From the NCBI RefSeq assembly GCF_000739635.1, contig NZ_BATQ01000123.1, positions 1-45,781 on the forward strand: 45,781 nucleotides of DNA, given 5' to 3'. Positions 1 through 45,781 of this stretch are shown in pieces. The translations under genes were made by a program, and so were the position numbers. Position 1 is the first letter of the stretch; every line of letters begins with the position of its first letter. The notes below the pieces were generated by a model. It saw only the letters and a program-made list of their open reading frames with translations. It was not told where the DNA came from and did no database searches. This DNA is from Verrucomicrobium sp. BvORR034. Lineage in GTDB: Bacteria; Verrucomicrobiota; Verrucomicrobiia; Verrucomicrobiales; Verrucomicrobiaceae.

Positions 1-162
1 GCGAAGAGGGCGTGAATCGAGATTCACAACCGATGAGCAACGCCGTCCAGGCTCAAAAGGACCGCAACCCGGAGGGGGCAGTTCTCAGGCTCGGCGAAGC
101 CGCTTTTATCTCATTCCCTTAATTGAACCTGCCACACCCGGATGTTTTTATCCAAACAGGTT
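1..162 (+). repeat. MITE-like element, copy 1 (left end cut by the window)
   Basis: This matches the last three quarters of the complete element at 40281-40499 in the same orientation, with only scattered differences. It contains the perfect internal palindrome GTGAATC-GA-GATTCAC and ends in the same terminal sequence, which closes with CCAAACAGGTT at 162. The TAA stop of the neighbouring minus-strand TPR gene (164-166) falls in the CTTAG just outside the element, so the insertion abuts that gene's 3' end. The left terminus is outside the window. No coding capacity is seen. Confidence 0.75.
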
Positions 163-163
163 C

Positions 164-949
164 TTAGTTCAGTGAAGCGAGCGCCTCCCGCCCGGCCTCT
201 TTCATGGCGGCGTCGTCCTTCTCAAGCGAAGGCATCGCCAACCCCTTCTTCAAGCAGCGGCGAGCCTCTTCTGTACGTCCCATCTGGGCGTAGGTACGAC
301 CAAGCTCGATCTGGTGCATCAATCGGTTGGGATTGAGCTTCGCGGCCTTCTCCAGACACTCTGCGGCTTCCTCATTGGTCGCGTCAGGCAGCTTGTCGTA
401 GATCATGGACGCCAGGGCCTTTTTCACCGCACCAACACTCGCCACCCCACGATGCCAACGGCCCAAGATGTGCCAGGCCAGGTCATTGTTGGAGTTCAGT
501 TTGATCGCCTTTTCCGCGCCTTCCTTGATCAACTTGGAGCAGGCCACCTGTTCCTTGTTGCTCTGCAGTGGGAGCATCTTGCCATAACTGATCGCACAGG
601 AGAGCTGAGCGTCGGAGTTCATCGGAGCGAGCGCCGCAGCCCGGCGGCCGTACTCCAGAGCGGTAGCTCCCAGCCGCTGTTTCTCGCTGGAGGACCTGGC
701 ATCCGCCATCAGATGCCGATACTGTCGTGCGATCCGCACGAGCACGTCCGCGTTGTTCGGCTGGAGCTGCTCAAGCTTCAAGTAGTCTTCCAGCGCCTGC
801 GCGGCCTCCAGTTTCGTATCGTGAGTATCAGCTTCCTTCATGAGCTGCTCAGGGGTCTCAGCCTGAACACAGGTCCCGGCAAGCAGCAGGACCGACGTGA
901 GAAGTACCCCAGCACGATTGCCAAGGCGGTAAGGGGGAAGGCACATCAT
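164..949 (-). CDS. Secreted TPR protein resembling the RMDN (regulator of microtubule dynamics) family
   Basis: A 261-residue protein with an N-terminal signal peptide (hydrophobic stretch at about 11-28, ending near VQA-E), so it is probably periplasmic. The rest is helical TPR-type repeats. The segment around residues 160-235 follows the RMDN pattern closely: a W-H-x-L-G-R-W motif, then a short insertion, then a D-A-T-x-E-E-A helix leading into K-x-N-P and an L-G-x-x-Y-x-x-x-G repeat. RMDN proteins are best known from eukaryotes; bacterial relatives have no settled role. The start ATG overlaps the TGA of the upstream amidase gene (ATGATG), which suggests translational coupling. It is the last gene of a maltokinase-amidase-TPR run. 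The TPR call is firm, the RMDN affinity likely, and the function unknown. Confidence 0.8.
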   Translation of the reverse strand: MMCLPPYRLGNRAGVLLTSVLLLAGTCVQAETPEQLMKEADTHDTKLEAAQALEDYLKLEQLQPNNADVLVRIARQYRHLMADARSSSEKQRLGATALEYGRRAAALAPMNSDAQLSCAISYGKMLPLQSNKEQVACSKLIKEGAEKAIKLNSNNDLAWHILGRWHRGVASVGAVKKALASMIYDKLPDATNEEAAECLEKAAKLNPNRLMHQIELGRTYAQMGRTEEARRCLKKGLAMPSLEKDDAAMKEAGREALASLN

Positions 950-2223
950 GCGCTCTTGGACGCAACGATTCTGGCGGCGTTCAAAAGCTTTGCTTCACTA
1001 TTTTTGGGTCCAATAAGCTGGAGACTGGTGACCGGAATCCGTTTGTTGTCAAGGGGTATGGGAATAGCCACGGCGGGATTTCCGGCGTAATTCACTGGCA
1101 CTGTATTCTGATAGCCCAGCACAAGCGCTTCAAAAACGGCAGTCTTGCCAATGAAGGGGATCCGCAGCGGAGGTCCCTTCAAAGTGGGCAAAGCGATGAA
1201 ATCGACCTGCAAAAATTTTCGGCTCAGCATGCGTTGCCAGGTCGTTTTCCAGGCGAGAGCCTCATCATAACTTTGGCGGTCATGCTTCAAATCTCCGAGT
1301 AAGAGGGCGGCCTTGGTCGCAGAAGAAACGCCTCGCTTGTCGAGGAAGTCCTTGTCACTCTCATACCCCTCGGCCACCGCAATCGTATTGCCATGGGTCT
1401 TGGCCTGATCCCACGCCTCCTCAAAGGCCTTGTTGAGCCGGACAATCTTAAATCCTGCATCTGTAAGGGCCCGGTCCACCGCCTCATCCACGGCCTTATC
1501 CGTGCCCGGAATGTACAACCGGCCCACCCGAATCCCCCGGCCGCTGGGTTGATCCGCCACCTGCTCTGCATACTCGGCCGCCGATCCCGGCTTGAGCAGG
1601 TCCATCCCCTCCACCAACTTCGGAACGGTCTTGGCCATCGGACCCACGGTATCCAAGTTCTTGGGCGAAATGGGGTGCACTCCTTTCAGGGAGATGAGGC
1701 CTTTTGTCGTTTTTAGACCAAAAACGCCACAGCACGCGGATGGCGTGCGGATGGAACCCGCCGTATCCGTGCCGATCGCGATGTCGGCCTTGCCGTTGGC
1801 CACCGCCACCGCCGATCCGCTGGAGGAGCCGCCCGGCATGAGACGACCTCGGCCAGTCAGCCGGTTCTTTGGCGTGCCGAAGTAGTGATTGATGCCCGTC
1901 GCTCCCAACGCCAGTTCGTTGAGGTTCGTCTTCCCCACAATCCAGACATTTCTCTGGCGCACAGGGCCCAGACACGCCGCGTCCTGTCGAGCCGGAGCCG
2001 CGTGCTTGTAGAGGTATTCAGAGCCTGCTGTTGTGACCTCGCCTTTGACGTCGATCAGGTCTTTGACAGCCACCTTCACATAGTGAGTGCCCTCAGGCGG
2101 AGGACGGTATGTGATGAAGGCCCGGTCTCCTCTCAGCTTTTTGACGGGGTTTTTACAACTGGTGAGACTGCTTGAAGTTGCCAAGGCTAAGGCCAACCCG
2201 AGTACAAAGAGCTTGGGGCGCAT
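946..2223 (-). CDS. Amidase-signature family hydrolase, predicted lipoprotein
   Basis: A 425-residue member of the amidase signature (GatA-like) family, which hydrolyses carboxamides with a Ser-cisSer-Lys triad. All three elements are visible: V-K-D-L-I-D holds the catalytic Lys, the G-G-S-S-S-G-S loop holds the cis-Ser, and D-T-A-G-S-I-R holds the nucleophile Ser. The reading frame is open further upstream, but the ATG at 2223 begins a classical lipoprotein signal (MRPK, hydrophobic core, then L-T-S-C), so I chose it; the longer N-terminus would bury the signal. The enzyme is therefore probably anchored to a membrane on the periplasmic side. The substrate is unknown. A role as GatA in tRNA-Gln amidation is unlikely because of the export signal and the absence of gatB/gatC nearby. 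It lies 53 bp downstream of maltokinase and overlaps the TPR gene. Confidence 0.85.
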   Translation of the reverse strand: MRPKLFVLGLALALATSSSLTSCKNPVKKLRGDRAFITYRPPPEGTHYVKVAVKDLIDVKGEVTTAGSEYLYKHAAPARQDAACLGPVRQRNVWIVGKTNLNELALGATGINHYFGTPKNRLTGRGRLMPGGSSSGSAVAVANGKADIAIGTDTAGSIRTPSACCGVFGLKTTKGLISLKGVHPISPKNLDTVGPMAKTVPKLVEGMDLLKPGSAAEYAEQVADQPSGRGIRVGRLYIPGTDKAVDEAVDRALTDAGFKIVRLNKAFEEAWDQAKTHGNTIAVAEGYESDKDFLDKRGVSSATKAALLLGDLKHDRQSYDEALAWKTTWQRMLSRKFLQVDFIALPTLKGPPLRIPFIGKTAVFEALVLGYQNTVPVNYAGNPAVAIPIPLDNKRIPVTSLQLIGPKNSEAKLLNAARIVASKSA

Positions 2224-2276
2224 GATATAGATTTGTTCAATGCCTTCGCCGGGCAGGAGGCTGCCACGGTGTTGGA

Positions 2277-3881
2277 TCACAACGAGTTCGAGAACGCGGT
2301 TTTGTCTGGATTTATCAAACTGCAAACCGCCCGCAATGGGATGTCTGCCCAAGAGGGACGGTAGCTCAATTCGTATTGCACCTCTGCCGCCGCCTTCTCC
2401 AGCAGCAGGATCGTCAACTGGTGGTCGAAAGCGAGCGATGATTCTGGAAGAATGACCGCCCCTGCGGTGGTTTCCCAGTATCCTTCCAGAAAATCCTGGC
2501 AGGCCTCGGAGGCCCAGGCCAATGCCACCTCCTCCAGCGCCGAGCGCTCCTCCGCAGGGCGACTCTTTAGTGCCGCTGCCGCCGCATATTGAAAAGAGCG
2601 CAGCATACCAGCGACATCCTTCAGGGGCGGACGCTTGGCTCTTCGTTCGCTCATTGGCAAAGCGGGCTCACCTTCGAAGTCGATGAATACGAAATCCAAC
2701 CCCGTGTCCAGCACCTGCGCGAGGTGAAGGTCCCCATGAATGCGAATCTTCTGCCCCCCGGCCAATGCGGAGGCTGGCCTTCCCAGGATGGCCAGCAGGG
2801 CATCCCGACCGTCCAGAACCTGCTGCGCCAGGGAGGCGCACCCGTGTGGCAACGACGCTGCACCTGCTTGAAGACTCGTCAGGAGCCGCTCCACCGCAAC
2901 GCGGGTTGCCTGCTGCAATTGCTGCGCATCTTCTGCCGTCCACGGCTCTGGGGCGAAGGCCAGTTCTCCGCCCCCCGTCACCGCCAGAGCCTTGTGCAAT
3001 TCCCCCGTCCGCCGCCCCAGTTGCCGGGCGCGAGCCAGTAATCGCTGCATGGGCGCTGGGAACACTCGCCCCACGGCCGCAGAATCAGCGGTATCACTGG
3101 CGATCAACTCGTTGAACCCATGGGTCAGACAGGTGAGTGCTGAGGCCCAGCCGTCACCGAGATGGCTGACTTTCTCCATCAGAACTGCCACTGTCGAATC
3201 ACCCTGCTCCGAAGCAAGGCTCAAACTCCCGTGAACGGGCGGGATGTGGGGGAAGGCACCTGAACGGTGCAGATGATCCATCACCTCCACTTCCACCTGC
3301 AGACCGCGCTCCGGCTTGCGGTAAACCTTGAGCCACAGCCGGGAACCCACCGCGATGGAGGCATTGGACTGCTCCACACTCATGAGCCGGGTATCTTTGC
3401 CGCCTTCCTCCAAGACGGTGGCCAGCCCCTCCCCTGCGGACTTCAGTCCTCCTGCAACGGCATCGGCCCCGGTCAAAACCGCCAGTAGGGCAGCCCGGAA
3501 GGCCGGAAGAGAGAGCGCATCTACCACGCAGTCGCCCGGCCCCAATTGGGTGACCACCGTAGCAGGCTTTCCCTCCACCTCGTGTTCAAGCCGAACCTTC
3601 GACACCACCGCCAAGGGCATGAGATATTCCTCCCTTTCAAAGTCGGCATAGGTCACTTCAGCGAGGAAAAGTCGGGACTCGACTGGCCACGACCCTGGCA
3701 CCTCATGGGCCAGACGCAGTTGCTGCACGGTCCGCCGCTTGCCACCGAACCACCGGCTGCCCCGGAAATAATCCGCCAGGACATGCGCTTCAAGATGCGA
3801 AACCAACGCATTCGGCCAGCCTGCTGCGTGACCAGCAAGGTCGATCGCACTGATGGCATCCGTTTCCGGCGAGTCTGTCAT
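2277..3881 (-). CDS. mak: Maltokinase (maltose 1-phosphate forming)
   Basis: A 534-residue protein of the aminoglycoside-phosphotransferase-like kinase fold that matches maltokinase in length and landmarks. It has an N-terminal R-G-S-R-W-F-G-G-K cap motif (about residues 40-48), the Brenner-type catalytic loop H-G-D-L-H-L-A-Q, the metal-binding F-I-D-F-E-G-E-P, and the family-specific R-x-K-x-P-P-L-K-D-V-A-G-M-L-R-S-F stretch. It ends in Y-E-L-S-Y-R-P-x-W-x-x-I-P-L-R. Maltokinase phosphorylates maltose with ATP to maltose 1-phosphate, the donor for GlgE in the trehalose-to-alpha-glucan route. The usual partners treS and glgE are not in this window, so the pathway must be completed elsewhere. 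It is the first gene of the minus-strand run down to 164. Confidence 0.85.
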   Translation of the reverse strand: MTDSPETDAISAIDLAGHAAGWPNALVSHLEAHVLADYFRGSRWFGGKRRTVQQLRLAHEVPGSWPVESRLFLAEVTYADFEREEYLMPLAVVSKVRLEHEVEGKPATVVTQLGPGDCVVDALSLPAFRAALLAVLTGADAVAGGLKSAGEGLATVLEEGGKDTRLMSVEQSNASIAVGSRLWLKVYRKPERGLQVEVEVMDHLHRSGAFPHIPPVHGSLSLASEQGDSTVAVLMEKVSHLGDGWASALTCLTHGFNELIASDTADSAAVGRVFPAPMQRLLARARQLGRRTGELHKALAVTGGGELAFAPEPWTAEDAQQLQQATRVAVERLLTSLQAGAASLPHGCASLAQQVLDGRDALLAILGRPASALAGGQKIRIHGDLHLAQVLDTGLDFVFIDFEGEPALPMSERRAKRPPLKDVAGMLRSFQYAAAAALKSRPAEERSALEEVALAWASEACQDFLEGYWETTAGAVILPESSLAFDHQLTILLLEKAAAEVQYELSYRPSWADIPLRAVCSLINPDKTAFSNSL

Positions 3882-4022
3882 GCGGAGTTCTTGTCAGGGA
3901 AAAAGCCTGTGTCCACGCTAGCGGGGACCGGGGGGTGAATCCAGTTGAATCCCGCCATTTTCTCCCCCCGGCGAGATTGGATTGCCGCGCACTCACCGTT
4001 ATAGCCAGCTCACTTTACACCC

Positions 4023-5009
4023 ATGTCCACTGCCACCTCCCCTGTCCCATCGCTCGCACCTCAACGCATTGGCATCCTCGGAGCTGGACAGATGGGCGCA
4101 GCGGCCGCCGTACTGTTTCGCCGGGCCGGACATGAAGTGACGCTCTGGGCTCGAAACGAGGTCAAACACCCCCAGATCAAGGAAACCACGCTCGCCACTG
4201 AGGCCTTTCTGGACCAGCACTTCGGCCCCGCTCCGTATGCAGGCGGTACGTTGACGATCGAATCCCGCCTTGAACGGGTGGATCAGACCTCGGATGCCAT
4301 TCTTGAATGCGTGGCGGAAGAGATGGACCAAAAGACGGCTCTCCTCAGTCAACTCACCCATTGCCGGGAGCGCAGAGCCCTCATCATGACCTGCACCAGC
4401 GCCCTCTGCGTCACGGACATGGCCCGGGGCAGTGGCCTGGAAGGCATCCTGGTGGGAGCGCACTTCTGGAATCCCCCACACCTCATTCCTGTAGTGGAGG
4501 TCATCCCTGGTGAAGGCACGCCAGAAACTCAGGTGGAACGGGCGATGACCCTGCTCCAGCACGCGGGCAAAATCGCCGTGCGCTGTGCCGATGTACCCGG
4601 CTTCATCGGCAACCGCCTCCAGCACGCCATGTGGCGGGAGGCTCTGGCCCTCGTGGATGCCGGGGTGTGCACGGCGCAGGATGTGGACCGCGTCGTGAAG
4701 TGGACTTTTGCACTCCGCCTGCCAGCCTTGGGCCCGTTTGAAAACATGGACCTTGTGGGTCTCCCCCTGGTGCAGAGCATCGAGACTTACCTCTTCCCCC
4801 ATCTGGCCGCCAATCGTGAACCCGCACGCTCCCTCACCACCCGTGTTCAAGATGGCCACACCGGCATGAAAGCGGGACAAGGGTTCTATGATTGGACCCA
4901 GCGGGACGCCGCCGCAGTGGTGGCACTGCGTGACCGCCAGATAGTACAGCAACTTCAGTTCCTGAAGGAACAAGGAGCACTGGATGAGCGCCCTTCTGCC
5001 AGCGCCTGA
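4023..5009 (+). CDS. 3-hydroxyacyl-CoA dehydrogenase family protein
   Basis: A 328-residue NAD-dependent dehydrogenase. The N-terminal Rossmann fold shows G-I-L-G-A-G-Q-M-G at about residues 18-26. The catalytic His lies in G-A-H-F-W-N-P-P, matching the family G-x-H-F-F-N-P-x pattern, and the domain junction is the typical D-V-P-G-F-I-G-N-R-L. The C-terminal helical domain carries the A-L-G-P-F-E-N-M-D segment. Such enzymes oxidise 3-hydroxyacyl-CoA to 3-oxoacyl-CoA in beta-oxidation or act on related short substrates. It is a single-function protein with no fused enoyl-CoA hydratase and no beta-oxidation neighbours, so the substrate is open (3-hydroxybutyryl-CoA or another small hydroxy acid). 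It diverges from the maltokinase gene with about 140 bp between them. Confidence 0.85.
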   Translation: MSTATSPVPSLAPQRIGILGAGQMGAAAAVLFRRAGHEVTLWARNEVKHPQIKETTLATEAFLDQHFGPAPYAGGTLTIESRLERVDQTSDAILECVAEEMDQKTALLSQLTHCRERRALIMTCTSALCVTDMARGSGLEGILVGAHFWNPPHLIPVVEVIPGEGTPETQVERAMTLLQHAGKIAVRCADVPGFIGNRLQHAMWREALALVDAGVCTAQDVDRVVKWTFALRLPALGPFENMDLVGLPLVQSIETYLFPHLAANREPARSLTTRVQDGHTGMKAGQGFYDWTQRDAAAVVALRDRQIVQQLQFLKEQGALDERPSASA

Positions 5010-5044
5010 TGAACATCAACCTCACATTCCTCAAAATTGATTCC

Positions 5045-6025
5045 ATGAAACAACCAATACGATTCCTCTCCCTCCTCGCCATAAGCCTCACGCTCAGTTG
5101 GAGCACCGCTCAAGCCGAGTCCCCCGCTCCAGTCGAACGTATCACCGATGTGATCTACACCAAGCACGATGGCGTGGCCCTGACCATGGACATCTTCAAG
5201 CCGGCCAAGCCCAACGGTGCTGGAGTGATCAAGATCATCAGTGGAGGCTGGAAGTCCAACCACAACGGCATCAATGACGGCGGCTGGCCGCAGGCTGGCT
5301 TCACCACCTTCGTCGTGGTGCATGGCACCCAGCCCCGCTTTCAAGTGACGGAGATCGTCGCCGACCTCCATAGAGCCGTGCGCTTCATTCGCGCCAATGC
5401 CGCCAAATACGGCGTGGATCCCAACAAGCTGGGCGTCACGGGCAGCAGCGCCGGCGGACACCTCAGCCTCATGCTCGCCACCCGCGGTGGCGATGGAGAT
5501 CCCAAAGCCAAGGACCCAGTAGACCGCGAGAGCAGCGCCGTCAATGCCGTGGCCTGTTTCTACCCACCCACTGACTACCTCAACTGGTTTGAGCCCGGTG
5601 ACAACGCCGTGGGGATCGGGCGCCTCGCCGCGTACAAGGCAGCGTTCGGCCTCGAGTCAGACACGCCAGAAGGCCGCGAGAAACTGGGACGTGAACTCTC
5701 CCCGATCTACTGGGCGCACAAAGGCCAGCCCCCTATCTTCATCGTGCACGGCAATGCCGATCCGCAGGTCTCCCACACTCAATCCACCCGATTCCACGAA
5801 AAGTGCCAGGAGCTTGGCGTGAAGTGCGAGCTTGTCATTCGTGACGGCGCTGGCCACGGCGGCTGGCAGGAGATGCCCCAGGACACCACCCGCATGGCGG
5901 AGTGGTTCAATCTCCAGCTGCTGGGTCAGGAGCCCCGCGCCGCCTTCAAGCTCGGCATCACCACCCTGCCCAGCACTCCGGTGAAGAAACCTGCGGCAAC
6001 ACCAACACCGGCACCCACCAGATAA
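5045..6025 (+). CDS. Secreted alpha/beta-hydrolase (carboxylesterase-like)
   Basis: About 326 residues from the chosen start. The ATG at 5045 opens a clean signal peptide (MKQP, hydrophobic core, cleavage near A-Q-A). An in-frame ATG at 5009 overlaps the previous stop (TGATG) and would add 12 residues, so coupling to the dehydrogenase gene is possible. The hydrolase fold shows the nucleophile elbow G-S-S-A-G-G-H, an Asp in H-G-N-A-D-P-Q-V, and a His in G-A-G-H-G-G. The Y-G-V-D-P-x-K-L-G-V-T-G run before the elbow is typical of BD-FAE/acetyl-esterase proteins. It probably acts as a periplasmic esterase on acylated carbohydrates, which is inference. The last 20 residues are a Pro/Thr-rich tail. 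A terminator follows. Confidence 0.82.
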   Translation: MKQPIRFLSLLAISLTLSWSTAQAESPAPVERITDVIYTKHDGVALTMDIFKPAKPNGAGVIKIISGGWKSNHNGINDGGWPQAGFTTFVVVHGTQPRFQVTEIVADLHRAVRFIRANAAKYGVDPNKLGVTGSSAGGHLSLMLATRGGDGDPKAKDPVDRESSAVNAVACFYPPTDYLNWFEPGDNAVGIGRLAAYKAAFGLESDTPEGREKLGRELSPIYWAHKGQPPIFIVHGNADPQVSHTQSTRFHEKCQELGVKCELVIRDGAGHGGWQEMPQDTTRMAEWFNLQLLGQEPRAAFKLGITTLPSTPVKKPAATPTPAPTR

Positions 6026-6064
6026 TCCAGACAGAGTTTTTCCTTTCCATTCTCCATTGGCGCG

Positions 6065-6103
6065 GCCGGGTCTCTCTTTAGGGAGGGACCCGGCATTCTT
6101 TTT
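6065..6103 (+). terminator. Rho-independent terminator after the esterase gene
   Basis: An 8-bp perfect stem GCCGGGTC / GACCCGGC closes a 14-base loop and is followed by ATTCTTTTT. It lies 40 bp after the esterase stop and separates that gene from the protease-secretin operon. No feature was seen in the further 180 bp up to 6285. Confidence 0.75.
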
Positions 6104-6285
6104 GCACATGGCACCAATGGCGTCCGAAATTGCGGCCCACATGGCCATGCCACAAACACCCCCAAGCAGGTCGAAAAACTTCGCCGAGAAACCAGTTGCC
6201 ATTTTTCACGATCCCACTGTAGAAGGGCCAGTCATCTTGGGCAGATGCCCGGTGTCAAATTTTCATCTTCAGCTCCACCACTTGC

Positions 6286-8997
6286 ATGAAGGTCCTTTGG
6301 ATTCACGGCGAAGGGCGCTACAAGCGCCATCTGGAAGTATGGCAGTCGTGGCACAAGGTTTTGCAAGAAGAACTCGGCCTGTGGCACCCAGGCGCCAAGG
6401 TGCAGGCCGCCGCCTTCCCGCTGACGGACTGGCTGGATAGGGCGGCAGATGCTGACGAACCCACCCGCCAGGAGGCGGTGGCCCACCTTGCCCAAGGGCA
6501 GGCGATTCGCGGTATGGGAGACGTGTTGCGAGGCACCCAGGTGGTGTCTGCCGCGAATGAGCAGCTGGCGGATTGCGCCAACCTGATCATGGCCTGGGTA
6601 CGAAATCCCCGCCTGCGATTGAAGCTTCGAGATCAGTTGGAATTGTCTCTGCGTGAGCAAGCGTCCAGCAGGAAGTCTCCGCTTCTCGTCATTGCCGCAG
6701 GAGCCAGCTCACTGGTGGTGTACGACTGCCTGGTCAGGAATCCCGGCCTGGCCAGGAAATGTCTGCTTGTGACACTGGGCTCCCCTTTGGGGCATCCCAC
6801 CGTTCGCAACGTCTACGGAGGACGCATCGTGCCGGTGGATGCCGTTCGCTGGTACCATTTGCATAATCCCCATGATCGATCCTTTGCAACATCCCTCACT
6901 CTCAAGGCCCCCCAGTTTATTGAGGTCCTGACCCCGTTCATCACCGGAGATGGTTCCTTGAACCATGAGGTGATTGCCGAAGGAGCAGATCGCCATGGAT
7001 ATCTCGACCATCCTGCAGCCCGGGAATGGCTTTGGCCGGACGTGTTGCGACGCACCGGCGTACTGTCCCGCAACGAAACGCCACCATCCCTTGGCCGGAC
7101 CAATTCCCGATTTACCGCCAAGTCGGCAAAGTCCAGTTCATCTGTCTTCCAGCCGACGCACCGGGCTCTGCTCATTGGGATAGACCGCTACCAGCACTCC
7201 TCAATCCCCGAGCTCAAGGGTTGTGTGAACGACACCTATTTAATGAGCTCCGTCCTGCAAGAGTGCGGAATGGCCCCCGAGCAGATCCGCATGTTGCACA
7301 ATGAGCGCGCCACCGCCTCCAGCATTCGTGAACGGCTCGACTGGCTGCTGGAGGGGGCATCGCCAGGAGATAGCCGGGTGCTTTTTTTCAGCGGTCACGG
7401 TGCCCAGCTGGAGTCCTACAGCACAGGTGAGGTGGTCGATCGCCAGGACGAGTGCCTGGTGGCCCATGATTTCAATTTTACCCGCGACTCCGCCATCGTG
7501 GATGATGATCTGTGGCGGCTTTACTCGCAGCTTCCCTATGATGCCGACTTCGTAGCCATCATGGACTGCTGCCACGCGGGCGGCACTCATCGGGGCCCCC
7601 AACGGGTTCGAGGTATTGAGCCCCCAGGTGACATCCGCCACCGCGGGATGCAGTGGAATGCAGAGCTCAGCATCTGGGAGGAGCGCCCCCTCTCTCCGCT
7701 GCTGCGTGCCACTCATGGCATGGCTCCCAAGTCCCGCACCATGCAGCCTGACGATAAAGCCAGATACTTTGGAAAAAACGGGATCCTGAGAAAAATCGGC
7801 CGGGCCAATGTACTGCGTCAGACTGATGACGACGCCTACGACAGCCTCCGTACCGAACTGGGACACAACGGGCCCTACCTACCCATCCTGCTACAGGCCT
7901 GCCAGGAGGCTGAACTGGCTGCAGAATATGATCACGGCTCAGTCTCCCACGGAGCCTTCACCTACTGCACTGCCCAAGCTCTCCGCGAACTGGGCCTGGG
8001 AGGGAGGGGCGTAACCTTCCAACAATTGCTAAAGGAAACTCGCAAACGCATGCAACGTCTGGGGTTTACCCAGACCCCGGTGCTACTGGGCCCTCGCCGC
8101 AAAACTGGCCGAGCCATTCCGCTGCCAGGCAGGAAGAGTCCATCTAGAACGGCCCGAAAGGTGTCAGCACGAAAAGGATGGCAAGCGGATGAAAAAGCGT
8201 CTGCCGACTACGCAGCCGCCCTGCCGATCTACCCTGTGGCCAACAATCTCCCGGCCGCCCTGCCAGCGCCGCCGAGAACGCCTTCCACTACCACTTCTCA
8301 GCCCCCCCTAGCGCCCCCTCGCATGGCAACTCGGGATGTGCTGAACCCAGGGAATGATCAACGGCATGCCCGCGACAGTGAGCACTTCCCGTGGAGAGCG
8401 GTCTCCTATTTGGAGGCCACCTTTCAGAGCGGTGAGACCTTCCGTGGTTCAGGGTTCTGTGTGGGGCAAAGGTTGTTGCTGACGGCAGGTCACTGTCTGT
8501 TGGGCCGGGGCAACCGCGCAGTCTCTATCAACGTCTTCCCCGGTCTCCAGCATGGTCGCACCGTTGCGGAGGCAACCACCAGCACCGTGTACAGGGTACA
8601 CCCGCGATGGGAGACCTTGCAGGACCCTGAGTTCGACTACGGCCTGGTGATGTTGCCTTCCAGCGCTCCTTGGATCGGTACTCGCGTGCTCAGTGACGTA
8701 GAAATCACTGGATTGAACTGCTTTGTTGCAGGCTACCCCGTTGATCGCAGCCTGAATGTCTGGGCGGCCGCTGGCTTGGTACAAGCCGCAGGCGACACCT
8801 TGCTAAGTCACCGGATTGACAGCGAGAACGGTCAAAGCGGCGGGCCGATCTTTCATGTGACGGATGAGCTAGATGCCTTCGTCGTGGGCATACACACCCA
8901 GGGTACACCGACCCTCAACCACGGGATCCGCTTTACTGAAGGCGTCCTCACCCAAGTGCTGGCATGGGCCGACGAACTGGGCATGCCGATCCCTTAA
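6286..8997 (+). CDS. Three-domain protein: degenerate alpha/beta-hydrolase, caspase-like peptidase, trypsin-like peptidase
   Basis: A 903-residue protein with three recognisable parts. Residues 1-250 look like a lipase-type alpha/beta-hydrolase (W-I-H-G-E at the start, L-G-S-P-L-G-H-P-T, and G-Y-L-D-H-P with the terminal His). At the elbow position, where relatives have A-H-S-L-G, it reads A-A-G-A-S with Gly139 in place of Ser. Residues 290-630 are a caspase/metacaspase-like C14 domain: A-L-L-I-G-I-D-x-Y, catalytic His371 in F-F-S-G-H-G, and Cys429 in D-C-C-H-A-G. After a Pro-rich linker (about 650-690), residues 700-903 are an S1-type serine peptidase with His736 (T-A-G-H-C), Asp784 (E-F-D-Y-G-L) and Ser851 (N-G-Q-S-G-G-P). 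No signal peptide is seen, so it is probably cytosolic. It heads an operon, and the first secretin starts 22 bp after its stop. Bacterial caspase-trypsin combinations are known from immunity and regulated-death systems; a role here is inference. Confidence 0.85.
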   Translation: MKVLWIHGEGRYKRHLEVWQSWHKVLQEELGLWHPGAKVQAAAFPLTDWLDRAADADEPTRQEAVAHLAQGQAIRGMGDVLRGTQVVSAANEQLADCANLIMAWVRNPRLRLKLRDQLELSLREQASSRKSPLLVIAAGASSLVVYDCLVRNPGLARKCLLVTLGSPLGHPTVRNVYGGRIVPVDAVRWYHLHNPHDRSFATSLTLKAPQFIEVLTPFITGDGSLNHEVIAEGADRHGYLDHPAAREWLWPDVLRRTGVLSRNETPPSLGRTNSRFTAKSAKSSSSVFQPTHRALLIGIDRYQHSSIPELKGCVNDTYLMSSVLQECGMAPEQIRMLHNERATASSIRERLDWLLEGASPGDSRVLFFSGHGAQLESYSTGEVVDRQDECLVAHDFNFTRDSAIVDDDLWRLYSQLPYDADFVAIMDCCHAGGTHRGPQRVRGIEPPGDIRHRGMQWNAELSIWEERPLSPLLRATHGMAPKSRTMQPDDKARYFGKNGILRKIGRANVLRQTDDDAYDSLRTELGHNGPYLPILLQACQEAELAAEYDHGSVSHGAFTYCTAQALRELGLGGRGVTFQQLLKETRKRMQRLGFTQTPVLLGPRRKTGRAIPLPGRKSPSRTARKVSARKGWQADEKASADYAAALPIYPVANNLPAALPAPPRTPSTTTSQPPLAPPRMATRDVLNPGNDQRHARDSEHFPWRAVSYLEATFQSGETFRGSGFCVGQRLLLTAGHCLLGRGNRAVSINVFPGLQHGRTVAEATTSTVYRVHPRWETLQDPEFDYGLVMLPSSAPWIGTRVLSDVEITGLNCFVAGYPVDRSLNVWAAAGLVQAAGDTLLSHRIDSENGQSGGPIFHVTDELDAFVVGIHTQGTPTLNHGIRFTEGVLTQVLAWADELGMPIP

Positions 8998-9019
8998 CCA
9001 GACCCAGCCCGTTTCTATC

Positions 9020-11587
9020 ATGAGTTCCCTTCTGCGCCACACGGTCTATTCGCTCTGCTCCATGGCGCTGCTGGCAGCTCCGCCAGCGGGCTTTCCGCAG
9101 GGGGGGGCGCCGTCCCCAACGCCGGGACTCGCCCCAACACCCGGCAACCCACCCGCCGCAGGATCGCCGGACGTCAAGCCGTCAACGTCTGTCAAAGATC
9201 AGCTCGAAAAGGCCACTACCCCGGCCGGGTTCGTGGAAAGTCTGGTCAAAAGTCACATTGAAACCGTGGAGCCGCTGGCAGGCCCCGGCCGCAATGACCT
9301 GCTGAGGTGGAGTGAAACCGCCTACCACCTGCGGTGGGTCAAAGCCAACCACACCATCACTGATCCTCAAAAGCAGGAAGAAGCCTCCTTCAAGGAATGG
9401 AAACGCGGAGTGCCCACGGAAGATGTCACCCGGGCCATTGCGCGGCTGGCTGCGGAGTTCCCGGTTCGCTACTACTTCAAGAAGCCCGAAACTCCCGCCG
9501 CGACGGGTCCCAAGTTTGTTTTGCTCCATCTTGCCCCCTGGAGCGCCACCCAGGAACTGTACCTGCCGATGGACGATGCCGGATGGCAAAGCCTCGCCAT
9601 GGAACTGGCATCCCGCACCAATCTCAAGATGGAGAAGTACGCGGACAACCGGTGCAGGATCGAAGGCCACCCTCTGGCCATGGATGAGGTGGCTCGCGAA
9701 GCAGACCGAGTTCGTTCTGAACGCATGTTTGGCTTCTCCCCTGCACCGCAATCGCGCGCCAATGAATCTGCCCCAACTGCCATCTTCAATGGAAAAGCCA
9801 TCTCAGCCTCCCTGGGCACACCCTCTCCAGGCAAGGTGACCGACCCCGCCCTCATCGCAGACCCTACCGGTGGCGTCGGGACACACAGCCCTCTCGAGTC
9901 CGCGGCAGCCGTGCCCTCCGTCCAGCCGCCACGCGATTTTCTCAAGATTGGCAAGATGGTGGTGAAGATCTTCCAGCTACGCCACGCCTCTGTGGAGGGG
10001 CAGGCCTTGAACACCGCGCCGAGATCTGCAACCGACCTTCCCACCCAGGTGAAAATCCCCGGTGTGGCAACCGCGTTTGTTGAGATCACAGGAAAGATCT
10101 TCGGCACCAATGCACCACGGCGGCTTTCCAGCGGAGGGACCGATGTGTTTGAAAAGGCTCTCGTTCTGGCAGGCACCGCCCAGCGCCTAGGAAACAACCT
10201 TGGCACGGATTACTACAAACCTTTCCCCATGGCTGGACAACAGGAGTCAGCTGCCGTGCTGGAACAACTGCTGAGAGACAGCTCCTTCAACAACAAAATC
10301 GCCAACAACTTGGAAAACGCTCCTGTCGCCCCCGGCTCGGGCGGGGCCGACACTGGCGACAATTCCAGCGAATCGGAAAACTCCCGTATCCAAGTCATGC
10401 CACCGGTGCAGAAACTTCTGCCTGAGGGGGTGGTGAGAGTGTATCCCCAGGAGTTTATCCCCCAGCAGCCGACCATCGCCAAGTTCGACACCGCCGGGGC
10501 CGACAAGCGAGGGTACGAATCAGGCATGGTCTCCAAGAGCGGGCCCGTGCCTCCGGCCACCAATGTGCCCACACTCCGCGGGGTGGTCATCGCGGAACGG
10601 GCCACAAACCGCCTCATCGTTTGCGATCTGGAGGAGCGAATCCCCATCTACGAGAAGATCGTCGCGCAGCTGGATGTAGCCCCCCAGCTGGTCGAGATCA
10701 GCGCGTCCATCATGGACGTGAATGCCAATGACACACTCGAGTGGGGAGTGGACTGGGCAGGATTGGGCAGGGAGGAAATAACGGAAGCCGTCGGCACCGC
10801 CGCCAGTTCCTTTGACGGCGGGCTCAGGTTTGGCGGGGAGGCGGCGAACAATGGCCTCCGTGTCCTGACCACTCCGGCGGGAGTGCTTACCGCGGACAAG
10901 GTGTTTCACCCCGTTGGGTTGAATGTCTCCACGCTCATCACGGGGACCAGCGGCAAACTCGCCGCGCGGATCCAGGCCCTGGAGACCAACGGCCGCGCCC
11001 AAGTCGTCTCCCGGCCGGTCCTTTTGACGGTGGCGAACACTGAGGCCCTCTTCTATGACAACAATTCCCTCCTGCTTCCCGTGCCTGGAGAATTCAACGC
11101 CGATCTCTTCCGCATCAATGCTCCCCTGGCCCTCCGCATCAAGCCGGTGGTGATGGAACGACCTGATGGCAAAGCCATCCTTCTGGAGATCGAAATCAAG
11201 GACGACAACATCACCGCCACGGCGAATGACGGCACTGTGAATGCCACAGCCAAACCTACGGCCCTGCTGGCGGAAAGCTCCATCTACACTCGGGCACTGG
11301 TGCAGGAAGGCCAGAGTCTCCTGCTGGGAGGACGCTATCGGCATGAACAACGCAAGCAAGTCGGAGCCGTTCCCATCTTGAGCCGCATCCCGCTGGTGGG
11401 TCTGGCCTTTAAGGACCGGCAGAACTCCGACCTGAAGCTGCAACGGTTGTTTCTCATTACCCCGCGTCTCGTGTCACCGGAGGAAGTTCATCCGCTGGGT
11501 CCGGAACTTCCCATGCCCCAGGCCGCCCCCATCCCGGCAGATCCATCCCTGTTTCCCGCCCAAACCGCCGCCCCCCGAATGAAATGA
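9020..11587 (+). CDS. Secretin, type III secretion (SctC-like), first of a tandem pair
   Basis: 855 residues from ATG 9020. The frame is open further 5', but that part overlaps the protease gene, and 9020 begins a signal-peptide-like stretch. A Pro/Gly-rich segment follows, then N-domains at about residues 90-250, a secretin N1-like module with F-Q-L-R-H-A-S and I-P-G-V-A-T at about 320-350, and a second around 515-550 (V-V-I-A-E-R-A-T-N-R-L-I-V). The secretin core (about 560-830) has L-D-V-A-P-Q-L-V-E-I-S-A, V-V-S-R-P-V-L-L-T and E-G-Q-S-L-L-L-G-G-R-Y. It ends with the V-P-I-L-S-R-I-P-L-V-G motif and I-T-P-R-L. Secretins form the outer-membrane ring of type II, III and IV-pilus machines; the core order and spacing fit SctC best. 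No ATPase or export-gate genes lie in the window. Confidence 0.85.
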   Translation: MSSLLRHTVYSLCSMALLAAPPAGFPQGGAPSPTPGLAPTPGNPPAAGSPDVKPSTSVKDQLEKATTPAGFVESLVKSHIETVEPLAGPGRNDLLRWSETAYHLRWVKANHTITDPQKQEEASFKEWKRGVPTEDVTRAIARLAAEFPVRYYFKKPETPAATGPKFVLLHLAPWSATQELYLPMDDAGWQSLAMELASRTNLKMEKYADNRCRIEGHPLAMDEVAREADRVRSERMFGFSPAPQSRANESAPTAIFNGKAISASLGTPSPGKVTDPALIADPTGGVGTHSPLESAAAVPSVQPPRDFLKIGKMVVKIFQLRHASVEGQALNTAPRSATDLPTQVKIPGVATAFVEITGKIFGTNAPRRLSSGGTDVFEKALVLAGTAQRLGNNLGTDYYKPFPMAGQQESAAVLEQLLRDSSFNNKIANNLENAPVAPGSGGADTGDNSSESENSRIQVMPPVQKLLPEGVVRVYPQEFIPQQPTIAKFDTAGADKRGYESGMVSKSGPVPPATNVPTLRGVVIAERATNRLIVCDLEERIPIYEKIVAQLDVAPQLVEISASIMDVNANDTLEWGVDWAGLGREEITEAVGTAASSFDGGLRFGGEAANNGLRVLTTPAGVLTADKVFHPVGLNVSTLITGTSGKLAARIQALETNGRAQVVSRPVLLTVANTEALFYDNNSLLLPVPGEFNADLFRINAPLALRIKPVVMERPDGKAILLEIEIKDDNITATANDGTVNATAKPTALLAESSIYTRALVQEGQSLLLGGRYRHEQRKQVGAVPILSRIPLVGLAFKDRQNSDLKLQRLFLITPRLVSPEEVHPLGPELPMPQAAPIPADPSLFPAQTAAPRMK

Positions 11588-13542
11588 GCCGGCAATCCTC
11601 CCTCCCCCCCCTCCTAAGCCAGCGCCTGCTCCGCCAGTTGCTGTTATGGCTGCTGTCCCTCCTCATCACCACCTCGAACCAGATCCACGCTATCACAGTG
11701 GACGATAGCTTCTGGCGGCAGCCAACGGAGGTCTTCAAAGCAACAACGGATGCCTCCGCCGCTACGGAGGCGGCGAAGCTCAAGGCCACAGTCACTCAGC
11801 TCTGCCGGGGGGAAGGCATCACCCCTGAATTCCAAAACGTGGACGGTCTTAAGAAATTCACCGCCCCCTCCCCAGGGATGCGCACCCCTTTTCTTCAGGA
11901 GCTGCTCACCAAAAACGGTCTGGATGCCTGCTTCTTCAAAAGCACACGGAGTCTCCTCGTCTTCAAGCCTGATGCAGGCTTTGACCGTCGGTACAAGCTG
12001 GTGCCAGCCAGTTTCGACGCTCTGCGGGCGGCACTCCAGTCCAGCATGGCGGGGCCGGAGATGAAGTTTGAACAACCCACTGCCAATCTCAGCCTCAGCG
12101 GGCCGGACGCCTACCTCAATCACATGCAGAACGTCGCTGCCAAGTTGGGCCTCAGATTGGAAGCCGCTTCCGTCGCCGCCCCTGCCCCTGCCCCTGCCGC
12201 TCCAGCTCCTGTTGGCAAAACGGCGATGATCTTTCCGCTCAAATACGCCCGCGCGGAGGCAGAGCGAAACCAACTCCGTGCCACAGTCTTGGGCAGCGCC
12301 ACCGCCACGGGTGCCGTGGATGTGAGGGAAAGCGCGGGGGTGGTGCAAATCCTGCGGAACATGCTGATTGCTGATCTGGCAAAACCCGCCACGGACGAAC
12401 CCTTCATCACCGCCGACCCCACTCGCAATGCCGTCATCATCGTTGATGATCCTGGCAGGGAGCCTCGCTACCGCGAGATCATCGACATGCTGGATGTGCC
12501 CCGGTTCATGGTGGAAATTACTGCGGCGATTGTGGACCTTGAGGTGAGCGACGGTCTGGACTGGCAAAGTAGTTTCCTCGTCAGAGGCACCCAGAAGATC
12601 GAGAGCCGGGAAGTGCCTTTTCGGGTCGGGTTTGGGGCTGATCGTCGATTCTTTGACACCAATCCCACCACGGGTGCCATCACCGGCTCTCCTTTTGACA
12701 AGGACCCGCCCGAGATCCCCGCTGCCCTCACCACCGGCGCATTGGGGCTGAACCAGACCACACTCATTGTAGGATCCAGCTATGCCGTGCTCTCCAACAT
12801 CCGCGCATTGGAACAACGGGGAAAAGCTCAAGTGCTCTCCCGTCCTTCGGTGTTGACCATGGACAACCAGCCAGCCCGGCTCACGGATCAGACAAGTGCC
12901 GTACTGCCCGTAGCGGGGGAACGCCAGTCCTACCTGTACAAGGTGGCGTCTGGCCTCGATCTCGTCGTGCTACCCCGCATCATGAATCATCCGAACGGCG
13001 GACCAGGAAAGGTCTACCTCGGAATCGAAGTAGGCGACGGCTCGCTGACCGACGCTGAAATTGCCAGCCCCAACGTGGCAGCCTCCACGAATGACAACCG
13101 GGTCATCACCCAGGCGGTGGTGCAGACCGGTGAGAGCCTCCTCATCGGCGGGCGCTATCGGAACCAGGAAGTGAAATCTGAATCTGGCATCCCCATTCTC
13201 AGCAAGATCCCGGTGGTGGGACTGCCCTTCAAGAACAAGAAAGTCACCAACGGTCGCTTCCAACGGCTCTACCTGATCACGCCCCGCATCATCAATCCAG
13301 ACAACCCTCAGGGCCCGGCCGACGATGTGATTCAGGCCACTTTGGGACCCCAGATCAGCATCCCCATCGATCCGGCGACCATGGCGGAAGCGGGTCGCCC
13401 CCTCAACAACACACCGGCACCCCGCTCAACATCCCCAGCGGTGCCACCCGCAACTCCCCCACCCGGCCAAGGAGACGACGTGAATCCGCCTCCCCGCAGA
13501 GCGAGCTGGCTCAAACGTCTCTTCAAGAAGAACGACCCTTAG
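11584..13542 (+). CDS. Secretin, type III secretion (SctC-like), second of a tandem pair
   Basis: 652 residues, starting on the ATGA overlap with the first secretin's stop, so the two are translationally coupled. It has an N-terminal signal peptide (hydrophobic stretch at about 15-30, ending near I-H-A), then N0-like and N1-like domains. An Ala-Pro linker at about 197-210 precedes F-P-L-K-Y-A-R-A, the SctC-type N-domain signature. Next come D-P-T-R-N-A-V-I-I-V-D-D and L-D-V-P-R-F-M-V-E-I-T-A. The core has V-L-S-R-P-S-V-L-T, T-G-E-S-L-L-I-G-G-R-Y-R and I-P-I-L-S-K-I-P-V-V-G. The tail (590-652) is Pro-rich and ends in a basic patch. It is about 200 residues shorter than its neighbour and clearly paralogous, so the pair may be an old duplication or may form mixed or alternative rings. 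Confidence 0.87.
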   Translation: MSRQSSLPPLLSQRLLRQLLLWLLSLLITTSNQIHAITVDDSFWRQPTEVFKATTDASAATEAAKLKATVTQLCRGEGITPEFQNVDGLKKFTAPSPGMRTPFLQELLTKNGLDACFFKSTRSLLVFKPDAGFDRRYKLVPASFDALRAALQSSMAGPEMKFEQPTANLSLSGPDAYLNHMQNVAAKLGLRLEAASVAAPAPAPAAPAPVGKTAMIFPLKYARAEAERNQLRATVLGSATATGAVDVRESAGVVQILRNMLIADLAKPATDEPFITADPTRNAVIIVDDPGREPRYREIIDMLDVPRFMVEITAAIVDLEVSDGLDWQSSFLVRGTQKIESREVPFRVGFGADRRFFDTNPTTGAITGSPFDKDPPEIPAALTTGALGLNQTTLIVGSSYAVLSNIRALEQRGKAQVLSRPSVLTMDNQPARLTDQTSAVLPVAGERQSYLYKVASGLDLVVLPRIMNHPNGGPGKVYLGIEVGDGSLTDAEIASPNVAASTNDNRVITQAVVQTGESLLIGGRYRNQEVKSESGIPILSKIPVVGLPFKNKKVTNGRFQRLYLITPRIINPDNPQGPADDVIQATLGPQISIPIDPATMAEAGRPLNNTPAPRSTSPAVPPATPPPGQGDDVNPPPRRASWLKRLFKKNDP

Positions 13543-13584
13543 GATAGTTTCCCACAGAGGTTTCCACCAACAACATCCCTCCCA

Positions 13585-14037
13585 ATGTCACGCCTGCTCA
13601 AGACCCGCCTACTGGCCGCGGCCAGCTTCAGCCTTGCCGCCTTCCTCAGCTCGTGCCAGAGCGTCCTGCCGTACAAAATGGGCGGGAACCCCGCAAACTT
13701 GCGCCCGGGCGCCACTGCGGTGGAGGTGGTGGCAGAAATGGGGTCACCCACAAGCAAGCAACAACATGTACGTGGTGAGACGTGGGTGTATAAAGACTAC
13801 TGGTGGGTCAAGGAGGTCTGGGTGCCCCATTGGGCCTCCTGGGAAATCTACATGGAGAAGCCTCCCGGCAAGCTGAGTATCCTCCGCATGTGCGGCTGGA
13901 AGCTCGTGGACCCACCCGGTCAGGAGCCAGATGTGAGGAGCGCGGTGTATGTGCGGCGACGGAGTGTACCGACGGTGCCAGTTCAGACGACACCCGCCCC
14001 GCTGCCGCCCATGGTCCGCGACAAGAACCCGCCGTGA
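13585..14037 (+). CDS. Small lipoprotein, possible secretin pilotin
   Basis: 150 residues. The signal ends in a lipobox (L-S-S-C at about residues 21-24). The mature part begins with a segment like the SmpA/BamE fold (L-R-P-G-A-T-A-V-E-V-V-A-E-M-G-S-P-T, the pattern around G-M-x-x-x-x-V-x-x-x-L-G-x-P). It then has an unusual Trp-rich region (W-V-Y-K-D-Y-W-W-V-K-E-V-W-V) and a Pro-rich tail. The start is 42 bp downstream of the second secretin. Small lipoproteins next to secretins often act as pilotins that carry the secretin to the outer membrane; that role is suggested only by position and size. It is otherwise unrecognised. Confidence 0.7.
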   Translation: MSRLLKTRLLAAASFSLAAFLSSCQSVLPYKMGGNPANLRPGATAVEVVAEMGSPTSKQQHVRGETWVYKDYWWVKEVWVPHWASWEIYMEKPPGKLSILRMCGWKLVDPPGQEPDVRSAVYVRRRSVPTVPVQTTPAPLPPMVRDKNPP

Positions 14038-14125
14038 TGACCGTTCCGGATAACGAACCGCCGTCGGAGCTTCTGGGATAGCCAGCACCTTCCTCGCGAT
14101 CAATCGCATGGGAGCTCGCGATTCA

Positions 14126-14149
14126 GTTGCAGGAGGTCTCTCCTGCAAC
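14126..14149 (+). promoter_or_regulatory. Perfect 10-bp hairpin covering a Shine-Dalgarno-like AGGAGG
   Basis: GTTGCAGGAG and CTCCTGCAAC form a perfect 10-bp stem around a GTCT loop, ending 13 bases before the ATG at 14163. The AGGAGG lies mostly in the left arm, so folding would hide it. This could gate translation of the small membrane protein, or act as a weak terminator of the secretin operon (no T-run follows). Confidence 0.5.
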
Positions 14150-14162
14150 CCTCGCGAATCTC

Positions 14163-14339
14163 ATGAAACTTGAACCACCCAACCCCGCCCCCATCCCCAA
14201 GAATCGAGCCCTGCTCATCGGGACCATCCTCGCCATTCTGTTCGCCTTCATTGCCACCATCGTTACCTGGGGCGTTCTCTGGTCCCATGGACATGAGGAG
14301 GCTGAAAAGACAGTGACACCGGTCGAGGCCAAACCATGA
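14163..14339 (+). CDS. Small single-pass membrane protein
   Basis: A 58-residue protein with a short Pro-rich N-terminus, one hydrophobic helix (about residues 18-40) and a charged E/K-rich tail. I chose ATG 14163, although the frame is open a little further upstream through non-ATG codons. Its last codon and stop overlap the next gene's ATG (ATGA), which supports its being a real coupled gene. No family is recognised. It heads the run with DUF72 and MgtC. Confidence 0.6.
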   Translation: MKLEPPNPAPIPKNRALLIGTILAILFAFIATIVTWGVLWSHGHEEAEKTVTPVEAKP

Positions 14340-15277
14340 AGACGGCACCAGGACACCAGGTCCATGGTGAAATTCGCATCGGCATCTCCGGATGGACCTA
14401 TGCCCCTTGGAGGGGAAAGTGGTACCCAAAGGGACTCACCCACAAGCGGGAACTGGAGTACGCCTCCCGTCAGGTCCGCTCCATTGAGATCAACGGCACC
14501 TTCTACTCCCTTCAGCGGCCCAAGAGCTTTCAAGCCTGGTACGATGCCACCCCACCGGACTTCGTCTTTGCCGTCAAGGCACCCCGCTACATCACCCACG
14601 TCAAAAGGCTGAAGGACATCGCCGAGCCGCTGGCCAACTTCTTTGCTTCCGGGATGTTGTGTCTGAAGGAGAAACTTGGCCCGGTTCTCTGGCAGTTCCC
14701 TCCGAGCTTCAAGTACCAGCCCGAACTTATGACGGCCTTTTTCAAGATGCTGCCTGCCAGCACCACCGCAGCGCTCCGGCTGGCGCGGAAACACAACGCA
14801 AAGGTGCAGGGGCGCACCGCCTTCCCCAAGATCAAACCTCGCCCCATGAGGCATGCGATTGAGGTGCGCCATCCTTCTTTTGTCTGCCCGGAGTTCGTGG
14901 AACAACTGCGCGAGTTCGACGTGGCCCTCGTGGTGGCGGACACAGCCGGTCGATGGCCGTTCATGGAGGACCTCACCAGTGATTTCATCTACCTGCGTCT
15001 TCACGGAGATGAGGAACTCTATGTCAGCGGTTATACCCAGGCGGCACTGAAAACATGGCAGCGCAAGATCGACTTATGGGCGCGCGGACGTCAACCTCGC
15101 GGGTGCCGGACCCACGCCCCCAGAGATCACTCCCACCCAGGAGTCAAAGATGTGTATGCGTACTTCGACAATGACGTCAAAGTCCACGCACCATACGACG
15201 CCATCGACCTAGCTCACAAGCTTCATGCAGACGCCCCAACCAGTTCCAGAACCAAAGGCGATGATATGGCAAGATGA
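14336..15277 (+). CDS. DUF72 family protein
   Basis: A 313-residue protein with the full set of DUF72 landmarks: R-I-G-I-S-G-W-T-Y near the start, then W-R-G-K-W-Y-P, E-I-N-G-T-F-Y at about residue 55, F-V-F-A-V-K-A, the internal L-G-P-V-L-W-Q-F-P-P, A-I-E-V-R-H-P-S-F, and Y-L-R-L-H-G near 220. DUF72 proteins have a TIM-barrel fold of uncertain function and are widespread in bacteria. It overlaps both neighbours by ATGA, giving a tight operon with a small membrane protein and MgtC. No catalytic role can be assigned. Confidence 0.88.
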   Translation: MKTAPGHQVHGEIRIGISGWTYAPWRGKWYPKGLTHKRELEYASRQVRSIEINGTFYSLQRPKSFQAWYDATPPDFVFAVKAPRYITHVKRLKDIAEPLANFFASGMLCLKEKLGPVLWQFPPSFKYQPELMTAFFKMLPASTTAALRLARKHNAKVQGRTAFPKIKPRPMRHAIEVRHPSFVCPEFVEQLREFDVALVVADTAGRWPFMEDLTSDFIYLRLHGDEELYVSGYTQAALKTWQRKIDLWARGRQPRGCRTHAPRDHSHPGVKDVYAYFDNDVKVHAPYDAIDLAHKLHADAPTSSRTKGDDMAR

Positions 15278-15807
15278 CTTGGGAATCCGCCACCAATGAA
15301 CTGACCGTCCTCCTGAGAGCATTGGTCGCCCTCTTCCTGGGCGGGCTGCTGGGTTGGGAACGCGAAAATGCCGGCAAGTGGGCTGGCTTGCGAACCCATA
15401 TGCTGGTGGCCCTCGCCTCGCTCATTTTCATCAGCCTTGGTCAAATGCTGATCGCGGACACTCTAAAGGTCAGCCACCAGGCCGACCGGTCCATCGTTCA
15501 AGCAGATCCTTCACGCATGATCGAAGCCATCGTCGCTGGCATCGCGTTTCTTGGCGCTGGCACCATATTCCGGGACAATTCGGCGGGAAAAGCCCGCGGC
15601 CTTACCACGGCCGCCTCTCTGCTGACCACCGCCACCATCGGCATCGCCGTGGCCATCGACCGCTATCTTATCGCCATCGGAGTCACGGCACTGTGTTTGA
15701 TCACTCTTCATACCCTCAACCGACTTTCCGGCCAGATTCACCAGTCTTCAGGAGGTGAAAAGGGAGGTGCAACTGATTCAGCACGGAAAAACGATCTGGA
15801 AAAATGA
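15274..15807 (+). CDS. MgtC/SapB family membrane protein
   Basis: A 177-residue membrane protein with the MgtC/SapB signature: L-G-G-L-L-G-W-E-R at about residues 22-30, A-G-L-R-T-H-M-L-V, then I-V-A-G-I-A-F-L-G-A-G-T-I at about 87-99 and G-L-T-T-A-A-S-L-L-T-T-A. About four to five transmembrane helices are evident. It lacks the extra C-terminal ACT-like domain of pathogen MgtC and ends in a short hydrophilic tail, as in the shorter SapB type. MgtC proteins affect growth in low magnesium and membrane potential; members outside pathogens are poorly defined. It starts on the DUF72 stop. Confidence 0.87.
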   Translation: MTWESATNELTVLLRALVALFLGGLLGWERENAGKWAGLRTHMLVALASLIFISLGQMLIADTLKVSHQADRSIVQADPSRMIEAIVAGIAFLGAGTIFRDNSAGKARGLTTAASLLTTATIGIAVAIDRYLIAIGVTALCLITLHTLNRLSGQIHQSSGGEKGGATDSARKNDLEK

Positions 15808-15837
15808 TCATCCACTCCACGCGACTACCCTGCTCTG

Positions 15838-16800
15838 CTATTTGACGAGGGCTACGTCATGCTGGACCATTTCACGGACCATCTCCTCGAAGGTGAACGT
15901 GGGTGACCATCCAAGCTCCGCACGAATGAGGCTGGAATCTCCCACCAAAGGCACGGCATCCTCCTGACGAAAGAAGCGGTCGACACTGACGACATGCTCC
16001 TGCCAGTCCAATCCGACTTGAGAGAAAGCAGCAGCGCAGAATTCACGGACGGTGCGCAGATGGCCAGTGGCGAGAACATAGTCTTTGGGCACAGGCTGGT
16101 TGACCATCAAATGCATGGCACGCACGTAATCCGGCGCATAGCCCCAGTCTCGACGTGCGTCCAGGTTCCCCAGTTCGAGGCGATATTTCTGCCCTGACGC
16201 GATCCGGGCCACTGCTCGAGTGATTTTGCGCGTCACAAACTCAGGACGCCGTCTGGGACTCTCATGATTGTACAGAATGCCGGTCACGCAATACATGCCG
16301 TACGACTCCCGATAATTCCGCACCAGATGATGAGAAGTCACCTTGCTGATCCCGTAGGGATTGCGCGGAAGAAATGGCGTCTGCTCCGACTGGGGAGCCT
16401 CTGTGGGCCGGCCAAACATCTCACTGCTCCCTGCAAAGTAGAACCGGCAGTCCGGTTGCAGATCCTGAAGGGTGGCTAGCAGGAAATGGGTACCGCTGAT
16501 GTTGGCAAACATCGTGTGAAAACCATCTGCAAGATGCTCGCCCACGAAGCTCACTGAAGCGAGGTGATAGCACTCGTCGAACTTGTACTTCTTAATCAGG
16601 CGGTGCAGCCCGGGAAAGCTGTCCAGGCTGATCGCATGCAGGAGGCACTGATTGAGCACCTCCCCCGTTCTGCCTCCCTCCAGGCTTTCCAAATTTGTCT
16701 GGCGCACCAAGCCATGCACTTCGTAGCCCAGAGAGAGAAGATGCTCCGCCAAATAGGTGCCATCCTGACCCGTGATTCCAGTGATGAGTGCCCGCTTCAT
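15838..16800 (-). CDS. gmd: GDP-mannose 4,6-dehydratase
   Basis: A 320-residue short-chain-dehydrogenase fold enzyme. ATG 16800 gives the canonical MKRALITGITGQDG start; the frame stays open upstream, but without family sequence. Landmarks are G-I-T-G-Q-D-G (NADP-binding), Y-H-L-A-S-V-S-F-V, F-A-G-S-S-E-M-F-G, and the Tyr-Lys pair in P-Y-G-I-S-K. Next come L-Y-N-H-E-S-P-R-R and F-V-T-R-K-I-T-R-A, the hallmark GDP-mannose dehydratase segments. It converts GDP-mannose to GDP-4-keto-6-deoxymannose for fucose, rhamnose or related surface sugars. It diverges from an rmlD-like reductase at 16939, which might use its product. Confidence 0.88.
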   Translation of the reverse strand: MKRALITGITGQDGTYLAEHLLSLGYEVHGLVRQTNLESLEGGRTGEVLNQCLLHAISLDSFPGLHRLIKKYKFDECYHLASVSFVGEHLADGFHTMFANISGTHFLLATLQDLQPDCRFYFAGSSEMFGRPTEAPQSEQTPFLPRNPYGISKVTSHHLVRNYRESYGMYCVTGILYNHESPRRRPEFVTRKITRAVARIASGQKYRLELGNLDARRDWGYAPDYVRAMHLMVNQPVPKDYVLATGHLRTVREFCAAAFSQVGLDWQEHVVSVDRFFRQEDAVPLVGDSSLIRAELGWSPTFTFEEMVREMVQHDVALVK

Positions 16801-16938
16801 TCTCGCCCCATCGTGGCACGATCTTGAATCTGAGCAAGATCGAAGGCCGGGCGGGGAGGATTTTGATCGATGCCACCGGATTGCGACGAGCAGAAACTTC
16901 TTGCCTCCCCCCCTGATCACGCCACTATGGCCGCTCGC

Positions 16939-17817
16939 ATGACTCAGGGCGGAAAGGTTGTCATCATTGGAGCGGGCGGGCGGCTGGGCTCAGCGCTCGT
17001 GACGAAGTATGCCCCGAAGCATGATGTCTTGCCGGTGCGGCGCGCAGACCTCGACCTCTCGCAGTCAGATGCCATCGCTCCGTTCTTGCGAAGCCACAAC
17101 CCCAACGTGGTCATTTACACCGCTGGCACGACGAACGTGGACCTCTGCGAGGAGCACCCAGAAGAGTCTCTAAAGACAAATGCCGAGGCTCCGGCCCGCC
17201 TCGCCGACTACTGCAAAAGTCATGGCGCGAGGCTGATTCACATCAGCACGGACTACGTCTTCGCCGGGAACGACCCGATCCTCCGCAAGGAGAGCGATCC
17301 GGCAGAGCCCATCAACGTCTATGGGCGACACAAGCTGGCTGGCGAGCAAGCGGTTTTGAACGCCTCTCCCGAGTTCCTGGTAGCGCGTGTATCCTGGCTT
17401 TTTGGCAAAGACCGCCCCAGCTTTCCGGACATGATTCTTAAGCGAGCGCTGGAGAACGACGAAGTCTTCGCCATCGCCGACAAGGTTTCCTGCCCTACTT
17501 TCAGTGATGATCTCGCAGAATGGATCGAGCCAATGATGTCGGACACCCGGTATTGTGGCATCCTCCACCTCTGCAACAGCGGTTCCTGCACCTGGCAAGA
17601 ATATGGGCAAAAGACGCTCGACATCGCTGCGTCACTCGGTTTGCCATTGCGAGCAACAACCGTCCAAGGTCAGTCTCGGGTGAATTTCCCCGCCTTCAAA
17701 GCGACCCGACCAGAGTTCACTGCTTTCGACATCAGCCGCTATGTAGAACTCTCCGGCACCACGCCACGAGCGTGGCAAGAAGCGCTGGAAGACTATCTGC
17801 GGGGCCAGTACCTCTAG
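16939..17817 (+). CDS. dTDP-4-dehydrorhamnose reductase-like (RmlD family) sugar reductase
   Basis: About 292 residues from ATG 16939; an ATG at 16927 is equally possible and adds four residues. The N-terminus is a Rossmann motif (V-I-I-G-A-G-G-R-L-G). RmlD-family features follow: L-D-L-S-Q-S-D-A-I, N-V-V-I-Y-T-A-G-T-T-N-V-D-L-C-E, L-I-H-I-S-T-D-Y-V-F-A-G (family S-T-D-Y-V-F-D-G), and the catalytic Y-G-R-H-K-L-A-G-E. R-V-S-W-L-F-G completes the set. RmlD reduces the 4-keto group in dTDP-rhamnose synthesis. Because it is paired with gmd rather than rmlABC, it may reduce the GDP-4-keto-6-deoxy sugar instead (inference). Confidence 0.82.
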   Translation: MTQGGKVVIIGAGGRLGSALVTKYAPKHDVLPVRRADLDLSQSDAIAPFLRSHNPNVVIYTAGTTNVDLCEEHPEESLKTNAEAPARLADYCKSHGARLIHISTDYVFAGNDPILRKESDPAEPINVYGRHKLAGEQAVLNASPEFLVARVSWLFGKDRPSFPDMILKRALENDEVFAIADKVSCPTFSDDLAEWIEPMMSDTRYCGILHLCNSGSCTWQEYGQKTLDIAASLGLPLRATTVQGQSRVNFPAFKATRPEFTAFDISRYVELSGTTPRAWQEALEDYLRGQYL

Positions 17818-18123
17818 AAGAGAGTCGTTGAAGAGACTTTAGTCGTTGCCCCTGTCTCAGCGAGATCAATTCGAGCCTAACGGGCAAGGCCAATCACCCG
17901 GGAAATAAGCCCCTATGCGGTCCCGGGCCTCAGACGGCACCCAGTGCTGCGACGGGATTCCACCCAAATGGGGGTGATTTTCCAGGTTGTTTAAAAATTT
18001 GCGACCAGCACTATGTCGCATCAGACCAGCACCTCGGAAATTATTAATAAAACCATAATTTTCATATTGACCAATAATCATAGTATTTATATATATTATC
18101 AAAGTTAAACCACACCACTTTCT
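17818..18123. other. AT-rich intergenic island
   Basis: This 306-bp gap separates the reductase from the P-loop gene. The first 170 bp are ordinary. From about 17990 the sequence becomes sharply AT-rich, unlike the GC-rich surroundings, and holds the promoter at 18067-18095. A short inverted repeat GCGAC...GTCGC lies near 18001. No open gene was recognised. Confidence 0.6.
18067..18095 (+). promoter_or_regulatory. Near-consensus sigma-70-type promoter
   Basis: TTGACC (18067-18072) and TATATT (18090-18095) each match five of six consensus positions and are separated by exactly 17 bp, with A/T-rich sequence upstream that could serve as an UP element. The ATG of the P-loop gene lies 28 bp after the -10. 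Expected transcripts would have a leader of about 20 bases with no Shine-Dalgarno. Confidence 0.65.
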
Positions 18124-18903
18124 ATGAAGAGGCTGATTCTCATCCAAAACGACTTCGCGGGGTCCGGCAAAACCACTCTCATGCGTGCCCTCCAGCGTTA
18201 TTTGGATCGCCATCAAGTGCCTCATCTGGCGCTCTGCCTCACGGAAGTGGAAGGTAACGATGAAGACGGAGTCCACCGCCTGCCGGTAGATGCCCTCTAT
18301 CAAAATGGCTTGGCACCTTATCTCCAGGCGGTCGATTTGGTGCTGCTGGAGGTGGAGTCAGGGCTTGCTGAAGCAGTCTCCGAGTACTTCGATCACTCCA
18401 ACGTTTTGGCATCTCTCGGACAGGACGGACTGGAGATCCTGATAGCCATGCCGGTGACCAGTGACGAAGAGAGCTTCGACGGCGTGCTCTCAGCCGCGCG
18501 GACGTACGGGGATCAGGTGCAGTATGCCGTCTTCCACATGGCTACAGGTAGCGAATACGATGAGGACGAGGCGGTCTGGGAAAACAGCAAAGCAGCCCGG
18601 ATGATGGACCTGCTGGATGGAGTGGACGTCACCGTTCCCGCCCCTTCTTCCGAGCTGGAGGCTGAGATTCACACCATCGATCTCGACCTAAGCGATGCTC
18701 TGGCACACGAGTGGACCCAAATGCCTCTTCAGGCGTTGCTCCAGAACTGGCTCGTCAAGCTGTCGGCTCAACTCGACCCTGCACGTCGCCTGCTCTTTGG
18801 CGATGCATTTCGTGCAGTCATTGCAGTCAATGACCGACTCCCTGCTCGCCAAAAACCAGCCCGAGGCAAAAAAACCGCCCATGCAGCAGCGTTGCCCGCC
18901 TGA
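18124..18903 (+). CDS. P-loop nucleotide-binding protein of unknown function
   Basis: A 259-residue acidic protein. The N-terminus is beta-strand plus Walker A: I-L-I-Q-N-D-F-A-G-S-G-K-T-T-L at about residues 5-19. A Walker-B-like strand A-V-D-L-V-L-L-E-V-E lies near 69-78. The arrangement recalls the SIMIBI/ParA-MinD-StbB group, which often has a hydrophobic strand ending in an acidic residue, but no deviant Walker A (K-G-G-x-G-K) is present. The C-terminus is basic (R-Q-K-P-A-R-G-K-K-T). It stands alone, convergent with ptsI, behind its own strong-looking promoter. I do not recognise the family; a plasmid-type or conjugation-type ATPase is one possibility. Confidence 0.6.
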   Translation: MKRLILIQNDFAGSGKTTLMRALQRYLDRHQVPHLALCLTEVEGNDEDGVHRLPVDALYQNGLAPYLQAVDLVLLEVESGLAEAVSEYFDHSNVLASLGQDGLEILIAMPVTSDEESFDGVLSAARTYGDQVQYAVFHMATGSEYDEDEAVWENSKAARMMDLLDGVDVTVPAPSSELEAEIHTIDLDLSDALAHEWTQMPLQALLQNWLVKLSAQLDPARRLLFGDAFRAVIAVNDRLPARQKPARGKKTAHAAALPA

Positions 18904-18936
18904 CAGACGGAGCCCCCCCTTTTGACTCCAGAAAGC

Positions 18937-20706
18937 TTAGTGCGTCTCAGGCATCAGGTCGCCGTAATGCTTCCGGGCGAACTTCTGCGTCTCGTGCTGG
19001 ATCTTCAGGGCGTCTGACTCCTTCAGGCTGCGTTCCAGCAACTCCACGCAATCGACGGAATTGAGCTTCCGGATGGCGTGTTTGACCTTGGCCACCTGGC
19101 CACTGGAGGCGCTCAGTTCATCGAGCCCCAGACCCACCAGCAACGGAGTCACGGCGATGTCGCCAGCCATCTCCCCGCACATTCCCACCCAGACGTTCTG
19201 ACGGTGCGCGGCCTCCACCACTGTCTTGATCAACCGCAACACGGCTGGATGAGTGGGCTGGTAAAGTTCTGAGACGCGCTCATTCACCCGGTCCACCGCC
19301 AGGGTGTACTGTACGAGGTCGTTCGTGCCGATGCTAAAAAAGTCCACATGAGGCGCCAGCAGGTCAGCTATGACCGCGGCACTGGGAATCTCAATCATGG
19401 CACCCCGCTGGATCTTGGGATCAAAAGCCTCCCCTGCCGCTGTGAGCTCGGCCTGACATTCGTCGAGCAATTGATTCGCCTCGACGACTTCGCGGACACT
19501 CGACACCATGGGGTACATGATGGCCACGCGCCCATGCTGGCTCGCCTTCAGGATCGCCCGCAACTGCCGCTTGAAGACTTCAGGCCGGGCGAGGGAAACT
19601 CGAATACCCCGCCAGCCCAGGAAAGGGTTCTGCTCCACCTCCTCGGCATACGCGGGGTCGAGCTTGTCACCACCAAGGTCCAGGGTGCGGAAGACCACCA
19701 ACTGGGGAGCCATCGCCTTCACCACCTCGGTATAGACCTCAATGAGCTTGTCCTCAGGAGCATCAGGATTCTCCAGGTAAAGGAACTCTGTGCGGAAGAG
19801 TCCCACCCCCTCAGCGCCACACTCCTGAATGTGGGGAATCTCCTCCACGAACTCAGCGTTGGCGGCGACGGTGATGCGCCGATCGTCCAATGTGACTGCG
19901 GGCTCGCCACATTGGGCCAGCAGGGCGGCCTCACGCTTCTCCGCAGCGGCCTCACGCTTGCGATAGCGCGCCAGGGTTTCCTTGGTGGGATTCAGGATTA
20001 ACAGGCCCTCATCCCCGTCGAGGAGCACCTCGTCTCCATTGTAAAGTTCTTCGCAAATCCCATGCAGACGCACCACGGCAGGGAGATTAAGCGACCGGGC
20101 CACGATGGCGGTATGGGACGTCTTGCTGCCAAGCTCCACCGCAAAACCGAGGACCTGATTGCGGTCCAGCTGTGCGGTCTCACTGGGAGTCAGGTCATGG
20201 GCAATGCACACTGCAGGAGTGTCCGAGTGGTCCACTTCCCTCTTGTCTCCGGTGAGGTGACGCAAGACGCGCTGGGCGACATCACGAATATCGAGCGCAC
20301 GTTCGCGCATGTAGGAGTCGGGAATGCGCTGAAATGAGTCGATGCATTTACGCACCACCCGATAGTAGGCGTACTCGGCACACTCCCGATACTCCCGGAT
20401 TGCCTCCTCCACCTGGTCAGTGATGAGGCTGTCGTTCAGCACCATGGTATGCATTTCCAGGATCTCCCTGGAATGGCGGTCCTCCTCTCCGTCCAGTCGC
20501 GCCATGAGGGCCTCCAGTTCCTCGCGGGTCGCCTCGACGGCCGCGTAGAAGCACTCGATCTCTGCATCGATCTTTCCCTTCGGGATGACCCGGCGGTGAG
20601 GTTCTTCGAATGCGCCTCCAATGAGACGCACGACCCCGCGAGCCACGCCGCCAGAGACGGGCGTGCCTAAAAATACGCGCTCGGTCTTGATGGCGGTTTC
20701 GGGCAT
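18937..20706 (-). CDS. ptsI: Phosphoenolpyruvate-protein phosphotransferase (PTS enzyme I)
   Basis: 589 residues from ATG 20706; a longer frame exists but lacks family sequence. The phosphorylated His198 lies in G-S-K-T-S-H-T-A-I-V-A-R-S. The C-terminal PEP-binding barrel has G-V-G-L-F-R-T-E-F-L-Y, P-F-L-G-W-R-G-I-R, I-E-I-P-S-A, G-T-N-D-L-V-Q-Y and the catalytic Cys in G-M-C-G-E-M-A. Length and order are those of standard enzyme I, which transfers phosphate from PEP to HPr. It is last in a hprK-ptsH-ptsI series, 107 bp after ptsH. No EII genes are in the window, so the phosphorelay is probably regulatory or serves an EII elsewhere. Confidence 0.95.
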   Translation of the reverse strand: MPETAIKTERVFLGTPVSGGVARGVVRLIGGAFEEPHRRVIPKGKIDAEIECFYAAVEATREELEALMARLDGEEDRHSREILEMHTMVLNDSLITDQVEEAIREYRECAEYAYYRVVRKCIDSFQRIPDSYMRERALDIRDVAQRVLRHLTGDKREVDHSDTPAVCIAHDLTPSETAQLDRNQVLGFAVELGSKTSHTAIVARSLNLPAVVRLHGICEELYNGDEVLLDGDEGLLILNPTKETLARYRKREAAAEKREAALLAQCGEPAVTLDDRRITVAANAEFVEEIPHIQECGAEGVGLFRTEFLYLENPDAPEDKLIEVYTEVVKAMAPQLVVFRTLDLGGDKLDPAYAEEVEQNPFLGWRGIRVSLARPEVFKRQLRAILKASQHGRVAIMYPMVSSVREVVEANQLLDECQAELTAAGEAFDPKIQRGAMIEIPSAAVIADLLAPHVDFFSIGTNDLVQYTLAVDRVNERVSELYQPTHPAVLRLIKTVVEAAHRQNVWVGMCGEMAGDIAVTPLLVGLGLDELSASSGQVAKVKHAIRKLNSVDCVELLERSLKESDALKIQHETQKFARKHYGDLMPETH

Positions 20707-20746
20707 GAGAGATGAGGAATGACCCCCTTGAAGGCAGATGACGACC

Positions 20747-20760
20747 CCCGCGTTAGCGGG
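20747..20760 (-). promoter_or_regulatory. Small hairpin in the ptsH-ptsI gap
   Basis: CCCGC-GTTA-GCGGG forms a 5-bp stem in the 107-bp spacer, about 40 bp before the ptsI start. There is no T-run, so it is at most a processing or attenuation element. The call is weak. Confidence 0.25.
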
Positions 20761-20813
20761 AATCATGCCAGCAAGGGATAAGAAGGTTCACTGAGGCGCC
20801 TATGCAAGCAGCG

Positions 20814-21089
20814 TCAGTCCCCGTCGTCAAACCCACTTTGGATAAGAGAGCCAAGTTCCTTCACGGCAGCCTCGGCATCGGCCCCCTCCGCGGTGACGAT
20901 GATTTTCGCTCCGTGACCGGCAGCCAGCATCATGAGACCCATGATGCTCTTGCCGTTCACTTGCTCGTCATCTTTCTCCACCCAGACATTACACTTGTAC
21001 TTGCTGGCTCTCTTGACGAATTGCGCTGCAGGGCGCGCATGCATGCCCAGTTTGTTGCTGATGGTAAATTCTTGGGTGCAAGTGCTCAT
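20814..21089 (-). CDS. ptsH: Phosphocarrier protein HPr
   Basis: A 91-residue HPr. ATG 21089 is preceded by AGGAA at a usable distance and gives the normal HPr length. The active His17 is in L-G-M-H-A-R-P-A, the standard HPr site. The regulatory serine, Ser48, is in N-G-K-S-I-M-G-L-M, the form recognised by HPr kinase. The gene lies 40 bp after hprK, so both phosphorylation sites and the kinase are encoded together. HPr here would receive phosphate from enzyme I on His and from HprK on Ser. Confidence 0.95.
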   Translation of the reverse strand: MSTCTQEFTISNKLGMHARPAAQFVKRASKYKCNVWVEKDDEQVNGKSIMGLMMLAAGHGAKIIVTAEGADAEAAVKELGSLIQSGFDDGD

Positions 21090-21128
21090 GCTGTCTTTTT
21101 TCCTAACGGCCAAGAGTGCGATCTGAGA

Positions 21129-22106
21129 CTACCCTGATTGCTCATCCGCCATTTTTTTCAAGAGCCTTTGGTCAAATTCCGCTGCGCTGTTATAGCCAAA
21201 GGTTCTCAGTTTGTGGTTTAGGGCGGCAATTTCGATGAGTCCGGCCACATCACGACCGGCTACGACCGGTACCTGAAGAAGCGGAACATCCATTCCCAGA
21301 ATGTTCACCGTGTGTGTGCCCGCGTCAAACCGTTCAACTTCGCTCAGATCTGCATCGGGCACCAATTGAGTGACCAGGTCAAGTCGTTTAGACAACCGAA
21401 CTGCTCCCACTCCGAAGATGGCGGCAACATTCAACAGACCAATTCCTCGCACTTCGATGAGATTGCGGGTCAGGTCAGGAGCCCGGCCGTGGATCTCGCG
21501 CTCCTCAATCATGCGAAAGTGCACCGCATCATCCGCCACCATGCTGGCCCCGCGCTCCAACAATCCGAGAACGGCCTCACTCTTGCCACTACCGCTGGGG
21601 CCCTGGATCAGCACTCCCACCCCCTGGACATCCACGAGGCATCCGTGAATGACCGTCGTTGGCGCAAACGCCCAGTCCAACCGGATGGTGGCGGCATTGA
21701 TGAACTTCATGGTCACCATGGAGGTCTGGAAGACGCTGATGCCATTCTCATCCGCCACCCGGATCAAATCTGGGTTCAGGCGTTTCTCCCTCGCTACCAC
21801 CAGACACGGAATATCGGCCATGCAGAGCTGTCGGAACCGGCGGCTGGCTTCCTCGGGGGCCAGCCCGTTGAGATAGGAGACCTCTGAATTCCCGATGACC
21901 TGGATCCGCTTGTAGGCAAAGTAGGTGAAGAATCCGCTCAGGGCCAGGCCCGGTCGGTTGACCGAGGGCTCATTGATTTTCCGGGAAAATCCCGTCACAG
22001 TCCCCATCAGCTTGAGCTTGAGCGCCTCCCGATTTCGCTCAAAGAACTCGCCCACGGTGATGGACGACGGCCGTTTGACCTTGTGATGGATGACGTGCTC
22101 TGGCAT
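21129..22106 (-). CDS. hprK: HPr kinase/phosphorylase
   Basis: 325 residues, the usual length. The N-terminal domain has S-I-T-V-G-E-F-F and the conserved I-Q-V-I-G-N-S-E-V-S-Y. The kinase domain has Walker A G-P-S-G-S-G-K-S at about 168-175, then V-A-D-D-A-V. The family signature is present as I-E-V-R-G-I-G-L-L-N-V. It phosphorylates or dephosphorylates HPr on Ser, linking carbon status to gene control. It is the first gene of the minus-strand PTS cluster and diverges from the sulfatase gene, with only a short shared promoter region. Confidence 0.95.
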   Translation of the reverse strand: MPEHVIHHKVKRPSSITVGEFFERNREALKLKLMGTVTGFSRKINEPSVNRPGLALSGFFTYFAYKRIQVIGNSEVSYLNGLAPEEASRRFRQLCMADIPCLVVAREKRLNPDLIRVADENGISVFQTSMVTMKFINAATIRLDWAFAPTTVIHGCLVDVQGVGVLIQGPSGSGKSEAVLGLLERGASMVADDAVHFRMIEEREIHGRAPDLTRNLIEVRGIGLLNVAAIFGVGAVRLSKRLDLVTQLVPDADLSEVERFDAGTHTVNILGMDVPLLQVPVVAGRDVAGLIEIAALNHKLRTFGYNSAAEFDQRLLKKMADEQSG

Positions 22107-22180
22107 GCGCCCACCATAGAGGCTTTCGGCCCATGGGCAAATGGTTGCAATTGAGGACTCTCCGACTTCGTCTTAGCGGG

Positions 22181-24082
22181 ATGCTTCCGCGTCGCCCTCT
22201 TCTGCTCTTTTTCCTGCTGTTGTTCATTCCCCATGCCGTGTCCCAGGCAGAGGCCCCGCCCAATATTCTGTGGCTGACCAGCGAGGATAACGGTCCACAG
22301 CTCGGTTGCTACGGCGACAAGTATGCCAGGACGCCCAACATCGATGCTCTGGCGGCCCGAGGTCTGAGGTACAACAAAGCCTGGTCCAACGCACCCGTGT
22401 GCGCCCCGGCCCGCACCACTATTATCAGCGGTCGAATCCCTACTGGCGATGGCAGTGAACACATGCGCTCCATGGTTCCCCTGCCTGCCGGGACCCAGCT
22501 CTATCCGCAACTGCTGCGGGCAGCGGGCTACTACTGCACGAACAACAGCAAAGAAGACTACAACCTGGAGAAGCCCGACGGCACCTGGGACGAAAGCAGC
22601 GCCAAGGCTCACTACAAGAAGCGGCCGGCAGGTCAGCCCTTCTTCGCGGTCTTTAACACGACGATCTCGCACGAGAGCCAGATCCGGACACCCGGTCACA
22701 AGCTGGTGCACGACCCCGCTGCGGCCCCGCTCCCCCCTTATCACCCAGACACGCCGGAAGTGCGGCACGATTGGGCGCAGTACTATGACAAACTCACAGA
22801 GATGGATCAGGAGGTGGGCCGGCGACTGAAGGAGCTGGAAGAATCCGGGCTGGCCGAGATCACCATCGTCTTCTACTACGGCGACCACGGCGCGGGCATG
22901 CCCCGGAGCAAACGATGGCCGTACAACAGCGGACTGCAGGTGCCGCTCATCGTCTGTTTCCCACCCAAGTACGCCCACTTGGCCCCACAGGGCTACCAGG
23001 CAGGCGGCACCACCGATCGGTTGGTGAGCTTTGTGGATCTGGCCCCCACGCTGCTAAGCCTCATCGGGAAAGAAGCACCCTCATATCTGCAAGGACGAGC
23101 CTTCGCTGGGACTCATCCCGCACCAGCCCCGGAGTTTCTGCACGGCTTTCGTGGTCGCATGGACGAACGCTATGACCTGTTGCGCAGTGTCACGGATGGC
23201 CGCTTCGTCTACCTGCGGCACTTCATGCCGCACCTGCCCTACGGCCAGCATCTCGGCTACATGTTCCAGATGCCCACCGCCCGCGTCTGGCGGGATCTGG
23301 CCGCCGCTGGCAAGCTGAATACCGACCAACGCCATTTCTGGGAGCCAAAGCCAGTGGAAGAGCTCTATGATCTGCAATCTGATCCCTGGGAGGTCCACAA
23401 TCTGGCAGAGGTTCCCGAACAGCAGGGACGTCTGAGCGTCCTGCGGAAAGCGCTGGAGAACCAGGCCCGTCAGGTTCGCGATTTGGGTTTCATTCCAGAA
23501 GCTGAACGGCTGCGAGTTTCCGGGAACCAGCAATCACCCCGGGACGCCTTCCAGACAGAGGCGGCCTATCCGTTTGAGGCGGTGTTCGATTTGGCATCTC
23601 GCGCCTCCCGCTACACGGATGCCGACCCGACCCCGTTCGTCAGCGCGCTCTCGCATGCTCATCCCATCATACGTTACTGGGGTGTACTAGGCCTCCAGAT
23701 GCGGGGAGCCTCCGGGGTTCAAGCTGGTCACGATCGCCTGCTTGTTCTTTTCGGCGACACCTCCCCGAGTGTGCGCATCGCCGCCGCTTCCGCACTCGGC
23801 CTGTACGGCAACCCCGCTGACCTGGCAGCCTGCCTTGATCTCTTGGTGAAGGAGGCAGATCCCACTCGGAGCAGCCAACCTGCGGCTATGGAGGCACTCA
23901 ACGGGCTGGACGCGCTGGATGAAAAAGCTCTGCCTGTCAAAGATCGCATTGCCGCGCTGCCCAAGAGAGATCCCAACACCCCAAAACGCCTTCAGGAATA
24001 CGTCGTGCGCCTTCATGAAAAAATCGCCGCCGACCTGGGAATGCCTGCGCCCGCTGGCGAGAACAAAGAAACCGAGAAGTAA
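22181..24082 (+). CDS. Secreted sulfatase with a repeat-like C-terminal domain
   Basis: 633 residues from ATG 22181, which starts a good signal peptide (MLPRR plus a Leu/Phe core, cleavage near S-Q-A); ATG 22133 is an alternative adding 16 residues. The type I sulfatase motif is C-A-P-A-R with Cys74, the residue converted to formylglycine. N-I-L-W-L-T-S-E-D-N-G supplies the first metal ligands and Y-Y-G-D-H-G the later ones. The part after about residue 480 looks like HEAT-type helices (R-Y-W-G-V-L-G-L, S-V-R-I-A-A-A-S-A-L-G-L-Y-G), often seen in PVC sulfatases. The substrate is probably a sulfated polysaccharide or glycan (inference). No maturation enzyme is adjacent. Confidence 0.9.
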   Translation: MLPRRPLLLFFLLLFIPHAVSQAEAPPNILWLTSEDNGPQLGCYGDKYARTPNIDALAARGLRYNKAWSNAPVCAPARTTIISGRIPTGDGSEHMRSMVPLPAGTQLYPQLLRAAGYYCTNNSKEDYNLEKPDGTWDESSAKAHYKKRPAGQPFFAVFNTTISHESQIRTPGHKLVHDPAAAPLPPYHPDTPEVRHDWAQYYDKLTEMDQEVGRRLKELEESGLAEITIVFYYGDHGAGMPRSKRWPYNSGLQVPLIVCFPPKYAHLAPQGYQAGGTTDRLVSFVDLAPTLLSLIGKEAPSYLQGRAFAGTHPAPAPEFLHGFRGRMDERYDLLRSVTDGRFVYLRHFMPHLPYGQHLGYMFQMPTARVWRDLAAAGKLNTDQRHFWEPKPVEELYDLQSDPWEVHNLAEVPEQQGRLSVLRKALENQARQVRDLGFIPEAERLRVSGNQQSPRDAFQTEAAYPFEAVFDLASRASRYTDADPTPFVSALSHAHPIIRYWGVLGLQMRGASGVQAGHDRLLVLFGDTSPSVRIAAASALGLYGNPADLAACLDLLVKEADPTRSSQPAAMEALNGLDALDEKALPVKDRIAALPKRDPNTPKRLQEYVVRLHEKIAADLGMPAPAGENKETEK

Positions 24083-24139
24083 ACGGGCTCTTGGACCGTG
24101 GAGGGCAATCCCTCTTTGGGCTGCCCTTCGTACGAATCT

Positions 24140-25237
24140 CTAGAAATCGAACAAGTCAGCCTGCACTGCCTGACCTTTTTTGGCAGACGCGGTGGTCTGC
24201 TTGGACTTCGGAGCCGGAGCAGTCGGCACCACCTCGGCCGAGGCCGAGGCGCGCGCGGGTGCGTCCGGCTCCTCCACTTCGTTTGCCGGAGCCGGCTCCT
24301 CCTCGACGATCGCCACCACATCCTCCGGCTCGAACTTAACGTCGGGCACATCGGCAAAAACTGGAGGCATGAGCGGCTCGGGCCATGACGGGATTTCCTC
24401 GACCACTGGAGCAGGAGTAGGCTCCGGCACTGGCGCTGCCTGCTCGACGAATTCGACCTCAGCTTCCGCTATCGGCACGGGCTCTGGCTGAGGCTCAGGG
24501 GCATGCTGAATGTCCGGCTCAGGTTCAGGTTCTGGAACAGGTTCGGTCTCCAACACGGGGGCCACCTCTTCCACCAGAGTTGAAACAGGCACTACCGCCG
24601 GCGCGGGCACCTCATCGCCCGTGATCAGTCGCATCTCACTGCGCGTGCCATTCACCGTGCGCTCAATGGGAATGCCAAGGACCTTGGTCAGCGCCCGGGA
24701 CTCCATCTCCCAGACATTTGGGTAGAGCCGCGCCACCTCGGCAAGAGGGCTGTGGTGGTCGAGCAGCCGCGTGCCTTGCTCATCCGTCACCAGCTCAGAC
24801 ATCCACCCGTCCGCATTGCGCATCTTCACCAGTTCCACAAGGCGTTCGCGCAGGGTCTTCCCCTTCATCTTCGATGCCCAGCGCTCCGCCTTTTGCTGGA
24901 GGTAGCTGTACAGCAGGCGGTCCGGGGCAGACTCGCCATACGCCTGGGCGGCGTGGGCCAGCAGTCCCAGGCAGAGTTCACTTCCCCAGTTGGTCAGCAC
25001 AAGATCGAGCTTGGGAGCTGGCCGATAAATTTTCTCGGGGCGGCCCGTCCCTTTCGGGCGACGCCACGTATCCACATAACCCTGCTTTCGCAGATCATCG
25101 CAGTGTTGTTTGACGCCCATGTAGGACATTTTCAACTCCGCCGCCAGTTCGTTGACGGACATGCCGCCGCTGCGTTTCACCCGGACAAGGATCTCCCAGG
25201 AGACCGAGGGGGCAATTTCACGGGCGTGCTGCAACAT
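24140..25237 (-). CDS. Winged-helix transcriptional regulator with acidic tail and C-terminal clamp-like motif
   Basis: 365 residues. Residues 1-75 form a helix-turn-helix/winged-helix domain: V-N-E-L-A-A-E-L-K-M-S-Y-M-G-V-K-Q-H, then a wing with R-P-x-G-T-G-R-P-E-K-I-Y. This is the SufR/ArsR-like pattern. A helical domain extends to about 210. Residues 210-345 are a Pro/Glu-rich low-complexity region (P-E-P-E-P-E-P type). The protein ends Q-A-D-L-F-D-F, close to the consensus sliding-clamp-binding pentapeptide Q-L-[SD]-L-F. It diverges from kamA across 64 bp that contain a perfect palindrome. SufR-type regulators often hold Fe-S clusters, but no conserved Cys trio is evident. Repression or activation of kamA is inference. 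Confidence 0.75.
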   Translation of the reverse strand: MLQHAREIAPSVSWEILVRVKRSGGMSVNELAAELKMSYMGVKQHCDDLRKQGYVDTWRRPKGTGRPEKIYRPAPKLDLVLTNWGSELCLGLLAHAAQAYGESAPDRLLYSYLQQKAERWASKMKGKTLRERLVELVKMRNADGWMSELVTDEQGTRLLDHHSPLAEVARLYPNVWEMESRALTKVLGIPIERTVNGTRSEMRLITGDEVPAPAVVPVSTLVEEVAPVLETEPVPEPEPEPDIQHAPEPQPEPVPIAEAEVEFVEQAAPVPEPTPAPVVEEIPSWPEPLMPPVFADVPDVKFEPEDVVAIVEEEPAPANEVEEPDAPARASASAEVVPTAPAPKSKQTTASAKKGQAVQADLFDF

Positions 25238-25256
25238 GGCGTCTTTTTAACACAGG

Positions 25257-25266
25257 GTAGCGCTAC
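25257..25266. promoter_or_regulatory. Perfect 10-bp palindrome in the regulator-kamA intergenic region
   Basis: GTAGCGCTAC is a perfect inverted repeat, centred midway in the 64-bp spacer between the divergent regulator (start 25237) and kamA (start 25302). This is where an operator bound by the divergent regulator would lie. No match elsewhere was searched for. Confidence 0.4.
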
Positions 25267-25301
25267 GCTGAAACATTTCCATCCCGCCGCAACCAATCCC
25301 C

Positions 25302-26627
25302 ATGAAAAGTTTCAATCCAGAAGGAGACCAAGACAGCCGCAGCTGTCGTACTTCTTACGAATTTGACACCAACAACGGCCGTTCTAGCATCACGGCACAA
25401 CACTCCATGCTCACATCCAGCCTTCCTGAAAAAGCGTTCCGCAGCCACGCCCCCGGCTACTGGAAAGACAAGAACGTATCCGAAGCGGAGTGGAACAGCG
25501 CCCAGTGGCAGCTGAAGAACCGGGTCAACTCCCTGGCCAAACTGGAGGAGCATCTGGTCTTGAGCGAGGAAGAGCGCGCCGGGGTGCTGCTTTCCGGCAA
25601 CAAGCTGGCCATGGCGATCACGCCCCATTTCTTCAACCTGATCCACCCCACCGATCCAGACTGCCCCATCCGCCGTCAGGTGATCCCCCGCATTGAGGAG
25701 ACCTGGGACGACCCAGATGAGATGTCCGACCCCTGTGGCGAGGATTCCCACATGCCAGTTCCCGGCTTGGTGCACCGCTATCCAGACCGCGTGCTCTTCC
25801 TGGTGACGGACCGCTGCGCGAGCTACTGCCGCTACTGCACCCGCAGCCGCGTGGTGAGCGGCGTAGGTGACCAGGAACTGCACACAGAGTTTGAAGCTGT
25901 CTTCAAGTATCTGGAAGCCCACACCGAGGTGCGTGACGTGCTCTTGAGCGGTGGCGACGCCCTGCTCTTCTCCGACGCGAAGCTGGAAGGCATCCTCAAA
26001 CGCCTGCGCGCCATCCCCCATATCGAGTTCCTGCGTATTGGTTCCCGGGTGCCCATCTTCCTGCCCCAGCGCATCACGCCCGAACTGTGCACCATGCTCG
26101 CCAAGTACCATCCCTTGTGGATGAGCGTGCATACCAACCATCCGCGTGAAATCACGATTGAGGTCAAAGAAGCTCTCGAACGCCTGGCCAACCACGGCAT
26201 CCCGCTGGGAAATCAGAGCGTGCTGCTGCGCGGCGTGAATGACGATCCAGAAGTGATGAAGGCCCTGGTGCACAAGCTTCTCATGAGCCGTGTGCGCCCG
26301 TACTATCTCTACCAGTGCGACCTCATCCAAGGCAGCTCCCACCTCCGCACCAGCGTGAGCAAGGGGCTGGAGATCATCGAAAGTCTTCGTGGCCACACCA
26401 CTGGCTACGGTGTCCCCCAGTTCGTCATCGACGCCCCCGGCGGCGGCGGCAAGGTGCCGGTGAACCCGGAATACGTCCTCGCGAAGGACAGCCACCATAC
26501 CCTCATCCGCAACTACGAGGGCAAGGTGTTCGACTACCCCGAACCGGAGAGCGCAAAATCCGCAAACCTCTTTGCGAGCGGCACCAACCGTCTGTCCATG
26601 ACTTGGGCGCCCTCGGCCAAGTGGTAG
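25302..26627 (+). CDS. kamA: Lysine 2,3-aminomutase family radical SAM enzyme
   Basis: 441 residues. The radical SAM cluster motif C-A-S-Y-C-R-Y-C uses Cys172, 176 and 179. Other family features are H-R-Y-P-D-R-V-L-F, L-L-S-G-G-D-A-L, R-I-G-S-R-V-P, Y-Y-L-Y-Q-C-D-L-x-x-G-S-S-H and the PLP-associated G-Y-G-V-P-Q-F-V-I-D-A-P-G-G-G-G-K. The product converts L-lysine to beta-lysine, for lysine fermentation or for the osmolyte N-acetyl-beta-lysine. The acetyltransferase AblB is not adjacent. The first 35 residues are atypical and Ser/Asn-rich; an internal Met36 is an alternative start. Confidence 0.9.
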   Translation: MKSFNPEGDQDSRSCRTSYEFDTNNGRSSITAQHSMLTSSLPEKAFRSHAPGYWKDKNVSEAEWNSAQWQLKNRVNSLAKLEEHLVLSEEERAGVLLSGNKLAMAITPHFFNLIHPTDPDCPIRRQVIPRIEETWDDPDEMSDPCGEDSHMPVPGLVHRYPDRVLFLVTDRCASYCRYCTRSRVVSGVGDQELHTEFEAVFKYLEAHTEVRDVLLSGGDALLFSDAKLEGILKRLRAIPHIEFLRIGSRVPIFLPQRITPELCTMLAKYHPLWMSVHTNHPREITIEVKEALERLANHGIPLGNQSVLLRGVNDDPEVMKALVHKLLMSRVRPYYLYQCDLIQGSSHLRTSVSKGLEIIESLRGHTTGYGVPQFVIDAPGGGGKVPVNPEYVLAKDSHHTLIRNYEGKVFDYPEPESAKSANLFASGTNRLSMTWAPSAKW

Positions 26628-26718
26628 GGCCACGAACGTGCGATTCAACCAACCACTTGGAGGCACAGTCCGTTGCCTCCAGGTCGGATCGGAGCATTAG
26701 AGCGAGTTCGGTGAGGAC

Positions 26719-27029
26719 ACTCGCTTCTGAGCCGTCCCGCATGCGGGAACAATGCCATCAGGGAAAAGCGATGGCACCGCTGTTTTGACTGCCAATGGGT
26801 TTCAGAATTGGATCGTCGTGAGGCTGGCAAACTTAGGTTCCAGTTGGTGAAATCACAGGTTCAAAAGAACCGAAGGCTGGGACTCATCAAGCCTGCCCAC
26901 CGCTAACATCCCTGAATGAACCGGGCCCACAGCCCTCAAATTTGCACACCCAGGGAGGAGTTGTGATGAGTGGCGACTTGCTACCTTGATGGGATAGGTC
27001 CCGCATGCGGGACGGCTCAGCAGAAGCTC
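26719..27029. repeat. Inverted-repeat-bounded non-coding element
   Basis: Two arms in opposite orientation each carry the same 20-base core GAGCCGTCCCGCATGCGGGA, which itself contains the 14-bp palindrome TCCCGCATGCGGGA (26735-26748 and 26999-27012). Similarity continues outward for about 15 bases with a 3-base gap (GCTTCT side) and inward (CCATCA side). The roughly 250 bases between contain no credible gene. The rest of the kamA-VOC gap (26628-27088) shows nothing else. It resembles a small MITE or BIME-like unit. Confidence 0.55.
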
Positions 27030-27088
27030 AACGCACCCTGCCAGCCCATCGTTTTATCGAACTCCCCATTAAGCCAAACGCCATCCTC

Positions 27089-27436
27089 TCACCCCACATA
27101 CTCCGTCAGCATCACCAGATTCCCCTCTGGATCCACAAACCTTCCCAGCTTGATGGGCTCGCCCTCCCGCTGCACAGGAGGCTCCACGATGCTCCCGCCC
27201 GCCGCTTCGACGATGGCACAAGCTGCCGCGGCATCATCCACCTGGAGGCTTAGACTGGTGACGCTCTGCTCCCCTTCCCCGCCACCATGCAAGGCGACGA
27301 TGGCATCCCCAAACAACAACTCCGACCACCATGGGCTGACGAAGCCCTTTTTCAGGCCAAAGGTGTCGACATAAAATGCAACGGCCCGCTCCATGTCCTG
27401 GGCCATGAGGACATACTTTACCTTCTCGAGTTTCAT
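27089..27436 (-). CDS. VOC (glyoxalase/bleomycin-resistance) family protein
   Basis: A 115-residue single-domain VOC protein. It starts with a V-K-Y-V-L-M-A-Q-D-M-E-R-A-V-A-F-Y strand-helix typical of the fold. It then has W-W-S-E-L-L-F-G-D, a central L-Q-V-D-D segment, G-G-S-I-V-E-P-P, and the C-terminal F-V-D-P-E-G-N-L-V-M-L-T-E. Metal-binding residues are plausible (Glu near the end), but the substrate cannot be told. It lies 13 bp downstream of the metallopeptidase gene in the same direction. Confidence 0.85.
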   Translation of the reverse strand: MKLEKVKYVLMAQDMERAVAFYVDTFGLKKGFVSPWWSELLFGDAIVALHGGGEGEQSVTSLSLQVDDAAAACAIVEAAGGSIVEPPVQREGEPIKLGRFVDPEGNLVMLTEYVG

Positions 27437-27449
27437 GGGAAAAGTTCGT

Positions 27450-29030
27450 TCAGACGATCAAGTCCTCGAACCCTTCATCAAAACATCGGCGACGCAAGTG
27501 ATACTGTCCATTTTGTTCCACCAGATAGTGGGTCTTCCGCTTCACATGCGTGTGCGGCACACTGCTCAATCCAGGTTTGCACAGGCTGAAATCAACGCGT
27601 CCCCTTCGGAACAGCGTTTCCAGAAATGATTGGGTAGCCTGTTCTACTCCCGGCACCGGTGTGGACCCTGCATCCGGGGCGGCCGGAGCAATCATCCCAC
27701 GCCGTGAGAAGGACGCCGTCCGCACGACCAGCGCCCCTTCGCCCAAGCCGTAGGCCGTAGCACGCATCATCATGTCGCGACCACGGGGCATCTCATCGCC
27801 TCCTGGGGTGGGTTTGCCGGCATTGAGCGCCCGGTTGGCCTCAGCGCGCAGGCTGCGCACCGCTTCCAGGCTCAACAGACCACGACGCACAAAGGCGCTG
27901 CGGAGCACCTCGTCATACTTGCCGCTGAACAGGGCGGCGTCCGCCCAGATCACCTGCGCGGCCACTTCGCTGTAGAAGGCAGCGCTCAGCGCCGCGGTAC
28001 GCACGGCCTTGGCCAGCAAGGCAGCGGCGTCTTTTGCGACGGAGAGCAGATCAGCGGCAGTCGGCTCAGCGGCATGTACCTTGAGCATGCCCGCCATGGC
28101 CTCGAAAAATCCTGAAGTGAAAACGCGGGAGAATGAGTGTGGATCTGAGGACAACTCCGAATGCGGCGCCATGGGCGGCAGGTGCATGGGCTCCCGGTAG
28201 AACAAGGAATTCACCGCGTTCCGCAGGCAGTCCGGCGGCGCAGAGCCGGAGTTCAGATCATGCACGGCCTTGCCATACTGCACGGCAATGCGTGACAGTG
28301 TGGAATTCTGATAAATCAGCCCGCCGGTCTCTTTGATAACGTGTTCACAAACCGACTCCAGCTGCAATGCGGTCAACAACGCCGTGATATCGGCAAAGGA
28401 CTCGTGAAATGCGGCCACCTCATCAAGCGCAGCATCCCACAGATCCGGCCTCAGGGCATCCAGCACGGCGTGGCCCAGTTCGTGGGCGACAATGTCAGGG
28501 CTTTCGGCAGTATGGATGGCGCGGCCTTTGACCTCTCCCGTGAAGAAGGAAATGGTCTTGCGGTCATAGTAGGCGTTGAGGTCGTTCGTGCCAGCCACGT
28601 CCACCTCCAGAGGTGCCCCACCTTGCCAGTGCACAGTCTCGGGAAGATGCGGCCTCCAGACTTCCCTCGCCCGACGGAGGGCGTCGGCGGCATTCCAGTA
28701 TCGAAAATTGTCGGTCCCTGGCGGGTACACACCCGGCTTGGGAGCCTCTCCACGGAGTTGAAGCGGCAAGCTTCCCAGAGTGAGGGTGGCAGGCGAGCGA
28801 TGAGCCAGCTTCAAGCCCGATTCCGGATCGTCCTCCCAAGCGGCGACGGAAACCACTGTCGGAGCCGCGGGCTTCGCTGTAGCTTTTGCAGCCGCCTTGG
28901 GGGCGGGCTTCTTAGAAGCCGGAATAGAGACCGGTACAGCCTTTGACTTTACCAACGCTGGTTTCCTTGCAAGTGGAGCGGCCGTCTTGGCTGGCGACTT
29001 CTTAGCGGGGGGTCGCTTGAGATTCTTCAT
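27450..29030 (-). CDS. Zinc metallopeptidase (gluzincin) with histone-H1-like basic tail
   Basis: 526 residues. Residues 1-65 are Lys/Ala/Pro-rich with repeated K-K-P-A-P-K-A-A-A-K-type units, like histone H1 or other basic DNA-binding tails. The catalytic part has H-E-L-G-H (His183, Glu184, His187). A downstream F-H-E-S-F-A-D-I holds the third ligand, Glu210, giving the HExxH + E gluzincin pattern found in thermolysin-like (M4-type) peptidases. No signal peptide is seen; the basic start argues for a cytosolic or nucleoid-associated protein. Large helical parts follow. The C-terminus includes a short segment with V-P-H-T-H-V-K-R-K-T-H. It is divergent from ispE. The function is unknown; DNA association is inference from the tail. 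Confidence 0.75.
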   Translation of the reverse strand: MKNLKRPPAKKSPAKTAAPLARKPALVKSKAVPVSIPASKKPAPKAAAKATAKPAAPTVVSVAAWEDDPESGLKLAHRSPATLTLGSLPLQLRGEAPKPGVYPPGTDNFRYWNAADALRRAREVWRPHLPETVHWQGGAPLEVDVAGTNDLNAYYDRKTISFFTGEVKGRAIHTAESPDIVAHELGHAVLDALRPDLWDAALDEVAAFHESFADITALLTALQLESVCEHVIKETGGLIYQNSTLSRIAVQYGKAVHDLNSGSAPPDCLRNAVNSLFYREPMHLPPMAPHSELSSDPHSFSRVFTSGFFEAMAGMLKVHAAEPTAADLLSVAKDAAALLAKAVRTAALSAAFYSEVAAQVIWADAALFSGKYDEVLRSAFVRRGLLSLEAVRSLRAEANRALNAGKPTPGGDEMPRGRDMMMRATAYGLGEGALVVRTASFSRRGMIAPAAPDAGSTPVPGVEQATQSFLETLFRRGRVDFSLCKPGLSSVPHTHVKRKTHYLVEQNGQYHLRRRCFDEGFEDLIV

Positions 29031-29223
29031 GACGTGAATGACAAAAACGTGCCAGATGTCCGCCCCATGAACCTCCTCAAAGGTCCTGGTGAATTTTTGC
29101 CAAGGCTACTTGAATTAGCAGGAATTTGACAAGTTTTTTGGACAGTTGTCTGGCTTTTTTGAACATTTGCATCGGAAAGCATCCTCGTTGACCGAAGGCC
29201 CGAACCGCGTATTCACGAAGGCG

Positions 29224-30081
29224 ATGTCGTCACCCGTTCTCCAACTCTCCTGCCCTGCCAAGATCAACCTGCACCTGCGCGTGTTGGGGAAGCGGGAGGA
29301 TGGCTTTCACGCACTGGACACCCGACTCTGCCCGCTGGACCTGAGTGACACCCTTTCTTTTTCCGAGGCTTCAGCGACTCCTAGGATCAGCCAACTGACC
29401 TGCTCTGACGCCTCCCTGCCCACCGATGAGACGAATCTGGTGATGAAGGCCCTGCGTGCCTTTGAAAAGGCCACGGGAACCCCTCAATCTTGGAACCTGC
29501 ATCTGGAAAAGCGCATTCCCCACGGGGCTGGACTGGGTGGCGGCAGCAGCAACGCCGCCATGACGCTGCGAGGGCTCAACTTGCTCTCTGGACATCCCCT
29601 GTCCCAGGAAACGTTGGTCACCCTCGGCTCCCAGCTGGGGTCTGATGTGCCTTTTTTCCTGTACGACGCCGTTTGCGATGCCACTGGCCGGGGCGAGGTC
29701 CTGACCCCCTTGGATTTCCCCTGGCAGCTCCCTGTGGTCCTGATCAAACCGCCTTTTGGCATCCCCACCCCATGGGCATACAAGCAGTGGAGCACATCCA
29801 CCCAACTGCATGGGGTGCTCTACGCTCCCCAACTCTGTCCTTGGGGCCCGATGGTGAACGATCTGGAGCGACCGGTCTTTGAGAAGTGGTCACTCCTCCC
29901 CGCCCTTAAGATGTGGCTGCTGGATCAAGTAGAGACCCGGGCGGCCCTCATGTCGGGCTCTGGCTCGACCGTCTTTGCCGTGGCGCAATCGGAAACGGAT
30001 GCAGCAGCCCTGGCAACCAAGGCTGCTGCGCACTGTGGTGAGACCACCTGGGTGAAGGTGGTGCGGGCGGGGCACCCCTGA
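29224..30081 (+). CDS. ispE: 4-diphosphocytidyl-2-C-methyl-D-erythritol kinase
   Basis: 285 residues from ATG 29224; the longer open frame lacks family sequence. GHMP-kinase hallmarks are C-P-A-K-I-N-L-H-L at the start, the ATP-binding P-H-G-A-G-L-G-G-G-S-S-N-A-A, G-S-D-V-P-F-F-L and the C-terminal M-S-G-S-G-S-T-V-F-A. IspE phosphorylates CDP-methylerythritol in the MEP isoprenoid pathway and is essential in most bacteria that use it. It is a single gene here, with a TTGACA at 29126-29131 that could be a -35, although no good -10 is evident. Confidence 0.92.
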   Translation: MSSPVLQLSCPAKINLHLRVLGKREDGFHALDTRLCPLDLSDTLSFSEASATPRISQLTCSDASLPTDETNLVMKALRAFEKATGTPQSWNLHLEKRIPHGAGLGGGSSNAAMTLRGLNLLSGHPLSQETLVTLGSQLGSDVPFFLYDAVCDATGRGEVLTPLDFPWQLPVVLIKPPFGIPTPWAYKQWSTSTQLHGVLYAPQLCPWGPMVNDLERPVFEKWSLLPALKMWLLDQVETRAALMSGSGSTVFAVAQSETDAAALATKAAAHCGETTWVKVVRAGHP

Positions 30082-30102
30082 GGACGCCCAACTTCATAAG
30101 CC

Positions 30103-30294
30103 TCAGCGAATTTGGATCGTCCGAAGCTCCGTCTCGTAGGGATTGGTACTCCGCACTATCCGCTGGTGCACGAACCTTTTCCCCGCAAAGTGGACAACCT
30201 TCTCAGAGACGATATCCCCTGTATGGGGACTCGAGGCGCAGGAGGCCTGAAAGATCAGGGCCACAAGAGTTAAAATAACGGGGGTAAGTTTCAT
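30103..30294 (-). CDS. Small lipoprotein
   Basis: 63 residues from ATG 30294, chosen because it begins a lipoprotein signal (MKLTP, hydrophobic core, lipobox Q-A-S-C at about residues 16-19). The mature part is short and basic with no recognised domain. It converges with ispE, with 21 bp between the stops. The longer reading frame upstream is unlikely. The coding call is reasonable but unproven. Confidence 0.55.
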   Translation of the reverse strand: MKLTPVILTLVALIFQASCASSPHTGDIVSEKVVHFAGKRFVHQRIVRSTNPYETELRTIQIR

Positions 30295-30362
30295 CGATGC
30301 GATCTGTATCATCGATGCTATTACATTGTAAAGGCAAAGTGACCAGCTCCCCACAAAAAATT

Positions 30363-30498
30363 GGGCTGGGCGAACTCCCATTCGCCCAGCCCTATTGGCA
30401 TCAACCTCAACACATATCCCGCTTGCGCGGGCTTAATTGACAACAACCAATCACTCTCAAGACAGCAGTGCTGGTAATCACTCACTCAGCACTACAGA
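30363..30498. repeat. Structured 136-bp unit, copy 1
   Basis: The unit holds a perfect 12-bp hairpin (GGGCTGGGCGAA / TTCGCCCAGCCC, 6-base loop). It also holds a 5-bp hairpin CCCGC-TTGC-GCGGG and a 7-bp hairpin AGTGCTG / CAGCACT. It recurs exactly 248 bp downstream with no indels and very few base changes. The region between ispE/lipoprotein and the propeller gene (30295-30825) has no other gene. Confidence 0.8.
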
Positions 30499-30610
30499 AG
30501 AGTTAGTATCGGTAGGGTGGAGAGTGTTCAAAGAATCCCAAATTGTTGGAAATGGGTCCTGCAACCGTTCGCGGCAGCTGGTGTCGGTTGCATGGCCCCT
30601 AAAAAGAGTT

Positions 30611-30746
30611 GGGCTGGGCGAACTCCCATTCGCCCAGCCCTTTTGGCATCAACCTCAACACATATCCCGCTTGCGCGGGTTTGATTGACAACAACCAATC
30701 ACTCTCAAGACAGCAGTGCTGGTAATCACTCACTCAGCACTACAGA
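30611..30746. repeat. Structured 136-bp unit, copy 2
   Basis: This is a direct copy of 30363-30498, keeping all three hairpins. The first hairpin ends in a T-rich stretch (CCCTTTTGG), so on the plus strand it could act as a weak terminator, but the downstream conservation argues for more than that. The 112-bp spacer between copies contains another inverted repeat, GCAACCG / CGGTTGC. Possible identities are a tandem small RNA, a duplicated leader element or an intergenic repeat. Confidence 0.8.
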
Positions 30747-30825
30747 TAGATTAGAGTTGCTGCTACCCACTGTGTTCAATGCGGGGCGAATCTTTTTGAA
30801 ATTATTTTCACTGGCCTGATCCCAC

Positions 30826-32331
30826 TCATTTCCCGGGAATCCGGTTTAATGTATAATAACCCTCAGCATGAGCCAGTTGCGCCCCCTTTTTTGACCGCAC
30901 ACCGGGGACGACTAATTCGTGCACATAGCCTTCCCGGAGGCCCTCGCACTTCAGAAGGACGCTTTTTGCGCCTGGCTCCAGGGTAACCCGGGAGATGGTC
31001 ACGGGCTTGGTCTCCACCTCGTCGCCACCGTACTTCTGGTGGTAGAGGTAGGTGTAGCTGCTCATCTGATAGCTGCCAACGGCGCTGGTGGTCGCAGGAT
31101 CGACCTCATCGGTAAAGGTCACCCGGAAGCCGTCAGGTTGCGCTTCCATCTTCTGAATCTCAAAGGGTGTCTGGCCAGTCCACTGGATGCGCTCCAGACC
31201 GAATGAACGTGTGCCCTGAGAGTTCCAGCCCCGGTTGGACTCGCCCACCAGCAGGGAACCGTCCTTTAGAAAGGCCAGGCTCAGAGCCGCGCTCTGCAAA
31301 CCGTCTTGGAAACGGAACACCGCCCCCTGGTACTCGCCGCCCACTTTTTCCAGGAAGACGCGGTTCACGCCAGAAAGCACAAACTCTCCCACGAACATCT
31401 GCTTCTCAAACGGGCCAAACTTTCCACCCGTGAGGTCACAAACCAACCCCGTGGGGCTCTGCCCTGCCTTTACATATGGAAACCATACAGCGGGCAGCGC
31501 AAACCCCTTCACCTGACGGGAGGCCTCCACCACGGTGATGCCCTGGGGCAGTTTCCCGGGATCGGCCACTGGCGACTCCGGAAGCTGGGCATCCGGCAAC
31601 GAGTCCGCGTGACCGAAGAACGCACCTTTGCGCAGGTGAAGCAGCGGGTTGGTGCTCCACCAGTTGCCCTGCTGGTCCGTACAGAAAACGTCCCCCTCCC
31701 CGTTCACGGCGATGCCGCAGGGCGAGCGTAGTCCTGCACTCATCGGGGACAGCTTGCCATCAGGTGAGACGCTCACCGCCCAGCCACGCCAGTGTTTCTC
31801 CTGCATGCGATGACCGGCGAGTTTCACCGGCCCGCCCATCGAGGCATTCAGGGTAATCCAGAAGTTCCCCTCCCGGTCCAGCACCGGACCGTAGGCGTAC
31901 TCGTGGTAGTTTCCGCTTACCCCCCAGCCCTTGGCCACCGCCAGATACTCATCAGCCACGCCATCCCCGTCAGTGTCACGGATCTTGGTCAACTCCGAAC
32001 GCTGCACCGTATAGAGAGCACCGTCATGCCAGAGCAGCCCCAGTGGCTCGTGCAAGCCCGAGGCATAAAGACGGTAACCCACGGCCTTGGCATCCGTGGG
32101 ATCAGCCTCGGGATGTTCCAGGATCCAGATCTCCCCCTTGCGGACGGAGACCGCCAGCCGCCCATCGGGCAGCAGCGCCAGGCCGCTGGCCTCCAGCTTC
32201 ACGCCATCCGGCAGCACATATGGCGTCACCGTGTAGGCGGGATTCGCGCTGGCAGCATGCGCCACCGATGGGAGCTGGGCCATGAGGAGGGCGGCCAGCA
32301 TGGGCAGCCCGGTGGAGATGTACTTTCGCAT
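30826..32331 (-). CDS. Secreted beta-propeller, sorbosone-dehydrogenase-like
   Basis: 501 residues with a signal peptide (to about A-H-A, residue 26). The body is an NHL/sorbosone-dehydrogenase-like propeller: L-D-V-style blades with L-L-P-D-G-R-L-A-V-S, D-T-D-G-D-G-V-A-D-E-Y and G-P-V-L-D-R-E-G-N-F-W-I-T-L-N. G-L-R-S-P-C-G-I-A-V-N-G-E-G-D and G-S-L-L-V-G-E-S-N-R-G-W follow. The last 90 residues look like an Ig-like or other beta domain (V-D-P-A-T-T-S-A-V-G-S-Y). Such proteins are frequent in PVC bacteria and are predicted to oxidise sugars or their derivatives, passing electrons to partner cytochromes. It lies 6 bp after the cytochrome gene, which fits a paired electron-transfer unit. The substrate is unknown. 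Confidence 0.8.
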   Translation of the reverse strand: MRKYISTGLPMLAALLMAQLPSVAHAASANPAYTVTPYVLPDGVKLEASGLALLPDGRLAVSVRKGEIWILEHPEADPTDAKAVGYRLYASGLHEPLGLLWHDGALYTVQRSELTKIRDTDGDGVADEYLAVAKGWGVSGNYHEYAYGPVLDREGNFWITLNASMGGPVKLAGHRMQEKHWRGWAVSVSPDGKLSPMSAGLRSPCGIAVNGEGDVFCTDQQGNWWSTNPLLHLRKGAFFGHADSLPDAQLPESPVADPGKLPQGITVVEASRQVKGFALPAVWFPYVKAGQSPTGLVCDLTGGKFGPFEKQMFVGEFVLSGVNRVFLEKVGGEYQGAVFRFQDGLQSAALSLAFLKDGSLLVGESNRGWNSQGTRSFGLERIQWTGQTPFEIQKMEAQPDGFRVTFTDEVDPATTSAVGSYQMSSYTYLYHQKYGGDEVETKPVTISRVTLEPGAKSVLLKCEGLREGYVHELVVPGVRSKKGAQLAHAEGYYTLNRIPGK

Positions 32332-32337
32332 GTGGCG

Positions 32338-34587
32338 TTAAAACTTGATGTATTCCTCGAACTCCACCGTTCCTTTGGTCAGGCTCACGGGTTTGGGTTG
32401 GGCGGTCTTGTCCACGCCCAGGAAGTACCAGCCTTCTGCAACCGCATCACTGGCCCCGGTGATCTTGATCTTCCTGAGCAGCCCGTCCCCTTTGGGAGCC
32501 GGGCTCATCGTATCCTCCACCTTCAGCCCGCCCACCTCATAGAGGAAGATGGGGGTTCCATCTTTGGACATACGGTAGCCAACATAGTGGTAACCTGCCG
32601 CCTCCCCACAAGCTTCCGGCCAGGAATCACTGGCGGATTTCAGGCGGGTCAAAGGCATGCGTGGTGGCAGGGCAGGTCCCAAGGTACCCAGCGGTTTCGC
32701 GGGGGTCATGGCCCGCTCTTCCCAGGTGGTCATGGCATCGATAAAGCGTCCCTTCCAGACCACGGCCCAGTGCATCTCGAGCGCGTCGAATGCAGCGTGC
32801 ACGCCCTTGGGGCTGCCTACGGTCACGGCCTGCATGCCGGCCCCTTCTAGGAAAGTGCGGAACACTACCGGCCGATCTGATTTTTCCGGCTTGATCTCAT
32901 AGTCTCCAGTCTGGAGAAGGCCCTCTGGCAAACGGGATTGGTCGAGCTCCTTGAGGTAGGTCCAGAGCTGCTCGATTTCCTGGTCGGCCTTCTTCCGGCC
33001 CATGAAGAGCGGCGGCATCAGCGTGCCAGGCTGCGTGACCTGGGGATTGAGCAGGAGTTCTTTGAAATACTCTGGCGTCAACCGGTGCACGGTGTGGGTC
33101 AGATTGATCACCGGCACCCCCAGCGACTTGCGATCCTTCAGCCCGTGACAGGACACACACCCCAGGCCGCCCGTGCCCACACCCATGAGGCCGCGCCCCA
33201 GCTCAGAGCGATGGTGCTTGAGCAGACCGCTGGTATCGATCGCGATCGGTTTCTCAGGCTTGGCCGACTCCTTGAGCGCCGGGAGGAAGCCCACGCAGTT
33301 GTCCTGGCCAAAGCGGGGCATGCGGGTGGTCATGTAAGACCGCACCCCGCCACCTGTGCCCCAGAGCAACCTGGCAAACCATTCATCCGTCAGTTTACGC
33401 CCGGCCACGTCCAGCTTGGGCGGCAGACGGCCCAGTTCACCCAGAGAGTGCGCGGCGGCCTCGTACACGGTCAGGTACTGCGCCCGGGGCTCCTCCAGCC
33501 CACCCGTGCCCCGCCATTCGTGGCAGGCGTAGCAGTTCATCTTCATGAGGAAGGCATCCACGGTCTGCAGGGTGGACCGCGGTTGCGGTGTCGTGCCCTG
33601 CACGTCTTTCAGCGCCAGCAGCATGGCCCGACGCTGCAGATCGCTCATGCCGTAGTCTGGAATGCCCGCCTTCTTCGCAATGGAGAGGCATCCCTCCGTC
33701 ACCCGCAAGTCTTTCAGCGGCTTCACGCGGGGCAGAGGCTCCACCTTGCCAGCGTCATGACAGGCCGTGCAGCCCTGGGCCACGAACTGCTTGCGCCCCT
33801 CCTCCGGGGTTTGAGGAGGCAACGCCAGCAGCGTGCGCTCCATGGTGTTGGAGGGTTCGCGGTTTAACTGGAGGTACGCCGCCACGTCGGCCGATTCCTG
33901 GTCGGAGAGCTCTGTCGCGGGCATGCGCCCGGCATGGCGGATGCTCAGCGGATCCTGGAGGAACGCCGCCAGGGCGTGGAAGTCATACTTGTCCGCCAGC
34001 AGCAGGGGCACAGAGGGCAGCCCCGGCTTTTCCACATCAAGTCCAGGCGGAGCCTCAACGGGCTTGTAGTCCGTAAGCGCTGCGGGTTCATGGCAGGCCA
34101 CACAGCCGATTGTGTGGTAGAGCTGGCGTCCCCGCTCCACATCCCCTTGCGGAAACTTCTTGGGCTCCTTCTTCAGGCTGGAGAGGTACACCGTGAGCGC
34201 CTCCACCACCTTCGGATCCCGATCCTCACCCGCGAACAGGCCCGGCATGAGGGTGCCCTTCTTGCGATGCTGGGGACTGCGGATGAAGAGCCAGAGTTCG
34301 TCGGCACTCAAGCGGCTGCCGACTCCATCCAGCGCCACTTTTGGACGTGTTTCCAGGCGATCCTCCCAGCTCTTGGGCGCTGCGTGACAGCCCGTACAGT
34401 TGAACTCCTGGAGCAGCAGCATCCCGCCCTGCGCGAGGTGATCTTCATCATCCTCAGCAGAGTAGAAGCGGTCAAAGCCCGCCACGAAGGGATACTCAAC
34501 GGGATCCGCCTGACCAGGATGGGCAGCAGATTTACTGGCCAGTGCCAGACAGAATGCCAGAGGGGTGAGATAGCGCAGCAGAAGCAT
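32338..34587 (-). CDS. Multihaem cytochrome c, secreted
   Basis: 749 residues from ATG 34587, which begins a signal peptide (MLLLRY, cleavage near S-A-A); upstream open frame is not protein-like. Five C-x-x-C-H haem sites are visible in order: C-T-G-C-H, C-V-A-C-H, C-T-A-C-H, C-Y-A-C-H and C-V-S-C-H. Distal methionines are plausible in the M-P-G-L-F, M-P-A-T-E, M-P-R-F and M-P-P-L-F segments typical of class I domains. The last 200 residues have no haem site and resemble a carbohydrate- or ligand-binding beta domain. It probably takes electrons from the adjacent propeller dehydrogenase in the periplasm (inference). Confidence 0.85.
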   Translation of the reverse strand: MLLLRYLTPLAFCLALASKSAAHPGQADPVEYPFVAGFDRFYSAEDDEDHLAQGGMLLLQEFNCTGCHAAPKSWEDRLETRPKVALDGVGSRLSADELWLFIRSPQHRKKGTLMPGLFAGEDRDPKVVEALTVYLSSLKKEPKKFPQGDVERGRQLYHTIGCVACHEPAALTDYKPVEAPPGLDVEKPGLPSVPLLLADKYDFHALAAFLQDPLSIRHAGRMPATELSDQESADVAAYLQLNREPSNTMERTLLALPPQTPEEGRKQFVAQGCTACHDAGKVEPLPRVKPLKDLRVTEGCLSIAKKAGIPDYGMSDLQRRAMLLALKDVQGTTPQPRSTLQTVDAFLMKMNCYACHEWRGTGGLEEPRAQYLTVYEAAAHSLGELGRLPPKLDVAGRKLTDEWFARLLWGTGGGVRSYMTTRMPRFGQDNCVGFLPALKESAKPEKPIAIDTSGLLKHHRSELGRGLMGVGTGGLGCVSCHGLKDRKSLGVPVINLTHTVHRLTPEYFKELLLNPQVTQPGTLMPPLFMGRKKADQEIEQLWTYLKELDQSRLPEGLLQTGDYEIKPEKSDRPVVFRTFLEGAGMQAVTVGSPKGVHAAFDALEMHWAVVWKGRFIDAMTTWEERAMTPAKPLGTLGPALPPRMPLTRLKSASDSWPEACGEAAGYHYVGYRMSKDGTPIFLYEVGGLKVEDTMSPAPKGDGLLRKIKITGASDAVAEGWYFLGVDKTAQPKPVSLTKGTVEFEEYIKF

Positions 34588-34631
34588 GCCAGGGCTGTGG
34601 AGTGGATGAATGAAGGGCCGGATGTGCCAGC

Positions 34632-35549
34632 CTAAGCCTTGGCGAGACAGTTTTCCAGATAGGTCCGGGAGTGATTGATCTCCGCCGTCGTTTGCTCCGC
34701 CGTGGGCAGGATGGGGATGCCCCGCGGGGTGGGATGCATGAAGACCTGGGTGTACCCGGCAAACCGAATCTCCTTGAGCGCCTTCACAATGGGGACGAAG
34801 TCCAGCTTGCCCCGACCAGGCAGTTGCTGTAGTTCCTCGTCCTTGGGCATCGGTTTCATACATCCCATCCCGTACTCCCAGGCCAGAAAAACCGTGAGCT
34901 TGCTGCCGAGTTCACGAATGAGACCAGCAATGAGCTCCGGATCCTGAGGCAAGTGATAAGGCGCGAGTTCAATGCCCATTGGCAGATCCTTGCCGAACTC
35001 AGCGAGCCAGCGGATAGCGTCAGGTGCATCGATCAGGTTCTTGCCGTGGTTCTCGATGGCGATGGTCAAGCCGAGCTCCCCTGCCCTCGCCAGGTGGGGT
35101 TTCAGCTTCTCCACAAACTCTTGGACCGCTTTTTTCAGGTCCGGCCCCGTCAGGCCCACCGGACCGGAGCCTCCCGTGACGAGCACTTTCCCCCCAAACT
35201 TTTTGAGCACCAGCATCTCCTCCTGAAGCTTGAACGGGCCCAGATCATAGCGGGTGATGCAGTCAAGCTTCACCTTGTGAGTCTCCAGCAGGGCGGCCAC
35301 CTTCTCATGCCCGAGCTCGTCCATCTGCTCCCGCTGGGTACCATGCCTACGCGGCCACACATCCAGACTCGCCGCCCCGGTCTTCGGGGTCTCAGCAATC
35401 ACCGCCTCCAGCGGGAGATTGCCGTACATCGCAGAGCTGGTGAGGTATCGAAAGGCAAAAGGGGCCTCCGCACCCGGTGCGGGCGCAGGGGAAATAGCGA
35501 GGGCGGCAGTGCCCAGCGTGGCAGATCGGAGAAAGTCGCGGCGTCTCAT
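34632..35549 (-). CDS. Tat-exported sugar phosphate isomerase/epimerase-like TIM barrel
   Basis: 305 residues. The N-terminus is a twin-arginine signal (R-R-R-D-F-L-R-S-A) with Ala-rich core. The rest is an AP-endonuclease-2/xylose-isomerase-like TIM barrel: V-T-G-G-S-G, then E-L-G-L-T-I-A-I-E-N-H-G (metal-ligand Glu and His), M-G-I-E-L-A-P-Y-H and T-Q-V-F-M-H-P-T-P. Such exported sugar isomerase-like proteins are common in PVC bacteria. It is first in an operon with the pentahaem cytochrome and the propeller protein. The role is probably periplasmic sugar conversion; the substrate is unknown. Confidence 0.82.
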   Translation of the reverse strand: MRRRDFLRSATLGTAALAISPAPAPGAEAPFAFRYLTSSAMYGNLPLEAVIAETPKTGAASLDVWPRRHGTQREQMDELGHEKVAALLETHKVKLDCITRYDLGPFKLQEEMLVLKKFGGKVLVTGGSGPVGLTGPDLKKAVQEFVEKLKPHLARAGELGLTIAIENHGKNLIDAPDAIRWLAEFGKDLPMGIELAPYHLPQDPELIAGLIRELGSKLTVFLAWEYGMGCMKPMPKDEELQQLPGRGKLDFVPIVKALKEIRFAGYTQVFMHPTPRGIPILPTAEQTTAEINHSRTYLENCLAKA

Positions 35550-35748
35550 GGTGGGGGTCGAAAGTCAATCAGGGGCAACTGGGCAAAATGGGGAGAAAGT
35601 CTAACGCAGACTCATGCCGCAAACTTTTCCGACTTTTTTGCCGCTTTTAAGACTTCCCCACCCGGCTCACTTCCGAATAGAAACGAGACACTGCTTGCAG
35701 ATCGTATTTTATCCCACATTGTTCCCCGACCCTCACCCACGGCGATTC

Positions 35749-36837
35749 ATGAAACCGCTCTCCCTCGCGGCCTTGTGCGTGCCCCTTCTTGCGTTCTCCA
35801 GCCTGGAGGCGGAAGAACTCCTGTCGATGGAGACCAGCACGCGGCGCTCCAGTGCCGTAACCGAGGTGCCCAGGCCCTCTGCGGTGACGGAGTTGCCCGC
35901 GACGGTGGCCCCCACCTTGCCTACCAATGCAGTAAATCAGGTGCCCGGTCAGCCTGGCATCTATGAGGCGGTGCTCGCAGGCGATCAGGAACTCGTGTCA
36001 GGTCTGCTGAATGAAGGGTACTCGGCCAACGAGATCACCCCTGAGAAGGACACTCCCCTGTGCCTGGCGCTTCGCTCCGGCCAGCCTGCCATGGCGATCT
36101 TTCTGTTGCTCCACGGGGCGGATCCCAACTTGGCGGGGGCAGATGGTCAGACTCCCGTAGCCCTGGCCTCCCTGCGGCGCCACCCCTTCCTCCTGAAGGC
36201 CCTTCTGGCCGCAGGTGGTAACCCCAGCAAGCCGTTCGCGTCCCCCGTCTCGTCCGAGATTGTCAACTCCGTGGCCGATGAATTCCTGCGCTGGCAGCTG
36301 AAGAGAGAAAAGCACATCACCCCGCTCATGGCCTGCGCTGGCCGCGGCGATGTCGAGGCCGTCGCCCTCCTGCTGGAGTACGGGGCCAACAAGCAGTCGC
36401 ACACCATGCCCAGCTATCGGTACGCGATCAATTTCGCCGCCGACCAGCGCTTCCTGTATGTCATGCGCATCCTTCTGGGCCGCCAGCCTGAGTCTGAACC
36501 TCACATTCTGGTCACAGTGGATCTCAGCAACCAGAAAGCCTGGGTAGAAATCGAAGGTGTCCGGCAGATCGACACCAAGATCTCCACCGGCCGTGCTGGC
36601 TACCGCACCCCTGCCGGGCGCTACGTCATCACGAACAAGTACAAGGACTGGACCTCCACCATCTACAAGGTGCCCATGCCCTACTTCATGCGCCTCAACT
36701 GCAGCTCCATCGGCCTGCACAGCGGCTACGTGACCGGACGCCCTGCCTCCCATGGCTGCATCCGCCTGCCCAACGAAATCGCCAAGAAGATCTTCGGCAT
36801 GGTCCGCGTGGGTGATGAGGTGCATATTATTCCGTGA
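35749..36837 (+). CDS. Ankyrin-repeat L,D-transpeptidase (YkuD domain)
   Basis: 362 residues from ATG 35749, which starts a signal peptide (MKPLS, cleavage near L-E-A). Residues 30-65 are a short Ser/Pro/Thr-rich linker with repeated S-A-V-T-E motifs. Ankyrin repeats follow (about 70-245): D-T-P-L-C-L-A-L-R, L-L-L-H-G-A-D-P-N, G-Q-T-P-V-A-L-A, L-L-E-Y-G-A-N. The C-terminal YkuD domain (about 250-362) has L-H-S-G-Y and S-H-G-C-I-R-L with catalytic Cys337. L,D-transpeptidases cross-link peptidoglycan or attach lipoproteins to it. The ankyrin part probably binds a periplasmic partner. Confidence 0.88.
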   Translation: MKPLSLAALCVPLLAFSSLEAEELLSMETSTRRSSAVTEVPRPSAVTELPATVAPTLPTNAVNQVPGQPGIYEAVLAGDQELVSGLLNEGYSANEITPEKDTPLCLALRSGQPAMAIFLLLHGADPNLAGADGQTPVALASLRRHPFLLKALLAAGGNPSKPFASPVSSEIVNSVADEFLRWQLKREKHITPLMACAGRGDVEAVALLLEYGANKQSHTMPSYRYAINFAADQRFLYVMRILLGRQPESEPHILVTVDLSNQKAWVEIEGVRQIDTKISTGRAGYRTPAGRYVITNKYKDWTSTIYKVPMPYFMRLNCSSIGLHSGYVTGRPASHGCIRLPNEIAKKIFGMVRVGDEVHIIP

Positions 36838-37114
36838 ACCGTGAATAGCGGTGCAGAGCTGATGCAGCCTTCAGCTTCACTGGCAAAGTAGTACAGCATT
36901 TCGATGCGTCACTCGCGCTGCCGGACGCTATCCATGCCGAGTCAAAGCGCCCTGCTACTCACAGCTATCGCCTGCCGCGTAGCACGGTTGTGCCAACCGG
37001 CTGCGTGAGCGGAGCGAGGAATCGAGTCATACCCCTGAGCCCAATGACCGCCTGCCACTTCTGGAGTGACCCCCGCGCTATTGCCGCTAACCGCGAGACA
37101 AATCGCCCCCCCTT

Positions 37115-37873
37115 TCACGTCCCAGTCGGAAACTCACTGAAATCATGGTAGCCCACCAGATCGACCTCCGCCGCATTGTCCTTCACCAGTCGGCGCAACT
37201 CCGCCAAACTCGCCCGCCGCAACCCATCATCCTCGGCCCGCATCGCCGCCAGCGCCGACACCGGATGATCGTCCATCGAGAGCTCCACCTTCAGGTAATA
37301 CGCATCCCCCACATGCAAGAGCCATCGCTCACCCACCTGAACTGCCACCCCGCAATGTCCGAGCGTGTGCCCAAAGAGCGGTACGAGGTAAATATCGCAC
37401 CCCGGCACCAAAGCCATCCGCCGAGCCTCCAACCCGAACCAGCGCTCAGATGAAACCCCGTGCACAACCCACAGGGGGCCATGCGCAAACTGAGCCGCTG
37501 AGTATCGCCCGTTGCCAGACTCGATCTGGGCCAACTCCTCGGCTGCCACATGCACCTTCGCCGCCGGGAAATCTGCCAATCCACCTACATGGTCATGATC
37601 GCCATGGGTGAGAACAATGTCTGTCACGTCCCCCACCCGAAAGCCGAGCCCCGCCACCTGCCGCGCCGCCGTCAGTTCTTCGTGAAACTGAAACCCTGCG
37701 GCTCTAATCGCAAACGGCCCAATCCGCTCAAGAGGTCGCTTGATATCCTCCAGGCCGATGCCTGTATCCACCAGTACCAACCTGCCCTCATGCTCAATCA
37801 GCAAACAATGGCATGAGGCCTTCGGCCCGGGCGGAGCGTGCAGAATACCGCAGTTGAGGTGGTGAATTTTCAT
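37115..37873 (-). CDS. MBL-fold metallo-hydrolase
   Basis: 252 residues. The metallo-beta-lactamase fold shows D-T-G near the start and the metal motif T-H-G-D-H-D-H-V-G-G at about residues 89-98. G-H-T-L-G-H-C and H-V-G-D-A-Y-Y supply later ligands. The layout resembles N-acyl-homoserine-lactone lactonase-like (AttM) and other small MBL hydrolases. The substrate is not clear. The 277 bp between this gene and the LDT gene hold nothing recognisable. Confidence 0.85.
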   Translation of the reverse strand: MKIHHLNCGILHAPPGPKASCHCLLIEHEGRLVLVDTGIGLEDIKRPLERIGPFAIRAAGFQFHEELTAARQVAGLGFRVGDVTDIVLTHGDHDHVGGLADFPAAKVHVAAEELAQIESGNGRYSAAQFAHGPLWVVHGVSSERWFGLEARRMALVPGCDIYLVPLFGHTLGHCGVAVQVGERWLLHVGDAYYLKVELSMDDHPVSALAAMRAEDDGLRRASLAELRRLVKDNAAEVDLVGYHDFSEFPTGT

Positions 37874-37960
37874 GTGATGGGAAATGCTTCATCTTCTGTC
37901 GCGGGCTCATCCGTCAACAGGGTTCTGACTGGTTGAACTATCGTCCGATACAAAGGTGCC

Positions 37961-38420
37961 CTACCAGCCAATCCCACTCACTAACTGACGCAGCCACTTC
38001 GAACTGGATGTCTGGTGCACGATACGATCACGGAACACAACCAGATGAAAGATAGGGTCTTCAGGGCACTCGTGTGATACATAAATCGCGTAGCTCATCG
38101 GCAACTCGTTCAGTGTCTCGATGATTGCAGGCAAGAAGTCTGTGCCCACCAGCGCCTCACTGCTCAGCTCAACCGACATCCACCGGGACCTCCTGTGAGA
38201 GTCGTTCATCACAAAATTGCCATGCATGGGATCACAAACGCCCCCCCATTCTCTCCAGTTGCTGTCGAACGGCATCCTGCGCGTGCCAATACTCTTCATC
38301 AAATCCTTCATCGCCCAGCGCCGGCGGATTGAAAGGACCTTCAAACAACCAGCTCATGGCGTCTGCTGAGACGGCTTCAACTTTGATTTGGGGGCGCATA
38401 GCATGTTCAACGCCTTTCAT
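37961..38420 (-). pseudogene. Frameshifted small gene at a G7 run
   Basis: Two overlapping minus-strand frames join into one protein of about 150 residues. The first part (from ATG 38420) begins MKGVEHAMRP and runs to L-E-R-M-G-G; the second continues from G-G-V-C-D-P-M-H-G-N and ends at 37961 with L-V-S-G-I-G-W. The junction sits exactly at a run of seven Gs on the coding strand (38241-38247 on the plus strand); with one G fewer the frame is continuous. The family is not recognised; the size and acidic, Trp-bearing sequence would fit a small immunity- or SMI-type protein, but that is speculation. It may be a sequencing error, a decayed gene or a phase-variable switch. Confidence 0.65.
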
Positions 38421-38590
38421 GATCTGGCACCATTGTTCACGTCCAAATTGAGAGGTTGATGACCGTAATCGTCACTCTTTCCGCCTTCTTCAGCAGCCTC
38501 GCGATAGTCCCTATGCACTTCACACCTCAGCATACGGTACCGTGAGAATCGCAAAGAAAGAGCATGCCCACCTCTAGCTGAACACCGCTC

Positions 38591-38791
38591 TCAGATACGA
38601 CGCTTCAGAAGAAACCAAGCAACAAGAAAGGCCACCACGGAACCGCCCAGCGAACAGAGCGCCTTGAATGCGGGTACAAAGTTTGGCCCCCCGTCACCCG
38701 CCGCGTTGGCTCTTCCTCCCAGAAAATGAAACGGGGCAAGAGCCAGCAGCACTCCTAACAACAGCGCGAGTATTCCAAAGACACTTCTCAT
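38591..38791 (-). CDS. Small membrane protein
   Basis: A 66-residue protein with two hydrophobic segments (about 4-24 and 45-62) around a Gly-rich loop and a terminal K-R-R, typical of a small inner-membrane protein with positive-inside ending. No family is recognised. It stands between a broken gene and the DUF4034-like gene. The coding call is moderate. Confidence 0.5.
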   Translation of the reverse strand: MRSVFGILALLLGVLLALAPFHFLGGRANAAGDGGPNFVPAFKALCSLGGSVVAFLVAWFLLKRRI

Positions 38792-38909
38792 AGATTCTCT
38801 CAGTTCTCCACCCCAGCCGATCAGCCTTATGTGCGGTTGGCACCCAATTGCGGCTCAGCGAGCTCTTCCGGGGTTATGCTGGTGCCTTCACGAGCGGCCC
38901 ATTGAAATC

Positions 38910-38927
38910 GTCTCTTTGCCCAGAGAC
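38910..38927 (-). terminator. Possible terminator of the DUF4034-like gene
   Basis: GTCTCT / AGAGAC form a 6-bp stem with a 6-base loop just after the gene's stop at 38950. On the minus strand it is followed by GATTTC only, so it is a weak terminator at best. Confidence 0.35.
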
Positions 38928-38949
38928 TTTCAGCCCCCTCCAGTTTCAT

Positions 38950-40068
38950 TCACCACTTGCCCGTGCGAGCCCACTTGCGGTAATGCACGAAGCTCTCCTT
39001 CGAGGGCCAGACATTGCTGTCTTCAAGGTATCGATCCCCGAGCTCCTCGAAGTACGCCTTGGCGGTCGCATTGTCGTAGGCACAGGTGGCCAGAAGAGCG
39101 CCATAGCTGAGAATCTCCACCGAGTCAGGATACTTCTTCTTCAGGATCTCGATCCCTTCCTTGGTCTTGGGCCAGGAGGCCTTCGATTCCCTGAAGATGT
39201 TTTCGTGAAAGTCCACCAGGCGCATCACAATGCGAGCGTATCCTTCCGCACCAAGACCATCCGGGCGTGCTGCCATCTTGGCAGCAAATGCTTCCCATTC
39301 GCCTTTCTCTCCATGCCATCGGGGCAACAAGGAGTAGGCACGAGAGGCGTCATAGCCCCAAAATGTAGGCTCAAACGCATGAGCTTCATCCATGAGCTTT
39401 TCATAACCGGGTTTATCGAGTCCCACCCCCAAGGCAACCTGAAGGGCGACGAGGTACAGCACGGGATCCTTCTCGGGAAGCTTGCCAGCTTCAACAAGGA
39501 CCTTGTTCGCCTGGGTGAGACGTTCTTTCATCAGTCTCCATCCTTCAGGGGTAACTGTGTTGGCATAGCCGGTGCCCCGCGCGTGCCAGGCGTAGTCCAC
39601 GAGAAAGTCAGCGTAAGCGATGCGGGCCGTCACCGAGTTCGGATAGGCCTTTTGCCAAGCCTGGAGAGCATCTTCCGTCACGTTCCAGAGCCCCTGAGCA
39701 TCGCGGTTCTTGCGCTCAAACGCCTGATAGAACTGCGAGATTTTCCAGGAACCGTTGCCGAACACCTCCTTGCTGGCGCGCGCAGCGGCAGCTTCCATCT
39801 CCATTTCGTCAAACTTCTGAGCATACAACAGCTCCGCCATCTGCTTGCGAAAAGCCGCAGCCTTTTCCCCACCTGGATCGGTTACGGACTGAAGGCGAAT
39901 CGCCTCAAGGGCCTCCTCCTTGTCAATGCTCTCGGCAATTTCCTTCCGATTCGATCCGCCTGACGACCCGCTTGAAGAGTCGTTGGTGGAGAGCCGGAAG
40001 TCACAGCCAGTAAGCAAGGCAATCGGAAGCAGGGCAATGGTGACGAGACGGGAATTTGAGCGACGCAT
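38950..40068 (-). CDS. DUF4034-like lipoprotein with helical repeats
   Basis: 372 residues. A lipoprotein signal ends in L-L-T-G-C-D, so it is probably membrane-anchored in the periplasm. A Ser/Gly-rich linker follows. The body matches the DUF4034 pattern (F-D-E-M-E-x-x-A-A-A-A-R-A-S-K-E-V-F-G-N-G-S-W-K-I near residues 85-110) and then helical, TPR-like repeats with W-Q-K-A-Y-P-N-S and L-K-K-K-Y-P-D-S. Function is unknown. A good promoter lies 25 bp upstream. Confidence 0.75.
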   Translation of the reverse strand: MRRSNSRLVTIALLPIALLTGCDFRLSTNDSSSGSSGGSNRKEIAESIDKEEALEAIRLQSVTDPGGEKAAAFRKQMAELLYAQKFDEMEMEAAAARASKEVFGNGSWKISQFYQAFERKNRDAQGLWNVTEDALQAWQKAYPNSVTARIAYADFLVDYAWHARGTGYANTVTPEGWRLMKERLTQANKVLVEAGKLPEKDPVLYLVALQVALGVGLDKPGYEKLMDEAHAFEPTFWGYDASRAYSLLPRWHGEKGEWEAFAAKMAARPDGLGAEGYARIVMRLVDFHENIFRESKASWPKTKEGIEILKKKYPDSVEILSYGALLATCAYDNATAKAYFEELGDRYLEDSNVWPSKESFVHYRKWARTGKW

Positions 40069-40092
40069 GATTGGGGGTTTATTTTATCGGAT

Positions 40093-40120
40093 AGTATATT
40101 GTTGGCGGAATTGAGTACAA
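40093..40120 (-). promoter_or_regulatory. Sigma-70-type promoter for the DUF4034-like gene
   Basis: Reading the minus strand, TTGTAC (40120-40115), a 16-bp spacer and TATACT (40098-40093) precede the ATG at 40068. Both hexamers are close to consensus, within an AT-rich stretch. Confidence 0.55.
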
Positions 40121-40280
40121 GGATCAAGTAGAGCTGGGCCACACTAACTCCGTTCCCCCTTTCCGATAGTCAATTGCTGGAACCGCACCTGGTACCCCCA
40201 TCAAAGCTGACTTTGCGTACAGCTCTCAAAGAAGGGCAATTCCTACAATGACACTTCGTCTGCGTCCGCTGAATCCTGAG

Positions 40281-40499
40281 AACCTGTTTGGATAAAAACG
40301 CTGGGTGTGTTGCGAGGCATTTTGAGTCTGGGCAAGGCGTGAAGAGGGCGTGAATCGAGATTCACAACCGATGAGCAACGCCGTCCAGGCTCAAAAGGAC
40401 CGCAACCCGGAGGGGCAGATCTCAGCCTCGGCGAAGCCTCTCTTATCTTAATCCCTTAATTTATCCTGCCACACCCAGATGTTTTTATCCAAACAGGTT
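40281..40499 (+). repeat. Complete MITE-like element, copy 2
   Basis: A 219-bp element with terminal inverted repeats: the left end begins AACCTGTTTGGATAAAAAC and the right end is its reverse complement, with similarity extending over about 30 bases (one base is inserted between the TIR and CTGGGTGTG). It is flanked by the 5-bp direct repeat CTGAG (40276-40280 and 40500-40504), which looks like a target-site duplication. Inside is GTGAATC-GA-GATTCAC. There is no transposase gene, so it would need one in trans. It ends 82 bp before the GH1 gene's ATG and may affect its expression. Bases 40142-40275 before it show no feature beyond the promoter described. Confidence 0.75.
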
Positions 40500-40581
40500 C
40501 TGAGTCCCCAATTGTTTGCTTCACGCCATGCGCAAAAACTGCTCCAATTGGAAGCCAGCTAGCCAGCACAGGGGGAAACGG

Positions 40582-41973
40582 ATGAATGGGATGACGACGC
40601 CTTTTAGATTCCCTGACCACTTCGTCTGGGGTGCCGCCACGGCAGCTGCCCAGATTGAAGGCGGGGCAACCGCCGATGGCCGGGGTCCGTCGATCTGGGA
40701 CGAGTTCTGTCGTCAGCCCGGAAGAGTCCTCAATGGCGACACCACTGCCACCGCGTGTGACTTCTACCACCGCTGGCCTGAGGCCATTGCCTTGATGAAG
40801 CAAATCGGTCTCCAGGCATTTCGTTTCTCCGTATCCTGGTCCCGCATTCTCCCCGAAGGCACGGGAAGCATTAACCAGGCGGGTCTAGATTTCTACTCTC
40901 GCCTGGTCGATGGATTGCTTGAAGCTGGCATTCGCCCGTATTTAACCCTGTACCACTGGGATCTGCCTCAAGCACTTCAAGCACGCGGAGGCTGGCTGAA
41001 TCGCGAGATCGCCAGCCATTTCGCCGACTACGCTGACGGTGTAGCCACCCGTCTTGGTGATCGCGTCAAGGACTGGATCACCTTTAACGAACCTCAGATC
41101 TTCCTCGGACTGGGCTACTCTGAGGGCAGCCACGCTCCAGGACTCAGGCTCTCGCACCTGGAGACCATGCAAGCCGTCCATCATGTAAATCTTGCTCACG
41201 GTCGGGCAGTCCCCGTCATCCGCCAACGCTCCAATGGTTCCAGGATCGGCTTCGCCATTGCCACCAAGATCGGGATTCCCGCTCGACCGGACGATCCAGC
41301 CTGCGTGGAAGCAGCGAGACGTCTCACGTTGGAACCCGAATGGCGGCCGGACCATGACCTCTGGCTGGACAATGTCTGGTGGCCCGAACCGATGATCTAC
41401 GGCCGTTATCCCAAGATCCTCAGTCAGAACCTGCCTGCTTTTCTGGACGCCCTACCCGCGTCCGATCTCATGGAGATTCAGCAGCCGCTCGATTTCTTTG
41501 GATTCAACTACTACTTCGGACGCATTGTTGAAAGTGCCGTCGATTCCCAATGGCAGGTGCTTCCTGAGCGCCCCGGCGAACCCCGCACGTTGACCGGTTG
41601 GCCCTTGCATCCCGAAGGGATGTACTGGGCCTCGCGCTTCTTCCATGAGCGCTATCGACTGCCGCTCTACGTCTTCGAAAATGGCCTCTCCTCCATGGAT
41701 TGGGTCGCCCTCGACGGCCGGGTGCATGATGCACAGAGGATTGATTTTCTGACACGCTACCTCCGCCAGTTGCATCGCGCCCATGCGGAGGGCATTCCGC
41801 TTGCCGGTTATTTCCACTGGTCGCTGCTCGACAACTTTGAATGGAGCCGCGGCTACCGGGAGCGCTTCGGCCTCATCCATGTTGACTACGAGAGCCAAGT
41901 CCGCACCCTCAAGGACTCCGCGCATTGGTTCAGCGAAGTCATCCGCAGCAACGGCACTATTCTTGAACCTTGA
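40582..41973 (+). CDS. GH1 family beta-glucosidase
   Basis: 463 residues from ATG 40582, which follows an A/G-rich Shine-Dalgarno-like stretch (AGGGGG). A frame-open ATG further upstream is not preferred because the family starts at F-P-D-H-F-V-W-G-A-A-T-A-A-A-Q-I-E-G-G. GH1 hallmarks are W-S-R-I-L-P-E-G, L-Y-H-W-D-L-P, the acid/base Glu170 in T-F-N-E-P and the nucleophile Glu366 in V-F-E-N-G. W-S-L-L-D-N-F-E-W-S-x-G-Y is near the end. It has no signal peptide, so it is probably cytosolic and hydrolyses beta-glucosides or related disaccharides. The upstream MITE-like element sits where a promoter would be. Confidence 0.92.
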   Translation: MNGMTTPFRFPDHFVWGAATAAAQIEGGATADGRGPSIWDEFCRQPGRVLNGDTTATACDFYHRWPEAIALMKQIGLQAFRFSVSWSRILPEGTGSINQAGLDFYSRLVDGLLEAGIRPYLTLYHWDLPQALQARGGWLNREIASHFADYADGVATRLGDRVKDWITFNEPQIFLGLGYSEGSHAPGLRLSHLETMQAVHHVNLAHGRAVPVIRQRSNGSRIGFAIATKIGIPARPDDPACVEAARRLTLEPEWRPDHDLWLDNVWWPEPMIYGRYPKILSQNLPAFLDALPASDLMEIQQPLDFFGFNYYFGRIVESAVDSQWQVLPERPGEPRTLTGWPLHPEGMYWASRFFHERYRLPLYVFENGLSSMDWVALDGRVHDAQRIDFLTRYLRQLHRAHAEGIPLAGYFHWSLLDNFEWSRGYRERFGLIHVDYESQVRTLKDSAHWFSEVIRSNGTILEP

Positions 41974-42021
41974 GCAGTTGTACGCACGTCAGGAACGGGC
42001 AGGCCTGATGCAGCCATTGAA

Positions 42022-42062
42022 GGGGCTTGATCGAGCCCCATGCCCACCAAATAACGTTATTT
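42022..42062. terminator. Hairpin and perfect palindrome between convergent genes
   Basis: GGGGCT-TGATCG-AGCCCC (42022-42039) is a 6-bp stem and AAATAACGTTATTT (42049-42062) is a perfect 14-bp palindrome whose T-rich half follows. They lie between the convergent GH1 and phospholipase-D genes and could serve as a bidirectional terminator. The palindrome alone could equally be a binding site. Confidence 0.4.
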
Positions 42063-42101
42063 CTGTTCCCAGCGATGCTGCCCCCCTTGCAGTCCGGCGG
42101 G

Positions 42102-43442
42102 CTAAAGCTGAGAGCGGAAAGGTTTTACCACCCACTCCACAAAACGCTCCTTGATTGATCGCTTCTTGAAGTCTTCCAGGGTGTATTCTCTGGAGTTCTT
42201 GAAGTCCTCCAGGAATACACGGTTCATCTCCGCACCAAAACTTTCGTCATAGACTGAAATGTCAATCTCTTCATTGATGAGGGAGGACCTGGCGTCCAGG
42301 TTCGAGGTACCGATCATTGAGAACATTCCATCCACCACCATGGTCTTGGAGTGGATCATTGTGGGATTGAACTCGTAGATCTTAACGCCGGCTTTGAGCA
42401 ACTCGCCGTAGCTTCCGCGGCCGGCGGCCTTCGTAGCAGGCTGGTCGTTGTATTTGCCCGGCAGGATCATCCGTACGTCGACGCCGCGCTTCACTGCCTC
42501 ACGCAACACCCAGACTTGATCCTCGGTCGGGGTGCAATAGGGATTCGTGATGTAGATGGTCTTCTCCGCCGCGGCCATGGCCACCGCCTGGATCAGAGGC
42601 AGGGCTGCCACGGTGAATTCGTTGGAACTGGTAGCCTGCACCCTCAACGTGCCAGCCTTCTCCAGCACCGGGAAGTGATGTGCGCCCGTAAGCAGTTCTT
42701 TTGTTTCGCTCAACCAGTGTTGCTGGAAGGCGCTTTGCAGCTTGGCCACCACCGGCCCTTCCAACTTCGCATGGATCTCCCGCCAGTTGTCCACTTTAGC
42801 ACCATCCCCCTCCCATTCGTCGGCAAAACCAGCCCCACCGGTGAATCCCACCTTCCCGTCGATCACAAGCACCCGACGGTGGGTACGGCGATTGATCCGG
42901 TCCAGACGCAGCGCCCGGGTGGGGTGATAATAGGCGAACCGGCAACCCGCGTCCGTCATCCTCTTCACATCACTGTTCTTCAGTGATGTGCCGGAACCGA
43001 TGCCGTCCAGCAGGATACGAACCTCCACACCAGCCCTGGCGCGTTCATTAAATGCCTCAATGAACTGGTCTCCCACCTTCCCGGAATGAAACAGGAACGC
43101 CTCAAAATTCACGGTGTGTCGGGCTCCCCGGATGGCTTCCAACATGGGTGGAAAGATGCCATTTCCATTGTGCAGCAGAGTCACCTTGTTGCCCTCTATG
43201 GGCACGGCATCCGCCGCCGCATGGGCGGAGCCAAAGAAGGTAGCGTCGTGCACATTGAAGGTGTGACCAGGCCGGTAGGGCACGTACTCACGTCGCACAA
43301 AGAGGATGGCGACGATGCACGCCGTCGCGGCCACCAGACCCAAAAGCTCAGCCCACCCTCGGAGGGATAGCTTCCCCCAGCGAATGGTCGTCCAGCCCTT
43401 GAGCCTACCTGCCTTGCCAGTATCAGACGATGCGCGTGACAT
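42102..43442 (-). CDS. Phospholipase D/cardiolipin synthase-like protein
   Basis: 446 residues from ATG 43442. A single transmembrane helix at about residues 30-50 anchors the protein. Two phosphodiesterase HKD-type regions follow. The second is canonical, H-S-K-T-M-V-V-D-G with G-T-S-N-L-D. The first reads H-R-R-V-L-V-I-D-G, with Arg where the motif normally has Lys. Otherwise the first half matches cardiolipin synthase (F-L-F-H-S-G, L-L-D-G-I-G-S). Cardiolipin synthases condense two phosphatidylglycerols, or PG with PE. It is convergent with GH1 and upstream of the IS cluster. Confidence 0.82.
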   Translation of the reverse strand: MSRASSDTGKAGRLKGWTTIRWGKLSLRGWAELLGLVAATACIVAILFVRREYVPYRPGHTFNVHDATFFGSAHAAADAVPIEGNKVTLLHNGNGIFPPMLEAIRGARHTVNFEAFLFHSGKVGDQFIEAFNERARAGVEVRILLDGIGSGTSLKNSDVKRMTDAGCRFAYYHPTRALRLDRINRRTHRRVLVIDGKVGFTGGAGFADEWEGDGAKVDNWREIHAKLEGPVVAKLQSAFQQHWLSETKELLTGAHHFPVLEKAGTLRVQATSSNEFTVAALPLIQAVAMAAAEKTIYITNPYCTPTEDQVWVLREAVKRGVDVRMILPGKYNDQPATKAAGRGSYGELLKAGVKIYEFNPTMIHSKTMVVDGMFSMIGTSNLDARSSLINEEIDISVYDESFGAEMNRVFLEDFKNSREYTLEDFKKRSIKERFVEWVVKPFRSQL

Positions 43443-43631
43443 GAGATGAGTGTTAACCTCCTCCCCCGATTCGCGCCTGCCCACTCATACGGAGGTGGAG
43501 GAAGCAAGCCCGGAATCGCTCGGCTTCGACGGATTGCCAATACCGTGACAAAGCGATCTTGGCACACGCCCAATTGCTCACAAGCGTAGGACAGCGTGCG
43601 CATAGCCTGTCTCGTGGTACTTCTCGTGGTA

Positions 43632-43826
43632 CTACTGCCGATGCACCCGCTTGTGATTGATCTTCCAGCCCTGGTTGCGCAACAGCCGCCAAATGCGCCG
43701 CTGTCCCCACCGGGGATGCGCTTCACTCAGTGCTTTCATTTCCACCACCAGTCGTCGCCCGCTCTCGTCGGGCGGCCTCTGATGCCGTTGCGTCGAACGA
43801 TGCTGACCCGCTTTCTCTACAAATAG
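43632..43826 (-). pseudogene. IS3-family transposase OrfB remnant
   Basis: The minus strand encodes P-P-D-E-S-G-R-R-L-V-V-E-M-K-A-L, then H-P-R-W-G-Q-R-R-I-W-R-L-L and N-H-K-R-V-H-R, the typical N-terminal part of IS3 OrfB (L-x-x-x-H-P-R-x-G-x-R-R-I), before a stop at 43632. No integrase core survives. The stretch up to the phospholipase gene (43443-43631) may also be decayed IS sequence. Confidence 0.7.
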
Positions 43827-43829
43827 CCT

Positions 43830-44968
43830 GTCTAGAATGGCACTGACTTAAGCGGCGGCCTTGATTTTGGTTTTTCTTTGCGCCCGGTGAGGTTCCTCCT
43901 TCAGCAGGTGTCTTGGTCGAGTCAATAACTGGTAATTCTTGGGCCTGCGCTTCAAGCAGCGCGGCTCCCGCCGAAACGGTCGCTCCAACACAGGGTCATC
44001 TGCGATGCTCTGCAGCATCTGTACATACCACGTTTGGGCCTGCCGGTTGCTCGCAGCACTCCACAAGCTCCACTGCCACTGGTCGATCCTGTCCCTGGTT
44101 CCTTTGAAGCTCAGGTGGCCTTTGGACTCAAGGTCTCTGAGGGGCTCGGCCTGCGCCATCAGCAGCCAGACCACATTGTAAGCGATCATGTGCATAAGCA
44201 GTTCACGAGCCACCATGTGAGGGCTGCGCGTGCGCAACATGTCCATGTTCATGGTGGTCTTGATGTCAGCAAAGAACAACTCCACCTGCCAGCGTTTCAG
44301 GTAAAGCTTCGCGATCTCAGAGGCGTTCCACTCACGCGCATCCATGAGAGTGCTCACCAGCCACAACTTGCGTGTACGATGAGCCTTCACCGCGATCTCG
44401 ACGCTCAAAAGACACACCTGCAGTTGCTCAGGGAGGGTGTGATGACGCGCTGCGTTGATGCTTTTGGCAATGCGTGGCGGCCTGGACCAAGTCTTCATGC
44501 GGTCACCTTTGCCCAGCCATCGGCCTTTGCGCAGATCACATTGGCGTGAGTGGTGAACTCGCATCACCACCTCGACACCCCGCTCTTTGAGCACGGCGAT
44601 GAAGGCGTAGGAGCAAAATCCGCGGTCAGCCACCAGGATGTCCCCTGGGTGAAGGTGCTTGAGGAGACGCCACGCCATGGCCGCATCATGGACACGGGTT
44701 CCTCGTTTGACGGTGGCCAGCCACGCTCCTAAGCTCAAATCAAAGAGGCCCACCAGCTTCATAAGGGGAAAGCCGCAGCCTTTTTTTGACTGGGGCCGCA
44801 GGCACAGGCCTGGGAGTTGTGCCAGGTATCTTGCAGGGTGATACCAGTGCCGTCCATGACCAGCACCCTGCCTTGGTTGTTGGAGCTGAAATGTGCGCAG
44901 ACGCATTGCGCCATGCGGCGGGCAGCCTTTAGGAGCAACTTGGGCAGGCGGGCACGGGCGCGGCAGTA
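43830..44968 (-). mobile_element. IS4-family element, truncated at its 5' end
   Basis: The element carries the transposase at 43848-44968 and ends near 43830 with AGAATGGCACTGACTT outside the stop, a plausible terminal repeat. Its 5' part is lost where the IS3-family element begins at 44969, so it is a nested-insertion victim rather than an intact IS. Confidence 0.7.
43848..44968 (-). pseudogene. IS4-family transposase, 5'-truncated with an internal frameshift at A7
   Basis: DDE transposase with V-M-D-G-T-G (first Asp), V-A-D-R-G-F-C-S-Y (second Asp) and the IS4-specific Y-(2)-R-(3)-E-(6)-K signature, here Y-L-K-R-W-Q-V-E-L-F-F-A-D-I-K. The first Asp lies in one frame (ending in S-Q-K-K) and the rest in the -1 frame (K-K-G-C-G-F-P-L-M-K-L-V-G). 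The switch is at seven As on the coding strand (44781-44787 on plus). Read in frame 0 this is A-AAA-AAG, the dnaX-type slippery heptamer. Beyond 44968 the open frame runs into the IS3 element and is not transposase. Confidence 0.75.
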
Positions 44969-45057
44969 TGAGGTGGACCCCGAAAATCGGACCAGTGCTG
45001 AAGTTGTAGTTTTGGATTTGGGCGGGGCTGGAGTAAACCAGAACCTGAAACTCGAAA

Positions 45058-45396
45058 ATGAAAGCCAAACGTAGAAGACACGACCCCGAATTCAAGGCCC
45101 GTGTGGCGCTCGAAGCGCTCAAGGGCCTCAAGACCATCGCTGAGATCGCCAAGGAAAACGACATCCATCCGGTGCAGGTCTCTGATTGGAAGAAGACGCT
45201 ACAGGCAGGGATGGCCGGGGTCTTTGGTCAGGATCATGGCCGTGCCGACCAGGAGGAGCACGAGCGCGAACGAGCCCAGCTGCACTCCAAGATCGGGGAG
45301 CTGGCCGTGAAAGTGGACTTTCTGCAAAAAAAGTCCAAACAGCTCGGCATCTGGAACGACCTGCCGGGCTGGTCGAAAAAGAACACCCCGTTTTGA
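45058..45396 (+). CDS. IS3-family OrfA (HTH protein)
   Basis: 112 residues. The N-terminal helix-turn-helix has H-D-P-E-F-K-A-R-V-A-L-E-A-L-K-G and I-A-E-I-A-K-E-N-D-I-H-P-V-Q-V-S-D-W-K, the standard IS3 OrfA pattern. A Leu-type coiled coil follows (K-I-G-E-L-A-V-K-V-D-F-L-Q-K-K). Near its end the stretch GAAAAAG could act as a -1 slip site for producing the OrfAB fusion. Confidence 0.88.
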   Translation: MKAKRRRHDPEFKARVALEALKGLKTIAEIAKENDIHPVQVSDWKKTLQAGMAGVFGQDHGRADQEEHERERAQLHSKIGELAVKVDFLQKKSKQLGIWNDLPGWSKKNTPF

Positions 45397-45398
45397 GC

Positions 45399-45781
45399 AT
45401 GAGAAGCCAGTGTGAACTGCTGGGGGTGTGCCGCTCGATGCTTGGCTATGAGGCTGTGCCTGAGAGCGGCGAGGACCGCCGTATCATGAGGTTGCTCGAT
45501 GAGCTTTATCTCAAGGATCCTTGCTTGGGAACCCGGCGCCTGTTGAAGGTGCTGGAGCGCGACCATGGCATCAAGGCCAACCGCAAGCGATTGCAGCGTC
45601 TGCGACGTCAGATGGGGCTGGAGGCCATCTACTGTCGTCCGCGCACGAGCCAGCCTGGAGAAGGGCACCGCATCTACCCGTACTTGCTGCGGGAGCTGGC
45701 TGTGGAGCGTCCCAACCAGGTGTGGTGCGCCGACATCACCTTATGTGCCCATGGCGCGAGGACACGCCTATCTGTGTGCGG
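45399..45781 (+). pseudogene. IS3-family OrfB (integrase), frameshifted, 3' end outside the window
   Basis: OrfB lies in the -1 frame relative to OrfA; the open frame before ATG 45399 reads H-P-V-L-S-M-R-S-Q-C-E-L-L-G-V-C-R-S. It has D-P-x-L-G-T-R-R-L-L, R-K-R-L-Q-R-L-R-R-Q-M-G-L, and the integrase start P-N-Q-V-W-C-A-D-I-T. Right after it, an extra T at 45741-45742 shifts the frame: without it the text would be I-T-Y-V-P-M-A-R-G-H-A-Y-L-C. The copy is therefore broken, unless this is a base-calling error. Confidence 0.8.

Follow-up and report, generated by a model that had tools for sequence, protein, structure and literature searches.

A pseudo-hydrolase, caspase and V8-like protease fusion encoded in one operon with two secretins and a lipoprotein in Verrucomicrobium

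What joins a protein with two peptidase domains to two secretins and a lipoprotein? This question is raised by positions 6286–14037 of a 45,781-nt stretch of Verrucomicrobium sp. BvORR034 (contig NZ_BATQ01000123.1; the whole stretch is called the window below). An initial annotation of this DNA described a caspase-trypsin-pseudohydrolase protein in one operon with SctC-like secretins, knew of no described system joining these parts, and hypothesised either protease-gated secretion or a device for export or death set off by contact or injury. The features are as follows:

6065..6094, + strand: terminator-like hairpin (13 pairs, T-rich tail) downstream of the preceding esterase gene (consensus scan)
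6286..8997, + strand: 903-aa fused protease (pseudo-hydrolase / metacaspase-like / V8-like)
6286..7065, + strand: alpha/beta-hydrolase-like domain, residues 1–260, Gly139 at the nucleophile position (alignment with four stand-alone homologues)
7147..8136, + strand: C14 caspase domain, residues 288–617, His371/Cys429 (Pfam and alignment)
8137..8337, + strand: linker, residues 618–684, with a candidate caspase site after Arg683 (codon 8332–8334; putative cleavage)
8338..8994, + strand: V8-like glutamyl-endopeptidase domain, residues 685–903, His736/Asp784/Ser851 (alignment)
9020..11587, + strand: secretin A, 855 aa, SctC-like core (Pfam, curated models, tree)
11584..13542, + strand: secretin B, 652 aa, SctC-like, with Secretin_N and Secretin domains (Pfam, curated models, tree)
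13585..14037, + strand: lipoprotein, 150 aa, weakly BamE-like, candidate pilotin

The layout was as first described. The protease gene starts at 6286, the earliest ATG, GTG or TTG downstream of the previous stop, and its stop codon ends at 8997; after a gap of 22 bp the ATG of secretin A follows at 9020, the genes for the two coupled secretins overlap by 4 bp, and the lipoprotein carries Cys24 in a lipobox-like context. A consensus scan found no + strand terminator-like site within the operon, and the hairpin ahead of it, one of 9 terminator-like sites in the region against 6.7 expected (sd 2.3), suggests that the operon may begin a unit of its own. We rejected an assembly or frame error, as the counterpart in a second Verrucomicrobium genome (G065) is in frame throughout; dN/dS against that genome was 0.04–0.17 in all parts for which it could be computed, with dS near saturation and no value for the linker.

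Pfam matched Peptidase_C14 at residues 292–600 (1.9e-25) and Trypsin_2 at residues 721–861 (1.1e-10), bearing out the description of one 903-residue protein with a cysteine and a serine peptidase domain. The catalytic residues were likewise where they had been placed, the His371/Cys429 dyad being unchanged across six aligned hydrolase-caspase proteins and the His736/Asp784/Ser851 triad across three aligned proteases. The proposed alpha/beta-hydrolase-like N-terminal domain held up by way of its homologues, although it has no Pfam match of its own at up to E 5 and carries glycine at the nucleophile position. Its hydrolase nature is thus argued from relatives such as L088, which matched Abhydrolase_6 at E 0.0047 (18.0 bits, below the cut-off of 26.3); Ser occupies this position in three of the four stand-alone homologues, against Gly in the window protein and in that of its sister genome, and the 903-aa protein has lost the nucleophile. 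In the caspase domain, Cys313, Asp316, Ser369 and Asp427 occupy the S1 positions described for TbMCA2 in the portion of PMC4357240 that gives them, at a numbering offset of 20 that we inferred, and the presence of both the dyad and these residues marks it as a metacaspase-like C14 peptidase. The N-terminus of the 903-aa protein has no hydrophobic stretch (19-residue mean at most 0.14), whereas the corresponding means were 1.1–1.9 at the N-termini of both secretins and the lipoprotein. An AlphaFold model of the full protease, with two sequences as input, reached a mean pLDDT of 29.7. The "trypsin" domain of the initial annotation stands as a serine peptidase with a full triad, but by its S1 site it is V8-like, after the type of the glutamyl endopeptidases (family S1B): His870 and Ser846 sit at V8-type S1 positions, Ser846 being taken as residue 190 from its spacing to Ser851. 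A preference for Glu is predicted on these grounds.

The same four-gene order was found in three genomes of two genera, at two unrelated places: the source genome (G000), G065, whose four counterparts share 70–83% amino acid identity, and G061 of a sister genus. In G061, where scoring covered 40 of 85 first-look candidates, the protease aligned only to residues 618–902 (34% identity) and lacks the caspase, while each secretin matched at 60% in its best segment and the lipoprotein at 59%. When an 18.5-kb query from the window was used, only secretin and lipoprotein DNA was matched on the operon contig of G061, and the flanking genes of the window matched different contigs there. The recurrence of the gene order in G065 and G061 is above chance, and chance adjacency was rejected. 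Across 386 genomes of the order, the operon occurred in three and the fusion in two, both Verrucomicrobium, with at most two first-look candidates scored per genome in the fusion count. G067, of the same genus, does not have the operon, which is therefore dispensable. Stand-alone homologues of the hydrolase-caspase half were present in four genomes (G021, G023, G238 and G341), and the 16–19 kb read at each of these loci gave no match to the V8 domain or to a secretin; the ORF lists behind the gene-order and neighbourhood comparisons had been thinned by an overlap rule. The conserved unit is thus the V8 protease, two secretins and the lipoprotein. Because the G061 protease lacks the caspase and the hydrolase-caspase half stands alone, away from secretins, at four of four loci elsewhere, we read the 903-aa protein as a fusion, at about residue 618, of a conflict-type caspase gene to a secretin-linked protease gene. 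The proposed tie between peptidase and secretins consequently applies to the serine-peptidase half, and the objection that protease homologues might lack any link to secretins holds for the hydrolase-caspase half and not for the other. In a plasmid collection, 201 records matched the protease in part, with coverage of up to 36% among the ten matches listed, and none covered 80% of it.

Both secretins passed Pfam Secretin (3.1e-28 for A and 7.8e-29 for B); the N-terminal region of A had no Pfam match at up to E 5, and the solved chains nearest to B were MxiD and InvG. A contig search with secretin B returned Verrucomicrobium sp. BvORR106 and a single 22% secretin match in Uliginosibacterium. 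In a tree built from the window and 20 fetched loci, from which matches with fewer than 230 aligned residues were excluded, A and B fell inside a T3SS-type clade together with SctCs of T3SSs (support 100/100, 18 rows; the program warned of long branches), and by fold and clade they are of T3SS type. The label "SctC-like" is borne out to that extent, but both missed the cut-off of the SctC model TIGR02516 (214.9 and 205.6 bits against 238.45), on which the T3SS SctC of the same genome scored 343.7 bits. Their clade, the presence of a T3SS in this genome, and a relative of the lipoprotein that adjoins the SctC gene of a T3SS cluster in G125 would fit secretins that serve as alternative SctC rings, with the protease as an exported substrate or regulator. 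We regard this as highly improbable. The genome's own T3SS, with its own SctC, is on a different contig; a scan of 15 ORFs around the operon, from 946 to 29030, turned up no T3SS export genes; and G067 has SctV and SctN yet no operon. The explanation had already been weakened by G061, which carries the operon although SctV had no match there and SctN none above the cut-off, so that the operon is not part of a T3SS there. On this ground and the missed SctC cut-off we rejected T3SS membership; nor are the secretins always tied to a full T3SS gene set, which the initial annotation had named as a result that would count against it. In this operon, secretins of T3SS type and a lipoprotein exist apart from a T3SS, a finding relevant to how Verrucomicrobia reuse secretins.

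The lipoprotein scored 15.9 bits on the BamE family (PF04355), short of the gathering score of 23.2. Its profile gave a single weak match among solved structures (E 0.096), and an AlphaFold model from two input sequences had a mean pLDDT of 46.5. Besides the G125 relative, others adjoin two orphan secretins, one in the source genome (L085) and one in G080 (L123), with no relative of the 903-aa protease nearby. The lipoprotein also had matches in 15 further genomes, and for 13 of these (21–34 bits) no secretin lay within the roughly 1.5 kb read on either side. From the genomic association, we infer that the lipoprotein is a candidate pilotin.

These orphan pairs also speak for a mere historical neighbourhood, in which an orphan channel and an independent conflict-effector protease would share a transcript and no pathway. 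The source genome has 13 secretin matches, and at all five other V8-like loci that were read the gene lies away from secretins. Set against this, two genera have kept the four genes side by side although the flanks do not match, and the secretin A and B groups branch alike, as (G061,(own,G065)), with inner support of 99/92 and 94/91. We consider such a history somewhat unlikely. Secretins are toxic when they do not arrive in the outer membrane, and a protease that leads the operon and lacks an evident signal peptide could clear mislocalised secretin precursors or answer secretin stress, the caspase only setting the threshold. Such quality control seems quite unlikely to us, given that the two orphan pairs manage with no protease relative nearby and that a conflict-type caspase would, in our opinion, be an odd choice for housekeeping.

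The reading we tentatively put forward, to which we give a little less than an even chance, is an accessory operon for the envelope, shared by Verrucomicrobium and a sister genus; in its fused form the caspase would activate the V8 protease in cis, with the secretins making up a channel of their own. Its core, as its conservation shows, is the V8-like protease, two orphan T3SS-type secretins and the lipoprotein; in the two Verrucomicrobium genomes, fusion of the V8 gene behind a pseudo-hydrolase and metacaspase gene has put V8 domain and caspase on one chain. A signal would act upon the pseudo-hydrolase/caspase part, and the caspase, with a predicted Arg/Lys-type S1 pocket, would cleave the linker after Arg683. 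According to the available passages of a review, the S1 site of V8-type enzymes takes in the free N-terminus and is formed only upon processing, precursors with a residual propeptide are activated only heterocatalytically, and V8 activity is significantly reduced by one or more additional N-terminal residues. Cleavage near Arg683 could free such an N-terminus for full activity: the V8 alignment starts with V8 residue 2 at Leu686, so V8 residue 1 falls on Val685, directly after Arg683-Asp684, although the N-terminal block of that alignment is weak taken alone (12.5 bits, i-E 0.61). Arg-Asp-Val is conserved in G065, where the linker is 48% identical, and missing from the G061 protein; the argument for Arg683 draws on two sequences, since the fusion occurs in only two genomes. 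A cut after Arg683 would leave Asp684 ahead of Val685, which weighs against the cascade. Once active, the V8 domain would cleave cytosolic or inner-membrane proteins after Glu, while the secretins, with the lipoprotein as pilotin, would build an outer-membrane channel through which the same programme lets material out (or in). It also weighs against this scheme that protease and channels would occupy different compartments and that the operon has no inner-membrane partner. As for the output, our guess is either cell death or a regulated release. The fusion suggests a hitherto uncharacterised device by which proteolysis inside the cell would be tied to a channel in its envelope.

Gasdermin systems are protease-activated bacterial death systems, and a bolder version would have the caspase gate cell death or release: the metacaspase would mature the V8 domain in cis, and dedicated secretins would act as the pore, as gasdermins do. 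We hold this version to be very doubtful, and we know of no secretin that is protease-activated; if true, it would be a second, unrelated bacterial route coupling caspase activation to an envelope pore.

That the peptidase parts are of the kind found in conflict systems, as first proposed, is upheld by the neighbours of some of their relatives: the stand-alone caspase relative in G023 adjoins ThsA-like and nSTAND1-WD40 genes, and a V8-like relative adjoins EAD1, PLD and NTPase genes, while, of the four stand-alone caspase genes, two have only ordinary or unassigned genes among their three scanned neighbours. PADLOC matched the protease only with a generic caspase model (1.1e-18) and, weakly, LmuA (7e-4); it gave no match for the secretins or lipoprotein and no system-defining gene set of a known anti-phage system. 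The fusion is a clear case of a conflict-kind caspase module joined to an envelope-channel operon.

Among known systems, V8-type glutamyl endopeptidases have the triad and S1 positions in common with the 903-aa protein, which differs in having no evident signal peptide and in carrying its proposed activator, the caspase, on the same chain. SctC secretins (TIGR02516) share a clade with A and B, but the latter lie under the model's cut-off, form a tandem pair with no T3SS genes adjoining, and occur also in a genome with no SctV match. The hydrolase-caspase pairing is reported in the available part of Kaur et al. 2020 (PMC7159879), where Trypco-trypsin and hydrolase-caspase pairings are mutually exclusive in its MoxR-vWA systems. 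Like the VMAP/vWA-MoxR and related pairs of that text, the window protein couples hydrolase-type and caspase-type domains, here with the nucleophile lost; unlike them, it holds both on one chain, fused in addition to a V8-like peptidase, and Pfam found no MoxR ATPase or vWA gene in the 15 ORFs scanned around it, which speaks against a VMAP/vWA-MoxR ternary system. As far as PMC7159879 and PMC8195603 were available, EACC1/EACC2 caspases carry variable C-terminal domains, peptidases among them, with trypsin-type peptidases named for the EACC2 type. Our protein is like these in that a further domain, of a kind that varies among them, comes after the caspase, but the caspase here fails the EACC1-associated model NF047832 (49 bits against a cut-off of 140), and EACC1-caspase membership was rejected on that score. 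The caspase-trypsin part is therefore not unheard of. For the secretin link, no precedent with a caspase-V8 protease was found in open-licence PMC text, which does not imply absence from print, and the word "secretin" is absent from the main text of PMC8195603. The canu (caspase-nuclease) loci described in the available part of PMC12799240 set a caspase- or trypsin-type protease gene beside a possible executioner partner, as do gasdermin systems and as is the case here; the four genes differ in having no gasdermin or nuclease match, and the partner would instead be the secretins.

The initial annotation described the 903-aa protease accurately in its countable details: the reading frame at 6286-8997 encodes 903 residues, a residue check placed His371, Cys429, His736, Asp784 and Ser851 at the positions claimed, and the 22-bp gap between the protease stop and the next gene start at 9020 was borne out. 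The secretin A and B genes overlap by 4 bp, the lipoprotein gene starts 42 bp 3′ of secretin B, and we found no + strand terminator-like site within the four operon genes (consensus scan only).

6065-6094, terminator-like hairpin of 13 pairs, upstream of the operon (consensus scan only)
6286-8997, + strand, protease, with Pfam matches Peptidase_C14 (residues 292-600) and Trypsin_2 (residues 721-861)
9020-11587, + strand, secretin A
11584-13542, + strand, secretin B
13585-14037, + strand, lipoprotein

The flanking ORFs scanned with Pfam were mostly metabolic (3-hydroxyacyl-CoA dehydrogenase, esterase type, amidase, DUF72, MgtC, sugar-nucleotide enzymes, PTS enzyme I type and HPr kinase), which argues that the operon's setting is not an obvious defence island. 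A small single-TM ORF read by eye 3′ of the operon (14163-14339) belongs to the flank, because its region is kept (83%) in G067, a genome of the same genus with an empty site. The stretch 14309-16808 is a variable spot: its DUF72 and MgtC genes had no match at the corresponding place in G067, nor did the stretch up to the sugar dehydratase in G065, also of the same genus.

The same gene order (protease, secretin A, secretin B, lipoprotein) occurs in G061, a genome of another genus, at a different genomic place; the operon-bearing contig was matched only by the window's secretin and lipoprotein DNA, and the window's flanking genes matched other G061 contigs. The G061 protease has only 306 aa, and its aligned part corresponds to window residues 618-902. 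In four genomes (G021, G023, G238 and G341) the hydrolase-caspase half is matched by stand-alone proteins of roughly 615-666 aa, with 38-41% identity in the best segments. The joining of two genes at about residue 618 is well supported, as are the operon's anatomy and conserved linkage. None of the four stand-alone hydrolase-caspase loci contained a secretin or V8-domain match (16-19 kb read each), and no secretin match was found at five other V8-like loci (10-16 kb read each), which are much more distant relatives (E no better than 4e-18, versus 5e-38 for the secretin-linked one). The G061 operon is embedded in a tandem run of some eight small proteins whose hydrophobic N-termini resemble one another (L083:5914-18626, by eye); at E <= 1e-5, relatives of these occurred at five places in G061 and five in G062, and in none of the three Verrucomicrobium genomes searched.

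A full-length protease was present in 2 of the 68 genomes of the family sample, our own and G065 (70% identity), both of one genus, and again in 2 of 386 across the order; any protease match was seen in 13 of the 68. A four-row lipoprotein profile, drawn from the three operon genomes, matched 18 of 386 genomes in the order, scoring 268-271 bits for the operon copies, 166 bits for a second copy in our own genome and 68 bits for the best other genome. Of 387 genomes sampled from the phylum, ours alone matched secretin A at E <= 1e-40. These counts make the operon a rare one.

On either side of the operon G067, a single-contig genome, is collinear with the window; in place of window 6004-14088 it has 143 bp. 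Judging from flank identities (own genome with G067, 89%; own genome with G065, 86% and 84%; G065 with G067, 83%), G065 seems to branch outside the other two, making loss in G067 the simplest reading. The operon genes are under purifying selection: between our genome and G065, dN/dS was 0.04 (caspase part), 0.17 (hydrolase-like part), 0.10 (V8 part) and 0.09-0.10 (the other three genes), with dS near saturation and no value for the linker. Of the three protease domains, the hydrolase-like one is thus under the weakest constraint by dN/dS, in keeping with its lost nucleophile: in the alignment, Gly139 is Ser in three stand-alone homologues (L088, L121, L122), and a fourth (L089) also lacks Ser.

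Both secretins fell in one clade with the SctCs of type III secretion systems (T3SS; support 100/100, tree of 18 rows, program warning of long branches), and both missed the SctC cut-off. Each formed its own three-row group (100/100), and the two groups branch in the same order; the two genes were thus probably already paired before the two genera separated. Our genome, with 13 secretin matches in all, carries a T3SS on another contig (SctV, SctC and SctN over cut-off; SctD 79.5 of 86 bits). SctV and SctN exceeded their cut-offs in this genome, G065 and G067; in G061 and G062, SctV was without a match at E <= 1e-50 and the only ATPases scored under the SctN cut-off. Thus the operon exists without a T3SS, as supported in one genome (G061), and a T3SS exists without the operon in G067.

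Relatives of the lipoprotein adjoin an orphan secretin in our own genome and in G080, and in G125, of another family, a relative (L124:8675-11837) lies next to SctC, in divergent orientation, in a T3SS cluster with SctV, SctD, SctW and TyeA; the latter is a candidate Verrucomicrobial T3SS pilotin. Because of this adjacency in three genomes, a role for the operon lipoprotein as a putative secretin helper (pilotin) is reasonable. Counting against it, 13 weaker matches in other genomes (21-34 bits) had no secretin within the ~1.5 kb read on each side. A resemblance to BamE was below the curated cut-off. At the own-genome locus (L085:8147-11639, another contig), a lipoprotein of the same family follows a secretin of T3SS type (962 aa), making a second pair, with no relative of the window protease nearby.

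The closest solved structures to the caspase part were metacaspases (TbMCA2, then metacaspase-4, -9 and -1), which prefer Arg/Lys. In the excerpted text of PMC4357240, the proposed S1 site of TbMCA2 comprises Cys92, Asp95, Ser156 and Asp211. If an offset of 20 in the chain numbering, which we inferred, holds, these correspond to Cys313, Asp316, Ser369 and Asp427 of the 903-aa protein. The serine peptidase part was closest to glutamyl endopeptidases, V8 included. V8 residue 2 aligned with Leu686 and residue 1 therefore falls on Val685, directly preceded by Arg683-Asp684; the N-terminal alignment block was weak by itself (12.5 bits, i-E 0.61, C-terminal part alone as query), and the whole-protein query gave one stretch, 686-883. 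Lying just N-terminal to a V8-type processing site, a caspase with an Arg-type pocket would be a natural activator of the V8 domain. G065 retains Arg-Asp-Val; the tripeptide is absent from the G061 protein, whose chain carries no caspase. The case for Arg683 comes from two fused sequences only. Since cleavage at Arg683 would leave one residue too many, Asp684, further trimming or a different cleavage site may be required. We consider caspase-to-V8 activation in cis a plausible hypothesis.

Downstream of the stand-alone hydrolase-caspase gene of G023 lie a gene with PADLOC matches to ThsA, a SIR2-type enzyme, and to other types, then an nSTAND1-WD40 gene and another caspase gene; this region (L088:2270-10538) looks like a conflict system. 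A second caspase gene adjoins the G021 homologue, and the three neighbours scanned at each of the G238 and G341 loci were ordinary or without assignment. By these neighbours, a conflict-type context is clear at one of the four caspase loci and possible at another. G061 also has a second V8-like gene, assigned by alignment with no Pfam match; downstream of it lie PLD and EAD1 genes and one for a large NTPase-type protein whose trypsin match fell below cut-off (L126:7687-15295). In two genomes a V8-like peptidase gene is directly preceded by a lipoprotein-like gene without Pfam match (379 and 427 aa; L127:5806-7874 and L129:6093-8298), another recurrent pair. As physiological output, our preference is regulated release or cell death; the main rival reading is historical co-transcription of protease and secretins.

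Among the best matches listed from open-licence PMC text, we found no paper on the whole protease-secretin combination, nor a description of a pseudo-hydrolase in front of, and a secretin operon behind, a caspase-trypsin fusion. The hydrolase-caspase pairing itself was described by Kaur et al. (2020), and in that paper's MoxR-vWA systems it and the Trypco-trypsin pairing are mutually exclusive, according to the excerpts (PMC7159879). The excerpted sources contain precedent for a caspase carrying a trypsin-type domain at its C terminus, since peptidases are among the domains fused behind EACC1-type caspases (PMC7159879) and trypsin-type peptidases lie behind those of EACC2 type (PMC8195603).
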